NCBI GenBank assembly: GCA_937921555.1
Contig: CAKZUV010000016.1
Coordinates: forward strand, 1-50,309
DNA from: an uncultured Saprospiraceae bacterium
Lineage (GTDB): Bacteria; Bacteroidota; Bacteroidia; Chitinophagales; Saprospiraceae
DNA length: 50,309 bases
Direction of reading: 5' to 3'
Shown: positions 1 through 50,309 of the stretch, one piece after another
How positions within the stretch are numbered: position 1 is the stretch's first letter
Layout of the letters: the number at the start of each line of letters is the position of its first letter
The notes under the pieces: model-generated
Seen by the model: the letters and a program-made list of their open reading frames with translations, nothing else
Told to the model about the DNA's origin: nothing
Databases searched by the model: none
Translations under genes and position numbers: made by a program

Positions 1-151
1 TGGCTACGAATAAGTCATTGATAACGTGGATCTTCTGCTATTTTTATTTCCGTAGCTACGGCTACGCAAAGAAAAATGAGCATCGTCCACAATATCAAGC
101 ACTTATCCTCGCCTTTTGTGAACATTCTTAAACAGCTTCTACTTTATTTCC

Positions 152-159
152 TATCTTTG
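152..159 (+). promoter_or_regulatory. Candidate Bacteroidota -7 promoter box (TATCTTTG)
   Basis: The octamer TATCTTTG matches the Bacteroidota sigma-factor -7 consensus TAnnTTTG exactly. It ends 8 bases before the ATG of the substrate-binding lipoprotein gene, so the transcript would have almost no leader. The -33 element is not clear. The block just upstream (114-141) recurs before the aldehyde dehydrogenase gene. Confidence 0.5.
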
Positions 160-167
160 CCAAAAAA

Positions 168-1784
168 ATGCAATTTCGTTTTTGCCTGATATATATTTTA
201 TTTCTTTTTTTTACAGCCTGTCAATCCAGTCAGAAAACGGACGATTCCCGTACCGTTTTTCATTATAATCAACATAAAAATATCACCTCGCTCGATCCGG
301 CTTTTGCCCGTGCTCAAAATAATATCTGGGCGATCGATCATCTCTATAACGGGTTGGTACAGCTCGATGATTCGCTCAATGTTCGTCCTGCGATTGCTCG
401 TTCCTGGCAAGTCTCTCAGGATGGTCTGACCTATACCTTTGCGCTGAGAAAGGACGTTTATTTTCATAGAGATCCCTGCTTTGAAGACAAAGAAAACAGG
501 GTGGTTACCGCCGAAGATGTAAAGTATAGCTTTAATAGATTGCTGGATAAAAAAGTTAATTCTCCGGGATCGTGGGTTTTTAAAGGAAAGGTGGTGGAAG
601 AAAACCCGTTTCACGCGCCGGCACCGGATACTTTTGTTATTAAATTACGCAGCCCTTTTCGTCCGTTTTTGGGAATGTTGTCCATGCAATACTGTTCGGT
701 GGTTCCCAAAGAAGCCGTCGAATTTTACGGAAGTGATTTTCGGAGCAATCCCGTTGGTACGGGGCCTTTTAAATTCAAACGGTGGATTGAAAATCAGTCA
801 TTATTTTTATCTAAAAATGACCATTATTTTGAAGCTGGATTGCCAAAAGTGGATGGTATCCGCATCAGTTTTATGGGAGACCGCAAGACGGCTTATCTGG
901 AATTATCCCGTGAAAATATTGACTTTTTTTCCGGCCTGGAATCTTCTTATATCAACGAACTAATCACTAAGGACGGCGTTATCCACCCTGCCAAAGCAAA
1001 TAAAATACAATTTATAAAATCTCCCTACCTAAATTCTGAATATCTGGGGATCAATCTCTCGTTCGGGGACGATGACAACCCCTTGAAAAGGAAGAAAATC
1101 CGACAGGCGCTCAACTATGGAATTGATCGTGCGCTGATGCTGAAAACTTTGAGAAATAATGTGGGTGTTCCCGCTAATTCCGGGTTTACGCCCATCGGTT
1201 TGCCTTCCTTTGATGCGACCGCCGCGCCGGGATATACGTACGATCCTGACCGGGCGCGCAACTTGCTGCGGGAAGCCGGATTTCCCAACGGAGAAGGACT
1301 CCCGGAAATTATTTTGCATACGACCGCGGACTATGAAGATCTCTGTACTTTTGCCGCCAAACAATGGGAAAATTTAGGATTTAAAATAAAAATAGAACTC
1401 GCAGAATCAGCTACGCTGCGACAGATGATGACCAAAGGTCAGGTGGCTTTTTTCCGGGCTTCCTGGATTATGGATTATCCCGATGCGGAAAGTTTTTTTA
1501 CCGTTTTTTATGCTAAAAATCCCGCACCGCCAAATTATACCCGATTTAAAAATGCGGAATTTGACCGGCTTTACGAGGCGGCGCTAAAAGAAAATGATGA
1601 CGCGGTTCGATACGGTCTTTATCAAAAGATGGATCGTTTGCTAATCGAAGAAGCTCCTGTGATTTTTTTATTTTACGATCAGACTGCTCTTTTTGCCAGC
1701 AAGCCCGTTCGTGGAATCAGCCGGAACGCGATTAACTTGTTAAAAACAAAAGGGATTTATAAAGAGGATGTAATGAAAAAATAA
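168..1784 (+). CDS. ABC transporter peptide-type substrate-binding lipoprotein (SBP family 5)
   Basis: This 538-residue protein belongs to the OppA/DppA type (SBP_bac_5), which binds peptides or similar solutes and hands them to an ABC permease. Residues 1-18 form a lipoprotein signal ending in FTAC, with Cys18 the predicted lipidated residue, so it is probably anchored in an envelope membrane. The N-terminal lobe has the family pattern of residues around 40-100 (a YNGLVQLD stretch followed by a W-x-V-S-x-D-G-L-x-Y-x-F-x-L-R run), and the length fits full-size OppA proteins. No permease or ATPase genes lie beside it in the window; they may lie to the left or elsewhere. The ATG at 168 follows a good -7 box directly. 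The ligand cannot be deduced. Confidence 0.88.
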   Translation: MQFRFCLIYILFLFFTACQSSQKTDDSRTVFHYNQHKNITSLDPAFARAQNNIWAIDHLYNGLVQLDDSLNVRPAIARSWQVSQDGLTYTFALRKDVYFHRDPCFEDKENRVVTAEDVKYSFNRLLDKKVNSPGSWVFKGKVVEENPFHAPAPDTFVIKLRSPFRPFLGMLSMQYCSVVPKEAVEFYGSDFRSNPVGTGPFKFKRWIENQSLFLSKNDHYFEAGLPKVDGIRISFMGDRKTAYLELSRENIDFFSGLESSYINELITKDGVIHPAKANKIQFIKSPYLNSEYLGINLSFGDDDNPLKRKKIRQALNYGIDRALMLKTLRNNVGVPANSGFTPIGLPSFDATAAPGYTYDPDRARNLLREAGFPNGEGLPEIILHTTADYEDLCTFAAKQWENLGFKIKIELAESATLRQMMTKGQVAFFRASWIMDYPDAESFFTVFYAKNPAPPNYTRFKNAEFDRLYEAALKENDDAVRYGLYQKMDRLLIEEAPVIFLFYDQTALFASKPVRGISRNAINLLKTKGIYKEDVMKK

Positions 1785-2212
1785 TCTTTCTTAATTTAAC
1801 AATTTCCTGATGCTACGTTTCCTAAACCTACTCTTCAATTGGTGATAGGTTTAGGAAACGAGCTAAAGCACCTTAAAATTTTAACCTCGGCTTCAAGAGG
1901 GAATTATATGATTCTAGGTTTTGATTTTAAAATAGTTTTAGACCCTAAACGATTAAACAAAGAGCCTGCTCTAAAAACCAGGAAAACGGAAATCCTTAAT
2001 TAAATTAAATAAAAGATTAATACATATTGTGTTCACGATAAAAGATATACACGTTAAAGAATCTCTGCGTTCTCTGCTCCTCTGCGCGAAAAACACTTTT
2101 TAGAGCAGACTCAACGATTAAACGATTTTGATTTGCAGATGTGTGGATGTGTGGATTTCGCCAATTAAAATTTCTAAAAGAGCATCACTCAAAACCCAAA
2201 ACTTAAATAAGC
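1785..2212. other. Intergenic region with hairpin and inverted repeats
   Basis: No gene is supported in this 428-base gap. It holds a 15-bp perfect stem (1816-1830 with 1846-1860), a 12-base inverted pair (CTGCTCTAAAAA near 1970 and its complement near 2096), a pyrimidine-rich stretch of repeated CTCTGC words near 2055-2090, and a GTGTGGATGTGTGGAT run near 2140-2155. The hisF promoter must lie here, but no clear TAnnTTTG box was found. Confidence 0.6.
1816..1860. repeat. 15-bp perfect inverted repeat with 15-base loop
   Basis: CGTTTCCTAAACCTA at 1816-1830 pairs perfectly with its complement at 1846-1860. It lies 31 bases after the stop of the substrate-binding protein gene, the usual place for a terminator. 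No T-run follows on either side, so an intrinsic terminator is not certain; a mobile palindrome or an mRNA 3'-end stabiliser would also fit. Confidence 0.6.
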
Positions 2213-2968
2213 ATGTTAGCAAAAAGAATTATTCCGTGTTTGGATATAAAGGACGGTAGAACGGTGAAGGGCGTAAATTTCGAGCAACTACGGGATGCCG
2301 GTGATCCGGTGGAGTTGGGTTGCCGGTACGTAACGGAAGGAGCGGATGAACTGGTTTTTCTGGACATCACGGCGACAGTCGAAAAGCGAAAAACCTTAGC
2401 GGAACTGGCCAGAAAAATTGCACGGCATCTAAATATTCCGTTTACCATCGGTGGTGGTATAAGGTCGGTAACCGACGCTGGAATATTACTGGATGCGGGT
2501 GCGGATAAAATTTCGGTCAACTCAGCAGCGGTGCGTGATCCGGCGTTGATTTCGCGACTGGCGGATCAATTCGGGTCGCAGTTTGTGGTGGTCGCGGTGG
2601 ATGCAAAAAAAGTCAATGGTGAGTGGCTGGTTCATCTCAATGGAGGCAGAGTCGCTACGGAGCACCGGTTGTTGGACTGGGTAAAAGAAAGTGAAAATCG
2701 TGGAGCGGGGGAGATTTTATTTACATCGATGAATAACGACGGCACCAAGGCTGGATTTGCCTGCGATGCCCTGGCGGCGGTTGCAGATCAGGTAAGCATT
2801 CCCGTGATCGCATCGGGTGGAGCGGGGAGTATGGAGCACTTCCGCGACGTATTTACACATGGCAAAGCGGATGCGGGGCTGGCAGCCAGTATTTTTCATT
2901 TTAAAGAAATAGAAATCCGCGATCTGAAAAAATATCTGGCAGATCAACGGATTCCGGTACGTTTATAG
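2213..2968 (+). CDS. hisF: Imidazole glycerol phosphate synthase, cyclase subunit
   Basis: HisF takes ammonia from HisH and converts PRFAR to imidazole glycerol phosphate and AICAR in histidine biosynthesis. The 251-residue length is normal. Both catalytic aspartates are present: Asp11 in the N-terminal CLDIKDGR motif and Asp130 in VAVDAKK. The phosphate-binding loops are visible as IGGGIRS (79-85) and IASGGAGS towards the C-terminus. It is a complete TIM-barrel enzyme. Bacteroidota his genes usually form one operon, but here only hisF and hisIE are present and a reverse-strand membrane protein gene lies between them. HisH, HisA and the rest must be encoded outside this window. Confidence 0.97.
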
Positions 2969-2987
2969 AAATGGCGATTAAATCTTT

Positions 2988-3464
2988 TTACAGGAACATT
3001 CCAAGTCCTCCAATGAAAATGGAGCCTATGAACAGAATCGCGTAAAATCCAAGAAGGATGGCGGTAAAAATTCCCCAGAATTTAAACAGGGATTTCAGAT
3101 TTCTGAAGCCTTCTGATAATGTGAGTTGATCGTCTGTATTGAGCGCAATTTTCACTTTATCAGAAAACCGGTACAGATAAAGGGTAGGAAAAAAATACAA
3201 AACAATCATCAACCCATATAAAATTGCTATAAATCCAAAACCCAAACCACCGGCTGCTCCAAATTCGTCAAGACCAGCCAGCGCAGTACCACCCACAAAT
3301 AACAAACTTAATACACCAAATGCCATAAACCCGATAAAAATAAAACCCATGATGCTTAGAAATTTGCCCCACTTTGCCATTTCGTAGAGATAGGATTTAA
3401 TTTCTTCGGTGATTTGTACGCCACTGGTTGTAAAGTTGTCGTCGAGGGGATAGGAAGTTTCCAT
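2988..3464 (-). CDS. DUF5362-type small integral membrane protein
   Basis: This 158-residue protein has a short polar N-terminus with the pattern I-x-S-Y-L-Y-E-M-A-K-W-G-K-F-L, followed by three hydrophobic segments around residues 35-60, 72-98 and 130-152. That layout and the AKWGKFL entry into the first helix are what I recall of the DUF5362 family, common in Bacteroidota and of unknown function. It is on the strand opposite to hisF and hisIE, 19 bases after the hisF stop and 77 bases before the hisIE start. It therefore converges on hisF and diverges from hisIE. No function can be given beyond a membrane location. Confidence 0.8.
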   Translation of the reverse strand: METSYPLDDNFTTSGVQITEEIKSYLYEMAKWGKFLSIMGFIFIGFMAFGVLSLLFVGGTALAGLDEFGAAGGLGFGFIAILYGLMIVLYFFPTLYLYRFSDKVKIALNTDDQLTLSEGFRNLKSLFKFWGIFTAILLGFYAILFIGSIFIGGLGMFL

Positions 3465-3541
3465 ATTGAAGTTATTTTAGGTTTTAAATAAAAAATTAAC
3501 AATTCTAAAGATAAAAAATAAAATTAACAAAAAAAAGATTT

Positions 3542-4150
3542 ATGAATAATATATTGTCAACTGATTTGGATTTTGAAAAAGGAGAAGGACTGATTCCTGC
3601 CATTATTCAGGATTATCAAACGGGGAAAGTGCTCATGTTGGGATACATGAACGAAGCAGCATTCGAGAAAACCAAAAAAGAAAAGAGGGTTTGTTTCTAT
3701 AGCCGAACCAAAAAACGTTTGTGGACCAAGGGAGAATCGTCCGGTAATTTTCTGGAAGTGATCGACCTCAAAAAGGATTGTGACCACGATGCTTTGCTCA
3801 TCGCTGCCAGACCGCTCGGACCAGTTTGTCATACCGGACAGGACACTTGTTTCAACGAAAAAAATACAAATCCCAATTTTTTAAAACACCTGGAATCCAT
3901 TATTCAAAATCGGAAAAAGTCCCCCACTGACAGTTCATATACGTCGAGCCTTTTCCAGAAAGGAATCAATAAAGTCGCCCAAAAAGTAGGAGAAGAGGCC
4001 GTTGAACTGGTAATTGAAGCCAAAGACGACAATAGAGATCTTTTTCTTGGAGAAGCCGCAGATTTGCTGTATCATTACCTGGTCTTGTTGACCGCTAAAG
4101 ATTTTGAACTGGAGGATGTAATGAATGTCTTGAGAGAAAGACATAAATAA
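3542..4150 (+). CDS. hisIE: Bifunctional phosphoribosyl-AMP cyclohydrolase / phosphoribosyl-ATP pyrophosphohydrolase
   Basis: The two domains carry out the second and third steps of histidine biosynthesis. The HisI domain (about residues 1-110) shows the metal-binding DCDHD motif at 79-83 and the zinc cysteines in VCHTGQDTC (Cys96, Cys103). The HisE domain (about 115-202) shows KVGEEAVE (148-155) and EAADLLYH (171-178), the MazG-like metal-binding face. The 202-residue length fits HisIE fusions. It is separated from hisF by the reverse-strand DUF5362 gene, so it needs its own promoter in the 77-base AT-rich gap. A perfect 42-bp palindrome follows its stop. Confidence 0.97.
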   Translation: MNNILSTDLDFEKGEGLIPAIIQDYQTGKVLMLGYMNEAAFEKTKKEKRVCFYSRTKKRLWTKGESSGNFLEVIDLKKDCDHDALLIAARPLGPVCHTGQDTCFNEKNTNPNFLKHLESIIQNRKKSPTDSSYTSSLFQKGINKVAQKVGEEAVELVIEAKDDNRDLFLGEAADLLYHYLVLLTAKDFELEDVMNVLRERHK

Positions 4151-4158
4151 TTTGAAAT

Positions 4159-4200
4159 GCTATTTGCTTCCCTATATCGCGATATAGGGAAGCAAATAGC
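4159..4200. repeat. Perfect 42-bp palindrome
   Basis: The 21-base half beginning GCTATTTGCTTCCC is followed without a spacer by its exact reverse complement. An outer inverted pair, AAATGCTATT at 4155-4164 and AATAGCATTT at 4216-4225, surrounds it. It lies between hisIE and the methyltransferase gene. A half copy with two differences follows the uvrA stop (19533-19553). It may be a terminator-like or mobile palindrome. Confidence 0.85.
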
Positions 4201-4239
4201 TAAAAGCAAACAGCCAATAGCATTTATAAAATTTGACCG

Positions 4240-4734
4240 ATGGTAAATCTTCCCGTAGCATATTGTGCCTCTGCTTTTGGTATTTTTAAAATTACCGGAG
4301 ACGAAAATGGTATTCAGTCGATTCAACTGACTCCGAAAAAAGTATTACCAAAACAAGTGGTACCAGCGTCCTTGAAACAAGCTATAAGACAACTCACCCA
4401 ATACTTCAATGGTCGTCGGAAAGAATTTGATCTGAAATTAAATTTTGGAGACGCCCCCGCTTTCCACCAGGAAGTCTGGCAGGAATTAATGACCATTCCT
4501 TATGGACATACGACCAGTTATTCTGCGATCGCTAACACCCTGGGAGATGTCAATAAAATGCGTGCCGTCGGACAAGCCAATGGTAAAAATCCCATTCCTA
4601 TTGTTGTTCCCTGTCACCGCGTCATCGCCAAAAGCGGAAAACTGCAAGGGTATTATTATGGACTGGATATGAAAAGAAAATTACTGGAACTGGAAAATCC
4701 GTTGAGCTTTGCGGAGCAGGGGTCGTTGTTTTAG
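4240..4734 (+). CDS. ogt: Methylated-DNA--protein-cysteine methyltransferase
   Basis: This 164-residue suicide enzyme moves the alkyl group of O6-alkylguanine in DNA to its own cysteine. The acceptor is Cys125 in the signature PCHRV (124-128), preceded by the GNPxPIVV-like run and the helix-turn-helix region with YGHTTSYSAIA (88-98), and followed by GYYYGLDMKRKLLELE. The length fits Ogt/AGT without an Ada N-terminal domain. ATG at 4240 is the only good start. A folded repeat begins exactly at the stop codon (4733). It may be co-transcribed with hisIE, but the palindrome lies between them. Confidence 0.95.
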   Translation: MVNLPVAYCASAFGIFKITGDENGIQSIQLTPKKVLPKQVVPASLKQAIRQLTQYFNGRRKEFDLKLNFGDAPAFHQEVWQELMTIPYGHTTSYSAIANTLGDVNKMRAVGQANGKNPIPIVVPCHRVIAKSGKLQGYYYGLDMKRKLLELENPLSFAEQGSLF

Positions 4735-4786
4735 GAATGGCAAAAAGAGGAAGTATAGAATCGTATTTTATTTATTTAACATTCTT
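4733..4786 (+). repeat. 3'-end hairpin element, shorter copy
   Basis: This 54-base stretch starts inside the ogt stop codon and is nearly identical (2 differences in about 49 bases) to the reverse complement of 21464-21512. It carries AGGAATG, the purine-rich loop, TAGAATC and the T-rich arm ending ACATTCTT. Compared with the long copy it lacks one arm, as if deleted between two TTTGCC repeats. See the finding on this element. Confidence 0.8.
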
Positions 4787-4829
4787 TAGATTTTTTCAGA
4801 AAATATTTCTTCTAAAATTATAATATCTA

Positions 4830-5807
4830 ATGCCACAAAAACGCAGAACCTTTCTCAAAACTACCAGTCTCGGTCTCGGCGCCCTGACCACCGGTATCGC
4901 CTACAACTGTCAGGGACAAAATACCACAAATAATAAAATTTCTACCCCCATCATCATCTCCACCTGGGATCACGGAATGGCTGCTAATAAAGTGGGATTG
5001 AAAATTCTGAAAAATAACGGTACCGCCCTGGACGCAGTTGAAAAAGGAGTTATCGTCGTAGAAAATGATCCCGAAGTACAAACCGTCGGACTCGGTGGTT
5101 TTCCGGACCGGGAGGGCATCGTAACGCTGGATGCGTGTATCATGAAAGGAGACGGGCAATGCGGTGCGGTCGCCTTTTTACAGGATATTAAAAATCCAAT
5201 TGCCGTTGCTCGTAAGGTGATGGAAGAAACACCACACATCATGATCGTCGGGGCGGGTGCCAAACAATTTGCGCTGGAAATGGGATTCCAAGAAGAAAAT
5301 CTGCTCACGGAGGCTTCCAGAAAAAAATACGAAGCGTGGTTAAAGACGGGGATTTATAAACCAAAGATAAATATCGAAAATCACGATACCATCAGTACCC
5401 TTGCCCTTGATACTCACGGCCATCTGGCGGGTGCGTGTACCACGAGCGGTGCCGCCTGGAAGATGCATGGCAGGGTCGGTGATTCACCATTAATCGCCGC
5501 TGGTCTTTTTGTGGACGATGAGGTGGGTGCAGCCGCTGCCACGGGACTGGGCGAGGCGGTGATCAGAACCGCCGGTAGTGCCATGGTCGTTGAAGCAATG
5601 CGCCACGGGCAAAGTCCGGAAGAGGCGTGTCGATCGGTTTGCTTACGTATTAAAGACAAGCACAAGGATATCAGTGATTTACAGGTTGGATTTATTGCAC
5701 TTAGAAAGGATGGTGCTTACGGTGCGTATAGTTTACAGCCGGGATTTACGTACGCACTTGGTATGGAAAAAACGCACGAATTGCATCAGGCGACTTCGAT
5801 GTTTTAG
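4830..5807 (+). CDS. Glycosylasparaginase-like N-terminal nucleophile hydrolase, Tat-exported
   Basis: This 325-residue protein belongs to the asparaginase-2 family, whose glycosylasparaginase members split the N-acetylglucosamine-asparagine bond of glycoproteins. The precursor is expected to cut itself before the nucleophile Thr187, seen in HDTIST (185-190). GDSPLI (217-222) and the glycine-rich TGLGEAVIRT run form the substrate side of the family fold. The N-terminus KRRTFLK followed by a hydrophobic stretch is a Tat signal. A Cys at 27 leaves open that it is a Tat lipoprotein. The gene is isolated, and a small stem (TTAGTGC/GCACTAA) starts at its stop. A plain isoaspartyl peptidase is the alternative, but the HDT context favours glycosylasparaginase. 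Confidence 0.9.
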   Translation: MPQKRRTFLKTTSLGLGALTTGIAYNCQGQNTTNNKISTPIIISTWDHGMAANKVGLKILKNNGTALDAVEKGVIVVENDPEVQTVGLGGFPDREGIVTLDACIMKGDGQCGAVAFLQDIKNPIAVARKVMEETPHIMIVGAGAKQFALEMGFQEENLLTEASRKKYEAWLKTGIYKPKINIENHDTISTLALDTHGHLAGACTTSGAAWKMHGRVGDSPLIAAGLFVDDEVGAAAATGLGEAVIRTAGSAMVVEAMRHGQSPEEACRSVCLRIKDKHKDISDLQVGFIALRKDGAYGAYSLQPGFTYALGMEKTHELHQATSMF

Positions 5808-6265
5808 TGCCGCAAGCACTAAGGTTCTATCCAATTTGGGAGCCACAAAGGCACTAAGGACACGAAGAAAAAACTTTGTGTTTTTCGCGTCTTCATAGCA
5901 AAAACACACACAAGGAGTATAAAAAATACACAAGCATTTAGTGCCTTCGGTGGAGCGTGTTTTGTTAAGTGTGTGTCTGCGCGTTGGCCTTCCTTTTGCG
6001 GGATACCAGATGACATACATAACCGTACAGTCCCCTTCGGCGCTAGTGCCTCGGGAACTAAATAACCGACACCTTATGCGGTCTCTTTTTTCATCATACT
6101 TCTTTGCTTATCAGTCGGGTAGCTACGGCTATCCTCCTTCTGCGCGCATTGTTTGATAAAAAAATAGTCTCGCCTAAGGTATCCTTTACTTTGATCCCGA
6201 GGCACTGGAGGCTTCTGTCCTTACTTAGATGCTCGACTTGCCGAAATTCCATAAAAAAAAGTGAA
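5808..6265. other. Intergenic region rich in GCACTA words
   Basis: No gene is supported in this 458-base gap. It holds at least five copies of GCACTA or its complement TAGTGC in both orientations, including GCACTAAGG twice (near 5816 and 5850), several CACAAAG/CACGAAG words and two short stems. One stem, TTAGTGC-CGCAA-GCACTAA, begins at the asparaginase stop. A TAGCTACGGCTA stretch near 6120 also occurs near base 53. It looks like decayed repeat sequence rather than a gene. Confidence 0.55.
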
Positions 6266-7204
6266 TTATTTTTCTTCCCCTTCTTTTTCCATGCCCATTT
6301 CCGTGGTAATACTGGTGTACATGATGTCCACTATTTTTTCGCCATTGATAAATCCACCGCCCCAGGCATCGTCATAATCGGCGTTGAGTTTGGCAGCTTG
6401 AATCTCTTTGAGCGACTTTCCATCCCGGATGGCATTTCTAACCCGGTCGCGTACCGTCAGTACAACTTCGCGATATTTCAGCAGTTCTTTTTTATTGGAA
6501 AGTTCTCCGTGTCCCGGAATTATTTTAGTGTTTTCGTCCACGAGCATGATAGCAGTATTGACTGCATTCAACAGACCATCAACCGAACCACCGGAAGACA
6601 GATCGATATAAGGATAGCGTCCGTTAAAATAAGTATCTCCCATGTGGAGCACATTACTGTTGGCAAAATAAATCATGGCATCACCGTCGGTATGCGCATT
6701 GTCTACGTGGAAAACCATCACGGTTTCTCCACCAAACCGAAGTGTCAATTCATCATTAAAGGTAATTTCTGGAAGTGCTTTTACTGCTGCCGCCGGAACA
6801 GGCTGCGTAAATGCCTTCATCAGATTTTTTTTATTCATACGCTCATAAACGTTGTCATGGGCAACCAGCAAAACTTCGTCAGAATTGATATTTTCGTTGC
6901 CTCCTGTATGGTCTCCGTGCCAGTGTGTATTTACCAGATAGTGAATGGGCTGATTGCTCAATTTTTTGATCGCAGCCTTGATTTTATCGCTCAGCGGAGC
7001 AAACTGCGAATCGATCATCAGGACTCCTTTTTCTCCGATACAAACGCCAATATTTCCCCCGCTTCCCTTGAGCATATAAATATTGTCGGTCAGTTGGACA
7101 GGAGTGATTTCTACTTTAGAAAAGTCTCTTTGAGCGAAGACTCCCACGGTAAGTAGACAACAAAAAACCAGTAAAAACGATTTAACAGATAGAAAGAGGT
7201 TCAT
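6266..7204 (-). CDS. Exported metallo-beta-lactamase-fold hydrolase
   Basis: This 312-residue protein has a Sec signal (residues 1-24, ending VFAQ) and an MBL core. The zinc motif HWHGDH is at 94-99, the later ligands are in HVDNAHTDGDA and HMGDTYF, and PGHGELS lies in the C-terminal half. The pattern fits periplasmic members related to quinoprotein-linked or SoxH-type hydrolases and to subclass B lactamases. I cannot say which substrate it uses, and no resistance role is implied. A 350-codon open frame runs antisense over it, but the zinc motifs show which strand is real. A sequence similar to the shared promoter block (CCTGAACAGCTTTATA) lies 30-50 bases before its start. Confidence 0.9.
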   Translation of the reverse strand: MNLFLSVKSFLLVFCCLLTVGVFAQRDFSKVEITPVQLTDNIYMLKGSGGNIGVCIGEKGVLMIDSQFAPLSDKIKAAIKKLSNQPIHYLVNTHWHGDHTGGNENINSDEVLLVAHDNVYERMNKKNLMKAFTQPVPAAAVKALPEITFNDELTLRFGGETVMVFHVDNAHTDGDAMIYFANSNVLHMGDTYFNGRYPYIDLSSGGSVDGLLNAVNTAIMLVDENTKIIPGHGELSNKKELLKYREVVLTVRDRVRNAIRDGKSLKEIQAAKLNADYDDAWGGGFINGEKIVDIMYTSITTEMGMEKEGEEK

Positions 7205-7792
7205 ATTTTAAAATTTTGGTGAAAAAATTTGCGTTATAAAGCTGTTCAGGAATTCTAAAAGAAGATGAGTCATGTTTTTTGTCAATCAACCTTTTTTTAG
7301 CGTTCTGAAAAACTTCGATAAAAGCGTAATACGTTCTATAATGCGAGGGGCCAGGATATTGTTGGAAAAAAATAAAATAAAACTGCTTTAATTGCAGTAC
7401 AAAGGACGATTTTGCCGTAAAAACTATCAGAATTGGTCTAAATTTCCATCAATTGGCTGCAATTAGTGATTTTTGACCAACATAAATACCCGGACAAAAG
7501 CTTAATTTTCTCTTAATCAGGCAAATAAACGCAACTACGGATTGAAGTTTGGGGTACAAAGTTGCTACTCCTGTATTTTCAGGTTTAGAGCTTGTTTAAA
7601 ATTTATTTTAGAATGATAATCAACGATATGTAGTTCTGAGGAACTAAAAAATAATGAGTTTAGCGAGCTAAATGAATTCTTTTTTAGGAAATCAGGTTCA
7701 CAAAGCGTTGGTTATCAGACAATAGAAATTTAAACATGCTCTTAATTTACGGATACTGGAGATCGAATTTCCGTAAGCAAAAAAAATTAGAC
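7205..7792. other. AT-rich intergenic region
   Basis: No gene is supported here. The stretch holds a 31-base segment (7434-7464) that recurs at 9262-9293 beyond the next gene, a TTTAGAGCTTGTTTAAA word near 7585, and small stems TAGTTC-TGAG-GAACTA and TTTAGC-GA-GCTAAA near 7635-7670. An in-frame ATG at 7736 belongs to the next frame but gives no signal peptide, so I leave it upstream of the gene. Confidence 0.5.
7434..7464 (+). repeat. Direct repeat, left copy
   Basis: TGGTCTAAATTTCC and the following AATTGGCTGCAATT match 9262-9293 in the same orientation, with about four substitutions and one extra base there. The two copies bracket the SH3-protein gene and its flanks. Confidence 0.55.
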
Positions 7793-9079
7793 ATGATCCG
7801 CTTATTTATCATCCTGATCATCTGGAGTTGTGTTTCTGTCACTGGAAATGCATCAGACATTATTATGCGTAATAAAGCGGGTACGACCCTCAACCCGGTG
7901 CAGCTGTTCAAAGACAGCACTTACGAATATCCAACGGGCAGGTCATTTCTGGCAGGTCATCTATTTGAAATTATCGGAGAGACCAAAAAAGAATACGAAG
8001 ACGATTCTCAAAATCAAAAATTTAAGTGGTACCAGGTTAAGACACCCGCCGGAGAAACGGGATGGCTGTACGGAGATGGTTTGGCGGTGATGGTCAAAGA
8101 GTCCTCTGTTCCCGCACACCTGAAGCATTTCCATAAACAAAAATTCAGTTTTGATAATGGTTTTGAAAACTCCACTGTATGGATTGCAGCCATCAACGGG
8201 CGCGATAATTTTCATAAACAGGATTATCTCAATCCCCCGTATTCAGAAAAATATCTGGTTATCACCAATCATAATAACCGTTCGGCGCATATAAATATCG
8301 GTGGCATCAATGCCCGGGGCACGTATGAGCTCACTCATGCTACCCTGAGCGACGCTACCGGAGACGGTATTTCTGATTTTATTTTGCAAATCAGTAGTAA
8401 AATGGTCGGAAAATCGGTAGAAAACCGAAATCTTGTTATTCATTCTTTTCAGGCGGGCAGTCTGAAAAAGATTTTTGAAGAATTGCTGAATCTGACGTAC
8501 GAAGATGACTTGCCTTCTCCAGCGCTGTACAAGCAGGTAGATATTAGTGAAAAAATTATCCGCGTCGCTTATCCGGATTACCTGGATTGTAAAAATTATC
8601 AGCAATTTTATAATACCCAATCGATCAGCCAGGATATGGAACGGTGTCTGGAATATGTCACTTACACATTTCAGTGGAATGAGGGATTGGATCTGTACCA
8701 GCCGATTTACGAAATCAGTAGAACTCCCGTACTTGCAAAAATCAAATACCTGGGCCTTACCTTACTGGAAAAACCGGATATTTATTCCCGGCGATTCAAG
8801 AAATTGAATCCTAATGCGGATTTAATTATCATAAAACACCACGAGAGAAAAGCGAAAACAGGACAACAAAGACATCTGCTTACTTATTTATTAGTGCAGA
8901 CGCCGACCGGTGAGCAGGGATATATTCTGGCAGACAAGGTAAATTTTCAACAGATGGAACACGCTTCTTTATTAGAAAAATATTATTCTAACCCACCGGC
9001 AAACAAGACCAGCTGGACTTCCAGTCAGTCTTTCGTTGTCATTCGTTCGCTCCGTGATACATCTGTCAGCCGTAAATAA
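7793..9079 (+). CDS. Exported SH3-domain protein of unknown role
   Basis: The ATG at 7793 is preferred over 7736 because it begins directly with a Sec signal (MIRLFIILIIWSC..., cut near residue 22), giving 428 residues. A bacterial SH3-like domain (about 25-95) ends in WYQVKTPAGETGWLYGDGL, the usual last strands. A second degenerate SH3-like region near 340-400 ends LVQTPTGEQGYILADKV. The middle, about 110-320, is not recognised. SH3 domains of this kind often bind peptidoglycan, so a periplasmic wall-associated role is an inference. The lipoprotein at 13051-14061 shares the SH3 style but is otherwise different. The gene stands alone between long gaps with flanking direct repeats. Confidence 0.75.
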   Translation: MIRLFIILIIWSCVSVTGNASDIIMRNKAGTTLNPVQLFKDSTYEYPTGRSFLAGHLFEIIGETKKEYEDDSQNQKFKWYQVKTPAGETGWLYGDGLAVMVKESSVPAHLKHFHKQKFSFDNGFENSTVWIAAINGRDNFHKQDYLNPPYSEKYLVITNHNNRSAHINIGGINARGTYELTHATLSDATGDGISDFILQISSKMVGKSVENRNLVIHSFQAGSLKKIFEELLNLTYEDDLPSPALYKQVDISEKIIRVAYPDYLDCKNYQQFYNTQSISQDMERCLEYVTYTFQWNEGLDLYQPIYEISRTPVLAKIKYLGLTLLEKPDIYSRRFKKLNPNADLIIIKHHERKAKTGQQRHLLTYLLVQTPTGEQGYILADKVNFQQMEHASLLEKYYSNPPANKTSWTSSQSFVVIRSLRDTSVSRK

Positions 9080-9261
9080 GCGCTTGTCAGAACTTCCATT
9101 AACCGGATATAAACCAAAATCATCAGGGCAATTTACTTCTGACCGTTTGTCCGCCGTACGTTATTTGAATAAGTTCCGGATAATCCTGTCTGCAAGTCCG
9201 TTAGTTTTTTTATTTTTACCGACCAAACTGCGGAGAGAGTTACTTATCCGCGCTTTAGTGC

Positions 9262-9293
9262 TGGTCTAAACTTCCTATTAATTGGCTACAATT
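9262..9293 (+). repeat. Direct repeat, right copy
   Basis: This is the partner of 7434-7464. It continues into an extra short tandem ATTGGCTACA (9281-9290 and 9291-9300), and a GGACAAGCTCTTAA word follows at 9313. Confidence 0.55.
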
Positions 9294-9358
9294 GGCTACA
9301 ATTGGCAAATTTGGACAAGCTCTTAAATACATTACACGCTATTTTCATTTTTTAAGTT

Positions 9359-10099
9359 ATGGATTTAAAATCCCAGGTTGACCTCAAAAAATTACCTAAA
9401 CACATCGCTGTGATTATGGATGGTAATGGACGCTGGGCCAAAGAGCACGGTAAGCCCCGGGTATTTGGTCATCGTAATGGTGTGACGGCCGTACGCGAAA
9501 CAACCGAAGCGGCGGCAGAATTAGGCATCGAGTATTTAACGCTTTATGCCTTTTCAACCGAAAACTGGAATCGTCCCCGCCTGGAAGTAAACGCATTGAT
9601 GTCGCTGCTGGTAGAAACCCTGCGCAACGAAATAAATACCTTGAACGAAAATAATATCAGATTACAAGCGATTGGTGATCTGGAAAAGTTGCCTCCCAAA
9701 ACGCATAAAGCCCTTCTGGAAGGGATTCATAATACACAACACAATCAGCGAATGACCCTGGTACTCGCTCTGAATTACAGCGCAAAATGGGATATTCTGG
9801 AAGCGACCCGCAAAATCAGTGACCTGGTAAAAGCCGGACAGATAGATGCTGAACACATCAACGAAGAACTTTTTTCCGCCTCTCTGAGTACCCACGGAAT
9901 TCCCGACCCGGAATTATTGATTCGTACCAGTGGAGAGAGCAGGCTCAGTAATTTTTTATTATGGCAAATTGCTTATTCTGAACTCTATTTTACGGACATC
10001 TTCTGGCCTGAGTTTAATAAAGACGCCTTTTATGAAGCCATTATTAACTTCCAGAACCGGGAACGCCGCTTTGGTAAAACCAGTGAACAAATCCGATAA
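9359..10099 (+). CDS. uppS: Isoprenyl transferase (undecaprenyl diphosphate synthase)
   Basis: This cis-prenyltransferase extends farnesyl diphosphate with isopentenyl units to make the undecaprenyl carrier for peptidoglycan and other envelope glycans. The 246-residue length is normal. The signature IAVIMDGNGRWAK holds the catalytic Asp21, and FGHRNG follows. The STENWNRP motif and the C-terminal RTSGESRLSNFLLWQ and SELYFTDIFWPEF segments bind the diphosphates. bamA follows 209 bases later on the same strand, a pairing common in Bacteroidota, but with its own promoter box. Confidence 0.97.
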   Translation: MDLKSQVDLKKLPKHIAVIMDGNGRWAKEHGKPRVFGHRNGVTAVRETTEAAAELGIEYLTLYAFSTENWNRPRLEVNALMSLLVETLRNEINTLNENNIRLQAIGDLEKLPPKTHKALLEGIHNTQHNQRMTLVLALNYSAKWDILEATRKISDLVKAGQIDAEHINEELFSASLSTHGIPDPELLIRTSGESRLSNFLLWQIAYSELYFTDIFWPEFNKDAFYEAIINFQNRERRFGKTSEQIR

Positions 10100-10232
10100 A
10101 TAACCTTGCCGGGAACCCTATTTGTTAAATTCTTTCGGGTAACCCAACGTTTTAGTTCACAAACCTGTCTTTAATAGTACTAATCTCCTTTTTTAGGACA
10201 ATTCTTTTACAACAGCATTCTAAAAAGATCGT

Positions 10233-10240
10233 TACTTTTG
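10233..10240 (+). promoter_or_regulatory. Candidate -7 promoter box for bamA (TACTTTTG)
   Basis: TACTTTTG fits TAnnTTTG and lies 68 bases before the bamA ATG, in the 209-base gap after uppS. The spacing and position are plausible for a bamA promoter. Confidence 0.45.
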
Positions 10241-10308
10241 TGTCGCTTATGAGAAAATGGTGAGTGCTCTTTGTAAATCCCTCATCTTCAGAAATTTAGT
10301 AGCTAAAT

Positions 10309-12867
10309 ATGAAATATAAATACGCTTTTCCCTTTTTACTCCTGGTTTTCCTTTTTCCCATTCTGACAAATGCACAATCTGATAGTCTGAATATCTTCGA
10401 CTATTCCGATCCCGCGCAATTTGAAATCGGAGGAATAAAAGTAACGGGAGCAGAATTCAGTGATGAAAATTCACTAATTGCGATTACCGGTCTTAAGGTT
10501 GGAGACGAAATCCGGGTACCCGGAACCGAAATTCCACAGGCGATCAAAGCACTCTGGAAGCTTCGGCTCTTCACTGATGTGCAGATTTACAAAGAAAAAT
10601 CAGTCGGAGATATTATCTTTTTAGAAATATCAGTTCAGGAAAGACCCCGCTACATTCGACATTCCTTCAAAGGGGTTAAAAAATCCCGCCATGACGACCT
10701 GAATGGTATCATCAATCGTCATTTACTAAAAGGTAATATTGTTACACCCAATGCAGTTGTAAACGCAAAAAATGGGATTCGCGAGTATTTTGTTGAAAAA
10801 GGTAATCTTGACGCAGAAGTCTCCGTAACGGAATCCCCGGACGAAAAAAATGTCAATGCCGTAAAATTGTTATTTGAAGTTGATAAAAAAGAACGGGTCA
10901 AAATCGAGGATATCACCTTTACGGGAAATAACAATATCAAAGAACGTAAGCTACGTAAAATGATGAAAGGAACCCGTCGTAAACGGCGTATCTTTTCTTC
11001 TTCCAAACTAATCAAAGAAGATTACGCGGACGATAAAAAAGCCATTGTTAATCATTACAATAATCTTGGATTCAGAGATGCCCGGATCCTTGGAGATAGC
11101 ATCTGGCGAAACGAAAAAGGTCGGCTGATGATCAATATTGACATCCTGGAAGGCAACCAATACTATTTCCGTAATATTGTCTGGAAAGGGAATTCCATTT
11201 ATAAAACGGAGCAGTTGCGTAGTGTACTCGGAATTGAAAAAGGAGATATATACAGTCAGGAGTTGTTGGATACCCGCTTATCTTTTAGTCAGGATGGCCG
11301 GGATATCAGTACCTTGTACCTGGATAACGGATACTTGTTTTTCCGGGTAGATCCCGTAGAGACTGCCATCGTCGGTGACTCGATTGATCTCGAAATCAGA
11401 ATTTACGAGGGACCACAGGCGACGATCGACCGGGTAGTTATCAACGGAAACGACCGGACTCACGACCACGTTATACGTCGGGCAGTACGTACCCGTCCCG
11501 GCGCTAAATTCAGTCGTTCGGACATCATTCGTTCTCAGCGGGAGATTATCAATCTTGGATATTTTAATCCGGAAACCATGGATATTCAAACACCCGTCAA
11601 TCCGGAACGGGGAACGGTAGATATCATTTATACCGTAGAAGAAAAACCATCGGATCAGCTGGAACTTTCCGCCGGATGGGCCGGTCAGGGTCGTGGGGTA
11701 ATTGGCACCTTAGGTGTTTCTTTTAATAACTTTTCCATCAGAAATATCTTTAATAAAGAAGCCTGGAATCCGCTTCCACAAGGAGACGGGCAACGATTAT
11801 CGCTGCGGGCACAAACGAGCGGAAGTCTCTTTCAGTCGTATAACATTTCCTTTACGGAACCCTGGCTGGGTGGTAAAAAGCCAACTTCTCTCACCGTTTC
11901 TGCTTTTTTCAACCGACTTACGAATGGCGGTGATCCCCGTAGTCAGTTCTTTCAGCGTTTTAATATCCTGGGAGGATCAATTGGACTGGGTACTCGCCTG
12001 AAATGGCCGGATGACAACTTTGTTCTGTCCGGTACGATTAACCTGCAGCGACTTTCTCTGGACAATTATACGCGCGGTGGGTTCCAGCTGGAAGACGGTA
12101 GAAGACTCGTTGACGGTAATTTTAATAATTTCAGTCTTAACGTAACGCTGGCCCGTAACACCATCAATAATCCAATTTATCCAATTGAAGGTTCTCGTAT
12201 TTCGTTGTCTTTCCAGCCAACGATTCCTTATTCGCTGTTTAGCAATAAAGACTACGCCAGTCTGGAACCAGCAGAGAAATTTAAATTTTTAGAATATCAC
12301 AAATGGCGGTTTAACGCTGAGTGGTACGCACCACTTGTTAACGACAAGTTGGTTTTGCGAATTGCAGCAAAGGTCGGGATTATTGGTGCCTACAACGATG
12401 ATATCGGACTCTCTCCTTTTGAGCAATTCCAGCTAGGTGGTGACGGATTGTCCCAACAAACGGGTAACTTCTACAACGGAGTAGATTTGATTTCCCTGCG
12501 AGGTTACGAAGTACGACAGCTGAGTGCCAACATCGGTAAATTTGGCGAAACGACCGCTGCCCCTATCTTTGATAAATTCACCGTAGAATTAAGATATCCT
12601 CTGTCGCTCAATCCGAATGCAACCATTTTCTTTTTGGCTTTCGCCGAAGGAGGAAATGCCTGGAATTCTTTCCGTGATTTTAATCCTTTTGATACTAAAC
12701 GTTCAGTCGGAGCAGGATTGCGGGTATTCCTGCCAATGTTCGGAACGCTTGGATTTGATTATGGTCTTGGATTTGATAAAACTTTACAAGAGCAGGGCGG
12801 AGGACAAGGTTCTGTCTTTGAGCGCTTTGGAGCATTTAATATTATTCTCGGATTTGAGCCGGAGTAG
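10309..12867 (+). CDS. bamA: Outer membrane protein assembly factor BamA
   Basis: BamA is the core of the machine that folds beta-barrel proteins into the outer membrane. The 852-residue protein starts with a Sec signal (about 1-22, ending TNAQ). POTRA repeats follow to about residue 450, visible as FEIGGIKVTGAEF, the IEDITFTGNNNIKERKL pattern, GNQYYFRNIVWKGN and IDRVVINGNDRT. The Omp85 barrel takes the rest, with NPIYPIEGSRISLSF and the final strand FERFGAFNIILGFEPE. Size and order are full length. A strong terminator follows 54 bases after the stop. Confidence 0.95.
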   Translation: MKYKYAFPFLLLVFLFPILTNAQSDSLNIFDYSDPAQFEIGGIKVTGAEFSDENSLIAITGLKVGDEIRVPGTEIPQAIKALWKLRLFTDVQIYKEKSVGDIIFLEISVQERPRYIRHSFKGVKKSRHDDLNGIINRHLLKGNIVTPNAVVNAKNGIREYFVEKGNLDAEVSVTESPDEKNVNAVKLLFEVDKKERVKIEDITFTGNNNIKERKLRKMMKGTRRKRRIFSSSKLIKEDYADDKKAIVNHYNNLGFRDARILGDSIWRNEKGRLMINIDILEGNQYYFRNIVWKGNSIYKTEQLRSVLGIEKGDIYSQELLDTRLSFSQDGRDISTLYLDNGYLFFRVDPVETAIVGDSIDLEIRIYEGPQATIDRVVINGNDRTHDHVIRRAVRTRPGAKFSRSDIIRSQREIINLGYFNPETMDIQTPVNPERGTVDIIYTVEEKPSDQLELSAGWAGQGRGVIGTLGVSFNNFSIRNIFNKEAWNPLPQGDGQRLSLRAQTSGSLFQSYNISFTEPWLGGKKPTSLTVSAFFNRLTNGGDPRSQFFQRFNILGGSIGLGTRLKWPDDNFVLSGTINLQRLSLDNYTRGGFQLEDGRRLVDGNFNNFSLNVTLARNTINNPIYPIEGSRISLSFQPTIPYSLFSNKDYASLEPAEKFKFLEYHKWRFNAEWYAPLVNDKLVLRIAAKVGIIGAYNDDIGLSPFEQFQLGGDGLSQQTGNFYNGVDLISLRGYEVRQLSANIGKFGETTAAPIFDKFTVELRYPLSLNPNATIFFLAFAEGGNAWNSFRDFNPFDTKRSVGAGLRVFLPMFGTLGFDYGLGFDKTLQEQGGGQGSVFERFGAFNIILGFEPE

Positions 12868-12921
12868 GTACTAATGTGTAGCTGTGCGGATTTTTTACTG
12901 CGCAAATCTATGATATGAGTC

Positions 12922-12963
12922 ATCCCGAATTTTGGATAAATCCAAAATTCGGGATTTCTTTTT
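12922..12963 (+). terminator. Intrinsic terminator after bamA
   Basis: A perfect 15-bp stem, ATCCCGAATTTTGGA with its complement, closes over a TAAA tetraloop and is followed by TTCTTTTT. It may also serve the convergent SH3 lipoprotein gene. Confidence 0.85.
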
Positions 12964-13050
12964 AAACAACATTCCTAAACCAAATCAATTTAACTTGCCA
13001 GGCCGGTCTACGTTCAGCAACTTAATTTACGGTGTACTTAGGGACTTGTA

Positions 13051-14061
13051 TTAAATATCCAACATCCATTCCCCTGCTTCATCCTTATGCAACTTCGCCA
13101 CTCTTAATTTAAGATTCCCCGTTGTAGACTTTGGCAAAACCATCACTTCTGCTTCCTCTACGTCCAGCCATTTTACGATGATCGGTTCGTAGCGATCCAT
13201 TTTTTTCTCCCAGATCAATTCCAGTCCCTGATCCGTATACCCATAAATCTGTAATCCGTTTCGCTCCGGATCATTTTTCAAATCACCCCGGTAGCTGACC
13301 AATTTTTTAAAGTCGGGCGCCACCACCGGAAAACCCCAGATCATGGTTTCTTTCCCCGACTTATCATTTATCAGTCGATAGGAATCCGTTGCGGCTCCGT
13401 CCACCGCCACCACAAACAATCCCATCTTAGGGACGTAGTAGCGGTAAAAATAAGATTGCTGCGCCGTCACCTCTTCGATCGCACTATCATCCAGTTGTTT
13501 TTTCTGACCATTCAATAAACTAAATTCCAGTGCTCCGTCTTTTGTCTTTTTCACATATTGGCGATCTTTTGAAAGCTGCTTTCGTTCAATTTCTGCGATA
13601 CATTTATTGGACTGACTGACCCGGCGACGCTTGAGATAATCCATACAACGGTCGTAAGGCGTGGGCAGGGCAGCTACTTTAGGTTCGTAAAATTTCACAC
13701 CACCACCATACACCCAGCCGGTTTTTCCCTCGGTCGTTTTTACTTTTAGCCACGGTTCGTCGTACGCTTTTCCCCGTAAGGTAATCTGTTGGGTAAAATC
13801 GCTTTTCTCATCTAAAAAGGTCATCGCTCCGCCTTCCGGAATTTCGGCTACGATCTCCGATTTGGTATCCGGTTCACTGCGCATCCGCAGCTTGTCAACC
13901 CAGGCGTAAACCGTCACCGTTGTCGGAGTAACCGAAGCGGTAGAATCAGCAGAAAGAATTGTAGGATCAATATTGTTATTCGTTTCGGTGGAGTTTGTAT
14001 CTTTACAGCTGATAAAGACCGATAACAGTATTAAAAAGACAGGGAGGATTCTCTGAATCAT
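13051..14061 (-). CDS. SH3-domain lipoprotein
   Basis: This 336-residue protein has a lipoprotein signal ending VFISC with Cys19. An SH3-like domain follows a Thr/Ser-rich linker at about residues 48-128 (VTVYAWVDKLRMRSEPDTKSE to the terminal WLKVKTTEGKTGWVYGGGVKF). After it come a charged RKRR-type segment and a C-terminal region (about 175-336) that I do not recognise. The SH3 fold suggests peptidoglycan or periplasmic peptide binding. It converges on bamA and diverges from the glucosaminidase/LysM gene, consistent with a wall-related neighbourhood. The exact role is unknown. Confidence 0.8.
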   Translation of the reverse strand: MIQRILPVFLILLSVFISCKDTNSTETNNNIDPTILSADSTASVTPTTVTVYAWVDKLRMRSEPDTKSEIVAEIPEGGAMTFLDEKSDFTQQITLRGKAYDEPWLKVKTTEGKTGWVYGGGVKFYEPKVAALPTPYDRCMDYLKRRRVSQSNKCIAEIERKQLSKDRQYVKKTKDGALEFSLLNGQKKQLDDSAIEEVTAQQSYFYRYYVPKMGLFVVAVDGAATDSYRLINDKSGKETMIWGFPVVAPDFKKLVSYRGDLKNDPERNGLQIYGYTDQGLELIWEKKMDRYEPIIVKWLDVEEAEVMVLPKSTTGNLKLRVAKLHKDEAGEWMLDI

Positions 14062-14219
14062 GGTATTTAAGTTTTCTCGTAGTGATAATAAACTTTAGAC
14101 GCAGATTTATACTTTTTGCCACATATTCAGGGTTTATAATGTATTTTAAACTGATTTTTTTTCTAAAAGTTTAAAATATCATTCTTTACAATTTTATTGA
14201 GTCAAAAGAAAGAAATATT

Positions 14220-15557
14220 ATGTTGAAGAAAACGGTCATGCTGCTGGTTTTAATATATATTTCGGGAAGTGTTTTTGCACAGATTAATTCCAGAGAAAAG
14301 TATATTAAAAAATATAAGAAAATCGCAATTCAGGAAATGGAGCGGGCTGGTGTTCCGGCGAGTATCAAGCTCGCACAGGGTATTCTGGAATCCAATGCCG
14401 GACAGAGTACCCTCGCACGGAAGGCAAACAACCACTTCGGGATGAAATGCGGTTCACAGTGGCAGGGAGATACCTATTATCTGGAAGACGATGATTACGA
14501 CGATTCCGGAAGACTGATTAAATCCTGTTTTCGGGTCTATAGAAAAGAAAATGAATCTTACATCGCGCATTCCGAATTTTTGCGGGATCCCAGAAAACGC
14601 TATCGGTACGGTGATTTATTCAGACTGAATCCACGCGACTATAAAGCCTGGGCTCGTGGATTAAAAGCAGCTGGATATGCGACCAGCCCGACTTACGCCG
14701 AGAAGTTAATTGGAATCATAGAATCTTATAAACTCTATCAATACGATCAGGAGGCTGCCCCCGAAGTAGATTTGCCCGATGATAACCGGTACCCGGATGC
14801 AGACAAGGAGATTTTTGCAGAAGATATTAATGATGCCGGATATTTGTATTTGAATGATGTAAAAATGGTGCTGGCAGAAAAAAACGATACGCCGCTCGAG
14901 ATCGCCAACCGAACGGGCGTAAAAACCAAACGCTTGCTGAAGTACAATGATAATCTGACCAAACCTACCCAATACATCGCGGCCAACGAACGTGTTTACT
15001 TGCAGAAAAAACGCAACGGATACCGTGGAAAGAAAAAGTATCACCAGGTACGGCCGGGAGAAACGCTTTATCAAATCTCTCAACTCTACGGGGTCAGAAT
15101 TGAAAAACTCCGGAAACGCAATAGAATCGCCAAAGGACGTGAACCAGCCACGGACAGCCTCATCAAGCTCAGAGGCTGGAGGGTAAATAAAAATAAGGCA
15201 CCAAAAACCATCAGAAGTTCTGAAGTGCCCAAAGTAGAATATATAAATCCGGAAAATGACGATCGCTTTCCCGAAGACCGGGAAACATCTCCCGCAACAC
15301 CAAACATCGAAACAGAACCACCCATCGAAAGCGACGAAGTAGAATTTGAAACGGGCGACGAGATTGATCCGGAAGAAACTTTTAATCCTTTTGACGAAGA
15401 ATTGCCGCAGGTGCAACCCGTTTATCATCGGGTCGTAAAAGGAGATACATTGTACAGGCTATCCAGGTATTACGGCGTCTCCGTCGAAGATATTCGTTTA
15501 TTAAACCAAATGCGCTCCAATATTATTTCAGTCGGACAAAACTTACGGGTTAAGTAA
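14220..15557 (+). CDS. Peptidoglycan glucosaminidase with LysM repeats
   Basis: This 445-residue exported hydrolase has a Sec signal (1-20, SVFAQ). A GH73/mannosyl-glycoprotein endo-beta-N-acetylglucosaminidase domain spans about 25-175: GILESNAGQSTLA holds the likely catalytic Glu57, ANNHFGMKCG follows, and AGYATSPTYAEKLIGIIE closes it. A LysM-like module lies around 207-265, a clear LysM at about 272-318 (YHQVRPGETLYQISQLYG), then an acidic linker and a terminal LysM at about 400-445 (YHRVVKGDTLYRLSRYYG). LysM modules bind peptidoglycan and the GH73 domain cuts its glycan chain, so a role in wall remodelling or cell separation is likely. The barrel gene follows 43 bases downstream. Confidence 0.93.
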   Translation: MLKKTVMLLVLIYISGSVFAQINSREKYIKKYKKIAIQEMERAGVPASIKLAQGILESNAGQSTLARKANNHFGMKCGSQWQGDTYYLEDDDYDDSGRLIKSCFRVYRKENESYIAHSEFLRDPRKRYRYGDLFRLNPRDYKAWARGLKAAGYATSPTYAEKLIGIIESYKLYQYDQEAAPEVDLPDDNRYPDADKEIFAEDINDAGYLYLNDVKMVLAEKNDTPLEIANRTGVKTKRLLKYNDNLTKPTQYIAANERVYLQKKRNGYRGKKKYHQVRPGETLYQISQLYGVRIEKLRKRNRIAKGREPATDSLIKLRGWRVNKNKAPKTIRSSEVPKVEYINPENDDRFPEDRETSPATPNIETEPPIESDEVEFETGDEIDPEETFNPFDEELPQVQPVYHRVVKGDTLYRLSRYYGVSVEDIRLLNQMRSNIISVGQNLRVK

Positions 15558-15600
15558 CAAAACCAACCTGGTAATTCTTTTTTATTGAAAATTAAAAAAC

Positions 15601-16338
15601 ATGATTCGAATTTTAGCTTTTATTTCACTGACAATTTTTTGCCTCACTTCCACTGACGCACAAGGCGTTGCCTTCGGAATCAAAGGAGGACCAACCCTGG
15701 CCGTCCAGCAATGGGACAATACCGACCGGGATCCTTTGTTTGCTTACCACCTGATCGCTTCGGTAGAATCACTGGCCGAGGAGGGCGAAGTTTCTATTTT
15801 TGCGCAGGCAGGATATCATACGCGGGGGAGTGCGATTCGAATCAGAAGTTTTCAATTTAATGATTTTACAACGGGTGCACCGCGTACTTTTAATGGCAGT
15901 ACAACTAAATATGATTTTCAAAATGCAGCTTTGTCCGTTGGTGTAAAACAAAGATTTGCCGCTTCTGCCGGTAACCTTTATTATCTCCTCGGTTTGCGCG
16001 GTGAGTATAATATAAAAAACAGCCTGGACCAATTCGAGGAACTACCGCCAGCGGTTCAAAGTGGTTTTCCCTCCCAGGCGGGCGTCAATGATTTTACTTT
16101 TGGATTTATTTTTGGGGGTGGTTTTGAGCTGCCGCTCAGTGACTATATTGACGCGTCTATCGAGTTGACGATCAATCCTGATTTTACCAAACAATATTTC
16201 CAGCCTACCTTTAATAATGCTTTTAATACGTTCACAGGTAATAACGACCGAACGATTCCCGAATTAAACATTCGTAACAATTCTATCGAACTAACCGTCG
16301 GATTCCGATTTAAGCGGGTCGTAGAATATGTGGATTAA
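15601..16338 (+). CDS. Outer-membrane beta-barrel protein (PorT-like family)
   Basis: This 245-residue protein has a Sec signal (1-20, STDAQ) and then alternating beta strands, beginning AFGIKGGPTLA and ending IELTVGFRFKR. This is the form of the Bacteroidota outer-membrane barrel domain family PF13568. The close spacing to the glucosaminidase gene and the shared terminator after it suggest one transcript. It is not PorT itself as far as I can tell, and its role is unknown. Confidence 0.8.
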   Translation: MIRILAFISLTIFCLTSTDAQGVAFGIKGGPTLAVQQWDNTDRDPLFAYHLIASVESLAEEGEVSIFAQAGYHTRGSAIRIRSFQFNDFTTGAPRTFNGSTTKYDFQNAALSVGVKQRFAASAGNLYYLLGLRGEYNIKNSLDQFEELPPAVQSGFPSQAGVNDFTFGFIFGGGFELPLSDYIDASIELTINPDFTKQYFQPTFNNAFNTFTGNNDRTIPELNIRNNSIELTVGFRFKRVVEYVD

Positions 16339-16373
16339 TTTTTTTGGAAATTCCTAAATCTGCTTTTGCAGCT

Positions 16374-16416
16374 AAAACCCCGCGCCGAATAGCCTCAGCG
16401 CGGGGTTTTCTTTTTT
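16374..16416 (+). terminator. Intrinsic terminator
   Basis: A 12-bp GC-rich stem (AAAACCCCGCGC with its complement) over a 12-base loop is followed by CTTTTTT. It closes the glucosaminidase/barrel unit before the uvrA promoter. Confidence 0.9.
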
Positions 16417-16474
16417 AGTTTGTCAACCGGATGTTACAAAACATTTCTACGATCAATTTTCCAAAAAAATGTTT

Positions 16475-16482
16475 TATCTTTG
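16475..16482 (+). promoter_or_regulatory. Candidate -7 promoter box for uvrA (TATCTTTG)
   Basis: This is an exact TAnnTTTG match about 110-130 bases before uvrA and just after the terminator at 16374. It is the same octamer as at 152-159. Confidence 0.5.
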
Positions 16483-16590
16483 TCATCCTGATACAGAAAA
16501 CGCTGAATGTTGATTTTTTTAAACAAGGACAACATTCGGGGGTTTACAATGATATATCAGCTCCATTAAAATTTTCCACACCGGGTAGGT

Positions 16591-19527
16591 GTGACCAGTA
16601 TCAATACTATGGCAAAAAAATCAGCTCCTGCGGCGACCGCAAATAAAAAAAAGACGACCAAAAAAGCGACCAAAGCTCCTAAACCGACTCCTCCAAAAAA
16701 TGAGGGCTACTCCGAGCCGGACGAAATGCACATTATCGGTGCCCGGATGCACAATCTCAAAGACATTGATGTTTCCATTCCCCGCAATCGCTTTGTCGTC
16801 ATCACCGGAATCAGCGGCAGCGGAAAATCTTCGCTTGCTTTTGATACTATTTACGCCGAAGGGCAACGCCGGTACATGGAGACTTTTTCTGCTTATGCCC
16901 GTCAGTTCATCGGCGATATGGAGCGCCCCGACGTAGAACAAATCACCGGGCTGAGTCCCGTTATTTCCATCGAACAAAAAACAGTCAGTAAAAATCCCCG
17001 GTCCACCGTCGGAACGATCACCGAGATTTATGATTTTCTGCGATTACTTTACGCCCGTACCGGAGAGGCCTATTCTTATACTACTGGCAAAAAAATGGTC
17101 CGTTACAACGAGGATCAAATGCTGGAGCATATTTTTAAGAATTTTAATAAAAAGAAAATCGTTTTACTGGCACCACTGGTCCGCGCCAGAAAAGGACACT
17201 ACCGGGAACTTTTTGATAATATCCGTAAGCAGGGTTATACCAAAGTCCGGGTAGATGGTGAAATACTGGATATCAAATCCGGGATGCAGATAGACCGTTA
17301 CAAGACCCACGATATTGAAGCGGTTATTGATCGGCTGGCCGTCAGCAAGGAACGCCGTGACCGGTTGAATACTTCTTTGCAGACTGCCCTGAAAATGGGC
17401 AATGGTTTTATCATGGTACTCGAACACGGAAAGGAAGAAGTTCATCCATACAGTAAGCATCTGATGGATCCCGATTCGGGAATTTCGTACGAAGAGCCTT
17501 CGCCCAACGCCTTTTCATTTAATTCACCTTACGGTGCCTGTCCGGCTTGTAAAGGTCTGGGAAAAGTCAACGCGGTAGACCTGAAAAAAGTAATTCCGGA
17601 CGATAGTTTGAGTATCAATAAATCCGGTATTCTGCCCTTCGGCGCACCGAGAGAAAATTCTACTTTTAAACAACTGAAGAAGATTGCCAAAAAATATAAT
17701 TTTAAATTTTCTACGCCCGTAAAAGATATTCCAAAAGAAGCGATGGATATCATGTTGTACGGTGGCAAAAATGGATACGGCGTTGCTTCCAAATATGCCA
17801 AACACGACTTCACCTACGATCTCGCGCAGGAAGGATTATTTAAAATGCTGGAACGCTGGTTTAAGGAATCTACTTCCGAAAAAATCAGAAACTGGGCCGA
17901 AGATTTTATGACCATTGATACTTGTTCGGAATGCAATGGACTCCGGCTAAAAAAAGAATCTTTACATTTCAAACTCAACGACAAAAACATCGGTGAACTG
18001 GCCGAAATGGACGTGGCCGAATTAACCGACTGGACCGATAATGTCGGTAAGACTTTTTCTAAAAGACAAAAAGAAATTGCCAAAGATGTGGTAAAGGAAA
18101 TCCGGTTGCGACTGGGCTTTTTACTGCACGTGGGACTAGACTATCTGAGTCTGAATCGTCCCGCGCGTTCGTTATCGGGAGGAGAAGCACAGCGAATCCG
18201 GCTGGCGACGCAAATTGGTTCACAACTGACGGGAATTACTTATATCCTGGATGAGCCGAGTATCGGTCTGCACCAGCGCGACAACCAGAAACTGATCGAA
18301 GCGCTCCGGCAATTATCAGATATTGGGAATACTGTTTTGGTAGTAGAACACGATAAGGATATCATGCTCGCCTCCGATTATCTGATCGACATGGGGCCAG
18401 GCGCCGGAAAATTAGGAGGTGAACTGGTGGCCGAAGGAATGCCCAAAGAATTTATGAAAATGAGTACGCTGACGGCGGATTATCTCCGGGATAAAAAACG
18501 CATCGAAGTCCCTACCGAACGCAGAAAAGGAAACGGTAAATTTCTCGAACTCAAAGGCGCCACCGGGAATAATTTAAAGAATGTCAACATCAAAATTCCG
18601 CTGGGGACTTTTACGTGCATTACGGGCGTTTCCGGCAGTGGGAAATCTACGTTGATCAACGAGACGTTGTATCCGATTTTGCGGGCACAGATGTACCGCA
18701 GTTCACAGCGGCCAATGCCCCACAAGTCGATCAAAGGGATGGATGAGCTGGACAAAGTAATTGAGATTGATCAGTCTCCGATCGGTCGTACGCCGCGTTC
18801 TAATCCGGCAACTTACACGGGAGTTTTTACGGATATTCGGAAAATATTTTCTGAATTACCCGAATCAAAAATCCGGGGATATAAACCGGGACGTTTTTCT
18901 TTTAACGTAAAAGGCGGACGTTGTGAAACCTGTGGCGGCGGTGGTAAACGGGTCATCGAAATGAATTTTTTACCGGACGTCGAAGTGGAATGTGAAGACT
19001 GTATGGGTCGCCGGTACAACCGCGAAACCCTGGAAATTTTATACAAGGGAAAGTCCATCAACGACGTACTGAACATGACAGTGGAAGAAGCGGAAATTTT
19101 CTTTCAGCCCATTCCCAATATTTATAGAAAATTAAAAACCCTGAAAGAAGTCGGTCTGGGTTATATCACGCTGGGGCAACGCGCCACGACGCTTTCCGGG
19201 GGAGAAGCACAACGGGTAAAATTGTCCGAAGAATTGTCCAAAAGAGATACCGGACAGACGATTTACATTCTGGACGAGCCGACGACGGGACTACACTTTG
19301 ATGATATTCGTCAACTGCTAACAGTCCTCAACCGGCTGGTCAACAAGGGAAATACTATTTTAGTAATTGAGCATAATATGGATGTCATCAAAGTAGCGGA
19401 TTTTATTATTGATATGGGACTGGAGGGCGGACATCGGGGTGGCGAAGTGGTCGTTACGGGAACGCCGGAAATGGTGGCAAAGCATAAGACGAGTCATACG
19501 GGACGGTATTTGAAGATGGAGTTGTAG
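16591..19527 (+). CDS. uvrA: Excinuclease ABC subunit A
   Basis: UvrA is the damage-sensing ATPase of nucleotide excision repair and works with UvrB and UvrC. The protein has two ABC modules: Walker A GISGSGKSS and GVSGSGKST, and two LSGGEAQR signatures. Zinc modules appear as CPAC, CSEC and the C-terminal CETC...CEDC. At 978 residues it is slightly longer than usual because of a Lys/Ala/Pro-rich N-terminal tail. A start at the ATG at 16609 (MAKKSAPAA) is equally possible and would remove six residues. It converges on the aldehyde dehydrogenase gene with a shared terminator between them. Confidence 0.97.
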   Translation: MTSINTMAKKSAPAATANKKKTTKKATKAPKPTPPKNEGYSEPDEMHIIGARMHNLKDIDVSIPRNRFVVITGISGSGKSSLAFDTIYAEGQRRYMETFSAYARQFIGDMERPDVEQITGLSPVISIEQKTVSKNPRSTVGTITEIYDFLRLLYARTGEAYSYTTGKKMVRYNEDQMLEHIFKNFNKKKIVLLAPLVRARKGHYRELFDNIRKQGYTKVRVDGEILDIKSGMQIDRYKTHDIEAVIDRLAVSKERRDRLNTSLQTALKMGNGFIMVLEHGKEEVHPYSKHLMDPDSGISYEEPSPNAFSFNSPYGACPACKGLGKVNAVDLKKVIPDDSLSINKSGILPFGAPRENSTFKQLKKIAKKYNFKFSTPVKDIPKEAMDIMLYGGKNGYGVASKYAKHDFTYDLAQEGLFKMLERWFKESTSEKIRNWAEDFMTIDTCSECNGLRLKKESLHFKLNDKNIGELAEMDVAELTDWTDNVGKTFSKRQKEIAKDVVKEIRLRLGFLLHVGLDYLSLNRPARSLSGGEAQRIRLATQIGSQLTGITYILDEPSIGLHQRDNQKLIEALRQLSDIGNTVLVVEHDKDIMLASDYLIDMGPGAGKLGGELVAEGMPKEFMKMSTLTADYLRDKKRIEVPTERRKGNGKFLELKGATGNNLKNVNIKIPLGTFTCITGVSGSGKSTLINETLYPILRAQMYRSSQRPMPHKSIKGMDELDKVIEIDQSPIGRTPRSNPATYTGVFTDIRKIFSELPESKIRGYKPGRFSFNVKGGRCETCGGGGKRVIEMNFLPDVEVECEDCMGRRYNRETLEILYKGKSINDVLNMTVEEAEIFFQPIPNIYRKLKTLKEVGLGYITLGQRATTLSGGEAQRVKLSEELSKRDTGQTIYILDEPTTGLHFDDIRQLLTVLNRLVNKGNTILVIEHNMDVIKVADFIIDMGLEGGHRGGEVVVTGTPEMVAKHKTSHTGRYLKMEL

Positions 19528-19532
19528 GTTTT

Positions 19533-19553
19533 GCTATTTGCTTCTCTTTATCG
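19533..19553. repeat. Half copy of the 4159-4200 palindrome
   Basis: The 21 bases starting GCTATTTGCTTCTC differ from the half-palindrome at 4159-4179 at only two positions. It lies 5 bases after the uvrA stop, again at a gene 3' end, but without the second arm. Confidence 0.6.
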
Positions 19554-19590
19554 CATTCTAAGACACACTTCAAAAGATTAATAATCGCTT

Positions 19591-19632
19591 AAAAAAACCC
19601 GCTCCTATCCTCAGATAAAAGCGGGTTTATTA
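19591..19632. terminator. Bidirectional terminator between uvrA and aldehyde dehydrogenase
   Basis: AAACCCGCT at 19595-19603 pairs with AGCGGGTTT at 19620-19628. A-runs lie on the left and T-rich sequence on the right, so it can serve both converging genes. Confidence 0.8.
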
Positions 19633-19655
19633 ATTTCAAGACTATAATCAATCTT

Positions 19656-21185
19656 CTACAAATCAAACTTAATCCCCTGCGCCAACGGCAACTCCGTGCT
19701 ATAATTAATCGTATTCGTCTGCCGGCGCATATACGCTTTCCAGGCATCCGATCCACTTTCGCGGCCACCACCCGTTTCTTTTTCACCACCGAAGGCACCA
19801 CCGATTTCGGCACCACTCGTACCGATATTTACGTTGGCAATTCCACAATCAGAACCCGCAGCGGAAAGGAATAATTCCGCTTCGCGGACACTATCCGTCA
19901 TGATCGCCGAAGACAATCCTTGTGGCACATCATTCTGCATCGCAATCGCTTCGTCCAGCGTTTTGTACTTGATCAGATACAGGATGGGAGCAAACGTTTC
20001 GTGCTGTACTACTTCGTATTCATTCTTTGCTTCCGCAATACAGGGTTTGACGTAACAACCACTACCGTAGCCACGGCCCTTCAGCACACCGCCCGGAACG
20101 AGCATTTTCCCTCCTTCTTCTTTTAATCTTTCGATGGAGTTCAGATAATTATCCACCGCATCTTTGTCGATCAGTGGTCCAACGTGATTTTTAGTGTTTA
20201 AAGGATCACCAATTTTTAATTGCTTGTATGCTTTGGTCAACGCTTTTTTTACATTGTTATAAACACTTTCGTGGACAATCAACCGGCGGGTCGTCGTACA
20301 ACGTTGTCCGCAAGTTCCCACCGCACCGAACAGCGCACCCGTCAAAACTAAATCCATATTGGCATTTGGCGTGACGATAATGGCATTGTTTCCACCGAGT
20401 TCCAGTAAAATTTTACCGAGTCTTTCGCCAACGGTCGCCGCAACGATTTTACCCATCCGTGTGCTTCCCGTCGCGCTCACCAGGGCAACCTGCTTGTCGG
20501 TGGTCATATATTCTCCGACCTGATAATCTCCGTTGATCAAACAACTGACACCTTCGGGAACTTTATTAGCTTTTAATACTTTGTGTAAAATATTCTGACA
20601 AGCTACGGCACATAAAGGTGTTTTTTCGGAAGGCTTCCAGACACAAACATCCCCGCAAACCATAGCGATCATCGAATTCCACGCCCAGACGGCTACCGGA
20701 AAATTAAAAGCAGAAATAATTCCTACAATACCCAGCGGATGCCACTGCTCGTACATCCGGTGCGAAGGCCGCTCCGAGTGCATCGTGAGTCCGTACAACT
20801 GCCGGGACAATCCCACCGCAAAGTCACAAATATCAATCATCTCCTGTACTTCACCGAGTCCTTCCTGTAAGCTTTTTCCCATTTCGTAGGAAACCAGCTG
20901 ACCCAGTTCCTGCTTTTGTTCGCGGAGAGCGTTACCATACTGACGCACTACTTCTCCACGTTTTGGGGCGGGAATCGTCCGCCAGGTGGTAAATGCTTTT
21001 TGGGCCGTTCGAATTACTTTATTGTATTCGGCTTTGGAAGTTACGCTGACGCTGCCGATGTATTTTCCATCGACCGGGGAGTAGGATTCGATATATTTTT
21101 TCGAACCGGCCGAGGATTTAAGTCCGGTACTCGTTCCGTTATTTTTCTGTTTAAGTTGTAGTTTTTTCAGAAAACTCTTTTTCAT
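19656..21185 (-). CDS. Aldehyde dehydrogenase, antiquitin (ALDH7)-type
   Basis: This 509-residue NAD(P)-dependent dehydrogenase most resembles the ALDH7/AmaB group, which oxidises alpha-aminoadipate semialdehyde in lysine breakdown. FNFPVAVWAWN and WKPSEKTPL form the cofactor site. The catalytic glutamate lies in LELGGNNA and the nucleophilic cysteine in GTCGQRCTTTRRL, the ALDH7 form of the motif. IGGAFGGEKETGGGRESGSDAWK near the C-terminus is also typical. No lysine-catabolism genes lie next to it, so the substrate is inferred from family only. About 30 bases before its start lies a block also found upstream of the substrate-binding lipoprotein gene. Confidence 0.92.
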   Translation of the reverse strand: MKKSFLKKLQLKQKNNGTSTGLKSSAGSKKYIESYSPVDGKYIGSVSVTSKAEYNKVIRTAQKAFTTWRTIPAPKRGEVVRQYGNALREQKQELGQLVSYEMGKSLQEGLGEVQEMIDICDFAVGLSRQLYGLTMHSERPSHRMYEQWHPLGIVGIISAFNFPVAVWAWNSMIAMVCGDVCVWKPSEKTPLCAVACQNILHKVLKANKVPEGVSCLINGDYQVGEYMTTDKQVALVSATGSTRMGKIVAATVGERLGKILLELGGNNAIIVTPNANMDLVLTGALFGAVGTCGQRCTTTRRLIVHESVYNNVKKALTKAYKQLKIGDPLNTKNHVGPLIDKDAVDNYLNSIERLKEEGGKMLVPGGVLKGRGYGSGCYVKPCIAEAKNEYEVVQHETFAPILYLIKYKTLDEAIAMQNDVPQGLSSAIMTDSVREAELFLSAAGSDCGIANVNIGTSGAEIGGAFGGEKETGGGRESGSDAWKAYMRRQTNTINYSTELPLAQGIKFDL

Positions 21186-21212
21186 GTAAAATGGTTTTAG
21201 ATGACTTTAATA

Positions 21213-21240
21213 TAGAAGCGGTTTAAGAATATTCACAAAA
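21213..21240 (-). promoter_or_regulatory. Promoter-like block shared with 114-141
   Basis: Read on the minus strand, this 28-base block matches 114-141 (plus strand) at 26 of 28 positions. It ends in a TTCTTAAAC-GCTTCTA core and continues weakly upstream. It lies 28 bases before the aldehyde dehydrogenase start. Confidence 0.55.
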
Positions 21241-21370
21241 AGTGACGGTAAGTCATTGTGCTTCATTTTTAAACAGCTTCATAAATAGTTTGGTTAAAAA
21301 AAATTGCAGCACAAAGGTATCAAAAAACTTCTTACGTTCTTTTCAGGTATTTAGTTGCTAAAGGACGTAG

Positions 21371-21409
21371 ACTAAAAAAGCAGAATAACCGTGTAAGTTA
21401 TCCTGCTTT
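21371..21409 (-). terminator. Intrinsic terminator of the propeller/barrel gene
   Basis: AAAGCAGAATAAC pairs with GTTATCCTGCTTT with one mismatch. On the minus strand the stem is followed by a T-run, so it ends transcripts from the gene at 21554-24592. Confidence 0.8.
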
Positions 21410-21463
21410 TCTGATAAACAGTATTCATCTGAAAATTAGCGGAAATGCCCGTGCTGCGAATTA

Positions 21464-21542
21464 AGGAATGTTAAATAAATAAAGTACGATTCTATACTTC
21501 CTCTTTTTGCCTAGAATCTGCACTTATTTATTTGCCATTCCT
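21464..21542 (-). repeat. 3'-end hairpin element, full copy
   Basis: This 79-base element folds with an outer imperfect stem (AGGAATG..AAATAAATAA with its complement near 21521-21542), an inner 7-bp stem GATTCTA/TAGAATC (21488-21494 and 21512-21518) and a 17-base loop. It sits 11 bases after the stop of the gene at 21554-24592. In gene orientation it reads the same way as the shorter copy at 4733-4786. Confidence 0.8.
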
Positions 21543-21553
21543 AAGCATTTTCA

Positions 21554-24500
21554 CTACCATCCGGGAATGATATTCAGTCCAAATACGCCTCTGGTATTTT
21601 TTTGAAACGGAATAGCGTAATAGGGTTCCACAATCAAAGCCCCAAAAACATTCACCCGCAACGAAACACCACTACTGAAAATCGGTTTTGGCGAAAGACC
21701 AGTGGCCTCACCGGTCAGGTCGCCAAATTCTGAAAAAGCTACACCACCGTCTACAAAAAAGGCCAGATCGCTAAACAGGAATTTTGACTTTATCAAAGAC
21801 AAACCTTCCGGTCCGGTAAAGGGCAGTCTTACTTCGAAACTTCCATGCAACAATTTATTCCCAATTAACTGATTGAAATTAATTTCATTCTCCTGCAAAG
21901 TCTGCCCGATATTGTTAAAACCATATCCCCTCACCCGCGTCGGATCACCTGCGTACAAAGCCGGTAAAGCATCCGCTCCTTCTCCGTAACGCGCATAATG
22001 GGTCGCCCGTACTGCCAGCGAAAATGGTTTCAGATATTGGTATTTTCTAACATCCAGCAGGGTAGAAAAGAATTTCACATCTCCCAGATACTGTTCTACT
22101 CCAATCCGGTAACGGTGCCCTTTTATCGGGGAGGTCACTCCAAAAACGGTGTTGTCTCCTACGAAGGCGGCACTGGCTGTAAAAAGATTCAGTGGTTCCT
22201 GTCTGAGTTCGGTTACTTCCCGGTCACCCACTCCAAGAAAACGTCCACTTAGATCATAAATGTACGGAAGGATTTCATTTTGAATAGAGAATCTGCGATA
22301 GTTAGCACCTGCCTCCAACCGTTGCGTTCGATTGAATGGAAGCTGGGCAAATACCCCACCACTATTCTGAAATAATCTGGTAATATTCAAATCTACCCGT
22401 TGTACTTGTATCTTGTCATCTCCGACCGTAATTTCGTCCAGCCGGGGAAAACCACTGAATCCGGAACGGGTCACCAGATGCGATAAATTAGCTCCCCAGG
22501 TAATCCTGTTCTTGCGATTTATATAAGTGACCTGACCGCTGAGATCTTTTAATTCACCATTGAGTGATACGCCGGCAAATAATTGATTATTACCCAACAC
22601 ATCTCCAAACAACATTTCTACACCACCTAATAACGCAGTGTTATTATTTAAACTATTTCCAACGCCGGCACCAACGCCAGCACTTCCGCCGACATAGTCC
22701 AGCTTAAATCTGGGTTTATAAACGCCTTCTTCTATCGCGTCTGCCGGTATTCTTGATAAACCATCCAGCCGATTTAAATTGGTATTTACTACGTCTACCT
22801 TCTCAGGGTTGGCGACGGGTAACAGCGCTGCTGCCATTTTTATATCATTATTTTTCACAGGCAACGAAAGCATGTCACTTTGTTTTGCCTGGAAAATAGT
22901 ATAGCGATTTTTATTAAAAACAGAATACAGAATCCGGTCTTTGCGCGTAGAAACACTCAGCGCAGGTGCCTGATGGGTAATCCCGCTGATACCGGTGGCC
23001 AGGTTGGTCATTTGAAAAATAGAGTCAGTAGCTGGCGCATAACGGTACATATTTCTGAAACCATCCCGGTTAGACAAAAAGATGATATTGCCTTCGTGAT
23101 CGAAAACCGGATTGAAGTTATCTGCTCCGTGAAATACTTTTAGATTTTTTTGTACTCCGGTCTCCAAATTTAAGGTCGACAAACCGTAGGTCCATTTTCC
23201 GTTGGTCCGTCCGTGTTGCAAACTGATTTGATCCGTACTGAACACCAATGTGGTTCCATCGGGAGACCACGCTGCGTGTAATTCGGAAGCCGGATCATTG
23301 GTAAGTCTGCTAACGGTATTCGATTTTAAATTATAAAGATATAAATCATTTTGTCCTTCGACCAGCGCTGATACAACAAGCGATTTACCGTCGGGAGACC
23401 AGGCCGGATTGGTAATCGCCGGTAGTCCGGGGATTGCTATCTCCTTTTCCGTTTTTCCATTTTTGATATCTTTTATGACCAGTCGGTTGGCACCTTTACT
23501 AACGACCACGTAGGCAAATTTCTTACTGTTGGGAGACCAGGTTCCGGCTGATTCCAGATAACTAAAATCGTCGATGTGACCATCTTTTTGAGGACTCGCC
23601 AGTTTTCGGATAATTTTACCCGTACGCGCTTCTGCCAGAAAGAGGTCCAGAGAAAAAAGATCTTTTTCGGAGAGAAAGACAACATACTTTCCATTGGGAC
23701 TCAATACGGGAGAGAGATTCATTTTTCCCGCATTCTCTTCGGATAACAAGCGCTTGCCAGTCGCGTTTGATTTATCGGCCAGATAAGGCTGGTAATTTTC
23801 TTTCAGGGTTTTCTGCCAGCGGTCACTCAGGTCTTCCAGGGTCGTACCCAATACTTTGATGGAAGCTGATTTCAGTCCTTCTTTTGCGGTTGTGGTAAAA
23901 AAAGGTTCAATTACCTCATCCCCATAAACTCCCGTCAAAAAAGCCCAGAATGCCTGTCCCCAGCGGTAGGGAAAATATTTGGAATTGTCCAGTTCTTTGA
24001 TGGCAGGAACGTCATCGTGCAGCACCGCGTCGCGCATCCACATGGCCGTGTGCGCATCCGAGCGTCCAATAGATAAATATTCGGCCAGTCCTTCTACCAT
24101 CCACAGTGGCAGATTTGCCAGATTACGCAACGAAGTACCTTTTCCGTTGAGGATCATATTGTACTGGAAAGCGTGTACCAGTTCGTGTCCTAAAACGTGG
24201 TGAGTCTGTTGGTTAGAATGGGTGAGTGGCATGATGACCCTGTTTTTCAACGCTTCGGTAACGCCACCCGTTCCGACACTGATATTGCCAGAAATGGCAT
24301 TGGTTTGTTGAAAGTCAGCGTGATTATTATAAAATATGAGTGGATTTTTTTCGGAGAAAGTATCTCTCAAAACGGCCTGATGCAGCCGGTACCATTGTTC
24401 CGTTTGCTGACTCAGGTCGATGATGGAACTATCATTTTTCAGGTAATGATAGATTTCAAAATTCGGGGTACTATGAACTTTAAAATCGAAGGTTTCGTAT

Positions 24501-24592
24501 CGTGGTTTATTTTGACCAAAATACTGCGCGTCGAGCTGACCGATTGAAAAAAAGCAGGCGATCAGGAAAATTACTCTTATGTTCAAATTCAT
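21554..24592 (-). CDS. Metallopeptidase-like / beta-propeller / outer-membrane barrel fusion protein
   Basis: This 1012-residue exported protein (signal 1-22, QLDAQ) has three parts. The N-terminal domain (about 30-250) carries HELVH at 136-140 with Glu167 in WMVEGLAEYLS about 30 residues later, a gluzincin-type zinc site. A TolB/PD40-type beta-propeller (about 280-600) follows, with repeated NGKYVVFLSE, PDGKSLVVSA, PDGTTLVFST and WSPNSKKFAY blades. The C-terminal region (about 640-1012) resembles the Omp85/surface-antigen barrel, with TRVRGYGFNNIGQ and the last strand TRGVFGLNIIPGW. The whole is likely an outer-membrane protein with a periplasmic or surface-exposed peptidase-like head. Whether it cleaves anything is not known. 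Confidence 0.85.
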   Translation of the reverse strand: MNLNIRVIFLIACFFSIGQLDAQYFGQNKPRYETFDFKVHSTPNFEIYHYLKNDSSIIDLSQQTEQWYRLHQAVLRDTFSEKNPLIFYNNHADFQQTNAISGNISVGTGGVTEALKNRVIMPLTHSNQQTHHVLGHELVHAFQYNMILNGKGTSLRNLANLPLWMVEGLAEYLSIGRSDAHTAMWMRDAVLHDDVPAIKELDNSKYFPYRWGQAFWAFLTGVYGDEVIEPFFTTTAKEGLKSASIKVLGTTLEDLSDRWQKTLKENYQPYLADKSNATGKRLLSEENAGKMNLSPVLSPNGKYVVFLSEKDLFSLDLFLAEARTGKIIRKLASPQKDGHIDDFSYLESAGTWSPNSKKFAYVVVSKGANRLVIKDIKNGKTEKEIAIPGLPAITNPAWSPDGKSLVVSALVEGQNDLYLYNLKSNTVSRLTNDPASELHAAWSPDGTTLVFSTDQISLQHGRTNGKWTYGLSTLNLETGVQKNLKVFHGADNFNPVFDHEGNIIFLSNRDGFRNMYRYAPATDSIFQMTNLATGISGITHQAPALSVSTRKDRILYSVFNKNRYTIFQAKQSDMLSLPVKNNDIKMAAALLPVANPEKVDVVNTNLNRLDGLSRIPADAIEEGVYKPRFKLDYVGGSAGVGAGVGNSLNNNTALLGGVEMLFGDVLGNNQLFAGVSLNGELKDLSGQVTYINRKNRITWGANLSHLVTRSGFSGFPRLDEITVGDDKIQVQRVDLNITRLFQNSGGVFAQLPFNRTQRLEAGANYRRFSIQNEILPYIYDLSGRFLGVGDREVTELRQEPLNLFTASAAFVGDNTVFGVTSPIKGHRYRIGVEQYLGDVKFFSTLLDVRKYQYLKPFSLAVRATHYARYGEGADALPALYAGDPTRVRGYGFNNIGQTLQENEINFNQLIGNKLLHGSFEVRLPFTGPEGLSLIKSKFLFSDLAFFVDGGVAFSEFGDLTGEATGLSPKPIFSSGVSLRVNVFGALIVEPYYAIPFQKNTRGVFGLNIIPGW

Positions 24593-24783
24593 AATCTTTA
24601 GTTTTTAATGGGAAAAATAAATAGTGAATTAACCACTTTTTGTTTTACCATTTATAACTAAAAATCCTTACTAAAAAACATTTATTTTTGGTTAAATAAA
24701 ATTTAAAATTATAGTTTTAGCCAATAATAGTCAGAAAATATGGCTTGTTTAGAAGTGGCACACTTTACTGCACGGTTCACGAA

Positions 24784-24817
24784 AAAAGCACTTGCTACTA
24801 AGGTAACAAGTGCTTTT
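24784..24817 (-). terminator. Intrinsic terminator of the MscS-related gene
   Basis: AAAAGCACTTG pairs with CAAGTGCTTTT. The minus-strand side ends in a T-run. It lies 37 bases after the stop of the gene at 24854-26038. Confidence 0.8.
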
Positions 24818-24853
24818 AGTTATGTTATTTGCTGTTTCTTTTATAAAAAGAAA

Positions 24854-26038
24854 TTAGCCATTTTTGCGGAAGCGACTCAGAAAGTCTTCCATTGCTTTAC
24901 CAGCTGCTTCACGTCCACCCAGTCCGAAGGAAAGTGCAAAAGCTACTGCGATAGCACCTAATGTTAATCCGAAGGCAAGGTTTACAATATCGTCAGCGAT
25001 TCCCATCGTAGATAGCGCGATTGCTCCGAAAATACCCAGGATTGCAAACTTAGAAATAGAAGCTAACCATTCGTTGTCCTTGTTGGATGCCATTACACTA
25101 GTTACCTTGTTGGCAATAAATGCACCGATAGCCATGATGAACAATCCGAATAAGATACGTCCTGTTACTTCAAATATATCTTCAAGAATAGTAGAGATAG
25201 AAGCCATTTCTAATTTATCAGCGGCAGAAAGAATACCTGCAAACATGATGAAGAAGAAAGCGATGTTACCAACAAGCTTAGAAGCAGGAGTAGCACCAAT
25301 CATGCTGCTTAAGCCCATTTTGTTAGATAAATCATCTACTCCAAGATTTCGTAGTAATTCAGTCAGGAATCCTACTACAAATTTTCCAACTACGTAGAAT
25401 ACACCCAGGATAATACCCGCAGCGATAATTTTAGGAATTGCCGCCATCATGCTGTTCAGCATGTTAGTAGCGGGAACACTGATCGCTTTCATGTTAAGTT
25501 GATCCAAAGCAATTACCAGAACTGGAATGAAGACGAAAACAAATACTAGTTGCTTAACTAACTTTGTTAAAGCAACCGGGTCTTTCCAGCCCATTTTTTC
25601 AGACAAAGTTTCGATGCGTCCGGCGATAAATCCAGTCGCTTCAGATGCAATTGTTGCAATGATATAACCAGCAAAACCGATAATACCCGCAGCGATGATA
25701 CTAGGAATGTATCCGAAAAATTTGCCGAGCATATCCTTGAGTGGCTCCAATACATTGTTTACGCCCAGCATGTCTAAAACCAAAAGTAAAACAAATAATA
25801 ATACCAGGTAATAAACTAATTTTCCAATTAGCTGATCGATTCTGAAATTAACGTTCATTTTTTGTCCAAGACGCTCGTCAATACTGGTCTTTTTCAAAAT
25901 GCCAACGGTAAGTCTTTTAAAAATACCGGCAACTAAAAAGCCAATAAGTAAAATAACTAAAGCTCCAAAAACGCCAGGTAACGCAGATCCTACGCTTGAT
26001 GATAAACTATCCGATAATCCTCTGAGATATTCTTCCAT
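24854..26038 (-). CDS. Multi-helix membrane protein with conserved TM_helix repeats (MscS-related)
   Basis: This 394-residue integral membrane protein has repeated units of a long hydrophobic helix with small residues and glycines, such as LVILLIGFLVAGIFK, YIPSIIAAGIIGFAGYIIA, AIPKIIAAGIILGVFYVVGK and FGLTLGAIAVAFALSFGLGGREAAGK. The last is the typical entry to the pore-like helix of PF05552 proteins, annotated as mechanosensitive-channel-related. It lacks the cytoplasmic MscS beta domain. The C-terminus ends shortly after GGREAAGKAMEDFLSRF. Channel activity is inferred only from the family name. It is monocistronic with its own terminator. Confidence 0.87.
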   Translation of the reverse strand: MEEYLRGLSDSLSSSVGSALPGVFGALVILLIGFLVAGIFKRLTVGILKKTSIDERLGQKMNVNFRIDQLIGKLVYYLVLLFVLLLVLDMLGVNNVLEPLKDMLGKFFGYIPSIIAAGIIGFAGYIIATIASEATGFIAGRIETLSEKMGWKDPVALTKLVKQLVFVFVFIPVLVIALDQLNMKAISVPATNMLNSMMAAIPKIIAAGIILGVFYVVGKFVVGFLTELLRNLGVDDLSNKMGLSSMIGATPASKLVGNIAFFFIMFAGILSAADKLEMASISTILEDIFEVTGRILFGLFIMAIGAFIANKVTSVMASNKDNEWLASISKFAILGIFGAIALSTMGIADDIVNLAFGLTLGAIAVAFALSFGLGGREAAGKAMEDFLSRFRKNG

Positions 26039-26497
26039 AGTAAAGTAAGTTTAAATTTAATTTAAGGTTAATAATTTTTGTAAAAATATAATATCAGTCA
26101 CTACCTATCAAAGGGAGTGAACCAAATTTGTTCAATGAAAATATCAGTATAAAAAAATAAGTGTTATAGAATATAAAGCACCTAATCTCATTCTGTTTGT
26201 TCTTTAGATGCAGAATGTTGGGTTAAGTAACGTTTTTTTTAACTTTTTTTTAAGAAGTGGTACAATAATATCAAAAGTTATCAATCTAAATGGTCAATCT
26301 GCCCCATATTCGGTAGAGAAAACGGAGAACGTACAAATAAGTTTGTCATTTGGCATCCCGCACCTAGTGTTCCCAAAGGAATGCTTTCGCGCTGACAAGT
26401 TTTAGGAACAATCCCAAAACGCGGCAGCCAGAAAATAAGGATTTTCAGAAAAAAAGATAACTGAAAAACTTAATGTCGCAATAGTAGTTAAAAAGAT
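26039..26497. other. AT-rich intergenic region without a recognisable gene
   Basis: This gap separates two divergently transcribed genes. A 65-codon frame (26208-26405) has a composition I would expect by chance, and nothing in its translation resembles a known protein. A CCCGCACCTAGTG...GAATGCTTTCGCG stretch near 26355-26392 is more GC-rich than the rest and may be a repeat remnant. Confidence 0.5.
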
Positions 26498-26905
26498 ATG
26501 GAATACACAGATACTGATCCGGTTTTACTTTTTGATGGTGTTTGTAATTTATGCAACCGGTTTGTAACCGAAGTCCTCACCAGAGATCACCAGGGCGTGA
26601 TCCGCTATGCTGCTTTGCAATCGGAAGCCGGACAGGAACTGCTTGAGAAAGCGGGATTTAAAGATTTTTCTATGGATACCGTTGTCCTGATCGAAGGAAA
26701 TAAAAAATATCTTAAATCGGATGTTGCTTTACGTATCTTCCGGCATTTAGGCGGAGGATGGTCTTATTTGTATTACCTTTCTGTTATTCCAAAATTTATC
26801 CGGGACACGATTTATGATCTGATTGCGCGTAATCGCTACCGATGGTTTGGGAAAAAGGACACCTGCATGCTGCCTCGGGCAGAATGGGAAAGTCGTTTTT
26901 TATAA
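26498..26905 (+). CDS. DCC-family thiol-disulfide oxidoreductase
   Basis: This 135-residue protein belongs to the DCC family (DUF393), named for its conserved Asp-x-x-Cys-x-x-Cys. Here that is DGVCNLC at 13-19, with Cys16 and Cys19 as the redox pair just after the first strand (VLLFD). DVALRIFRHLGGGW and the C-terminal RYRWFGKKDTCM segment also fit the family. It has no signal peptide, so it is probably cytoplasmic. The physiological partner is not known. Confidence 0.92.
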   Translation: MEYTDTDPVLLFDGVCNLCNRFVTEVLTRDHQGVIRYAALQSEAGQELLEKAGFKDFSMDTVVLIEGNKKYLKSDVALRIFRHLGGGWSYLYYLSVIPKFIRDTIYDLIARNRYRWFGKKDTCMLPRAEWESRFL

Positions 26906-26930
26906 GTGAAATTGTTCAGGAACTTCGATA

Positions 26931-27110
26931 TTAGAAAATAGAAGAAGGTATATTAAAGTGTATAAATTGCTGATTTAAAAAAGCAGACAGTAGCAAACCG
27001 ATCAGCAAAAGCCAAAATTTTTTTTCTGAAAAAATTCTTCTTTTCTTTTCCAGTCCCAGATAAGTCAGATAGGCTACAAAAACAGAGTTGGTAAAATATA
27101 AAGTCAGCAT
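26931..27110 (-). CDS. Small 59-residue membrane protein
   Basis: Too short for the usual length cut-off, this frame begins at an ATG at 27110 and ends at TAA 26931. It encodes two hydrophobic segments (about 3-20, and 32-45 with FWLLLIGLLLSAFL) joined by a basic loop EKKRRIFSEKK. That layout suggests a two-helix hairpin with its loop in the cytoplasm. It lies 72 bases downstream of porQ on the same strand and could be co-transcribed. No family is recognised. The topology makes a real gene plausible but does not prove it. Confidence 0.45.
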   Translation of the reverse strand: MLTLYFTNSVFVAYLTYLGLEKKRRIFSEKKFWLLLIGLLLSAFLNQQFIHFNIPSSIF

Positions 27111-27182
27111 GTTTGAATATGGGGATGTAAAAAAATAACTTCCTCTTTTCTGACGAGATAAAATGAAAAATAGTTGCAGCGG

Positions 27183-28235
27183 CTAGCGTTTAAATTCATT
27201 AATACTGGTAGAAATACTTAAATGATTGACGCCACCGGCCAGATGATGGATCGCTCTTCCGTATTCTATTCTGAATTTACTCACTTTCATACCTACTCCA
27301 AAGGAAAATCCGGCCAGACTCCGAAATTCTGAAATACTCAATTCGGCTCTGCGCCGATGTATATATCCAGCCCTGACCCGAAAATTTTCTTTTTTCCCAA
27401 ATAAAAATTCTCCACCAAAAGATAAGTGCCGGAAAAAATTATCTATGTTGACCGCAAACCAACCCCGTTCTGTGGAATTAAGATCGCCGAGCAGCCCTAC
27501 ATCCACCACGTTGGGATCATCATAAAGAATATTCCATTGATCCAGATTGCGATAATTAATCGTCAGTCTGAACGGTAAGTATTTTAACTTTTGGGCAATA
27601 CCAAGATTGATTTCAAATGGCAGATGTTCCCGGTTATCTTCCCGGAAAGAGGTAAGCGTCAATCCCGCGTTGCGAACCACTAATGCTGCCGAAAAATTAC
27701 TGCTTGTATCCCGGTAGTAAGCACCAAGATCCAGGGCCAGTCCGGTGGAATTATAGGACTCCAGCTGAGAGGTAATAAATTTTAAATTAGCACCCACGGA
27801 GAGATTTTCATATAGTTGTTTGGAAGCACCGACATTGATGGCGTATTCTGCGGCTTCAAATGTTCCCAGGTTCTGTTCGAATTCATCTGTCTGATCAAAA
27901 GTCCCGTAATCAATAAATTGAATACCGCCGTGAAAGGTCATATCCAATTTGTCAATATGCTGTGCGTAGGCAGCATAACCGGAACCAATGTTTGCGGCGT
28001 AAAAATTATAATTAAAAGATAATTGCTGGTCCATCTCCGGATTGAGCAGCGCGGGATTGTGATAAGCCGAAGCGAGATCGCTGTCTTTTACCGCCAGCAA
28101 TTGTCCGCCCAGTGCCGTAATCCGGGCAGAGGGAGAAAGGTTTAAAAACTCAAAAACACGTTGTCCACCTAAACGCTGAGCGTGGCTCGTCAAAGCGAAT
28201 GCTGTAAAAAGTAAGATCAGTAAAAATTGCTTCAT
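27183..28235 (-). CDS. porQ: Type IX secretion system protein PorQ
   Basis: PorQ is an outer-membrane protein of the type IX secretion system, which secretes proteins with C-terminal T9SS signals and, with PorU, PorV and PorZ, takes part in attaching them to the surface. The 350-residue protein has a Sec signal (1-19, SHAQ) and then the family opening F-x-F-L-x-L-x-x-S-A-R-x-x-A-L-G-G, seen here as FEFLNLSPSARITALGGQ. DSDLASAYHNPALLNPEMDQQLSFNY and a run of barrel strands follow, of the PorV/FadL-like type. Its start is only 7 bases after the stop of the YwqK-like lipoprotein gene, so they are probably one operon. Other T9SS genes are outside the window. Confidence 0.88.
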   Translation of the reverse strand: MKQFLLILLFTAFALTSHAQRLGGQRVFEFLNLSPSARITALGGQLLAVKDSDLASAYHNPALLNPEMDQQLSFNYNFYAANIGSGYAAYAQHIDKLDMTFHGGIQFIDYGTFDQTDEFEQNLGTFEAAEYAINVGASKQLYENLSVGANLKFITSQLESYNSTGLALDLGAYYRDTSSNFSAALVVRNAGLTLTSFREDNREHLPFEINLGIAQKLKYLPFRLTINYRNLDQWNILYDDPNVVDVGLLGDLNSTERGWFAVNIDNFFRHLSFGGEFLFGKKENFRVRAGYIHRRRAELSISEFRSLAGFSFGVGMKVSKFRIEYGRAIHHLAGGVNHLSISTSINEFKR

Positions 28236-28242
28236 CCGTTGG

Positions 28243-28866
28243 TTATATTTTTTTGGTACTCACGTCACCATCTTCCCGCGTCCACGTGGTACGGCATACG
28301 CCTTTTTCACAATTCATTTTTTTGAGAATATCTCCGTTTTCATCGTATAATTCCAGTGGACCATGTTCACTGTGGTTGCCACTAAAATAACTTCCTTTTG
28401 CTTTTAAATTACCGTTCGGGTGATATTCTACGAAAGGGCCGTTCTCGACGTTGTCTTTAAATTCGACCGTTTCTTTGAGTTGTCCATCCTCGTAATAACT
28501 TTTCGACGCTCCCGCCAGTACTCCGTCCTGATACTCGGCCACAAATTTAACCTGACCATTGGAATAAAAAATTTGATACAATCCTTCAAAAGTACCGTTA
28601 TTATAATTTTCGACCGTCTCCAGTATTCCCTTCTCCGTGTAAAGTTTTCTTTCTCCGTGCAGGGTATCATGCTGAAAATTAGCTTCTTCGAGCAACAGGC
28701 CAGCGCTGTCCCGGACCGTATAAGGTCCTTCTTTCATCCCCGATTCTTTGTGAATCTGATAACTGAGATTTTGTCCGAATTCATTTTTTTCGGTAACGGT
28801 TTCGAATTCATTCTGACATCCGGCTAAAAAAAGGATAATCGATAAAAAGCAAATATTTCTAATCAT
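28243..28866 (-). CDS. YwqK-like MORN-repeat lipoprotein
   Basis: I place the start at 28866 because MIRNICFLSIILFLAGC is a proper lipoprotein signal with lipidated Cys17; the open frame continues upstream to 28929 without a signal. The 207-residue product consists of repeated two-strand units of the form G-x-x-x-x-Y-x-x-G-x-L-K, for example FEGLYQIFYSNGQVKFVAEY, AGASKSYYEDGQLKETVEF and NGPFVEYHPNGNLKAKGSY. These are the units of the YwqK/MORN_2 family, often called antitoxin-like by automatic annotation; no toxin gene is seen. It directly precedes porQ, so an envelope role is more likely. Confidence 0.85.
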   Translation of the reverse strand: MIRNICFLSIILFLAGCQNEFETVTEKNEFGQNLSYQIHKESGMKEGPYTVRDSAGLLLEEANFQHDTLHGERKLYTEKGILETVENYNNGTFEGLYQIFYSNGQVKFVAEYQDGVLAGASKSYYEDGQLKETVEFKDNVENGPFVEYHPNGNLKAKGSYFSGNHSEHGPLELYDENGDILKKMNCEKGVCRTTWTREDGDVSTKKI

Positions 28867-28971
28867 AACAATATAACGTAAAAGTAGGTAATTGATTGCA
28901 GGGCATTCGTCAGATAATTGACGCATCAACTAACTTATTCCGACTGCCTTAAAATTTATCTGCATTAGATA

Positions 28972-28979
28972 CAAAAATA
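28972..28979 (-). promoter_or_regulatory. Candidate -7 box for the YwqK-porQ unit (TATTTTTG on minus)
   Basis: On the minus strand the octamer TATTTTTG fits TAnnTTTG, about 105 bases before the lipoprotein start at 28866. Confidence 0.35.
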
Positions 28980-28990
28980 CGAGAATGAAA

Positions 28991-29029
28991 ATAAAAAATC
29001 CCGAAGTTTGAATTAACAAACTCCGGGAT
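28991..29029 (-). terminator. Intrinsic terminator of the UDP-glucose dehydrogenase gene
   Basis: ATCCCGAAGTTTG pairs with CAAACTCCGGGAT with one mismatch over a 6-base loop. The minus-strand side ends in a T-run. Confidence 0.82.
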
Positions 29030-29088
29030 CGGAAAATATGTTTTACTGGCAGAACAGATGCTATCTGCTATACCCGTATTTGTCTATT

Positions 29089-30444
29089 TTAAACCATTTG
29101 TCCATTGCTGGAACCAACTTTAGCCACAGGAATTTCAACAATAGATCTTCCGATACTTTCGTAGTGGAATCCATGTTCTTTCATGCTTTCAAGGCTGTAC
29201 AGGTTACGACCATCAAAGATCGCTTTGGTAGATACCATGTCTTTGATCTTCTTAAAGTCCGGCGTACGGAATACGCTCCATTCGGTAATGATGGCCAACG
29301 CATCTGCACCTTCCAGCGCTTCGTACTGACTATCTACCAGCGTAATTCGATCACCGAACATTTGTCCGATATGCTCCATTGCTTCCGGATCAAACGCTTT
29401 GATTTTAGCGCCAGCCTGCAGCAATTCCTCCATGATATAGAGTGCGGGTGCTTCGCGGATATCATCCGTATTTGGCTTAAATGCTAATCCCCAGATGGCA
29501 ATAGTCTTACCAGCCAGATCCGCTCCGAAGAAACGCTTGATTTTCTTCGCTAAAACAGTCTTTTGAATCTGGTTAACATCCATCACGGAGTTCAGAATTT
29601 TAAAATCATACTTGTGCTGTCCGGCTGTACGATGCAATGCCTGTACATCTTTTGGAAAACAGCTTCCACCGTATCCAACACCCGGAAATAAGAAACGCTT
29701 CCCGATCCGGTTATCGCTACCCATTCCTTTCCGTACTTTATCAACGTCCGCACCTGCCTTTTCGCAAAGGTTAGCGATTTCGTTCATAAAAGAAATTCGG
29801 GTGGCCAGATAAGAATTGGCCGCATATTTAGTCATCTCCGCGGAACGCTCGTCCATAAAGATGATCGGATTTCCCTGACGAACGAATGGTTCGTATAATT
29901 TTCTCATGGCTGCTTCCGCTTTTTCGGAGCTGGTACCGATTACTACCCGGTCCGGCTTCATAAAATCATCAACGGCAACGCCTTCACGTAAAAATTCAGG
30001 ATTAGAGACCACGTCAAACAAACTGGTATCCAAATGTTTGGCCAGACGTTCGTGTACTAATTCAGAAGTTCCCACGGGAACGGTACTTTTATCTACAATT
30101 ACTTTATAATCGGTAATAATACCTGAAAGGTCACTTGCTACGCCAAGGATGTAAGAAAGATCCGCTGATCCGTCTTCTCCCGGAGGCGTCGGTAAGGCCA
30201 AAAAGATGATCTTGGCATCTTTAACGGCTTCCGCCAAATTGGTAGTAAAAGAAAGGCGGCCCTGCTTGGTATTTCTTTCGAAAAGAAGTTCCAGACCTGG
30301 TTCAAAAATGGGAACTTCTCCGTTCCGCATTCGCTCAACCTTTTTTGCATCAATATCAACGCAAATGACATTGTTTCCGGTTTCGGCAAAACAAGTACCC
30401 GTTACTAGTCCAACGTACCCAGTGCCAACGACTGCTATGTTCAT
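29089..30444 (-). CDS. UDP-glucose 6-dehydrogenase
   Basis: This 451-residue enzyme oxidises UDP-glucose (or a related UDP-sugar) to the UDP-glucuronate form with two NAD+, feeding surface polysaccharide synthesis. The NAD-binding Rossmann motif GTGYVG is at 7-12. NPEFLREG lies mid-protein, and the catalytic cysteine is in GVGYGGSCFPKD. FKPNTDDIREAP in the C-terminal domain completes the family pattern. UDP-N-acetyl sugar dehydrogenases share these motifs, but the overall form favours the UDP-glucose type. No other glycan genes adjoin it; it is monocistronic with its own terminator. Confidence 0.93.
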   Translation of the reverse strand: MNIAVVGTGYVGLVTGTCFAETGNNVICVDIDAKKVERMRNGEVPIFEPGLELLFERNTKQGRLSFTTNLAEAVKDAKIIFLALPTPPGEDGSADLSYILGVASDLSGIITDYKVIVDKSTVPVGTSELVHERLAKHLDTSLFDVVSNPEFLREGVAVDDFMKPDRVVIGTSSEKAEAAMRKLYEPFVRQGNPIIFMDERSAEMTKYAANSYLATRISFMNEIANLCEKAGADVDKVRKGMGSDNRIGKRFLFPGVGYGGSCFPKDVQALHRTAGQHKYDFKILNSVMDVNQIQKTVLAKKIKRFFGADLAGKTIAIWGLAFKPNTDDIREAPALYIMEELLQAGAKIKAFDPEAMEHIGQMFGDRITLVDSQYEALEGADALAIITEWSVFRTPDFKKIKDMVSTKAIFDGRNLYSLESMKEHGFHYESIGRSIVEIPVAKVGSSNGQMV

Positions 30445-30782
30445 CTTTAATAATTTATGATGGTGAATGAAATAAATTTAACACCTGATTTAGAACCAGG
30501 TAGTTGTTGTTTCTTTTTTACTTTTTTAGTTATATTTCACTGATTTTTTGGCCAATAGGAAACCCCCGGTACATTACCGACATTTATAGGCTTGGAAAGA
30601 ATGTTTCTTAAAATCAGTTATTTGTGGAAAGTTACTTTCTGCTAATTTATTTAAAATAATATAACAGTTGTAATCTTTACAAAAATATAAAAAAAAAGCT
30701 AACTCCTCAGATTATAGGGGAATTAGCTTTTTGAGTTCAAATTACGTACCAAAATTATATATTTTAATATATGTTTTGGTTT
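30445..30782. other. Intergenic region with the PpiD-gene terminator
   Basis: No gene is seen. The right part carries the minus-strand terminator at 30691-30732. The left part must hold the promoter of the UDP-glucose dehydrogenase gene, but no good box was found. Confidence 0.5.
30691..30732 (-). terminator. Intrinsic terminator of the PpiD-like gene
   Basis: AAAAAGCTAA pairs with TTAGCTTTTT, with an inner CTCC/GGGG helix separated by a small bulge. The minus-strand side ends in a long T-run. Confidence 0.82.
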
Positions 30783-32903
30783 CTAATAAACTCTGGACCG
30801 ATTATCGGTAATTTCTGCATTCTTTTTAAGCCCTTCTACTATTTGTCCCCGGACCTGATTACGCATGGCCGTGTTAGTCCTCTTCTTTACATCTATGAGA
30901 TTAGATGCTGACCCAACGGTTGTTTTTCGCGTAGGCTTGACAATATATACTCCACTATTACCAATAATGGGAGCGGATGCCTGGTTTTCAGACAATGCAA
31001 ATGCACTGGCAATAACTTTTGGTTCTGCTCCGGCTCCGGGAATGGCCGAGGAGGAAAAATTAAGATCTGTGGCTGTTTCTACCGTTCCGGAGTAAGCACT
31101 GGCGATGGCGTTCAAATCTTTACCTTTCATCTCTTCCATCAGCATCTGTCCTTTTTTGTAGTTTCTTACCTGGGCATCAATATCACCTCTTACGAAATCT
31201 ACAGAAGGCATTCCGGCGGGCTGCACAGCTCTCAGACCTGCTACCACGAATTTTTCATCATAAAAATCAACAGCATTCTGATAAGTATATACTTGTGAGG
31301 ATACTTCGCCTACACTGGCATTTTCAAAAGCCCATTTAACAATATCTCTCGATGTCTGTCCGCCTCCCAGGGTTCCCAGGGTAAATCCGCTACTCGTAAC
31401 CGGAGGAGAAGTTTCGATGATAATTGACGGATCAGCCTGCGCTGCGGTTACCATATCGTTGACGGAAGTGTTTTTACCAACAAACTCCAGTACTTTGTAA
31501 TTGACGGCACTGATGGTTTCTTCACTTGGAACAATATTCTGTCTGAGCGTAGCAACTCTAACGCCTTCTTCGTTGTTCAAAAATTTATAATCGGTCACTT
31601 CTACCAGATGCAAACCAGCTTGTGTTGCCACAATATTTAACTCATTTTTCTTCGCCTGGTAGAAAATAAGATCGTTAAAGGAAGTAGGCATAGCATTGAC
31701 ACCAAAAAATCCAAGATCGCCACCTTTGACGTTCGACGGTCCCTGGCTGTATTTTGCGGCCAGCGAATCAAAGCGTTCTGCTCCGGATTCGATCAGGTTC
31801 TTCAGACTGTCCAGCAGCAGATAGCCACGATTGAAACTTGCCTGATCATTACCCTGAACAATGATATGGCGCGAACGAACTGAATCGGGAACTACCTTCC
31901 GGTCAATTACTTTAACAGCCACAAAAGCGTTACCATCTTTGTAAGGTCCAACTACCGTACCCGGTGCAACCTGAAAAAGCGTATCCGCGTAAAGATTATT
32001 CAGTGTAGATTTCTTTTGGTAAACACTACTGATGGTTCCAAAATTATTTTCTACAAAGGTAGTATCATTCGAAGTCGTCGCAAATTCGGGTAATAATGCA
32101 CCCAATTCACTGCGGATTTTATTTTCATCCTCCACGGTTGGCTTTACTTCAAAAACAGCGTAATCTATTTTACGGGTTTCCTCGTCCTGACGGAACAATG
32201 CTTTATTTTCATTCATGTAGCTGGTATAGTCCGCATCTGTGAGCGTTACTTTACTGTCATCAATATTGTCAAAGGGAACCTTAACGTACTGAAAATCTAC
32301 TTTCTGTTCGTCGTTATTATACATCATTTCGGCCATCCAGCCAGGCGTATAAATTGATTTGGCAACCAGTGTTTCTAACTTTGATTGCAAAGAAGTTTTG
32401 ATAATTTCTTTCTCCTGATATCCCCAACGGGTCTTAAAATCAGGATTGGTGATGGTCCGGTTTTCAATGGCAGTCTTGATTTCAGTCAATTGCTGACGAT
32501 CAATCTGTCCGGTAGATGGATTGGTGTACCGCTGTAAGATGAGCGGACTCAGTTTTCGGTTGTCGGGACTGAATTGCAGGTCTAACAATTCCTGCTTACC
32601 AACACCAAGCCCCATGGCTTCCGCTTCCTTTCTTATCAGTTTGTCTTCTACGAAATAATTCCACAGACCCGCCCGACGGGCAAATACATCGCCACTGGAA
32701 TTGGCATAAAGGATATTTTCAGCCCGGTTAAATTCTCCCCAGTCTACTTTTTCGCCTTCGATGGTACCGGCAATATTCTGGGAAGAGCCGAATATACTTT
32801 TATCGCCGGAAGACATATCCATGATAATAAATGCAGCCAGTGCAAGTCCGATGGTCAGGATAAGTAACCAACTGTTTTTTCTAATTTGTCCGATCAGAGC
32901 CAT
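30783..32903 (-). CDS. PpiD/SurA-like periplasmic folding chaperone with parvulin domain
   Basis: This 706-residue membrane-anchored chaperone has one N-terminal transmembrane helix (about 11-29, SWLLILTIGLALAAFIIM) and then the SurA-N-like region (about 40-230). A parvulin peptidyl-prolyl isomerase domain lies around 345-440 (VRSRHIIVQGND, FDSLAAKYSQGPSNVKGGDLGFFG), with a large C-terminal chaperone region. This is the PpiD layout, in which the protein stays attached to the inner membrane and helps newly exported proteins fold. The size is larger than E. coli PpiD, as is usual in Bacteroidota. A -7 box lies about 160 bases upstream. Confidence 0.9.
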   Translation of the reverse strand: MALIGQIRKNSWLLILTIGLALAAFIIMDMSSGDKSIFGSSQNIAGTIEGEKVDWGEFNRAENILYANSSGDVFARRAGLWNYFVEDKLIRKEAEAMGLGVGKQELLDLQFSPDNRKLSPLILQRYTNPSTGQIDRQQLTEIKTAIENRTITNPDFKTRWGYQEKEIIKTSLQSKLETLVAKSIYTPGWMAEMMYNNDEQKVDFQYVKVPFDNIDDSKVTLTDADYTSYMNENKALFRQDEETRKIDYAVFEVKPTVEDENKIRSELGALLPEFATTSNDTTFVENNFGTISSVYQKKSTLNNLYADTLFQVAPGTVVGPYKDGNAFVAVKVIDRKVVPDSVRSRHIIVQGNDQASFNRGYLLLDSLKNLIESGAERFDSLAAKYSQGPSNVKGGDLGFFGVNAMPTSFNDLIFYQAKKNELNIVATQAGLHLVEVTDYKFLNNEEGVRVATLRQNIVPSEETISAVNYKVLEFVGKNTSVNDMVTAAQADPSIIIETSPPVTSSGFTLGTLGGGQTSRDIVKWAFENASVGEVSSQVYTYQNAVDFYDEKFVVAGLRAVQPAGMPSVDFVRGDIDAQVRNYKKGQMLMEEMKGKDLNAIASAYSGTVETATDLNFSSSAIPGAGAEPKVIASAFALSENQASAPIIGNSGVYIVKPTRKTTVGSASNLIDVKKRTNTAMRNQVRGQIVEGLKKNAEITDNRSRVY

Positions 32904-33060
32904 ACGTATCTTAAGTTTTATTTTGTTTTACTAAAAATCGAATCCCAATATCAGCAGCAAATACCCATACCAGAGATTTTAATAACGTGATTATCAGTTT
33001 ATTAGATTCACTTTAAAGTGATAATATCTAAAAAAAGAAACCCCTGCTGAAAAATTCATG

Positions 33061-33068
33061 CAAAGGTA
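33061..33068 (-). promoter_or_regulatory. Candidate -7 box for the PpiD-like gene (TACCTTTG on minus)
   Basis: On the minus strand TACCTTTG fits TAnnTTTG exactly, and a TTG lies about 20 bases upstream, overlapping the hairpin at 33088-33123. The leader would be about 150 bases. Confidence 0.45.
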
Positions 33069-33087
33069 ATAGGTTTAGGGTGGAAAA

Positions 33088-33123
33088 ACAATACTAAGCG
33101 TGCTTTCGTACGCTTAGTATTGT
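33088..33123 (-). terminator. Intrinsic terminator of the outer-membrane barrel gene
   Basis: A 14-bp perfect stem ACAATACTAAGCGT/ACGCTTAGTATTGT with an 8-base loop is followed on the minus strand by TTTTT. It lies 26 bases after the stop of the gene at 33150. Confidence 0.85.
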
Positions 33124-33149
33124 CACCCAATTTATATTTTCGTTTATTA

Positions 33150-33887
33150 TTAAAACATTACGCCAATTCGGATGGTCAAACTGTTGATTTTAGCCTTGGA
33201 ATCTTCGGCTGTCGGTTCCTGACCCGCTTCTTTTTGAGATCCGTCATTACTGGAGATATCCGTAAATCCACTCTGAAAGGCCAATCCTCCGATGAGGGAC
33301 AAGTTTTCACCGATGGAATATTCTACTCCGGCGCCTATTCCGAGGGACAGATTAAGAAATGCCACGTCTTCTTTAATATCTATATCTTCGGCTGAAAAAT
33401 TATTAACTCCATCGACCGATCCTCTGGCCTGGCTTTTAATTCCCAGTGTAAATGCTGGTTCGACGTAGTATCGTAAATAACCAAACTCCTGGGTTCGCAT
33501 CTTGAGACCAATCGGTATTTCAATGTACTGAATACCATATTTCAGATTTACCCCATCCGGAAAACCACCGATTCGTAAAGGGTCAGTTTCATCCAGGGAA
33601 TTAACCCAGAAGTCTCCGCCAATATCATGCTTGAGGGTTCCACCCTGATTGAAAGCAAAACCAATCCCGAAGGTCAGTAAATAATTGTCCTGAGCGGAAA
33701 GAAATTTTTCTCCGATTACGCCGACTTTAAGTCCCAGGTTGCTACCATTTCCGTTAATATTTCTTTCATTATTACCAATCCAGGTAAAATTGGGACTCAA
33801 CTGAAAACCAAACCGATATTCGGATTGTGCAGATAAATCCATACCGGTCAGCAATAAGATGCTGAATAAGAATACAATTTTTTTCAT
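33150..33887 (-). CDS. Outer-membrane beta-barrel protein (PorT-like family)
   Basis: This 245-residue protein has a Sec signal (1-20, MDLSAQ) followed by alternating strands from EYRFGFQLSPNFTWIG to the terminal strand SLTIRIGVMF. GIQYIEIPIGLKMRT is the usual mid-barrel pattern of PF13568 proteins. It is similar in kind to the barrel at 15601-16338, though not a close copy. It is divergent from gldB. The specific role is unknown. Confidence 0.82.
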   Translation of the reverse strand: MKKIVFLFSILLLTGMDLSAQSEYRFGFQLSPNFTWIGNNERNINGNGSNLGLKVGVIGEKFLSAQDNYLLTFGIGFAFNQGGTLKHDIGGDFWVNSLDETDPLRIGGFPDGVNLKYGIQYIEIPIGLKMRTQEFGYLRYYVEPAFTLGIKSQARGSVDGVNNFSAEDIDIKEDVAFLNLSLGIGAGVEYSIGENLSLIGGLAFQSGFTDISSNDGSQKEAGQEPTAEDSKAKINSLTIRIGVMF

Positions 33888-34012
33888 TATTAGTAGTTTT
33901 GAATAATGAAGTTGTTAAAAAACTTCAAGTAAGTTATCCTCCTGATTTTTTATGTGCTTGTCACACAACTTTATAATTATTTCATTTACTCGCAAACGAA
34001 CACCATCCAAAT

Positions 34013-35029
34013 ATGTTTTCCACCCCGCGCTATTTCTTGTTTTTTTTCCTCCTCGTATGTGCATGCTGCCTGTCTTCCTGCTTTGAAGACAAAAATAAGC
34101 ATATTCCAGATGTTTCTAATATTAAAACGGATCTTAGATTCAAACATTTTGAAAAAGATCTCTTCAGCGTCGATACCACGAATACACTGGCAGGAATGCA
34201 GCAACTGGATTCACTGTATCCTGATTTTTTCCGTGACATCTACTTGTCCAGGATCATTCCCGCGTTACAAAATCCCCAGATTTTTGATCTGTTTATCAGG
34301 ACTCCTCAAATCCGGCAGCTTTATGATACGACGCAGATTGTGTTAGGAGATTTTTCAGTCTACAAGGAGGATTTGAATCAGGCTTTTAAATATTATAAAT
34401 ATCATTTTCCCGATGCGAAACTTCCGGAAATCATCACCTACCTTTCCGAATATTCTCTGGGGAATTTTGTGGCCGATGACATGGTCGGCATCGGACTCGA
34501 CTTTTTTTTAGGAAGTGATTATCCCCGCTATAATCCCAGTTTTTTTCCGGCGTACATCCGGCGTTCCATGAACAAAGAACATCTGGTCAGCAAAACGATG
34601 GAAGCGGTAGCGGGCGATCTCGTCGGAGAGATTGAGGGCGACCGGTTGATTGACTACATGATTCACAATGGTAGAAAATATTATGTATTGGACTTGTTAT
34701 TGCCATACACCGCTGATAGTATTTTATTGCAATATACGGGCACACAGGTGGAGTGGCTGGAAGAAAATGAGTTACAAATCTGGTCGCATTTTATCGGTGA
34801 AGACCTGCTGTACGCAACGCGTTACAAAGACATCAGAAAGCTGATCGATTACAGCCCGAACGCACCGGGAATGCCCCCCGAGGCACCGGGCAGAACGGCG
34901 AACTGGGTAGGCTGGAATATCGTCAAAGCGTACATGAAACGTCATCCGGAAGTTACTCCTGCGATGTTACTCAACATGAAAAACGGACAGGAAATTCTGG
35001 ATGGATCGAAGTATAAGCCGAGGCGGTGA
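34013..35029 (+). CDS. gldB: Gliding motility lipoprotein GldB
   Basis: GldB is a Bacteroidota lipoprotein required for gliding in Flavobacterium; its biochemical function is unresolved and it also occurs in non-gliding members. The 338-residue protein has a lipoprotein signal ending LSSC with Cys23. The family opening D-x-R-F-x-x-F-E-x-D-L-F follows, here DLRFKHFEKDLFSVD, then YPDFFRD, and a C-terminal PGRTANWVGWNIVKAYMKRHPEV block that I associate with GldB. It is divergent from a barrel gene. With porQ it points to a T9SS/gliding-type lineage; other gld genes are not in the window. Confidence 0.88.
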   Translation: MFSTPRYFLFFFLLVCACCLSSCFEDKNKHIPDVSNIKTDLRFKHFEKDLFSVDTTNTLAGMQQLDSLYPDFFRDIYLSRIIPALQNPQIFDLFIRTPQIRQLYDTTQIVLGDFSVYKEDLNQAFKYYKYHFPDAKLPEIITYLSEYSLGNFVADDMVGIGLDFFLGSDYPRYNPSFFPAYIRRSMNKEHLVSKTMEAVAGDLVGEIEGDRLIDYMIHNGRKYYVLDLLLPYTADSILLQYTGTQVEWLEENELQIWSHFIGEDLLYATRYKDIRKLIDYSPNAPGMPPEAPGRTANWVGWNIVKAYMKRHPEVTPAMLLNMKNGQEILDGSKYKPRR

Positions 35030-35108
35030 TGGATGGATGTGCGGATTTTTGGATTGGTGGATTGGTGGATTTGCAGATTTGTGGGTTTGTGGGTTTGTGG
35101 GTTTTGGA
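35028..35108. repeat. Short imperfect tandem repeats
   Basis: Starting just after the gldB stop is a G/T-rich strand of repeated GGATTGGT and TTTGTGGG words (each about three times), an 81-base low-complexity tract. A related GTGTGGAT run occurs near 2140-2155. Confidence 0.65.
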
Positions 35109-35235
35109 TATGGCGAATGATGCTGCCACGGACGACCTCCTCATAGTATTCATCAACTAAAAAATAGTAGTGTAGACTTTTGTTAGAAAAAAAGTTAATA
35201 GGGAATATTTGTTCCGGTTAATCGCATTTTTTTTG

Positions 35236-35829
35236 TTAGAAGATTATTTCGAAGGTGGTGGTGTCGTGGGGAGGGAAGTAGATATCTTCACCAATGGTTC
35301 GTTCTTTCACATTATTTATGGTTATCCACCATGTAAAATTAAGAGATTTTCCTCCTCGATAAGTATCAGTAAAAACTGTGTCTATTTCATTTCCTGAAAA
35401 TTGGATATTTCCTAATGAAACAGAAGCAGTATTAATAGAGATTTCAGCATACTCCGTCGTATCCACCTTCCTCACCTTCACTTTCACATACCCTTCCGGA
35501 TTCATCTCAATCGCAGGATTTCTGGGATAGCTGTTCCGTGTACTTTGCCAGTAGGTATCTGCGTCCACGCTTACATCGTAGGTACGGTCACTCGCCAAAG
35601 AATAGGTGAAATTATAGCCGCCTTCTGCGTCGGTTTCTACTATCTCTACCAGGGTACGACTGGGTGAAGACAAGATGCCATTGCTTGCTTTTTCGAAGAG
35701 GGCGACCGTGGCGTTGGCGACGGGTTCTTTGGTCGCTGCGTCGATGACGCGGAAGGGGTTAGTGCTGTCTTTATTACAGGAGAAGCAGCAGAGGGAGAGG
35801 AGGAGGAAGAGGTAGAATGTATTTTTCAT
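35236..35829 (-). CDS. Carboxypeptidase-regulatory-like lipoprotein, copy 1
   Basis: This 197-residue lipoprotein has a signal ending CCFSC with Cys18. One beta-sandwich domain like the carboxypeptidase regulatory family follows: VIDAATKEPVANATVALFE, then DAEGGYNFTY and YDVSVDADTYW, about residues 26-105. The C-terminal third (about 130-197) is a further beta-rich part ending HDTTTFEIIF. Such domains act as binding or spacer modules; no enzymatic site is seen. Its first two-thirds are about 95% identical at the DNA level to copy 3, while the last third has diverged sharply apart from the tail. The three copies are tandem on the same strand. Confidence 0.82.
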   Translation of the reverse strand: MKNTFYLFLLLSLCCFSCNKDSTNPFRVIDAATKEPVANATVALFEKASNGILSSPSRTLVEIVETDAEGGYNFTYSLASDRTYDVSVDADTYWQSTRNSYPRNPAIEMNPEGYVKVKVRKVDTTEYAEISINTASVSLGNIQFSGNEIDTVFTDTYRGGKSLNFTWWITINNVKERTIGEDIYFPPHDTTTFEIIF

Positions 35830-35951
35830 GTGATAAAATTTTAATGGTTAAATAATACAAAGAAGTGGCTGGCTTTGCTGTTGCAAGGCTTGCCAATTCC
35901 AAAAAAATATTTTGAATAGTCCCTTTTGAATAAGAGACCTCTTCGATATAT

Positions 35952-36557
35952 TTAGAAAATTATTTCATAATTAATAGTATCATGTCTGGGAATGAATAAA
36001 CTATCTTCTGTTAAATATCGCTGACTTTCCCCATTACGTCTTACCCAATAGCCTAATTGTTCTGAACTACCTGCTTTTTTAATTCCCAAAAAAGTAGTAT
36101 CAATTTTGTAACCGGAAAACTCTTGGGCTCCTTCTGTCCCAACTCTTACAGATCCACTCACGAACTCCATTGTATCCAATTTGAGTATTCGTAATTTCAA
36201 ATACCCTTCCGGAACCAACTCCACCAATCTGTTCTGGTCATACCCCTGCCCGCTCGTAATATCAAAGTACCGATCTGCGAAGACAAACAGCTCGTAATAA
36301 CCGTCACCGGTATTGATAGATTCGGTAAACTCGTATCTACCCTCGTCGTCTGTATAAACCTCTTCGACCAGTCTGCGGGAGCTACCACTCCAGATACCGC
36401 CCGATTCGTCGATGGTCAGTTGTACCTTGGCATTGGCGATGGGTTCTTTGGTGATGGAGTCGATGACCTGTTGTTGGGTTTGGGGGTTTTCTTTGGTGCA
36501 GGCGGTGAGGCAAAGACTAAGGAAGAGGAAGAGGAAGAAATAAAAGATATTTTTCAT
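35952..36557 (-). CDS. Carboxypeptidase-regulatory-like lipoprotein, copy 2
   Basis: This 201-residue lipoprotein has a signal ending CLTAC with Cys20. It has the same layout as its neighbours (VIDSITKEPIANAKVQLTI, then DDEGRYEFTE and the terminal HDTINYEIIF), but its sequence is clearly more distant. It is an older paralogue between two recently exchanged copies. The PEGYLKLRILKLDTMEF segment aligns with PEGYVKVKVRKVDTTEY of copy 1. Function is unknown; the location is the envelope. Confidence 0.8.
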   Translation of the reverse strand: MKNIFYFFLFLFLSLCLTACTKENPQTQQQVIDSITKEPIANAKVQLTIDESGGIWSGSSRRLVEEVYTDDEGRYEFTESINTGDGYYELFVFADRYFDITSGQGYDQNRLVELVPEGYLKLRILKLDTMEFVSGSVRVGTEGAQEFSGYKIDTTFLGIKKAGSSEQLGYWVRRNGESQRYLTEDSLFIPRHDTINYEIIF

Positions 36558-36722
36558 GATGTTTTTGATTTTAAAACTTAATAGACGTAGTCGTTGTGGC
36601 TAATCGCTTTTTTTGTTAGAAGATTATTTCAAAAGTGGTGGTATCGTGGGGGAGGACAAAGATTTCATCTCCTCGATAAGTTGTTGTTCCAACTCCCCAT
36701 ACATAATCAATTGTTTTGTTGC

Positions 36723-36731
36723 CTCTATTGG
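36723..36731. repeat. Target-site duplication, left copy (CTCTATTGG)
   Basis: The same nonamer is found at 38078-38086 on the other side of the element. IS256-family elements make 8- or 9-base duplications. Confidence 0.85.
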
Positions 36732-38077
36732 GGAATGTTCAAATAACTGTGTCTAGTTAATTTAAATGTTTAGTAAATCGCTCACCGTAAGCCTCTATAA
36801 GCTCTCTCTGGATGGCCGCCCAACCACGTACTTTTTTATTCCAACTTTTTGCTTTGCGTTCCAATGATAAATGTAATTGGATGAGTAGTGATTTTTCTGA
36901 AGTCCAGCCACCTTTCGTTTTGGTTACTCGTCGTATCTCTCTGTTGAGGTTTTCGATCGCATTGGTAGTGTAAGTTATTTTTCGGAGTTCTACCCCCAGA
37001 TTCATACTGCCCATCAATTCAGTCCAGTCCTTTTCCCAAAGGTTTACTATGCAATCGTACTTTCCATTCCACTTTGAACCAAAATCTTCCAGGCGTTGTC
37101 GTGCTTGATTTTCGTTCACCGCTGTATAAATTCCTTTAAGATCTCTAATTACTTCTCTACTGTCTTTATCATCGATAAGTCGCATGCAATTTCGCATTTT
37201 ATGAACGATACATCGGTGGATACTACTTAGTGGAAAGGCAGCGCTTATCACCTCTTTTAAGCCCGCTAAACCGTCGCTACAAATATGTAACAATCTTGTA
37301 AACCTCTACTTTTTAAGTCCTCCAGACAACGACCCCATTCAGTAGCACTTTCTCCTCCTTGGCCTACATAGATTCCTATAATCTCTCTTCTGCCTTCTGT
37401 GGAAACACCATACATTACGTATACAGCCACCTTGGAATAGTGTCCATTTCGACATACTGAAATATGAATCGCATCACAAAACATCACTACGTAACAGGCA
37501 GCTATTGGGCGTTTATGCCATTGATCTACCACTTCCCATGTCCCATTTATTACTGCTGATATCCGACCTTCACTCATCTCAGTACCATACATCTTCTCCA
37601 AATGAAGTCGAATATCTCCAATTGAATTACTCATCGCATATAGTTCTAATATTTGATTATCAAACCCGGTATTTAACTCGTGCTGTCGCTTTTTTACCGT
37701 GATAGGTTCAAAACTTCCAGTTCGATCTCGACTATAACCTATCTCTATATCTCCTGACTGGGTTCGTAATCTCTTAGTCTGTTTACCGTTTTTCTTATTT
37801 GGTTTTGCAGACTTATCCAAGGATTCTTCTTCCAGATGACTCTCCAATTCTGCCGCAAGCGCTGCTTCTACAAACTTACCGATTAGTGGTTTTAATAATC
37901 CCTCAGTTCCAAATAGCCCTTTTCCAGCCATCAGTCCTTTTACGATCGTATCGTACTCTTTTGTCAAATCCGAACCTAATTCTTTCTCAATTAAATGGAT
38001 TTCTTTGTTTTTTACTTCTTCTTTTTTCATGTCTCTAATTTAATGATTATTTTGAGACACAGTTTATTGAACACTCT
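36732..38077 (-). mobile_element. IS256-family insertion sequence (1346 bp)
   Basis: The element is bounded by 23-base imperfect terminal inverted repeats (36732-36754 and 38055-38077, 18 or 19 of 23 matching, with a TGTTCAA..AACTGTGTCT core) and by CTCTATTGG duplications. It carries one transposase gene on the minus strand, broken by a one-base deletion. The length is usual for IS256-family elements. It inserted into the third lipoprotein gene in the same orientation as that gene. The intact terminal repeats and target duplication suggest a fairly recent event. Confidence 0.92.
36757..38030 (-). pseudogene. IS256-family (Mutator-type) transposase, frameshifted
   Basis: The 5' piece (38030 down to 37266, 254 codons) carries the N-terminal DNA-binding region and the first catalytic Asp (Asp186 in VVMFCDAIHIS). 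The 3' piece (about 37290 down to 36757) carries the second Asp in CSDGLAGLK, the RCIVHKMRN motif and the catalytic Glu in TNAIENLNREIRR. The frame changes near 37279-37284, where the coding strand has ATATTTGTAGC; one more T would give the expected continuous D-C-Y-I-F-C-S-D-G. Transposition is therefore probably lost unless the base is a sequencing error. An internal ATG at 37293 opens the 3' piece but is unlikely to be a natural start. Confidence 0.88.
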
Positions 38078-38086
38078 CTCTATTGG
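38078..38086. repeat. Target-site duplication, right copy (CTCTATTGG)
   Basis: This is the exact partner of 36723-36731. Confidence 0.85.
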
Positions 38087-38543
38087 TATCAATAAAAAAA
38101 GTATCAATCTCAAGTCCACTAAAACTCATGCTTACAGTACTATTTATGTATATGGTAGCGAACTCCGTCGTGTCCAATTTCATCACCTTCACTTTCACAT
38201 ACCCTTCCGGATCCATCTCAATCGTAGGATTTCTGGGATAGCTGTTCCGTGTACTTTGCCAGTAGGTATCTGCGTCCACGCTTACATCGTAAGTACGGTC
38301 ACCCGACAGGGAATAGGTGAAATTATAGCCGCCTTCTGCATCGGTTTCTACTATTTCTACCAGGGTACGACTGGGTGAAGACAAGATGCCATTGCTTGCT
38401 TTTTCGAAGAGGGCGACCGTGGCGTTGGCGATAGGTTCTTTGGTCGCGGCGTCGATGACGCGGAAGGGGTCGATGCTGTCTTTACTACAGGAAAAGCAGC
38501 AGAGTGATATAAGGAACAGGAAGAAGTAGATTACATTTTTCAT

Positions 38544-39029
38544 AAAAGGATGTTTGAAGTATGTTCATTCAATACACCAAAGATCATGTGTTTAAAAATG
38601 AAATTTGTTTCATTTTTTGTAAATCGTATTATTTCTTTGACAAATTTTGTAAAAAAATATAATGCACTCATTTCTGTTGCAGATATTGCAAATAACATGT
38701 AATAGAAATGATCAGACGTGTAAACGGGAAAAAAATCTACAGACAGCAGAAAGTATAAGCTATCGCAGTATAGCAGAAGGGAAGTAAAATGCAGATACAA
38801 ATAACCAGACCAATCTCAACTAAGAGTTTGTCTAAACAGAATGGCGTATGACCATACGATAAAAGAAGACGCTTATGCTTAAGACGACACATAAACGGAC
38901 AGGAGAAATATGCGGTTTTTTTTATTCAAATTTTGAAAGAGAAACGCTGGAAGCATCCAACTAACCATTTCTAAAATAAATAACTGATCAACCGATACCT
39001 GATTAACAATCCACCCGATCAACCAATCC
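38544..39029. other. Intergenic region, nothing convincing
   Basis: An 86-codon frame on the minus strand (38540-38800) is rich in Phe and Tyr, as expected from AT-rich DNA, and overlaps the start of the lipoprotein; I do not accept it. A TAAGAGTTTGTCTAAACAG stretch near 38820 resembles other TTAAACA-GCT words seen near gene starts. Confidence 0.5.
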
Positions 39030-40154
39030 CTACTCCTCCAGCACCAAAAACTCTACTCTCCGGTTCAGCTGACGACCCGTCTCCGTATAATTATCCGCAA
39101 TGGGACGCTGACTACCAAAGCCTTTGAACTTTGTCCGGTCCGGATGAATACCGTATTTATTGAGGTAGGAAACGACGGCAGCGGCGCGGCGCGTAGAGAG
39201 CGAAAGATTGTATTCCTGATCGCCGATATTGTCGGTATGACCTCTGATTTCAATTTTCATATTGGGCCGGTTTTTCATCAGCTCCAATAGTTTTTTCAAC
39301 TCTACGTAGGAGCGGGGCAACAATTCATTTTCAGCGGTATCAAAAAAGATATTTTTTAACTGAATGGTCTCTCCCTTTACCACTTCGATGCAGCAAAGGT
39401 CGTTTTCCTTGACGGGAACGTTGATGATCGGGTCCTGTTTGACGACCATCACATCGTCGATATAGTAGTAGGCATACGGCAGACTATTGGAATGTGTTTT
39501 CAGCGTTTTTGTCTCTTCGTCGGAGAAGAAATTTCCAATCGTCACGTGTTCTGCTTCCGCTTCGGCTTTAAAACTACCCGATATTCTGATCCAGGAATTA
39601 TTGCGCTGATCGATGATCGCTTCGGTCACCACTTGTGGATGATATTCTAGCGGAGTAGCGGTAATTTCACCGATGGCTTTTTCAGAAAAATACATACCCA
39701 GATTATTAATTCTCAGCGAACGGGGCAGGTGACTTACCCAAAACTCGGCGTAGTATTGTTGTCCCGGAACGAGCGGTTCTTTCAACTGAATTTGGATATA
39801 TTCCCGGCAGTGCGGTTTTCCGTTTTCACAACCATAAGCGGTAATTCCACTCATCGAAACACCGCTGTGCGCTCCCTGCTCGCCAAAACCTTTCTCGGCC
39901 CACTGCGCGGGCACCCGGACTTTGGGTCCAAAAATATCGGGCGAAGCACCGGTAGGCGCTTTCCAGTATTTCATCACGGAGGTGAAATGTTTTCCTTTAT
40001 AAAACCAGCCAATCGGCGTCGAGGCGTATTTTTCAAAACTGGGATTGGGAATAATATTTTCCCGCACCACTCCGGCAGGAGCTTGTGCGTGGATGGGTTC
40101 CAAGGCAAGTTGAAATAGTCCAATAAGGATACAAAAGATCAGAAATAGTCTCAT
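39030..40154 (-). CDS. OmpA-family outer-membrane protein with N-terminal beta-sandwich
   Basis: This 374-residue exported protein has a Sec signal (1-23, IHAQ). The N-terminal region (about 30-245) begins NIIPNPSFEKY, a pattern common to carbohydrate-binding-like beta-sandwich domains of Bacteroidota. The C-terminal OmpA domain (about 262-374) carries GHTDNIGDQEYNLSLSTRRAAAVVSYL, and NRRVEFLVLE closes it; this domain binds the diaminopimelate of peptidoglycan. The protein probably links an outer-envelope ligand to the wall. It stands alone on the minus strand. Confidence 0.9.
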   Translation of the reverse strand: MRLFLIFCILIGLFQLALEPIHAQAPAGVVRENIIPNPSFEKYASTPIGWFYKGKHFTSVMKYWKAPTGASPDIFGPKVRVPAQWAEKGFGEQGAHSGVSMSGITAYGCENGKPHCREYIQIQLKEPLVPGQQYYAEFWVSHLPRSLRINNLGMYFSEKAIGEITATPLEYHPQVVTEAIIDQRNNSWIRISGSFKAEAEAEHVTIGNFFSDEETKTLKTHSNSLPYAYYYIDDVMVVKQDPIINVPVKENDLCCIEVVKGETIQLKNIFFDTAENELLPRSYVELKKLLELMKNRPNMKIEIRGHTDNIGDQEYNLSLSTRRAAAVVSYLNKYGIHPDRTKFKGFGSQRPIADNYTETGRQLNRRVEFLVLEE

Positions 40155-40340
40155 TTTAGTCCTATTAGTGTTTAATGTAAACGTACAAATAGGTTCGTAT
40201 CATGGGTATGAAGATCAATTTAACACTTTAATATTATTTTTAATGTAAAAATTATGCCAATCCGCTTTTTTTGGCTGGTTGGCTTTTCTCATTCGTAAAA
40301 TTTTAAAAAAATTGCGCTAACCCGGGCAGCCAGCCAATTG

Positions 40341-41462
40341 TCAGACGTCAATCCTTTCTCCCACGGGCAGATTGGCTTCGGGCACCTTATTTTCTTCGGG
40401 TTCGGGGGTATTGACTCCTTCCTGAAAACCTGCCAGGGCGAGAATGCCGCGGTCGGAAAGCACCTGATCGTTTACATTTTTGAGCAGTGTCTCTGAAATT
40501 CCGGCAGCATCTGCAATAAATCCGATTTCATTATCGGAACGGCGAACACTTACCAGGTCAAAAACACTGCGAATTCCTACGGACCGGAGTTTGTCGATGT
40601 CCATTTTTAAATAACATAATAATTTCGCCTGCCCGATCCAATCCAGCAAGGTACGGGATTCAAAAGGCGTTTCGATACACAATTGGGTCAGACTGTAGGT
40701 CGCCAGATTCTGGGCGTTGGTGATGCCGATTTCTTCCAGTCTTTCTTTTTGAGACATGGTGATTCCTTCGATCCGGTAAAGTGAAAGTTCGTTGGTATTC
40801 AGGCCATCGGGATCGACGAATTTTTTAAATAAATTAATCAGATATTGTAAAAAACGTTCCGGAAACATTCCCGCCAGAAAGGCAATCGCAACGAGGGAGG
40901 ATTTAAACTGAAATACATTGGTCGCTCCTTCTTTTCCAATTAAAAAAGAAATAATCAGCGCAATCACAACCGCCAGAATCATTCTGATACCCGCCCGGTA
41001 ATAAACACTGGGAACCAGATCTTTTGAGAATAACCGAACCGTCACAGCGAAGGAAGACCAGATAAAACTTCCTAAAAATGCGTAAGTCACCACGGCCAGA
41101 CTTTGACGGATTAACCCCACATTGGCATCGCCAAAAAAAGCACCTGTCAGAATCAGACTGTCTCCAATTTCGCCTTCAAAACTATTGGTAAAGGCAAAAA
41201 AGCCAGCGGCCAACAAACAGATCAGGGTAACAAAAGAAACCGGAAGCAGATATCGAATTGGGGTGTAGACATCCCGCACCCGCTTGGCCGTATTGATGCC
41301 CATATCATTCATCGCCTTCTGATAATCTTCTTCTTTTTTAGGCAACATGGATTTAAAAAAAGAAAAGGCGCTCAAAGGCATAAATCCGGCAATAATGATG
41401 ACGACCATTATTTTTCCGACGAGTAAAATGTTAAAGGCTAATATAAAAGTCAATGGTATCAT
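40341..41462 (-). CDS. Integral membrane protein with C-terminal helix-hairpin-helix-like region
   Basis: I do not recognise a named family with certainty. The 373-residue protein has about five or six hydrophobic helices: one at the N-terminus, others near 72-92, 115-140, 158-178 and 185-202. A soluble C-terminal half (about 220-373) follows, with helix-hairpin-helix-like turns (I-E-G-I-T-M-S-Q-K-E-R-L-E-E-I-G-I-T-N-A and later KLRSVGIRSVFDLV), as in DUF4332-like domains. It is divergent from the RND/MMPL exporter across a 294-base gap with an inverted repeat, so they may share control. Function is unknown. Confidence 0.65.
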   Translation of the reverse strand: MIPLTFILAFNILLVGKIMVVIIIAGFMPLSAFSFFKSMLPKKEEDYQKAMNDMGINTAKRVRDVYTPIRYLLPVSFVTLICLLAAGFFAFTNSFEGEIGDSLILTGAFFGDANVGLIRQSLAVVTYAFLGSFIWSSFAVTVRLFSKDLVPSVYYRAGIRMILAVVIALIISFLIGKEGATNVFQFKSSLVAIAFLAGMFPERFLQYLINLFKKFVDPDGLNTNELSLYRIEGITMSQKERLEEIGITNAQNLATYSLTQLCIETPFESRTLLDWIGQAKLLCYLKMDIDKLRSVGIRSVFDLVSVRRSDNEIGFIADAAGISETLLKNVNDQVLSDRGILALAGFQEGVNTPEPEENKVPEANLPVGERIDV

Positions 41463-41756
41463 AGTAGATGTTTTCTAATAGAAAGTCATACTACTGAATA
41501 TTTTACCCTTTTCTGCCTCCAAGCCTCCTGAAAGAGTAGCGCCAAACCCGCAAATGTTCAGTAGTATGAGGAAAGGTACAAAAGATTGCGTATATGTATT
41601 TAAGAAATTCCCGATTTATTAAGGAAGTTGTAGAATCACGGGATAAACCAGGCAAGGGAACCAACCATTTGGTAAAAAATCGGTTAGTATTGATATTGTT
41701 ATCGGTGGCTTATGACTCCGCCGATATTACTTTTTTTGTTTTGACCCTATTACACT
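41463..41756. other. Divergent intergenic region with inverted repeat
   Basis: CATACTACTGAA at 41487-41498 and its exact complement at 41557-41568 face each other 58 bases apart between the two divergent genes. This could be an operator or the arms of a loop. A 60-codon plus-strand frame (41594-41776) overlaps the exporter start and lacks support. Confidence 0.5.
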
Positions 41757-43997
41757 ATGATTCGACCACAACGTAATTATATTATTCTGTTTGGACTTTT
41801 GGGAGTGATCAGTATATTTTTTACTTTCCAATTACAATTTGGATTTTCGCTGGAACAGTTTTTCCCGGAAGGAGACGAAGATCTGGAATACTACCGGGAT
41901 TTTGTGGACGAATTCGGGACGGATGTTAACTTTCTGATGGTCGCCATTAAGCGCAACGAAGGTGTTTTTGAAAAACAGTTTTTAAACGATGTACACGAAT
42001 TTACTATCAAAGGAAGATCACTTCCGCACGCGACTGAGTCTGTTTCACTGACTACTATTTCCTATCCGCTGAAAACCCCATTTGCGATTACTACGGTTCC
42101 AGCAATCCATCGCAACAATCCCAAAAAATACGAAAAAGACAAATCCCGGATCATGGGCGACGAACGGTTCGCGGGCAACTTAATTTCCCGAAAAGGGGAT
42201 GCGCTGGTCGTCGCACTAAAAACGGAAGACATCCTCGACCTGGATGCTTCCGCCGAACTGGTCAACGCCATCGACACGCTGGCGGCCAACTATAATTTTG
42301 ACAGTTATCACCTCCTCGGTCCCGCCTATTTTCAAAAAGAAATGGTCCGTATGCAAAAACGGGAAGTCATGGTTTCCGCCATCGTTTCTGGTATTCTGGT
42401 AACGATCATTTTATTCTGGATTTTCCGCCGGATGCAAGGCATTTTAATTGCGATGGTTTCAATCGGTCTGGGACTGCTTTTGTTTATGGGTATTATCGGT
42501 CTCACGGGCCGTGAACTCAATGCGATGGCCGCACTCTATCCGGTTTTGATGATCATCGTCGGAACCTCGGATGTCATTCACATTATGTCCAAATACATCG
42601 ACGAATTACGGAAAGGGTTTGACCGGAGTACGGCCATTCAGACTACGATCCGGGAGATTGGAATGGCAACGTTACTGACTTCACTGACGACCGCGGTGGG
42701 CTTTGCGACGCTGATGTCCAGCCGGGTAATTCCTATCCGGGATTTTGGAATGAACGCGGCCATTGGCGTGATCGTTGCTTACATCACGGTCATCTTTTTT
42801 ACGACTTCTCTCCTCGTTTTATTTGGAACGGACAAGCTGATGAAAATCGGAAAATCACAGCTATTCTGGGAAAATCTGATGGAAAAAGCTTATCGGGTGA
42901 CACGCGACCGGCAGGGAAGTATTCTTGTCGGAACCATCATTGTCACAGCGCTTTGTGCGTGGGGAATTTCGTTGGTGTCTACCAATTATAGTATTGAATC
43001 AAATTTGCCCCGTGGAGAAAAGATTACTACTGATTTTCAGTTTTTTGAAAAAGAATTAACGGGTTTTCGTCCGCTGGAAGTGGCCGTTTACGCACAGGGA
43101 GATTACCGGGCGGACGACTACGAGGTGTTGATGGAAGTGGATAAATTAGAAACCTATTTGCGTTCGTTGAAGACTCTGGGTGGCGTCAATTCGCTGACGA
43201 GCGTTTATAAAAGTATCCATCAAATGGAAAAAGGGAATCGCAGCAGCGCCTATAAGATGCCCGATTCTGAAAAAACTTTTTTACGTTATAAAAAAATGAC
43301 GGATAAAATTCCGGAAAATTCAATCAGTATTTTACTAAGCAAGGATCAGAAGAAAACCAGAATTACGAGCAGAATTCTGGATCTGGGTGCCGACAGTATT
43401 CAGATTATCAGTAAAGAGATTGACCGCTGGATTGCCGCCAATGCTAATCCGGAGATCGTGCAATATAAACAAACCGGAACGGGACTGGTACTGGATAAAA
43501 ACGCCGAATATATTCGCCGGAGTCTGATCGGTGGACTGGGTGTTGCCATTCTGATTGTAAGTTTACTAATGGCATTGTTATTCAGAAATATAAAAATGGT
43601 GATCATCTCTTTAATTCCGAATGTTTTTCCGCTTTTAATGGCGGGGGCGCTGCTGGGTTTTTTAGGGATAGAGCTGGACGCGGGTATTTCGATTGTCTTT
43701 GCGGTGATTTTTGGAATTGCGGTGGACGATACGATTCATTTTTTGAGTAAATATAAATTGAGTCGTAATAACGGGAAATCGGTGGAGGAGTCTTTACACA
43801 TTACTTTCCTGGAGACGGGAAAGGCCATCTGTCTGACTTCTATTATTTTATTTTTTGGATTTTTGGTGATGTTGTTTTCTATTCATCCGCCGAGCGTAAA
43901 TATTGGGTTGCTGATAAGTTTGACGCTGGTTAGTGCGATTATCAGTGATTTATTTTTGATTCCACCGATGATTCGATGGCTGGATAAGGAGGGTTAA
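41757..43997 (+). CDS. RND-superfamily exporter (MMPL/SSD type)
   Basis: This 746-residue inner-membrane protein has the duplicated six-helix RND fold: an N-terminal helix (7-25), a periplasmic loop beginning FSLEQFFPEGDEDLEYYRDF, helices around 200-360 (EVMVSAIVSGILVTIILF to TVIFFTTSLLVLFG), a second loop, and helices around 580-740. Such MMPL-type proteins export or shuttle lipids, hopanoids or other hydrophobic molecules; the substrate is not evident. FGIAVDDTIHFLSKYK is the conserved segment in the second half, and VGTSDVIHIMSKYID its counterpart in the first. No membrane-fusion or outer-membrane partner genes are present. Confidence 0.88.
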   Translation: MIRPQRNYIILFGLLGVISIFFTFQLQFGFSLEQFFPEGDEDLEYYRDFVDEFGTDVNFLMVAIKRNEGVFEKQFLNDVHEFTIKGRSLPHATESVSLTTISYPLKTPFAITTVPAIHRNNPKKYEKDKSRIMGDERFAGNLISRKGDALVVALKTEDILDLDASAELVNAIDTLAANYNFDSYHLLGPAYFQKEMVRMQKREVMVSAIVSGILVTIILFWIFRRMQGILIAMVSIGLGLLLFMGIIGLTGRELNAMAALYPVLMIIVGTSDVIHIMSKYIDELRKGFDRSTAIQTTIREIGMATLLTSLTTAVGFATLMSSRVIPIRDFGMNAAIGVIVAYITVIFFTTSLLVLFGTDKLMKIGKSQLFWENLMEKAYRVTRDRQGSILVGTIIVTALCAWGISLVSTNYSIESNLPRGEKITTDFQFFEKELTGFRPLEVAVYAQGDYRADDYEVLMEVDKLETYLRSLKTLGGVNSLTSVYKSIHQMEKGNRSSAYKMPDSEKTFLRYKKMTDKIPENSISILLSKDQKKTRITSRILDLGADSIQIISKEIDRWIAANANPEIVQYKQTGTGLVLDKNAEYIRRSLIGGLGVAILIVSLLMALLFRNIKMVIISLIPNVFPLLMAGALLGFLGIELDAGISIVFAVIFGIAVDDTIHFLSKYKLSRNNGKSVEESLHITFLETGKAICLTSIILFFGFLVMLFSIHPPSVNIGLLISLTLVSAIISDLFLIPPMIRWLDKEG

Positions 43998-44040
43998 ATT
44001 GTATTGTGGTTGTGCGTAGTATTTGGACGTAGTATCTGGA

Positions 44041-44172
44041 CGAGCAGTGGTTTGAGATTTGTATCTGGACGGGGACGTCCAAACAAACGTACGGACGAAC
44101 AGTGGCTTGTGGATTTGTATCTGGACGGGACGTCCAAACAAACGAATAACTGGACGGGACGTCCAAACAAAC
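44041..44172. repeat. Tandem repeat tract with GGACGTCC palindromes
   Basis: A 55-base unit (44041-44095) is followed by a second copy starting at 44096. Both hold ATTTGTATCTGGACGG and GGACGTCCAAACAAAC. A third short copy of the second half follows at about 44150-44172. The palindrome GGACGTCC recurs at 44073, 44128 and 44157. It lies at the 3' end of the exporter gene. Confidence 0.8.
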
Positions 44173-44202
44173 AAATGAACAAACGAATGAACAAAAAAAC
44201 AA

Positions 44203-44237
44203 AGACAGCCATTTTTCAATGGGCTGTCTCCTGTTTT
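44203..44237 (+). terminator. Candidate terminator after the exporter gene
   Basis: AGACAGCC pairs with GGCTGTCT and an ATT/AAT inner helix, followed by CCTGTTTTT. It lies downstream of the repeat tract. Confidence 0.7.
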
Positions 44238-44664
44238 TGGGGGAGAAAAATTCTCCGCGTTTTGGGATGGCCGTAAAAATCAGTTTTTCGTCACCTGGTA
44301 AGTTAAGCTTATACAATCAGTAATTTTGGTTTGAAATTCCTCCCTGATCTTACGACTTTTTGGTTATGCATCCCACAGTTTAAACAAAGTATGAAAAGTA
44401 TGAAGTTGATTTCTTTGGATGTTATAAAGCATCATCAAGTGTGTTTACAACTTCTTATATAATAAAGGGGTTTTACGTTTCGAAAGTAAAAGAACACATT
44501 AGATTCAGATAATAAACTTAGTAGAATGTTAATTCGGGTTAACGATTGGTTAAAGCCACCTGGACAACGATAAAAAGCGATGATTTATAGCTTTAAAAAA
44601 GAATCTCCACGGAATATCGGGTGTGCGACAACCTCAAGGCACCATTTTTGCCTAACTTTACACC

Positions 44665-44841
44665 ATGGTTTTATTAAAAAGAATAATCGGAATTCCACTC
44701 TCCATCATCCTGCTGTACAGTATGTGGAATAAATTACAAGATGGATTGTACGGAATGGAGAACCAGGGCGCGTTGGCAGCTTTGATTCTGATTTTTATCT
44801 GTATGATTTTACTGGTGGTAAGACGGGTGATTACTTATTGA
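44665..44841 (+). CDS. Small 58-residue membrane protein
   Basis: This short frame starts at ATG 44665 and encodes a peptide with two hydrophobic segments (about 6-20, IIGIPLSIILLYSMW, and 37-53, ALAALILIFICMILLVV). A polar hairpin lies between them and an RR pair at the end. A TAACTTTA box, one base from the TAnnTTTG form, ends four bases before the ATG. No family is recognised. Two clean helices and the positive end make a real small membrane protein plausible. Confidence 0.55.
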   Translation: MVLLKRIIGIPLSIILLYSMWNKLQDGLYGMENQGALAALILIFICMILLVVRRVITY

Positions 44842-44998
44842 TGCTTTTGAATTTTCTTTTAGTGATTTTAACCTACTCTCACTAAATTGATTTTTTTTAC
44901 GGTCTGTTCACTTTAGTTCGCTATCATATCGCAGTACTTTTCCTCATCATTTCAACTTTGCTATTTTCCAGCCCGTCCGCTTTTGCGGTGCCTTCCCT

Positions 44999-45018
44999 TG
45001 ACGTACTGTCGTACGTCA
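44999..45018. repeat. Short palindrome after radA
   Basis: TGACGTAC and GTACGTCA pair across a 4-base loop 22 bases beyond the radA stop. There is no T-run, so a terminator is only possible. Confidence 0.4.
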
Positions 45019-45040
45019 CCCTCCTAATGGTCGGGATCGG

Positions 45041-46432
45041 TCAGTTATCTTCAAAAAGAATCCGGTACAACTCTTCGATCTTTCCGACTGTTTGAATTTT
45101 AATATTATAGCGTTCAAAATCCAGTCCTTTGGTATTGTATTTTGAAATAAAAATCCGGCTGAATCCCAGTCTGTCCGCTTCCTGAATCCGCTGATCGACG
45201 CGGCTGACCGCCCGAATCTCCCCCGACAATCCTACTTCTCCCGCAAAACAAACATCCCCCGGCACCGAAATATCCTGCAACGATGAAATCAATGCACACA
45301 AAATCGCCAGATCAATCGCCGGATCATCGACCCTGATTCCTCCGGCAATATTCAAAAACACATCCATCTGTCCAAATTGAAAACCACACCTTTTTTCCAG
45401 TACTGCCAGAATCATACTGAGTCTCCGCAGGTCAAAGCCCGTCGAAGAACGCTGGGGTGTTCCATATACTGCTTTACTGACCAGGGCCTGGGTTTCGATC
45501 AGCATGGGACGCATCCCTTCCATCGTAGCACTTACGGTAATACCACTCAGTTCTTCTTCGTTTTGGGAGAGCAACAATTCCGAAGGATTGGACACTTCCC
45601 GCAGTCCGGTCGCCTGCATTTCGTAAATCCCCATTTCATCGGTAGACCCAAACCGGTTTTTGATCGTTCTTAAAATCCGGTAAGTATAATTACGGTCTCC
45701 TTCAAATTGTAAGACACAATCCACGATGTGTTCCAGTAATTTAGGTCCGGCAATCGCTCCGTCTTTGGTAATATGTCCGATCACGATCACCGGAATGCCC
45801 GTTTCTTTTGCAAACCGCTGCAGTTCACCCGCGCAGTCCCGTACCTGCGATACACTTCCCGGCGTGGAGTCAAGGTGCGGCGAAGACAAGGTCTGAATAG
45901 AATCCACGATCAGAATATCCGGTTGTAACTGCTGTGCCTGACCGAGAATTTTTCCCGTATTGGTTTCTGTATAAATATAACAGTTGGAGATAACCTCTCC
46001 GATCCGGTCGGCCCGCATCTTGATCTGTTCTTCACTCTCCTCTCCCGAGATGTATAAAACTTTGGCCTCGATATTTAATGCCAGTTGCAGCATGAGGGTC
46101 GATTTTCCGATACCGGGTTGTCCACCGATCAAGGTAATGGACCCGGCGACAATGCCTCCACCCAAAACCCGGTCCAGCTCACCATCTCCGGTAGAGAGGC
46201 GCTGGGTATTACCGGATTTCACTTCCTGGAGCACCACCGGTTTAATGGTCGCAATACTGGTGGATCCTTCCGTCTTCCAGGCGCGTTTTTTCACTTCCTG
46301 CTTGGTATCCTTTACCAGTACCTCTTCCTGATAAGTATTCCATTCGTCACAAGCCTGGCATTTTCCGACCCATTTGGGCGAAGTAGCACCACAATTAGTG
46401 CAGGCGAATATTTTTTTGATTTTAGCCACCAA
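45041..46432 (-). CDS. radA: DNA repair protein RadA
   Basis: RadA is a RecA-like ATPase that promotes branch migration and helps process recombination intermediates. The 463-residue protein has the N-terminal zinc finger CTNC...CQAC (Cys11, 14, 25, 28), Walker A GGQPGIGKST (about 103-112), and the RadA signature KNRFGSTDE in the middle. A Lon-like C-terminal domain runs from about 300 (GGIRVDDPAIDLAI, GEVGLSGEIRAV). All hallmarks are present and the length is normal. It is monocistronic on the minus strand. Confidence 0.97.
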   Translation of the reverse strand: MVAKIKKIFACTNCGATSPKWVGKCQACDEWNTYQEEVLVKDTKQEVKKRAWKTEGSTSIATIKPVVLQEVKSGNTQRLSTGDGELDRVLGGGIVAGSITLIGGQPGIGKSTLMLQLALNIEAKVLYISGEESEEQIKMRADRIGEVISNCYIYTETNTGKILGQAQQLQPDILIVDSIQTLSSPHLDSTPGSVSQVRDCAGELQRFAKETGIPVIVIGHITKDGAIAGPKLLEHIVDCVLQFEGDRNYTYRILRTIKNRFGSTDEMGIYEMQATGLREVSNPSELLLSQNEEELSGITVSATMEGMRPMLIETQALVSKAVYGTPQRSSTGFDLRRLSMILAVLEKRCGFQFGQMDVFLNIAGGIRVDDPAIDLAILCALISSLQDISVPGDVCFAGEVGLSGEIRAVSRVDQRIQEADRLGFSRIFISKYNTKGLDFERYNIKIQTVGKIEELYRILFEDN

Positions 46433-46939
46433 TTAAAAATTTTAACACTTTTTAGAAAATTTTAACAATTCTTTATATCGGTACAAATATGCGTAAAATT
46501 AAGCAATATTTAAAATAAAATGTTTTAAAAACAACTCAAAACTTCTTCCGGAACGATAATGATATTAAAAAATTATCTGCTAGTGATCTATAAATCAATC
46601 CTTTACGTATATACGTTGAGAATTTCCCATTTACAGTTAATTTTAGAAAATTTTTAACCGCTTTTAGAAATATCATGGGAAAAAGCAAAAAAAGAAATAT
46701 TTTTTCTTCGGTTTGTGACTTTCAAAGTTAACCTCGTCAAAATACCGAAATTAGCGCAGCAGGATTGATTAATGAAAAGTAAGAGCGATAATTTTTAAAA
46801 TAAAAAAAGCAGAACGCTGCTAAAGATATATTTTTTACCTCCTTTTCGGAGGAGGTAAGTAGATTGTTTTCATTTGGTTTTTTGGGGTTATACAGGGTGC
46901 GACGTATTCATTTACGTTTGTACCCTGTTTTTTTGCCCA
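46433..46939. other. AT-rich intergenic region with two hairpins
   Basis: No gene is supported. One hairpin, TACCTCCT-TTTCGG-AGGAGGTA, lies near 46837-46858. Another, ACAGGGT...ACCCTGT, lies at about 46896-46927, close to the stop of the zinc-finger gene, with a T-run on the plus-strand side. A near match to a -7 box on the minus strand (46484-46491) may serve radA. Confidence 0.45.
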
Positions 46940-47275
46940 TTAGCGATCTGCACAGCGAATACATCGGCTGCTTTCAGGCATATACATCAGCCGGCCGGGC
47001 TGAATTGGATTTTTGCAGAAAGCACAATTTCCAAAATCTTCATTATCTATCCGGGAAAGAGCAATTTTAAGCTTACTTAATTTCTGCCGGGTACTGCGCA
47101 GACTGGCTTCCGCCACACTTTTATTATTAATCGCATCCATCCGGCTGACCCGCCCAATCGAATTTTCGGGCGAGATAGGCTTGGTGAGTTCTTCCAGGCT
47201 TTTTACCTTTTCTGTGGTAGAAACAATAGCTGCTTCAATTTTCTGCTTTAGAGCTTGTCGGTCGGAAGGTGTCAT
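46940..47275 (-). CDS. DksA/TraR-family zinc-finger protein
   Basis: This 111-residue protein has a coiled-coil N-terminal part (about 5-75) and a C-terminal four-cysteine zinc finger (Cys84, Cys87, Cys105, Cys108 in CAFC and CIRC). That is the TraR/DksA layout, in which the coiled coil reaches into the RNA polymerase secondary channel. The residues at the coiled-coil tip that mark true DksA are not clear here, so I call it only a family member. GRLMYMPESSRCIRCADR is the typical ending. Confidence 0.88.
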   Translation of the reverse strand: MTPSDRQALKQKIEAAIVSTTEKVKSLEELTKPISPENSIGRVSRMDAINNKSVAEASLRSTRQKLSKLKIALSRIDNEDFGNCAFCKNPIQPGRLMYMPESSRCIRCADR

Positions 47276-47419
47276 ATTTGATATTTATTTTGTAAATTGG
47301 ATAACCTCAATACGTTACATTTTTTCTGTTCTGCGTTAAACAAGAGGCGTCTGCCAATATTAATAACTAATTTTCGTATTTCTTGTATGATATTTGTAAT
47401 GAATATATAAACTAGTATA

Positions 47420-48316
47420 GTGAATCAACTCAGTTGGACTTATTTAGCGGATAATGGAAAGCAGCACTTTGTGGGCCTCGCGCACGGTGCGGAGACCGGT
47501 CATTTGGTGGTTCACTGCAACTCAAAGGTAGTCCTGATTGATTTTAAGGTACTTGACACCGCCACCTATTCTATTTTTATTGATGAGCAACTCTGCGAAA
47601 TTTCCATTGAAAAGAAGGGAAATGAGTTTTTCTACAGTTTTGAAATAGACAATCAGGCGGATACACCCCGCAACCGAGCCCGTAAAAAACTTGAAAAACA
47701 ACATCTACTGCAAAGTATCGCTTTTCTGGGAACCCTCGCTTTGGTAGTAACAATTGCCATCTTTGCCATTTCCCAGTGGACGAGTCACAACGATCAGAAA
47801 AATATTTCCGCCAAATTACAAGAATCGGGTCAACAGGTCAGTGCCAGAATTCTCGTTCCGAAAGATGAATCGGTGGACTACGCCAGTTATTATTTCGTGG
47901 TAAACGGAAAATCCTACGCTACCGCAACTACCTATTCCAGTCAGCTGAACGAGTTGTTACCCAATGGGATGCCGCTCGAAGAGGGAGACGAATTTTTGAT
48001 TACTTACGTCCCCAGCAATCCTTCGCTCAGTGAGATTGATTATCAACAACCTACGCCATTTCAAATCAACCGTTACCGGGATCGCGTGCTCGCCCGGCTA
48101 TTCGAAAATAATCCGGGTATGGACAAAAATACACTGACCTGCTTTGTTGATCAGGTATACAAGGAGCGGAGTATTGAAGGAATGGCCCAACTCTACTTTC
48201 AGAAAACTACTTCTTCCAAAAATTCCCGCCACAACCGCCGAACCTTTGAGCGTTTACTACAAGACCCGCAACTCACCAATGCTATTGAAAAAAAATGTGG
48301 ATCTGTTCCTTTTTAA
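47420..48316 (+). CDS. DUF3592-like membrane protein
   Basis: Translation begins at GTG 47420; no ATG lies nearby. The 298-residue product has a polar N-terminal domain, one transmembrane helix at about 96-116 (FLGTLALVVTIAIFAISQW), and a domain with VSARILVPKDESVDYASYYFVVNGKSY that resembles the DUF3592 family in strand order. The C-terminal 80 residues are helical and unrecognised. The function is unknown and the call is tentative. Confidence 0.65.
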   Translation: MNQLSWTYLADNGKQHFVGLAHGAETGHLVVHCNSKVVLIDFKVLDTATYSIFIDEQLCEISIEKKGNEFFYSFEIDNQADTPRNRARKKLEKQHLLQSIAFLGTLALVVTIAIFAISQWTSHNDQKNISAKLQESGQQVSARILVPKDESVDYASYYFVVNGKSYATATTYSSQLNELLPNGMPLEEGDEFLITYVPSNPSLSEIDYQQPTPFQINRYRDRVLARLFENNPGMDKNTLTCFVDQVYKERSIEGMAQLYFQKTTSSKNSRHNRRTFERLLQDPQLTNAIEKKCGSVPF

Positions 48317-48391
48317 ATCAGCCGGTAGATTTTTAAGAAAAAACACTATTGGCCGGCGCACTAAACGTCATTAAATACAAAATTTTTCAAA

Positions 48392-48426
48392 CGCAAGCGC
48401 AAGTGCAAGCGCAACCTCAACTGCAA
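48392..48426. repeat. Short GCAAGC/GCAAGT hexamer tract
   Basis: Five to six imperfect copies of a GCAAGC-type hexamer (CGCAAG, CGCAAG, TGCAAG, CGCAAC, CTCAAC, TGCAA) run in the gap before scpB. Confidence 0.6.
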
Positions 48427-48589
48427 AATCAAACACTTCTATCAGGCCTCTGATTAGTATCAAATTTCCATAAATCCAAATATTAACCAACCGGAAAACT
48501 ATTTCTCCTTAAAGTTCAGTCAATTCCATACTATTGCGTAACTTCGTACCCTCAAAATATCAGGAGTATTTCACAAAAATAATTACGCA

Positions 48590-49558
48590 TTGGAGTATTT
48601 AGCGCAACACATCGAAGGCCTTATTTTTACCGCCCCAAATCCGCTTTCCGTCAAGGAAATTCAGGAGTGTCTGGAGGAAACCTTCGAAACCCCTTTTCCC
48701 GATCAGGATATCAAATCCGCCATCAATTCTATCAAAGATCGGTATCTCCAGGACGATTATTCCTTTGAAGTGGTGGCAGTCAGTGGTGGTTATCAATTTA
48801 TGACCAAGGGGGCCTACCACCAGACAATTGGTACTTTGCTGAAGCAAACGACCAAAAAGCAGTTGTCCCGCGCAGCCCTGGAAACACTTTCCATTATTGC
48901 CTACAAGCAACCTGTCATTAAGAGTGAGATTGAAAAAATCAGAGGCGTCAGCTGTGATTATGCCATTCAAAAGCTGCTCGAAAAAGAGCTGGTTGATATC
49001 AATGGCCGTAGCGACGGGCCGGGTAGACCACTATTATATGGTACCAGTGAGAAATTTATGGATTATTTTGGACTGGAAAGTCTGAACGAATTACCCAAAC
49101 CGAAGGACTTCCGGTTGCCGGATAATGTGGTCGGTGAAGCCGCTCCCATCGAAGAATCCATGCTGGTGGAGGTGGACGAAGGGAATCATGGTATTCAAAT
49201 TGGCAACCTTAATCTGGCTCCCGTTGTTGTACTGGATATGAACGGGCAGGAGTTGGTGGTCGGCCAGCTCGATCCGGTCTTCGAAAATGCCGTCTCAGTG
49301 ATCACGACCGGAGTTGGACTGTTTGATGAAGAAGATTTGTCACCACAAGTGGTATTACCCGCTCCGGCTATGGACGGCGTGGAAATGTCCGACGCAGAAG
49401 CGATCAGTGATACCCTCGAAGATCCGCTGATGGATGCCGTTGTAGAAACCTGTATTTCAGTCGCGGCTATTTTTGACGAGGTACCGCCATCTAAAAAAGT
49501 GGTTCCTCCATTGCCACCGGATGCTATTTTCTCGGCCGCAAAAAGTGAAGAGGAATAG
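48590..49558 (+). CDS. scpB: Segregation and condensation protein ScpB with acidic C-terminal tail
   Basis: ScpB joins SMC and ScpA in chromosome condensation. Two winged-helix domains occupy about residues 1-170: LAQHIEGLIFTAPNPLSVKEIQ at the start, and TKKQLSRAALETLSIIAYKQPVIKSEIEKIRGVSCDYAIQKLLEKELV as the second, with GRSDGPGRPLLYGTSEKFMDYFGL after it. The start is TTG at 48590; no ATG lies close, and the first ATG would remove the first domain. The C-terminus extends to 322 residues with an acidic, low-complexity tail of about 140 residues not found in standard ScpB (about 180-200). A TAACTTCG sequence lies 44 bases upstream. Confidence 0.92.
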   Translation: MEYLAQHIEGLIFTAPNPLSVKEIQECLEETFETPFPDQDIKSAINSIKDRYLQDDYSFEVVAVSGGYQFMTKGAYHQTIGTLLKQTTKKQLSRAALETLSIIAYKQPVIKSEIEKIRGVSCDYAIQKLLEKELVDINGRSDGPGRPLLYGTSEKFMDYFGLESLNELPKPKDFRLPDNVVGEAAPIEESMLVEVDEGNHGIQIGNLNLAPVVVLDMNGQELVVGQLDPVFENAVSVITTGVGLFDEEDLSPQVVLPAPAMDGVEMSDAEAISDTLEDPLMDAVVETCISVAAIFDEVPPSKKVVPPLPPDAIFSAAKSEEE

Positions 49559-49584
49559 ACATTACCAAACTACTAATTTATATC

Positions 49585-50109
49585 ATGGAAAATAACAAAC
49601 CTTTAGTCAACCGGGTCGCCAACAGTGGACTGATTACCATCAATCTGGAAGATTTTTTCCCGGCGGAAGAATTGGTGGCTTTTGATATAAAGGATTATCT
49701 GTACATGGAGCTGATGCTCAAAGAGAAGGATTTTCGCGCCAGCCTCAAAGAACATAACTGGGAACAATACCAGGGCAAACACTTGCTCGTTTTTTGCTCC
49801 ACGGATGCGATTGTCCCGGTTTGGGCCTTTATGCTGGTAACCGCCTACGCTACTCCGTATGCAAGTTCTGTTTTTAACGGAGAGGCGACTGCTTTTTATC
49901 AGCAGGCTTTTCAACGTGCGTTGTTAAATTTTGACGCAAAACAATACGAAGCAAAAAGAATTGTCATCAAAGGTTGTAGTAATAAACCGGTTCCCGTCAG
50001 CGCCTACGTCGAACTAACCCGGCTGCTCCAGCCTTTCGCCCAAAGTATTATGTACGGTGAGCCTTGTTCTACCGTTCCCATCTTTAAACGTCCCCGAAAA
50101 ACAAAATAA
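49585..50109 (+). CDS. DUF2480-family protein
   Basis: This 174-residue cytoplasmic-looking protein begins VNRVANSGLITINLEDFFP and has the DIKDYLYMELMLKEKDFR run, CSTDAIVPVWAFM and KGCSNKPVPVSAYV segments that I recall for DUF2480, a family confined to Bacteroidota and of unknown function. It follows scpB by 26 bases, so the two are probably co-transcribed. Confidence 0.85.
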   Translation: MENNKPLVNRVANSGLITINLEDFFPAEELVAFDIKDYLYMELMLKEKDFRASLKEHNWEQYQGKHLLVFCSTDAIVPVWAFMLVTAYATPYASSVFNGEATAFYQQAFQRALLNFDAKQYEAKRIVIKGCSNKPVPVSAYVELTRLLQPFAQSIMYGEPCSTVPIFKRPRKTK

Positions 50110-50179
50110 TCGGTGAGCCTACTCCATAGCCGTCAGGCTATTAATTAAACAAACTTACAAAAAACGAGGTTAAGATGGA

Positions 50180-50309
50180 ATGGATATAAAAAATTTTGAT
50201 TCAAAGAGACTGCTGGCTGAGTTAGAAAAGTGTTTTTCAGGTCCAGAAATGGAAGAGCTGGCGCGAAGCAGTAAGTTTATTCAGCGAAAGACTTCTCGGT
50301 TAAGTGGAA
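50180..50309 (+). CDS. IS4-family transposase, N-terminal part cut by the window end
   Basis: The frame from ATG 50180 runs to the last base and gives 43 residues, with a short helix and then ELARSSKFIQRKTSRLSG, the form of the N-terminus of IS4-family transposases (E-L-A-x-x-x-x-F-x-x-R-x-R-x-L). An ATG at 50175 is closed after four codons. No terminal inverted repeat can be judged. The rest lies to the right of the window. Confidence 0.55.
   Translation, partial: MDIKNFDSKRLLAELEKCFSGPEMEELARSSKFIQRKTSRLSG

Follow-up and report, generated by a model that had tools for sequence, protein, structure and literature searches.

The stretch of DNA analysed here (the window, 50,309 bp from an uncultured Saprospiraceae bacterium) carries two copies of a small folded repeat, both placed directly behind a gene. 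Copy 1 (21465-21541, + strand, GGAATG...CATTCC) lies 11 bases from the stop of a gene for a PD40 beta-propeller/outer-membrane barrel protein (21554-24592, - strand), whose 3' UTR also contains, beyond the repeat, a terminator-like hairpin (21380-21413, - strand). The 77 bp of copy 1 between its TAA triplets correspond to 79 bp in the count of the original prediction, which had been made from the letters of the window. It is bounded by terminal inverted repeats, GGAATGTTAAATAAATAA on the left (21465-21482, + strand) and, on the right (21524-21541, - strand), the sequence that reads TTATTTATTTGCCATTCC on the + strand, and is flanked by a target-site duplication TAA at 21462-21464 and 21542-21544. 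As RNA it folds with -28.9 kcal/mol (z = -8.0). Copy 2 (4734-4785, - strand, 52 bp) has one decayed end (CATTCT, one terminal base) and lies between two TTA triplets (4731-4733 and 4786-4788) at the end of ogt (4240-4734, + strand; PF01035, PF02870), which encodes an O6-methylguanine-DNA methyltransferase. In the stop codon of ogt (TAG, 4732-4734), TA comes from the duplicated target and the G is the first base of the element; judged by the flanking sequence, the stop before insertion was also TAG, so that the gene was left unaltered. Both copies are present as originally described, with 97.8% identity across 46 bp.

In a relative (G001), the syntenic region, whose flanking gene is 82% identical, is free of copy 1, which is to be read as syntenic absence only, as the non-coding DNA is too diverged for a clean empty site. 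Absent from the same relative is a second, unrelated MITE in the intergenic region of copy 1 (21215-21280, GAAGCGGTTTAAGAAT...ATTTTTAAACAGCTTC), with ends similar to those of an IS5-family element of the source genome. This second family, with GAAGCTGTTTAAGAAT ends, also occurs at window positions ~1-139 (- strand), where it runs off the contig edge, and at further loci of the source genome. Tandem repeats of 55, 29 and 12 bp are also present at window positions 44038-44199, where they are arranged around GGACGAACAGTGGCTTG / CTGGACGGGACGTCCAAACAAACAAATAA.

The original prediction had suspected a dispersed family behind the two copies and proposed a search of the whole genome; this search revealed a MITE-like family of about 100 copies in the source genome, a number far from chance. 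The assembly (5.44 Mb in 403 contigs, many of them breaking inside the element) contains 86 sites matching the left core, 207 matches to the terminal repeat with up to three mismatches and 101 left ends with at most one mismatch. Most copies do not exceed 160 bp, and they have no coding capacity for a transposase. The majority of the full copies measure exactly 160 bp, with ends GGAATG...CATTCC and terminal inverted repeats of ~18 bp. An exact 3-bp target duplication flanks 52 of 64 candidate complete copies, mainly TAA/TAA (35) or TTA/TTA (15), and since the middle base of the duplications matches, a simple palindromic target is excluded. The family therefore combines terminal inverted repeats and target-site duplication with a short, non-coding and multicopy sequence, as expected for MITEs. 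Besides, an older 160-bp subfamily resembling those of sister species (AGGAATGTTGAATAAATAA end) still exists in the source genome (L263, 4762-4921, on contig C3). We also observed many solo terminal repeats of 19-35 nt that pass directly into host sequence, often at gene ends (among others at C2:1936, C10:4326, C39:5061 and C365:21150), for which no partner end was found nearby.

Compared with the 160-bp form, the window copies are truncated. In copy 1, 81 bp comprising the core and its surroundings are gone at a GCCT join (21509-21512, + strand), which is the same in five copies including this one; the 79-bp form, too, derives by deletion from a 160-bp parent. The suggestion that the shorter copy arose by deletion between TTTGCC repeats fits well, as TTTGCC is a direct repeat in the 160-bp form. 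The same applies to the other joins, GCCT in the 79-bp form and TCTGCA in a 78-bp form, each of which is a short direct repeat within the full element. At one orthologous site with the same flanks, a 165-bp form is found in G006 (L101) and the 78-bp form in G002 (L117), which means that this deletion took place in situ. A haplotype with A at position 21 and C at position 48 is frequent in the 78-bp form but rare among full copies (1 of 32), and such shared haplotypes suggest that some short forms have multiplied too. As core-less forms apparently moved, the core is probably dispensable for transposition.

What both window copies have lost is the central 96-nt hairpin of the 160-bp form. Elements of the same genus are 74-91% identical, whereas those of other genera have only the middle in common. 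With a covariance model for these 96 nt, the core was detected in 105 of 248 genomes of the family, representing 61 of 112 genera, with up to at least 16 copies per core-bearing genome. Readable elements are mostly 158-163 bp long and have terminal repeats, often together with a TAA, TTA or TCA duplication, and G046 elements apparently use CTAG. The terminal sequences themselves differ across genera (GGAATG, GAAGCTG, GGGAACTC, GGCATTGTG, GGGAGCAAG), and an element outside the family (G481) ends in TACCAAATTAG. Searched as an exact pattern in genome contigs, the core gave no match; a looser pattern matched Saprospiraceae records and a single Sphingopyxis locus (L174). The latter (Sphingopyxis sp. 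KK2, 2898-2994) has the same core with GC-rich arms at 36 bits, and the superfamily is possibly much wider, as a GC-rich hit in G659 also suggests. Two peculiarities of the core may be mentioned here: in two species a GC-rich palindrome (CCTGCCT...GGCAGGCAGG) sits at the same internal-loop point (L021 1558-1580, on contig C320; L103 and L111 in G002), and at L128 (1278-1410), which adjoins a core-bearing element with another terminal repeat, ~37 nt are inserted in the apical loop.

The pattern of substitutions in the core points to a fold that is maintained as such. In a structure-free MAFFT alignment of 13 elements, we counted 32 cells with compensatory change compared to 9.8 in shuffles, and in 35 model-aligned elements, an alignment that leans towards the covariance model, 192 doubly changed cells compared to 54 in shuffles and 9-35 in slid controls. 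The mismatches are strand-biased, with 69 A-C against 16 G-T in the orientation analysed and 25 against 3 on the MAFFT alignment. An excess of A-C on one strand means G-U (or G-T) pairs on its reverse complement, and it is the reverse-complement strand that has the more stable fold in 34 of 35 elements (-33.8 kcal/mol on average, against -23.9 for the other strand), as well as in 13/13 and, outside the family, in 8/8. On this folding strand, the motifs read approximately AAGGC ... GGAGTTATGC-N3-GCATAATGA ... AACGCAG, and conserved unpaired motifs are retained in the internal loops. Compensatory change together with strand-biased mismatches points to a core that is probably under selection as a single-stranded fold, be it RNA or ssDNA. 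No credible match to the elements was found among the Rfam covariance models; a resemblance to integron attC sites was considered on general grounds and dropped.

Two other origins of the conserved pairing have to be weighed, both of which we regard as unlikely. The first is purely mutational. Quasi-palindrome template switching acts on long imperfect palindromes such as this element, and correction of this kind could keep the arms complementary in the absence of selection. However, it should also erase mismatched internal loops, which instead are among the conserved motifs, and it predicts no consistent excess of A-C over G-T, although this bias recurs from genus to genus and beyond the family. 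The second, to which we assign a similarly low probability, is that the core is conserved only through a recent spread of the elements between genera. This would agree with the patchy distribution and with the mere four other genomes matched in a phylum sample of 395, but the pairwise identity of the cores is only 63% while pairing persists, and the terminal repeats of different genera are largely unrelated at a length that stays near 158-163 bp. In addition, the searches made in plasmids, phages and viral contigs gave no match.

With regard to the position of the copies, gene calls from a heuristic dicodon caller made for this analysis place 0 of 86 copies inside predicted genes, while 70% of the TAA/TTA sites are coding. 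The proposed placement near gene 3' ends is a real excess, and the family is neither confined to the two window copies nor placed at random: copies lie a median of 41.5 nt from a 3' end, random intergenic TAA/TTA sites 172 nt (p = 1.5e-9). Distances to 5' ends show no such difference (143 nt for the copies, 161 nt for random sites). The stop codon itself served as the duplicated target in 9 of 74 cases, compared to 3.7% expected (p = 0.002), and insertions of this kind do not change the protein. This strong enrichment together with the stable folds could argue for a functional 3'-end element, acting as terminator or mRNA stabiliser behind stop codons, and the two window copies, which indeed read in the same direction relative to their genes as had been predicted, present the same strand to the mRNA. 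We nevertheless consider such a function very unlikely. Genome-wide, the orientation relative to the upstream gene shows no preference (39 versus 35), and because of this randomness we reject the idea that the copies act specifically at the 3' ends of mRNAs. The window copies are also devoid of the conserved core. Furthermore, the propeller gene has its own terminator-like hairpin past copy 1, and G001 retains this hairpin although it lacks the element. An intrinsic terminator was rejected because no U-run follows the hairpin in the sequence and because of the missing orientation bias. Target choice and tolerance offer a simpler reason for the position, and we favour the view that these are harmless landing sites, even if the 3' excess without a 5' depletion is not fully explained by these two factors. 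The deletion series and the stop-codon insertions together illustrate how repeats can end up right behind genes without a role there, and the two window copies, short and located after stop codons, are explained as ordinary MITE debris.

Based on the length of the duplication, the target and the style of the terminal repeats, the element appears to have been mobilised by a transposase of the IS5/PIF-Harbinger type; this assignment concerns the probable mechanism and not membership. The 3-bp TWA/TNA duplication expected of a MITE derived from such transposons is present. In contrast, none of the IS5-family transposons we found shares the terminal inverted repeat of the window family: the IS5-family element of the source genome (DUF4096, DDE_Tnp_4) has GAGGCTGTTYAAAAAT ends without a match to GGAATG. 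No autonomous element with GGAATG ends was detected in the source genome, where four PF01609 matches and one PF13359 match carry other ends and where a multicopy parent could be collapsed in the 403-contig assembly. Likewise, a search with the IS5 protein in 60 relatives did not uncover GGAATG ends, and solo ends with their flanks had no partner end at transposon size.

That the repeats are instead of the REP/REPIN type and moved by a RAYT, i.e. a Y1 tyrosine transposase, is highly improbable: Y1 transposases occur widely in the family (187 of 248 genomes) and are weakly associated with the elements (92/105 versus 95/143, p = 1.6e-4), and the core hairpin is strand-specific like RAYT substrates, but Y1 transposition is not expected to leave the 3-bp target duplication present here, the core hairpin is near the Y1 gene in only 1 of 30 sampled Y1 loci, 13 element-bearing genomes, some with at least 15 copies, have no detectable Y1 gene, and the short tagged REPs (PMC3733652) are unlike the element. 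The REP membership considered in the original prediction is not supported.

Taking everything together, we are confident that the window repeats are core-less deletion derivatives of a MITE with a structured, probably selected core. The 160-bp parent is a non-autonomous DNA transposon that inserted at TAA or TTA targets, which were duplicated upon insertion. Its movement in trans is presumably due to a DDE transposase of the IS5/PIF-Harbinger type whose gene lies elsewhere or has since been lost. The shorter forms (79, 78 and 52 bp) arose by deletions that joined short direct repeats on either side of the palindromic middle, and some of them, judging from the shared haplotypes, were probably amplified. 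Intergenic copies persist, notably at gene 3' ends, where a TAA target can be the stop codon that is regenerated and where the first G of the element can likewise regenerate a TAG. In the intact element, the 96-nt hairpin core seems to be selected as a single-stranded fold, as covariation and strand bias imply, and our working guess is that it raises the survival or mobility of the copies, either by the handling of an ssDNA hairpin or by a role as RNA. A broader reading, which we put forward tentatively and with somewhat less than even confidence, is that a superfamily of ~160-bp elements within the Saprospiraceae, and sporadically beyond, is built around a functional single-stranded module whose fold and internal-loop motifs are retained by selection, with terminal repeats being exchanged to suit different transposases. 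As RNA or ssDNA, such a module would serve the element's own life cycle, and such a kind of MITE is not described in the literature searched.

In comparison with known systems, the element shares with GTAG/CGTC REPs and RAYT-mobilised REPINs that it is a dispersed palindrome, often near gene 3' ends, with a strand-specific fold, but it differs by its 160 bp, its target duplication, no tag being seen and the lack of a linked RAYT (PMC3733652). With the IS5 family and PIF-Harbinger-type transposons it has the 3-bp TWA/TNA duplication in common, in line with the discussion of IS5 subgroups and 3-bp Harbinger duplications (PMC12730594). The GAGGCTGTTYAAAAAT ends of the source IS5-family element resemble those of core-bearing MITEs of other genera (G026, G208, G244), whereas the GGAATG ends of the window family were not found on any IS5 element. 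The element is also similar to the bacterial MITEs, e.g. ERIC, Correia/NEMIS and RUP, which are likewise AT-rich, intergenic, multicopy sequences of 50-500 bp with terminal inverted repeats, target duplication and folded transcripts (PMC10969869). Unlike in usual MITEs, what many genera share here is the interior, conserved as a covarying and strand-specific fold, and it is the terminal repeats that diverge. In MITEs generally, the ends are the conserved part, and these elements are normally viewed as two ends with a disposable middle. In our case, the middle persists in dozens of genera among which the ends have been replaced almost completely, and its strand-specific compensatory evolution implies that non-autonomous elements may carry a functional structured nucleic acid. 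The full element is an unusual variant of a MITE, conserved in its interior rather than at its ends.
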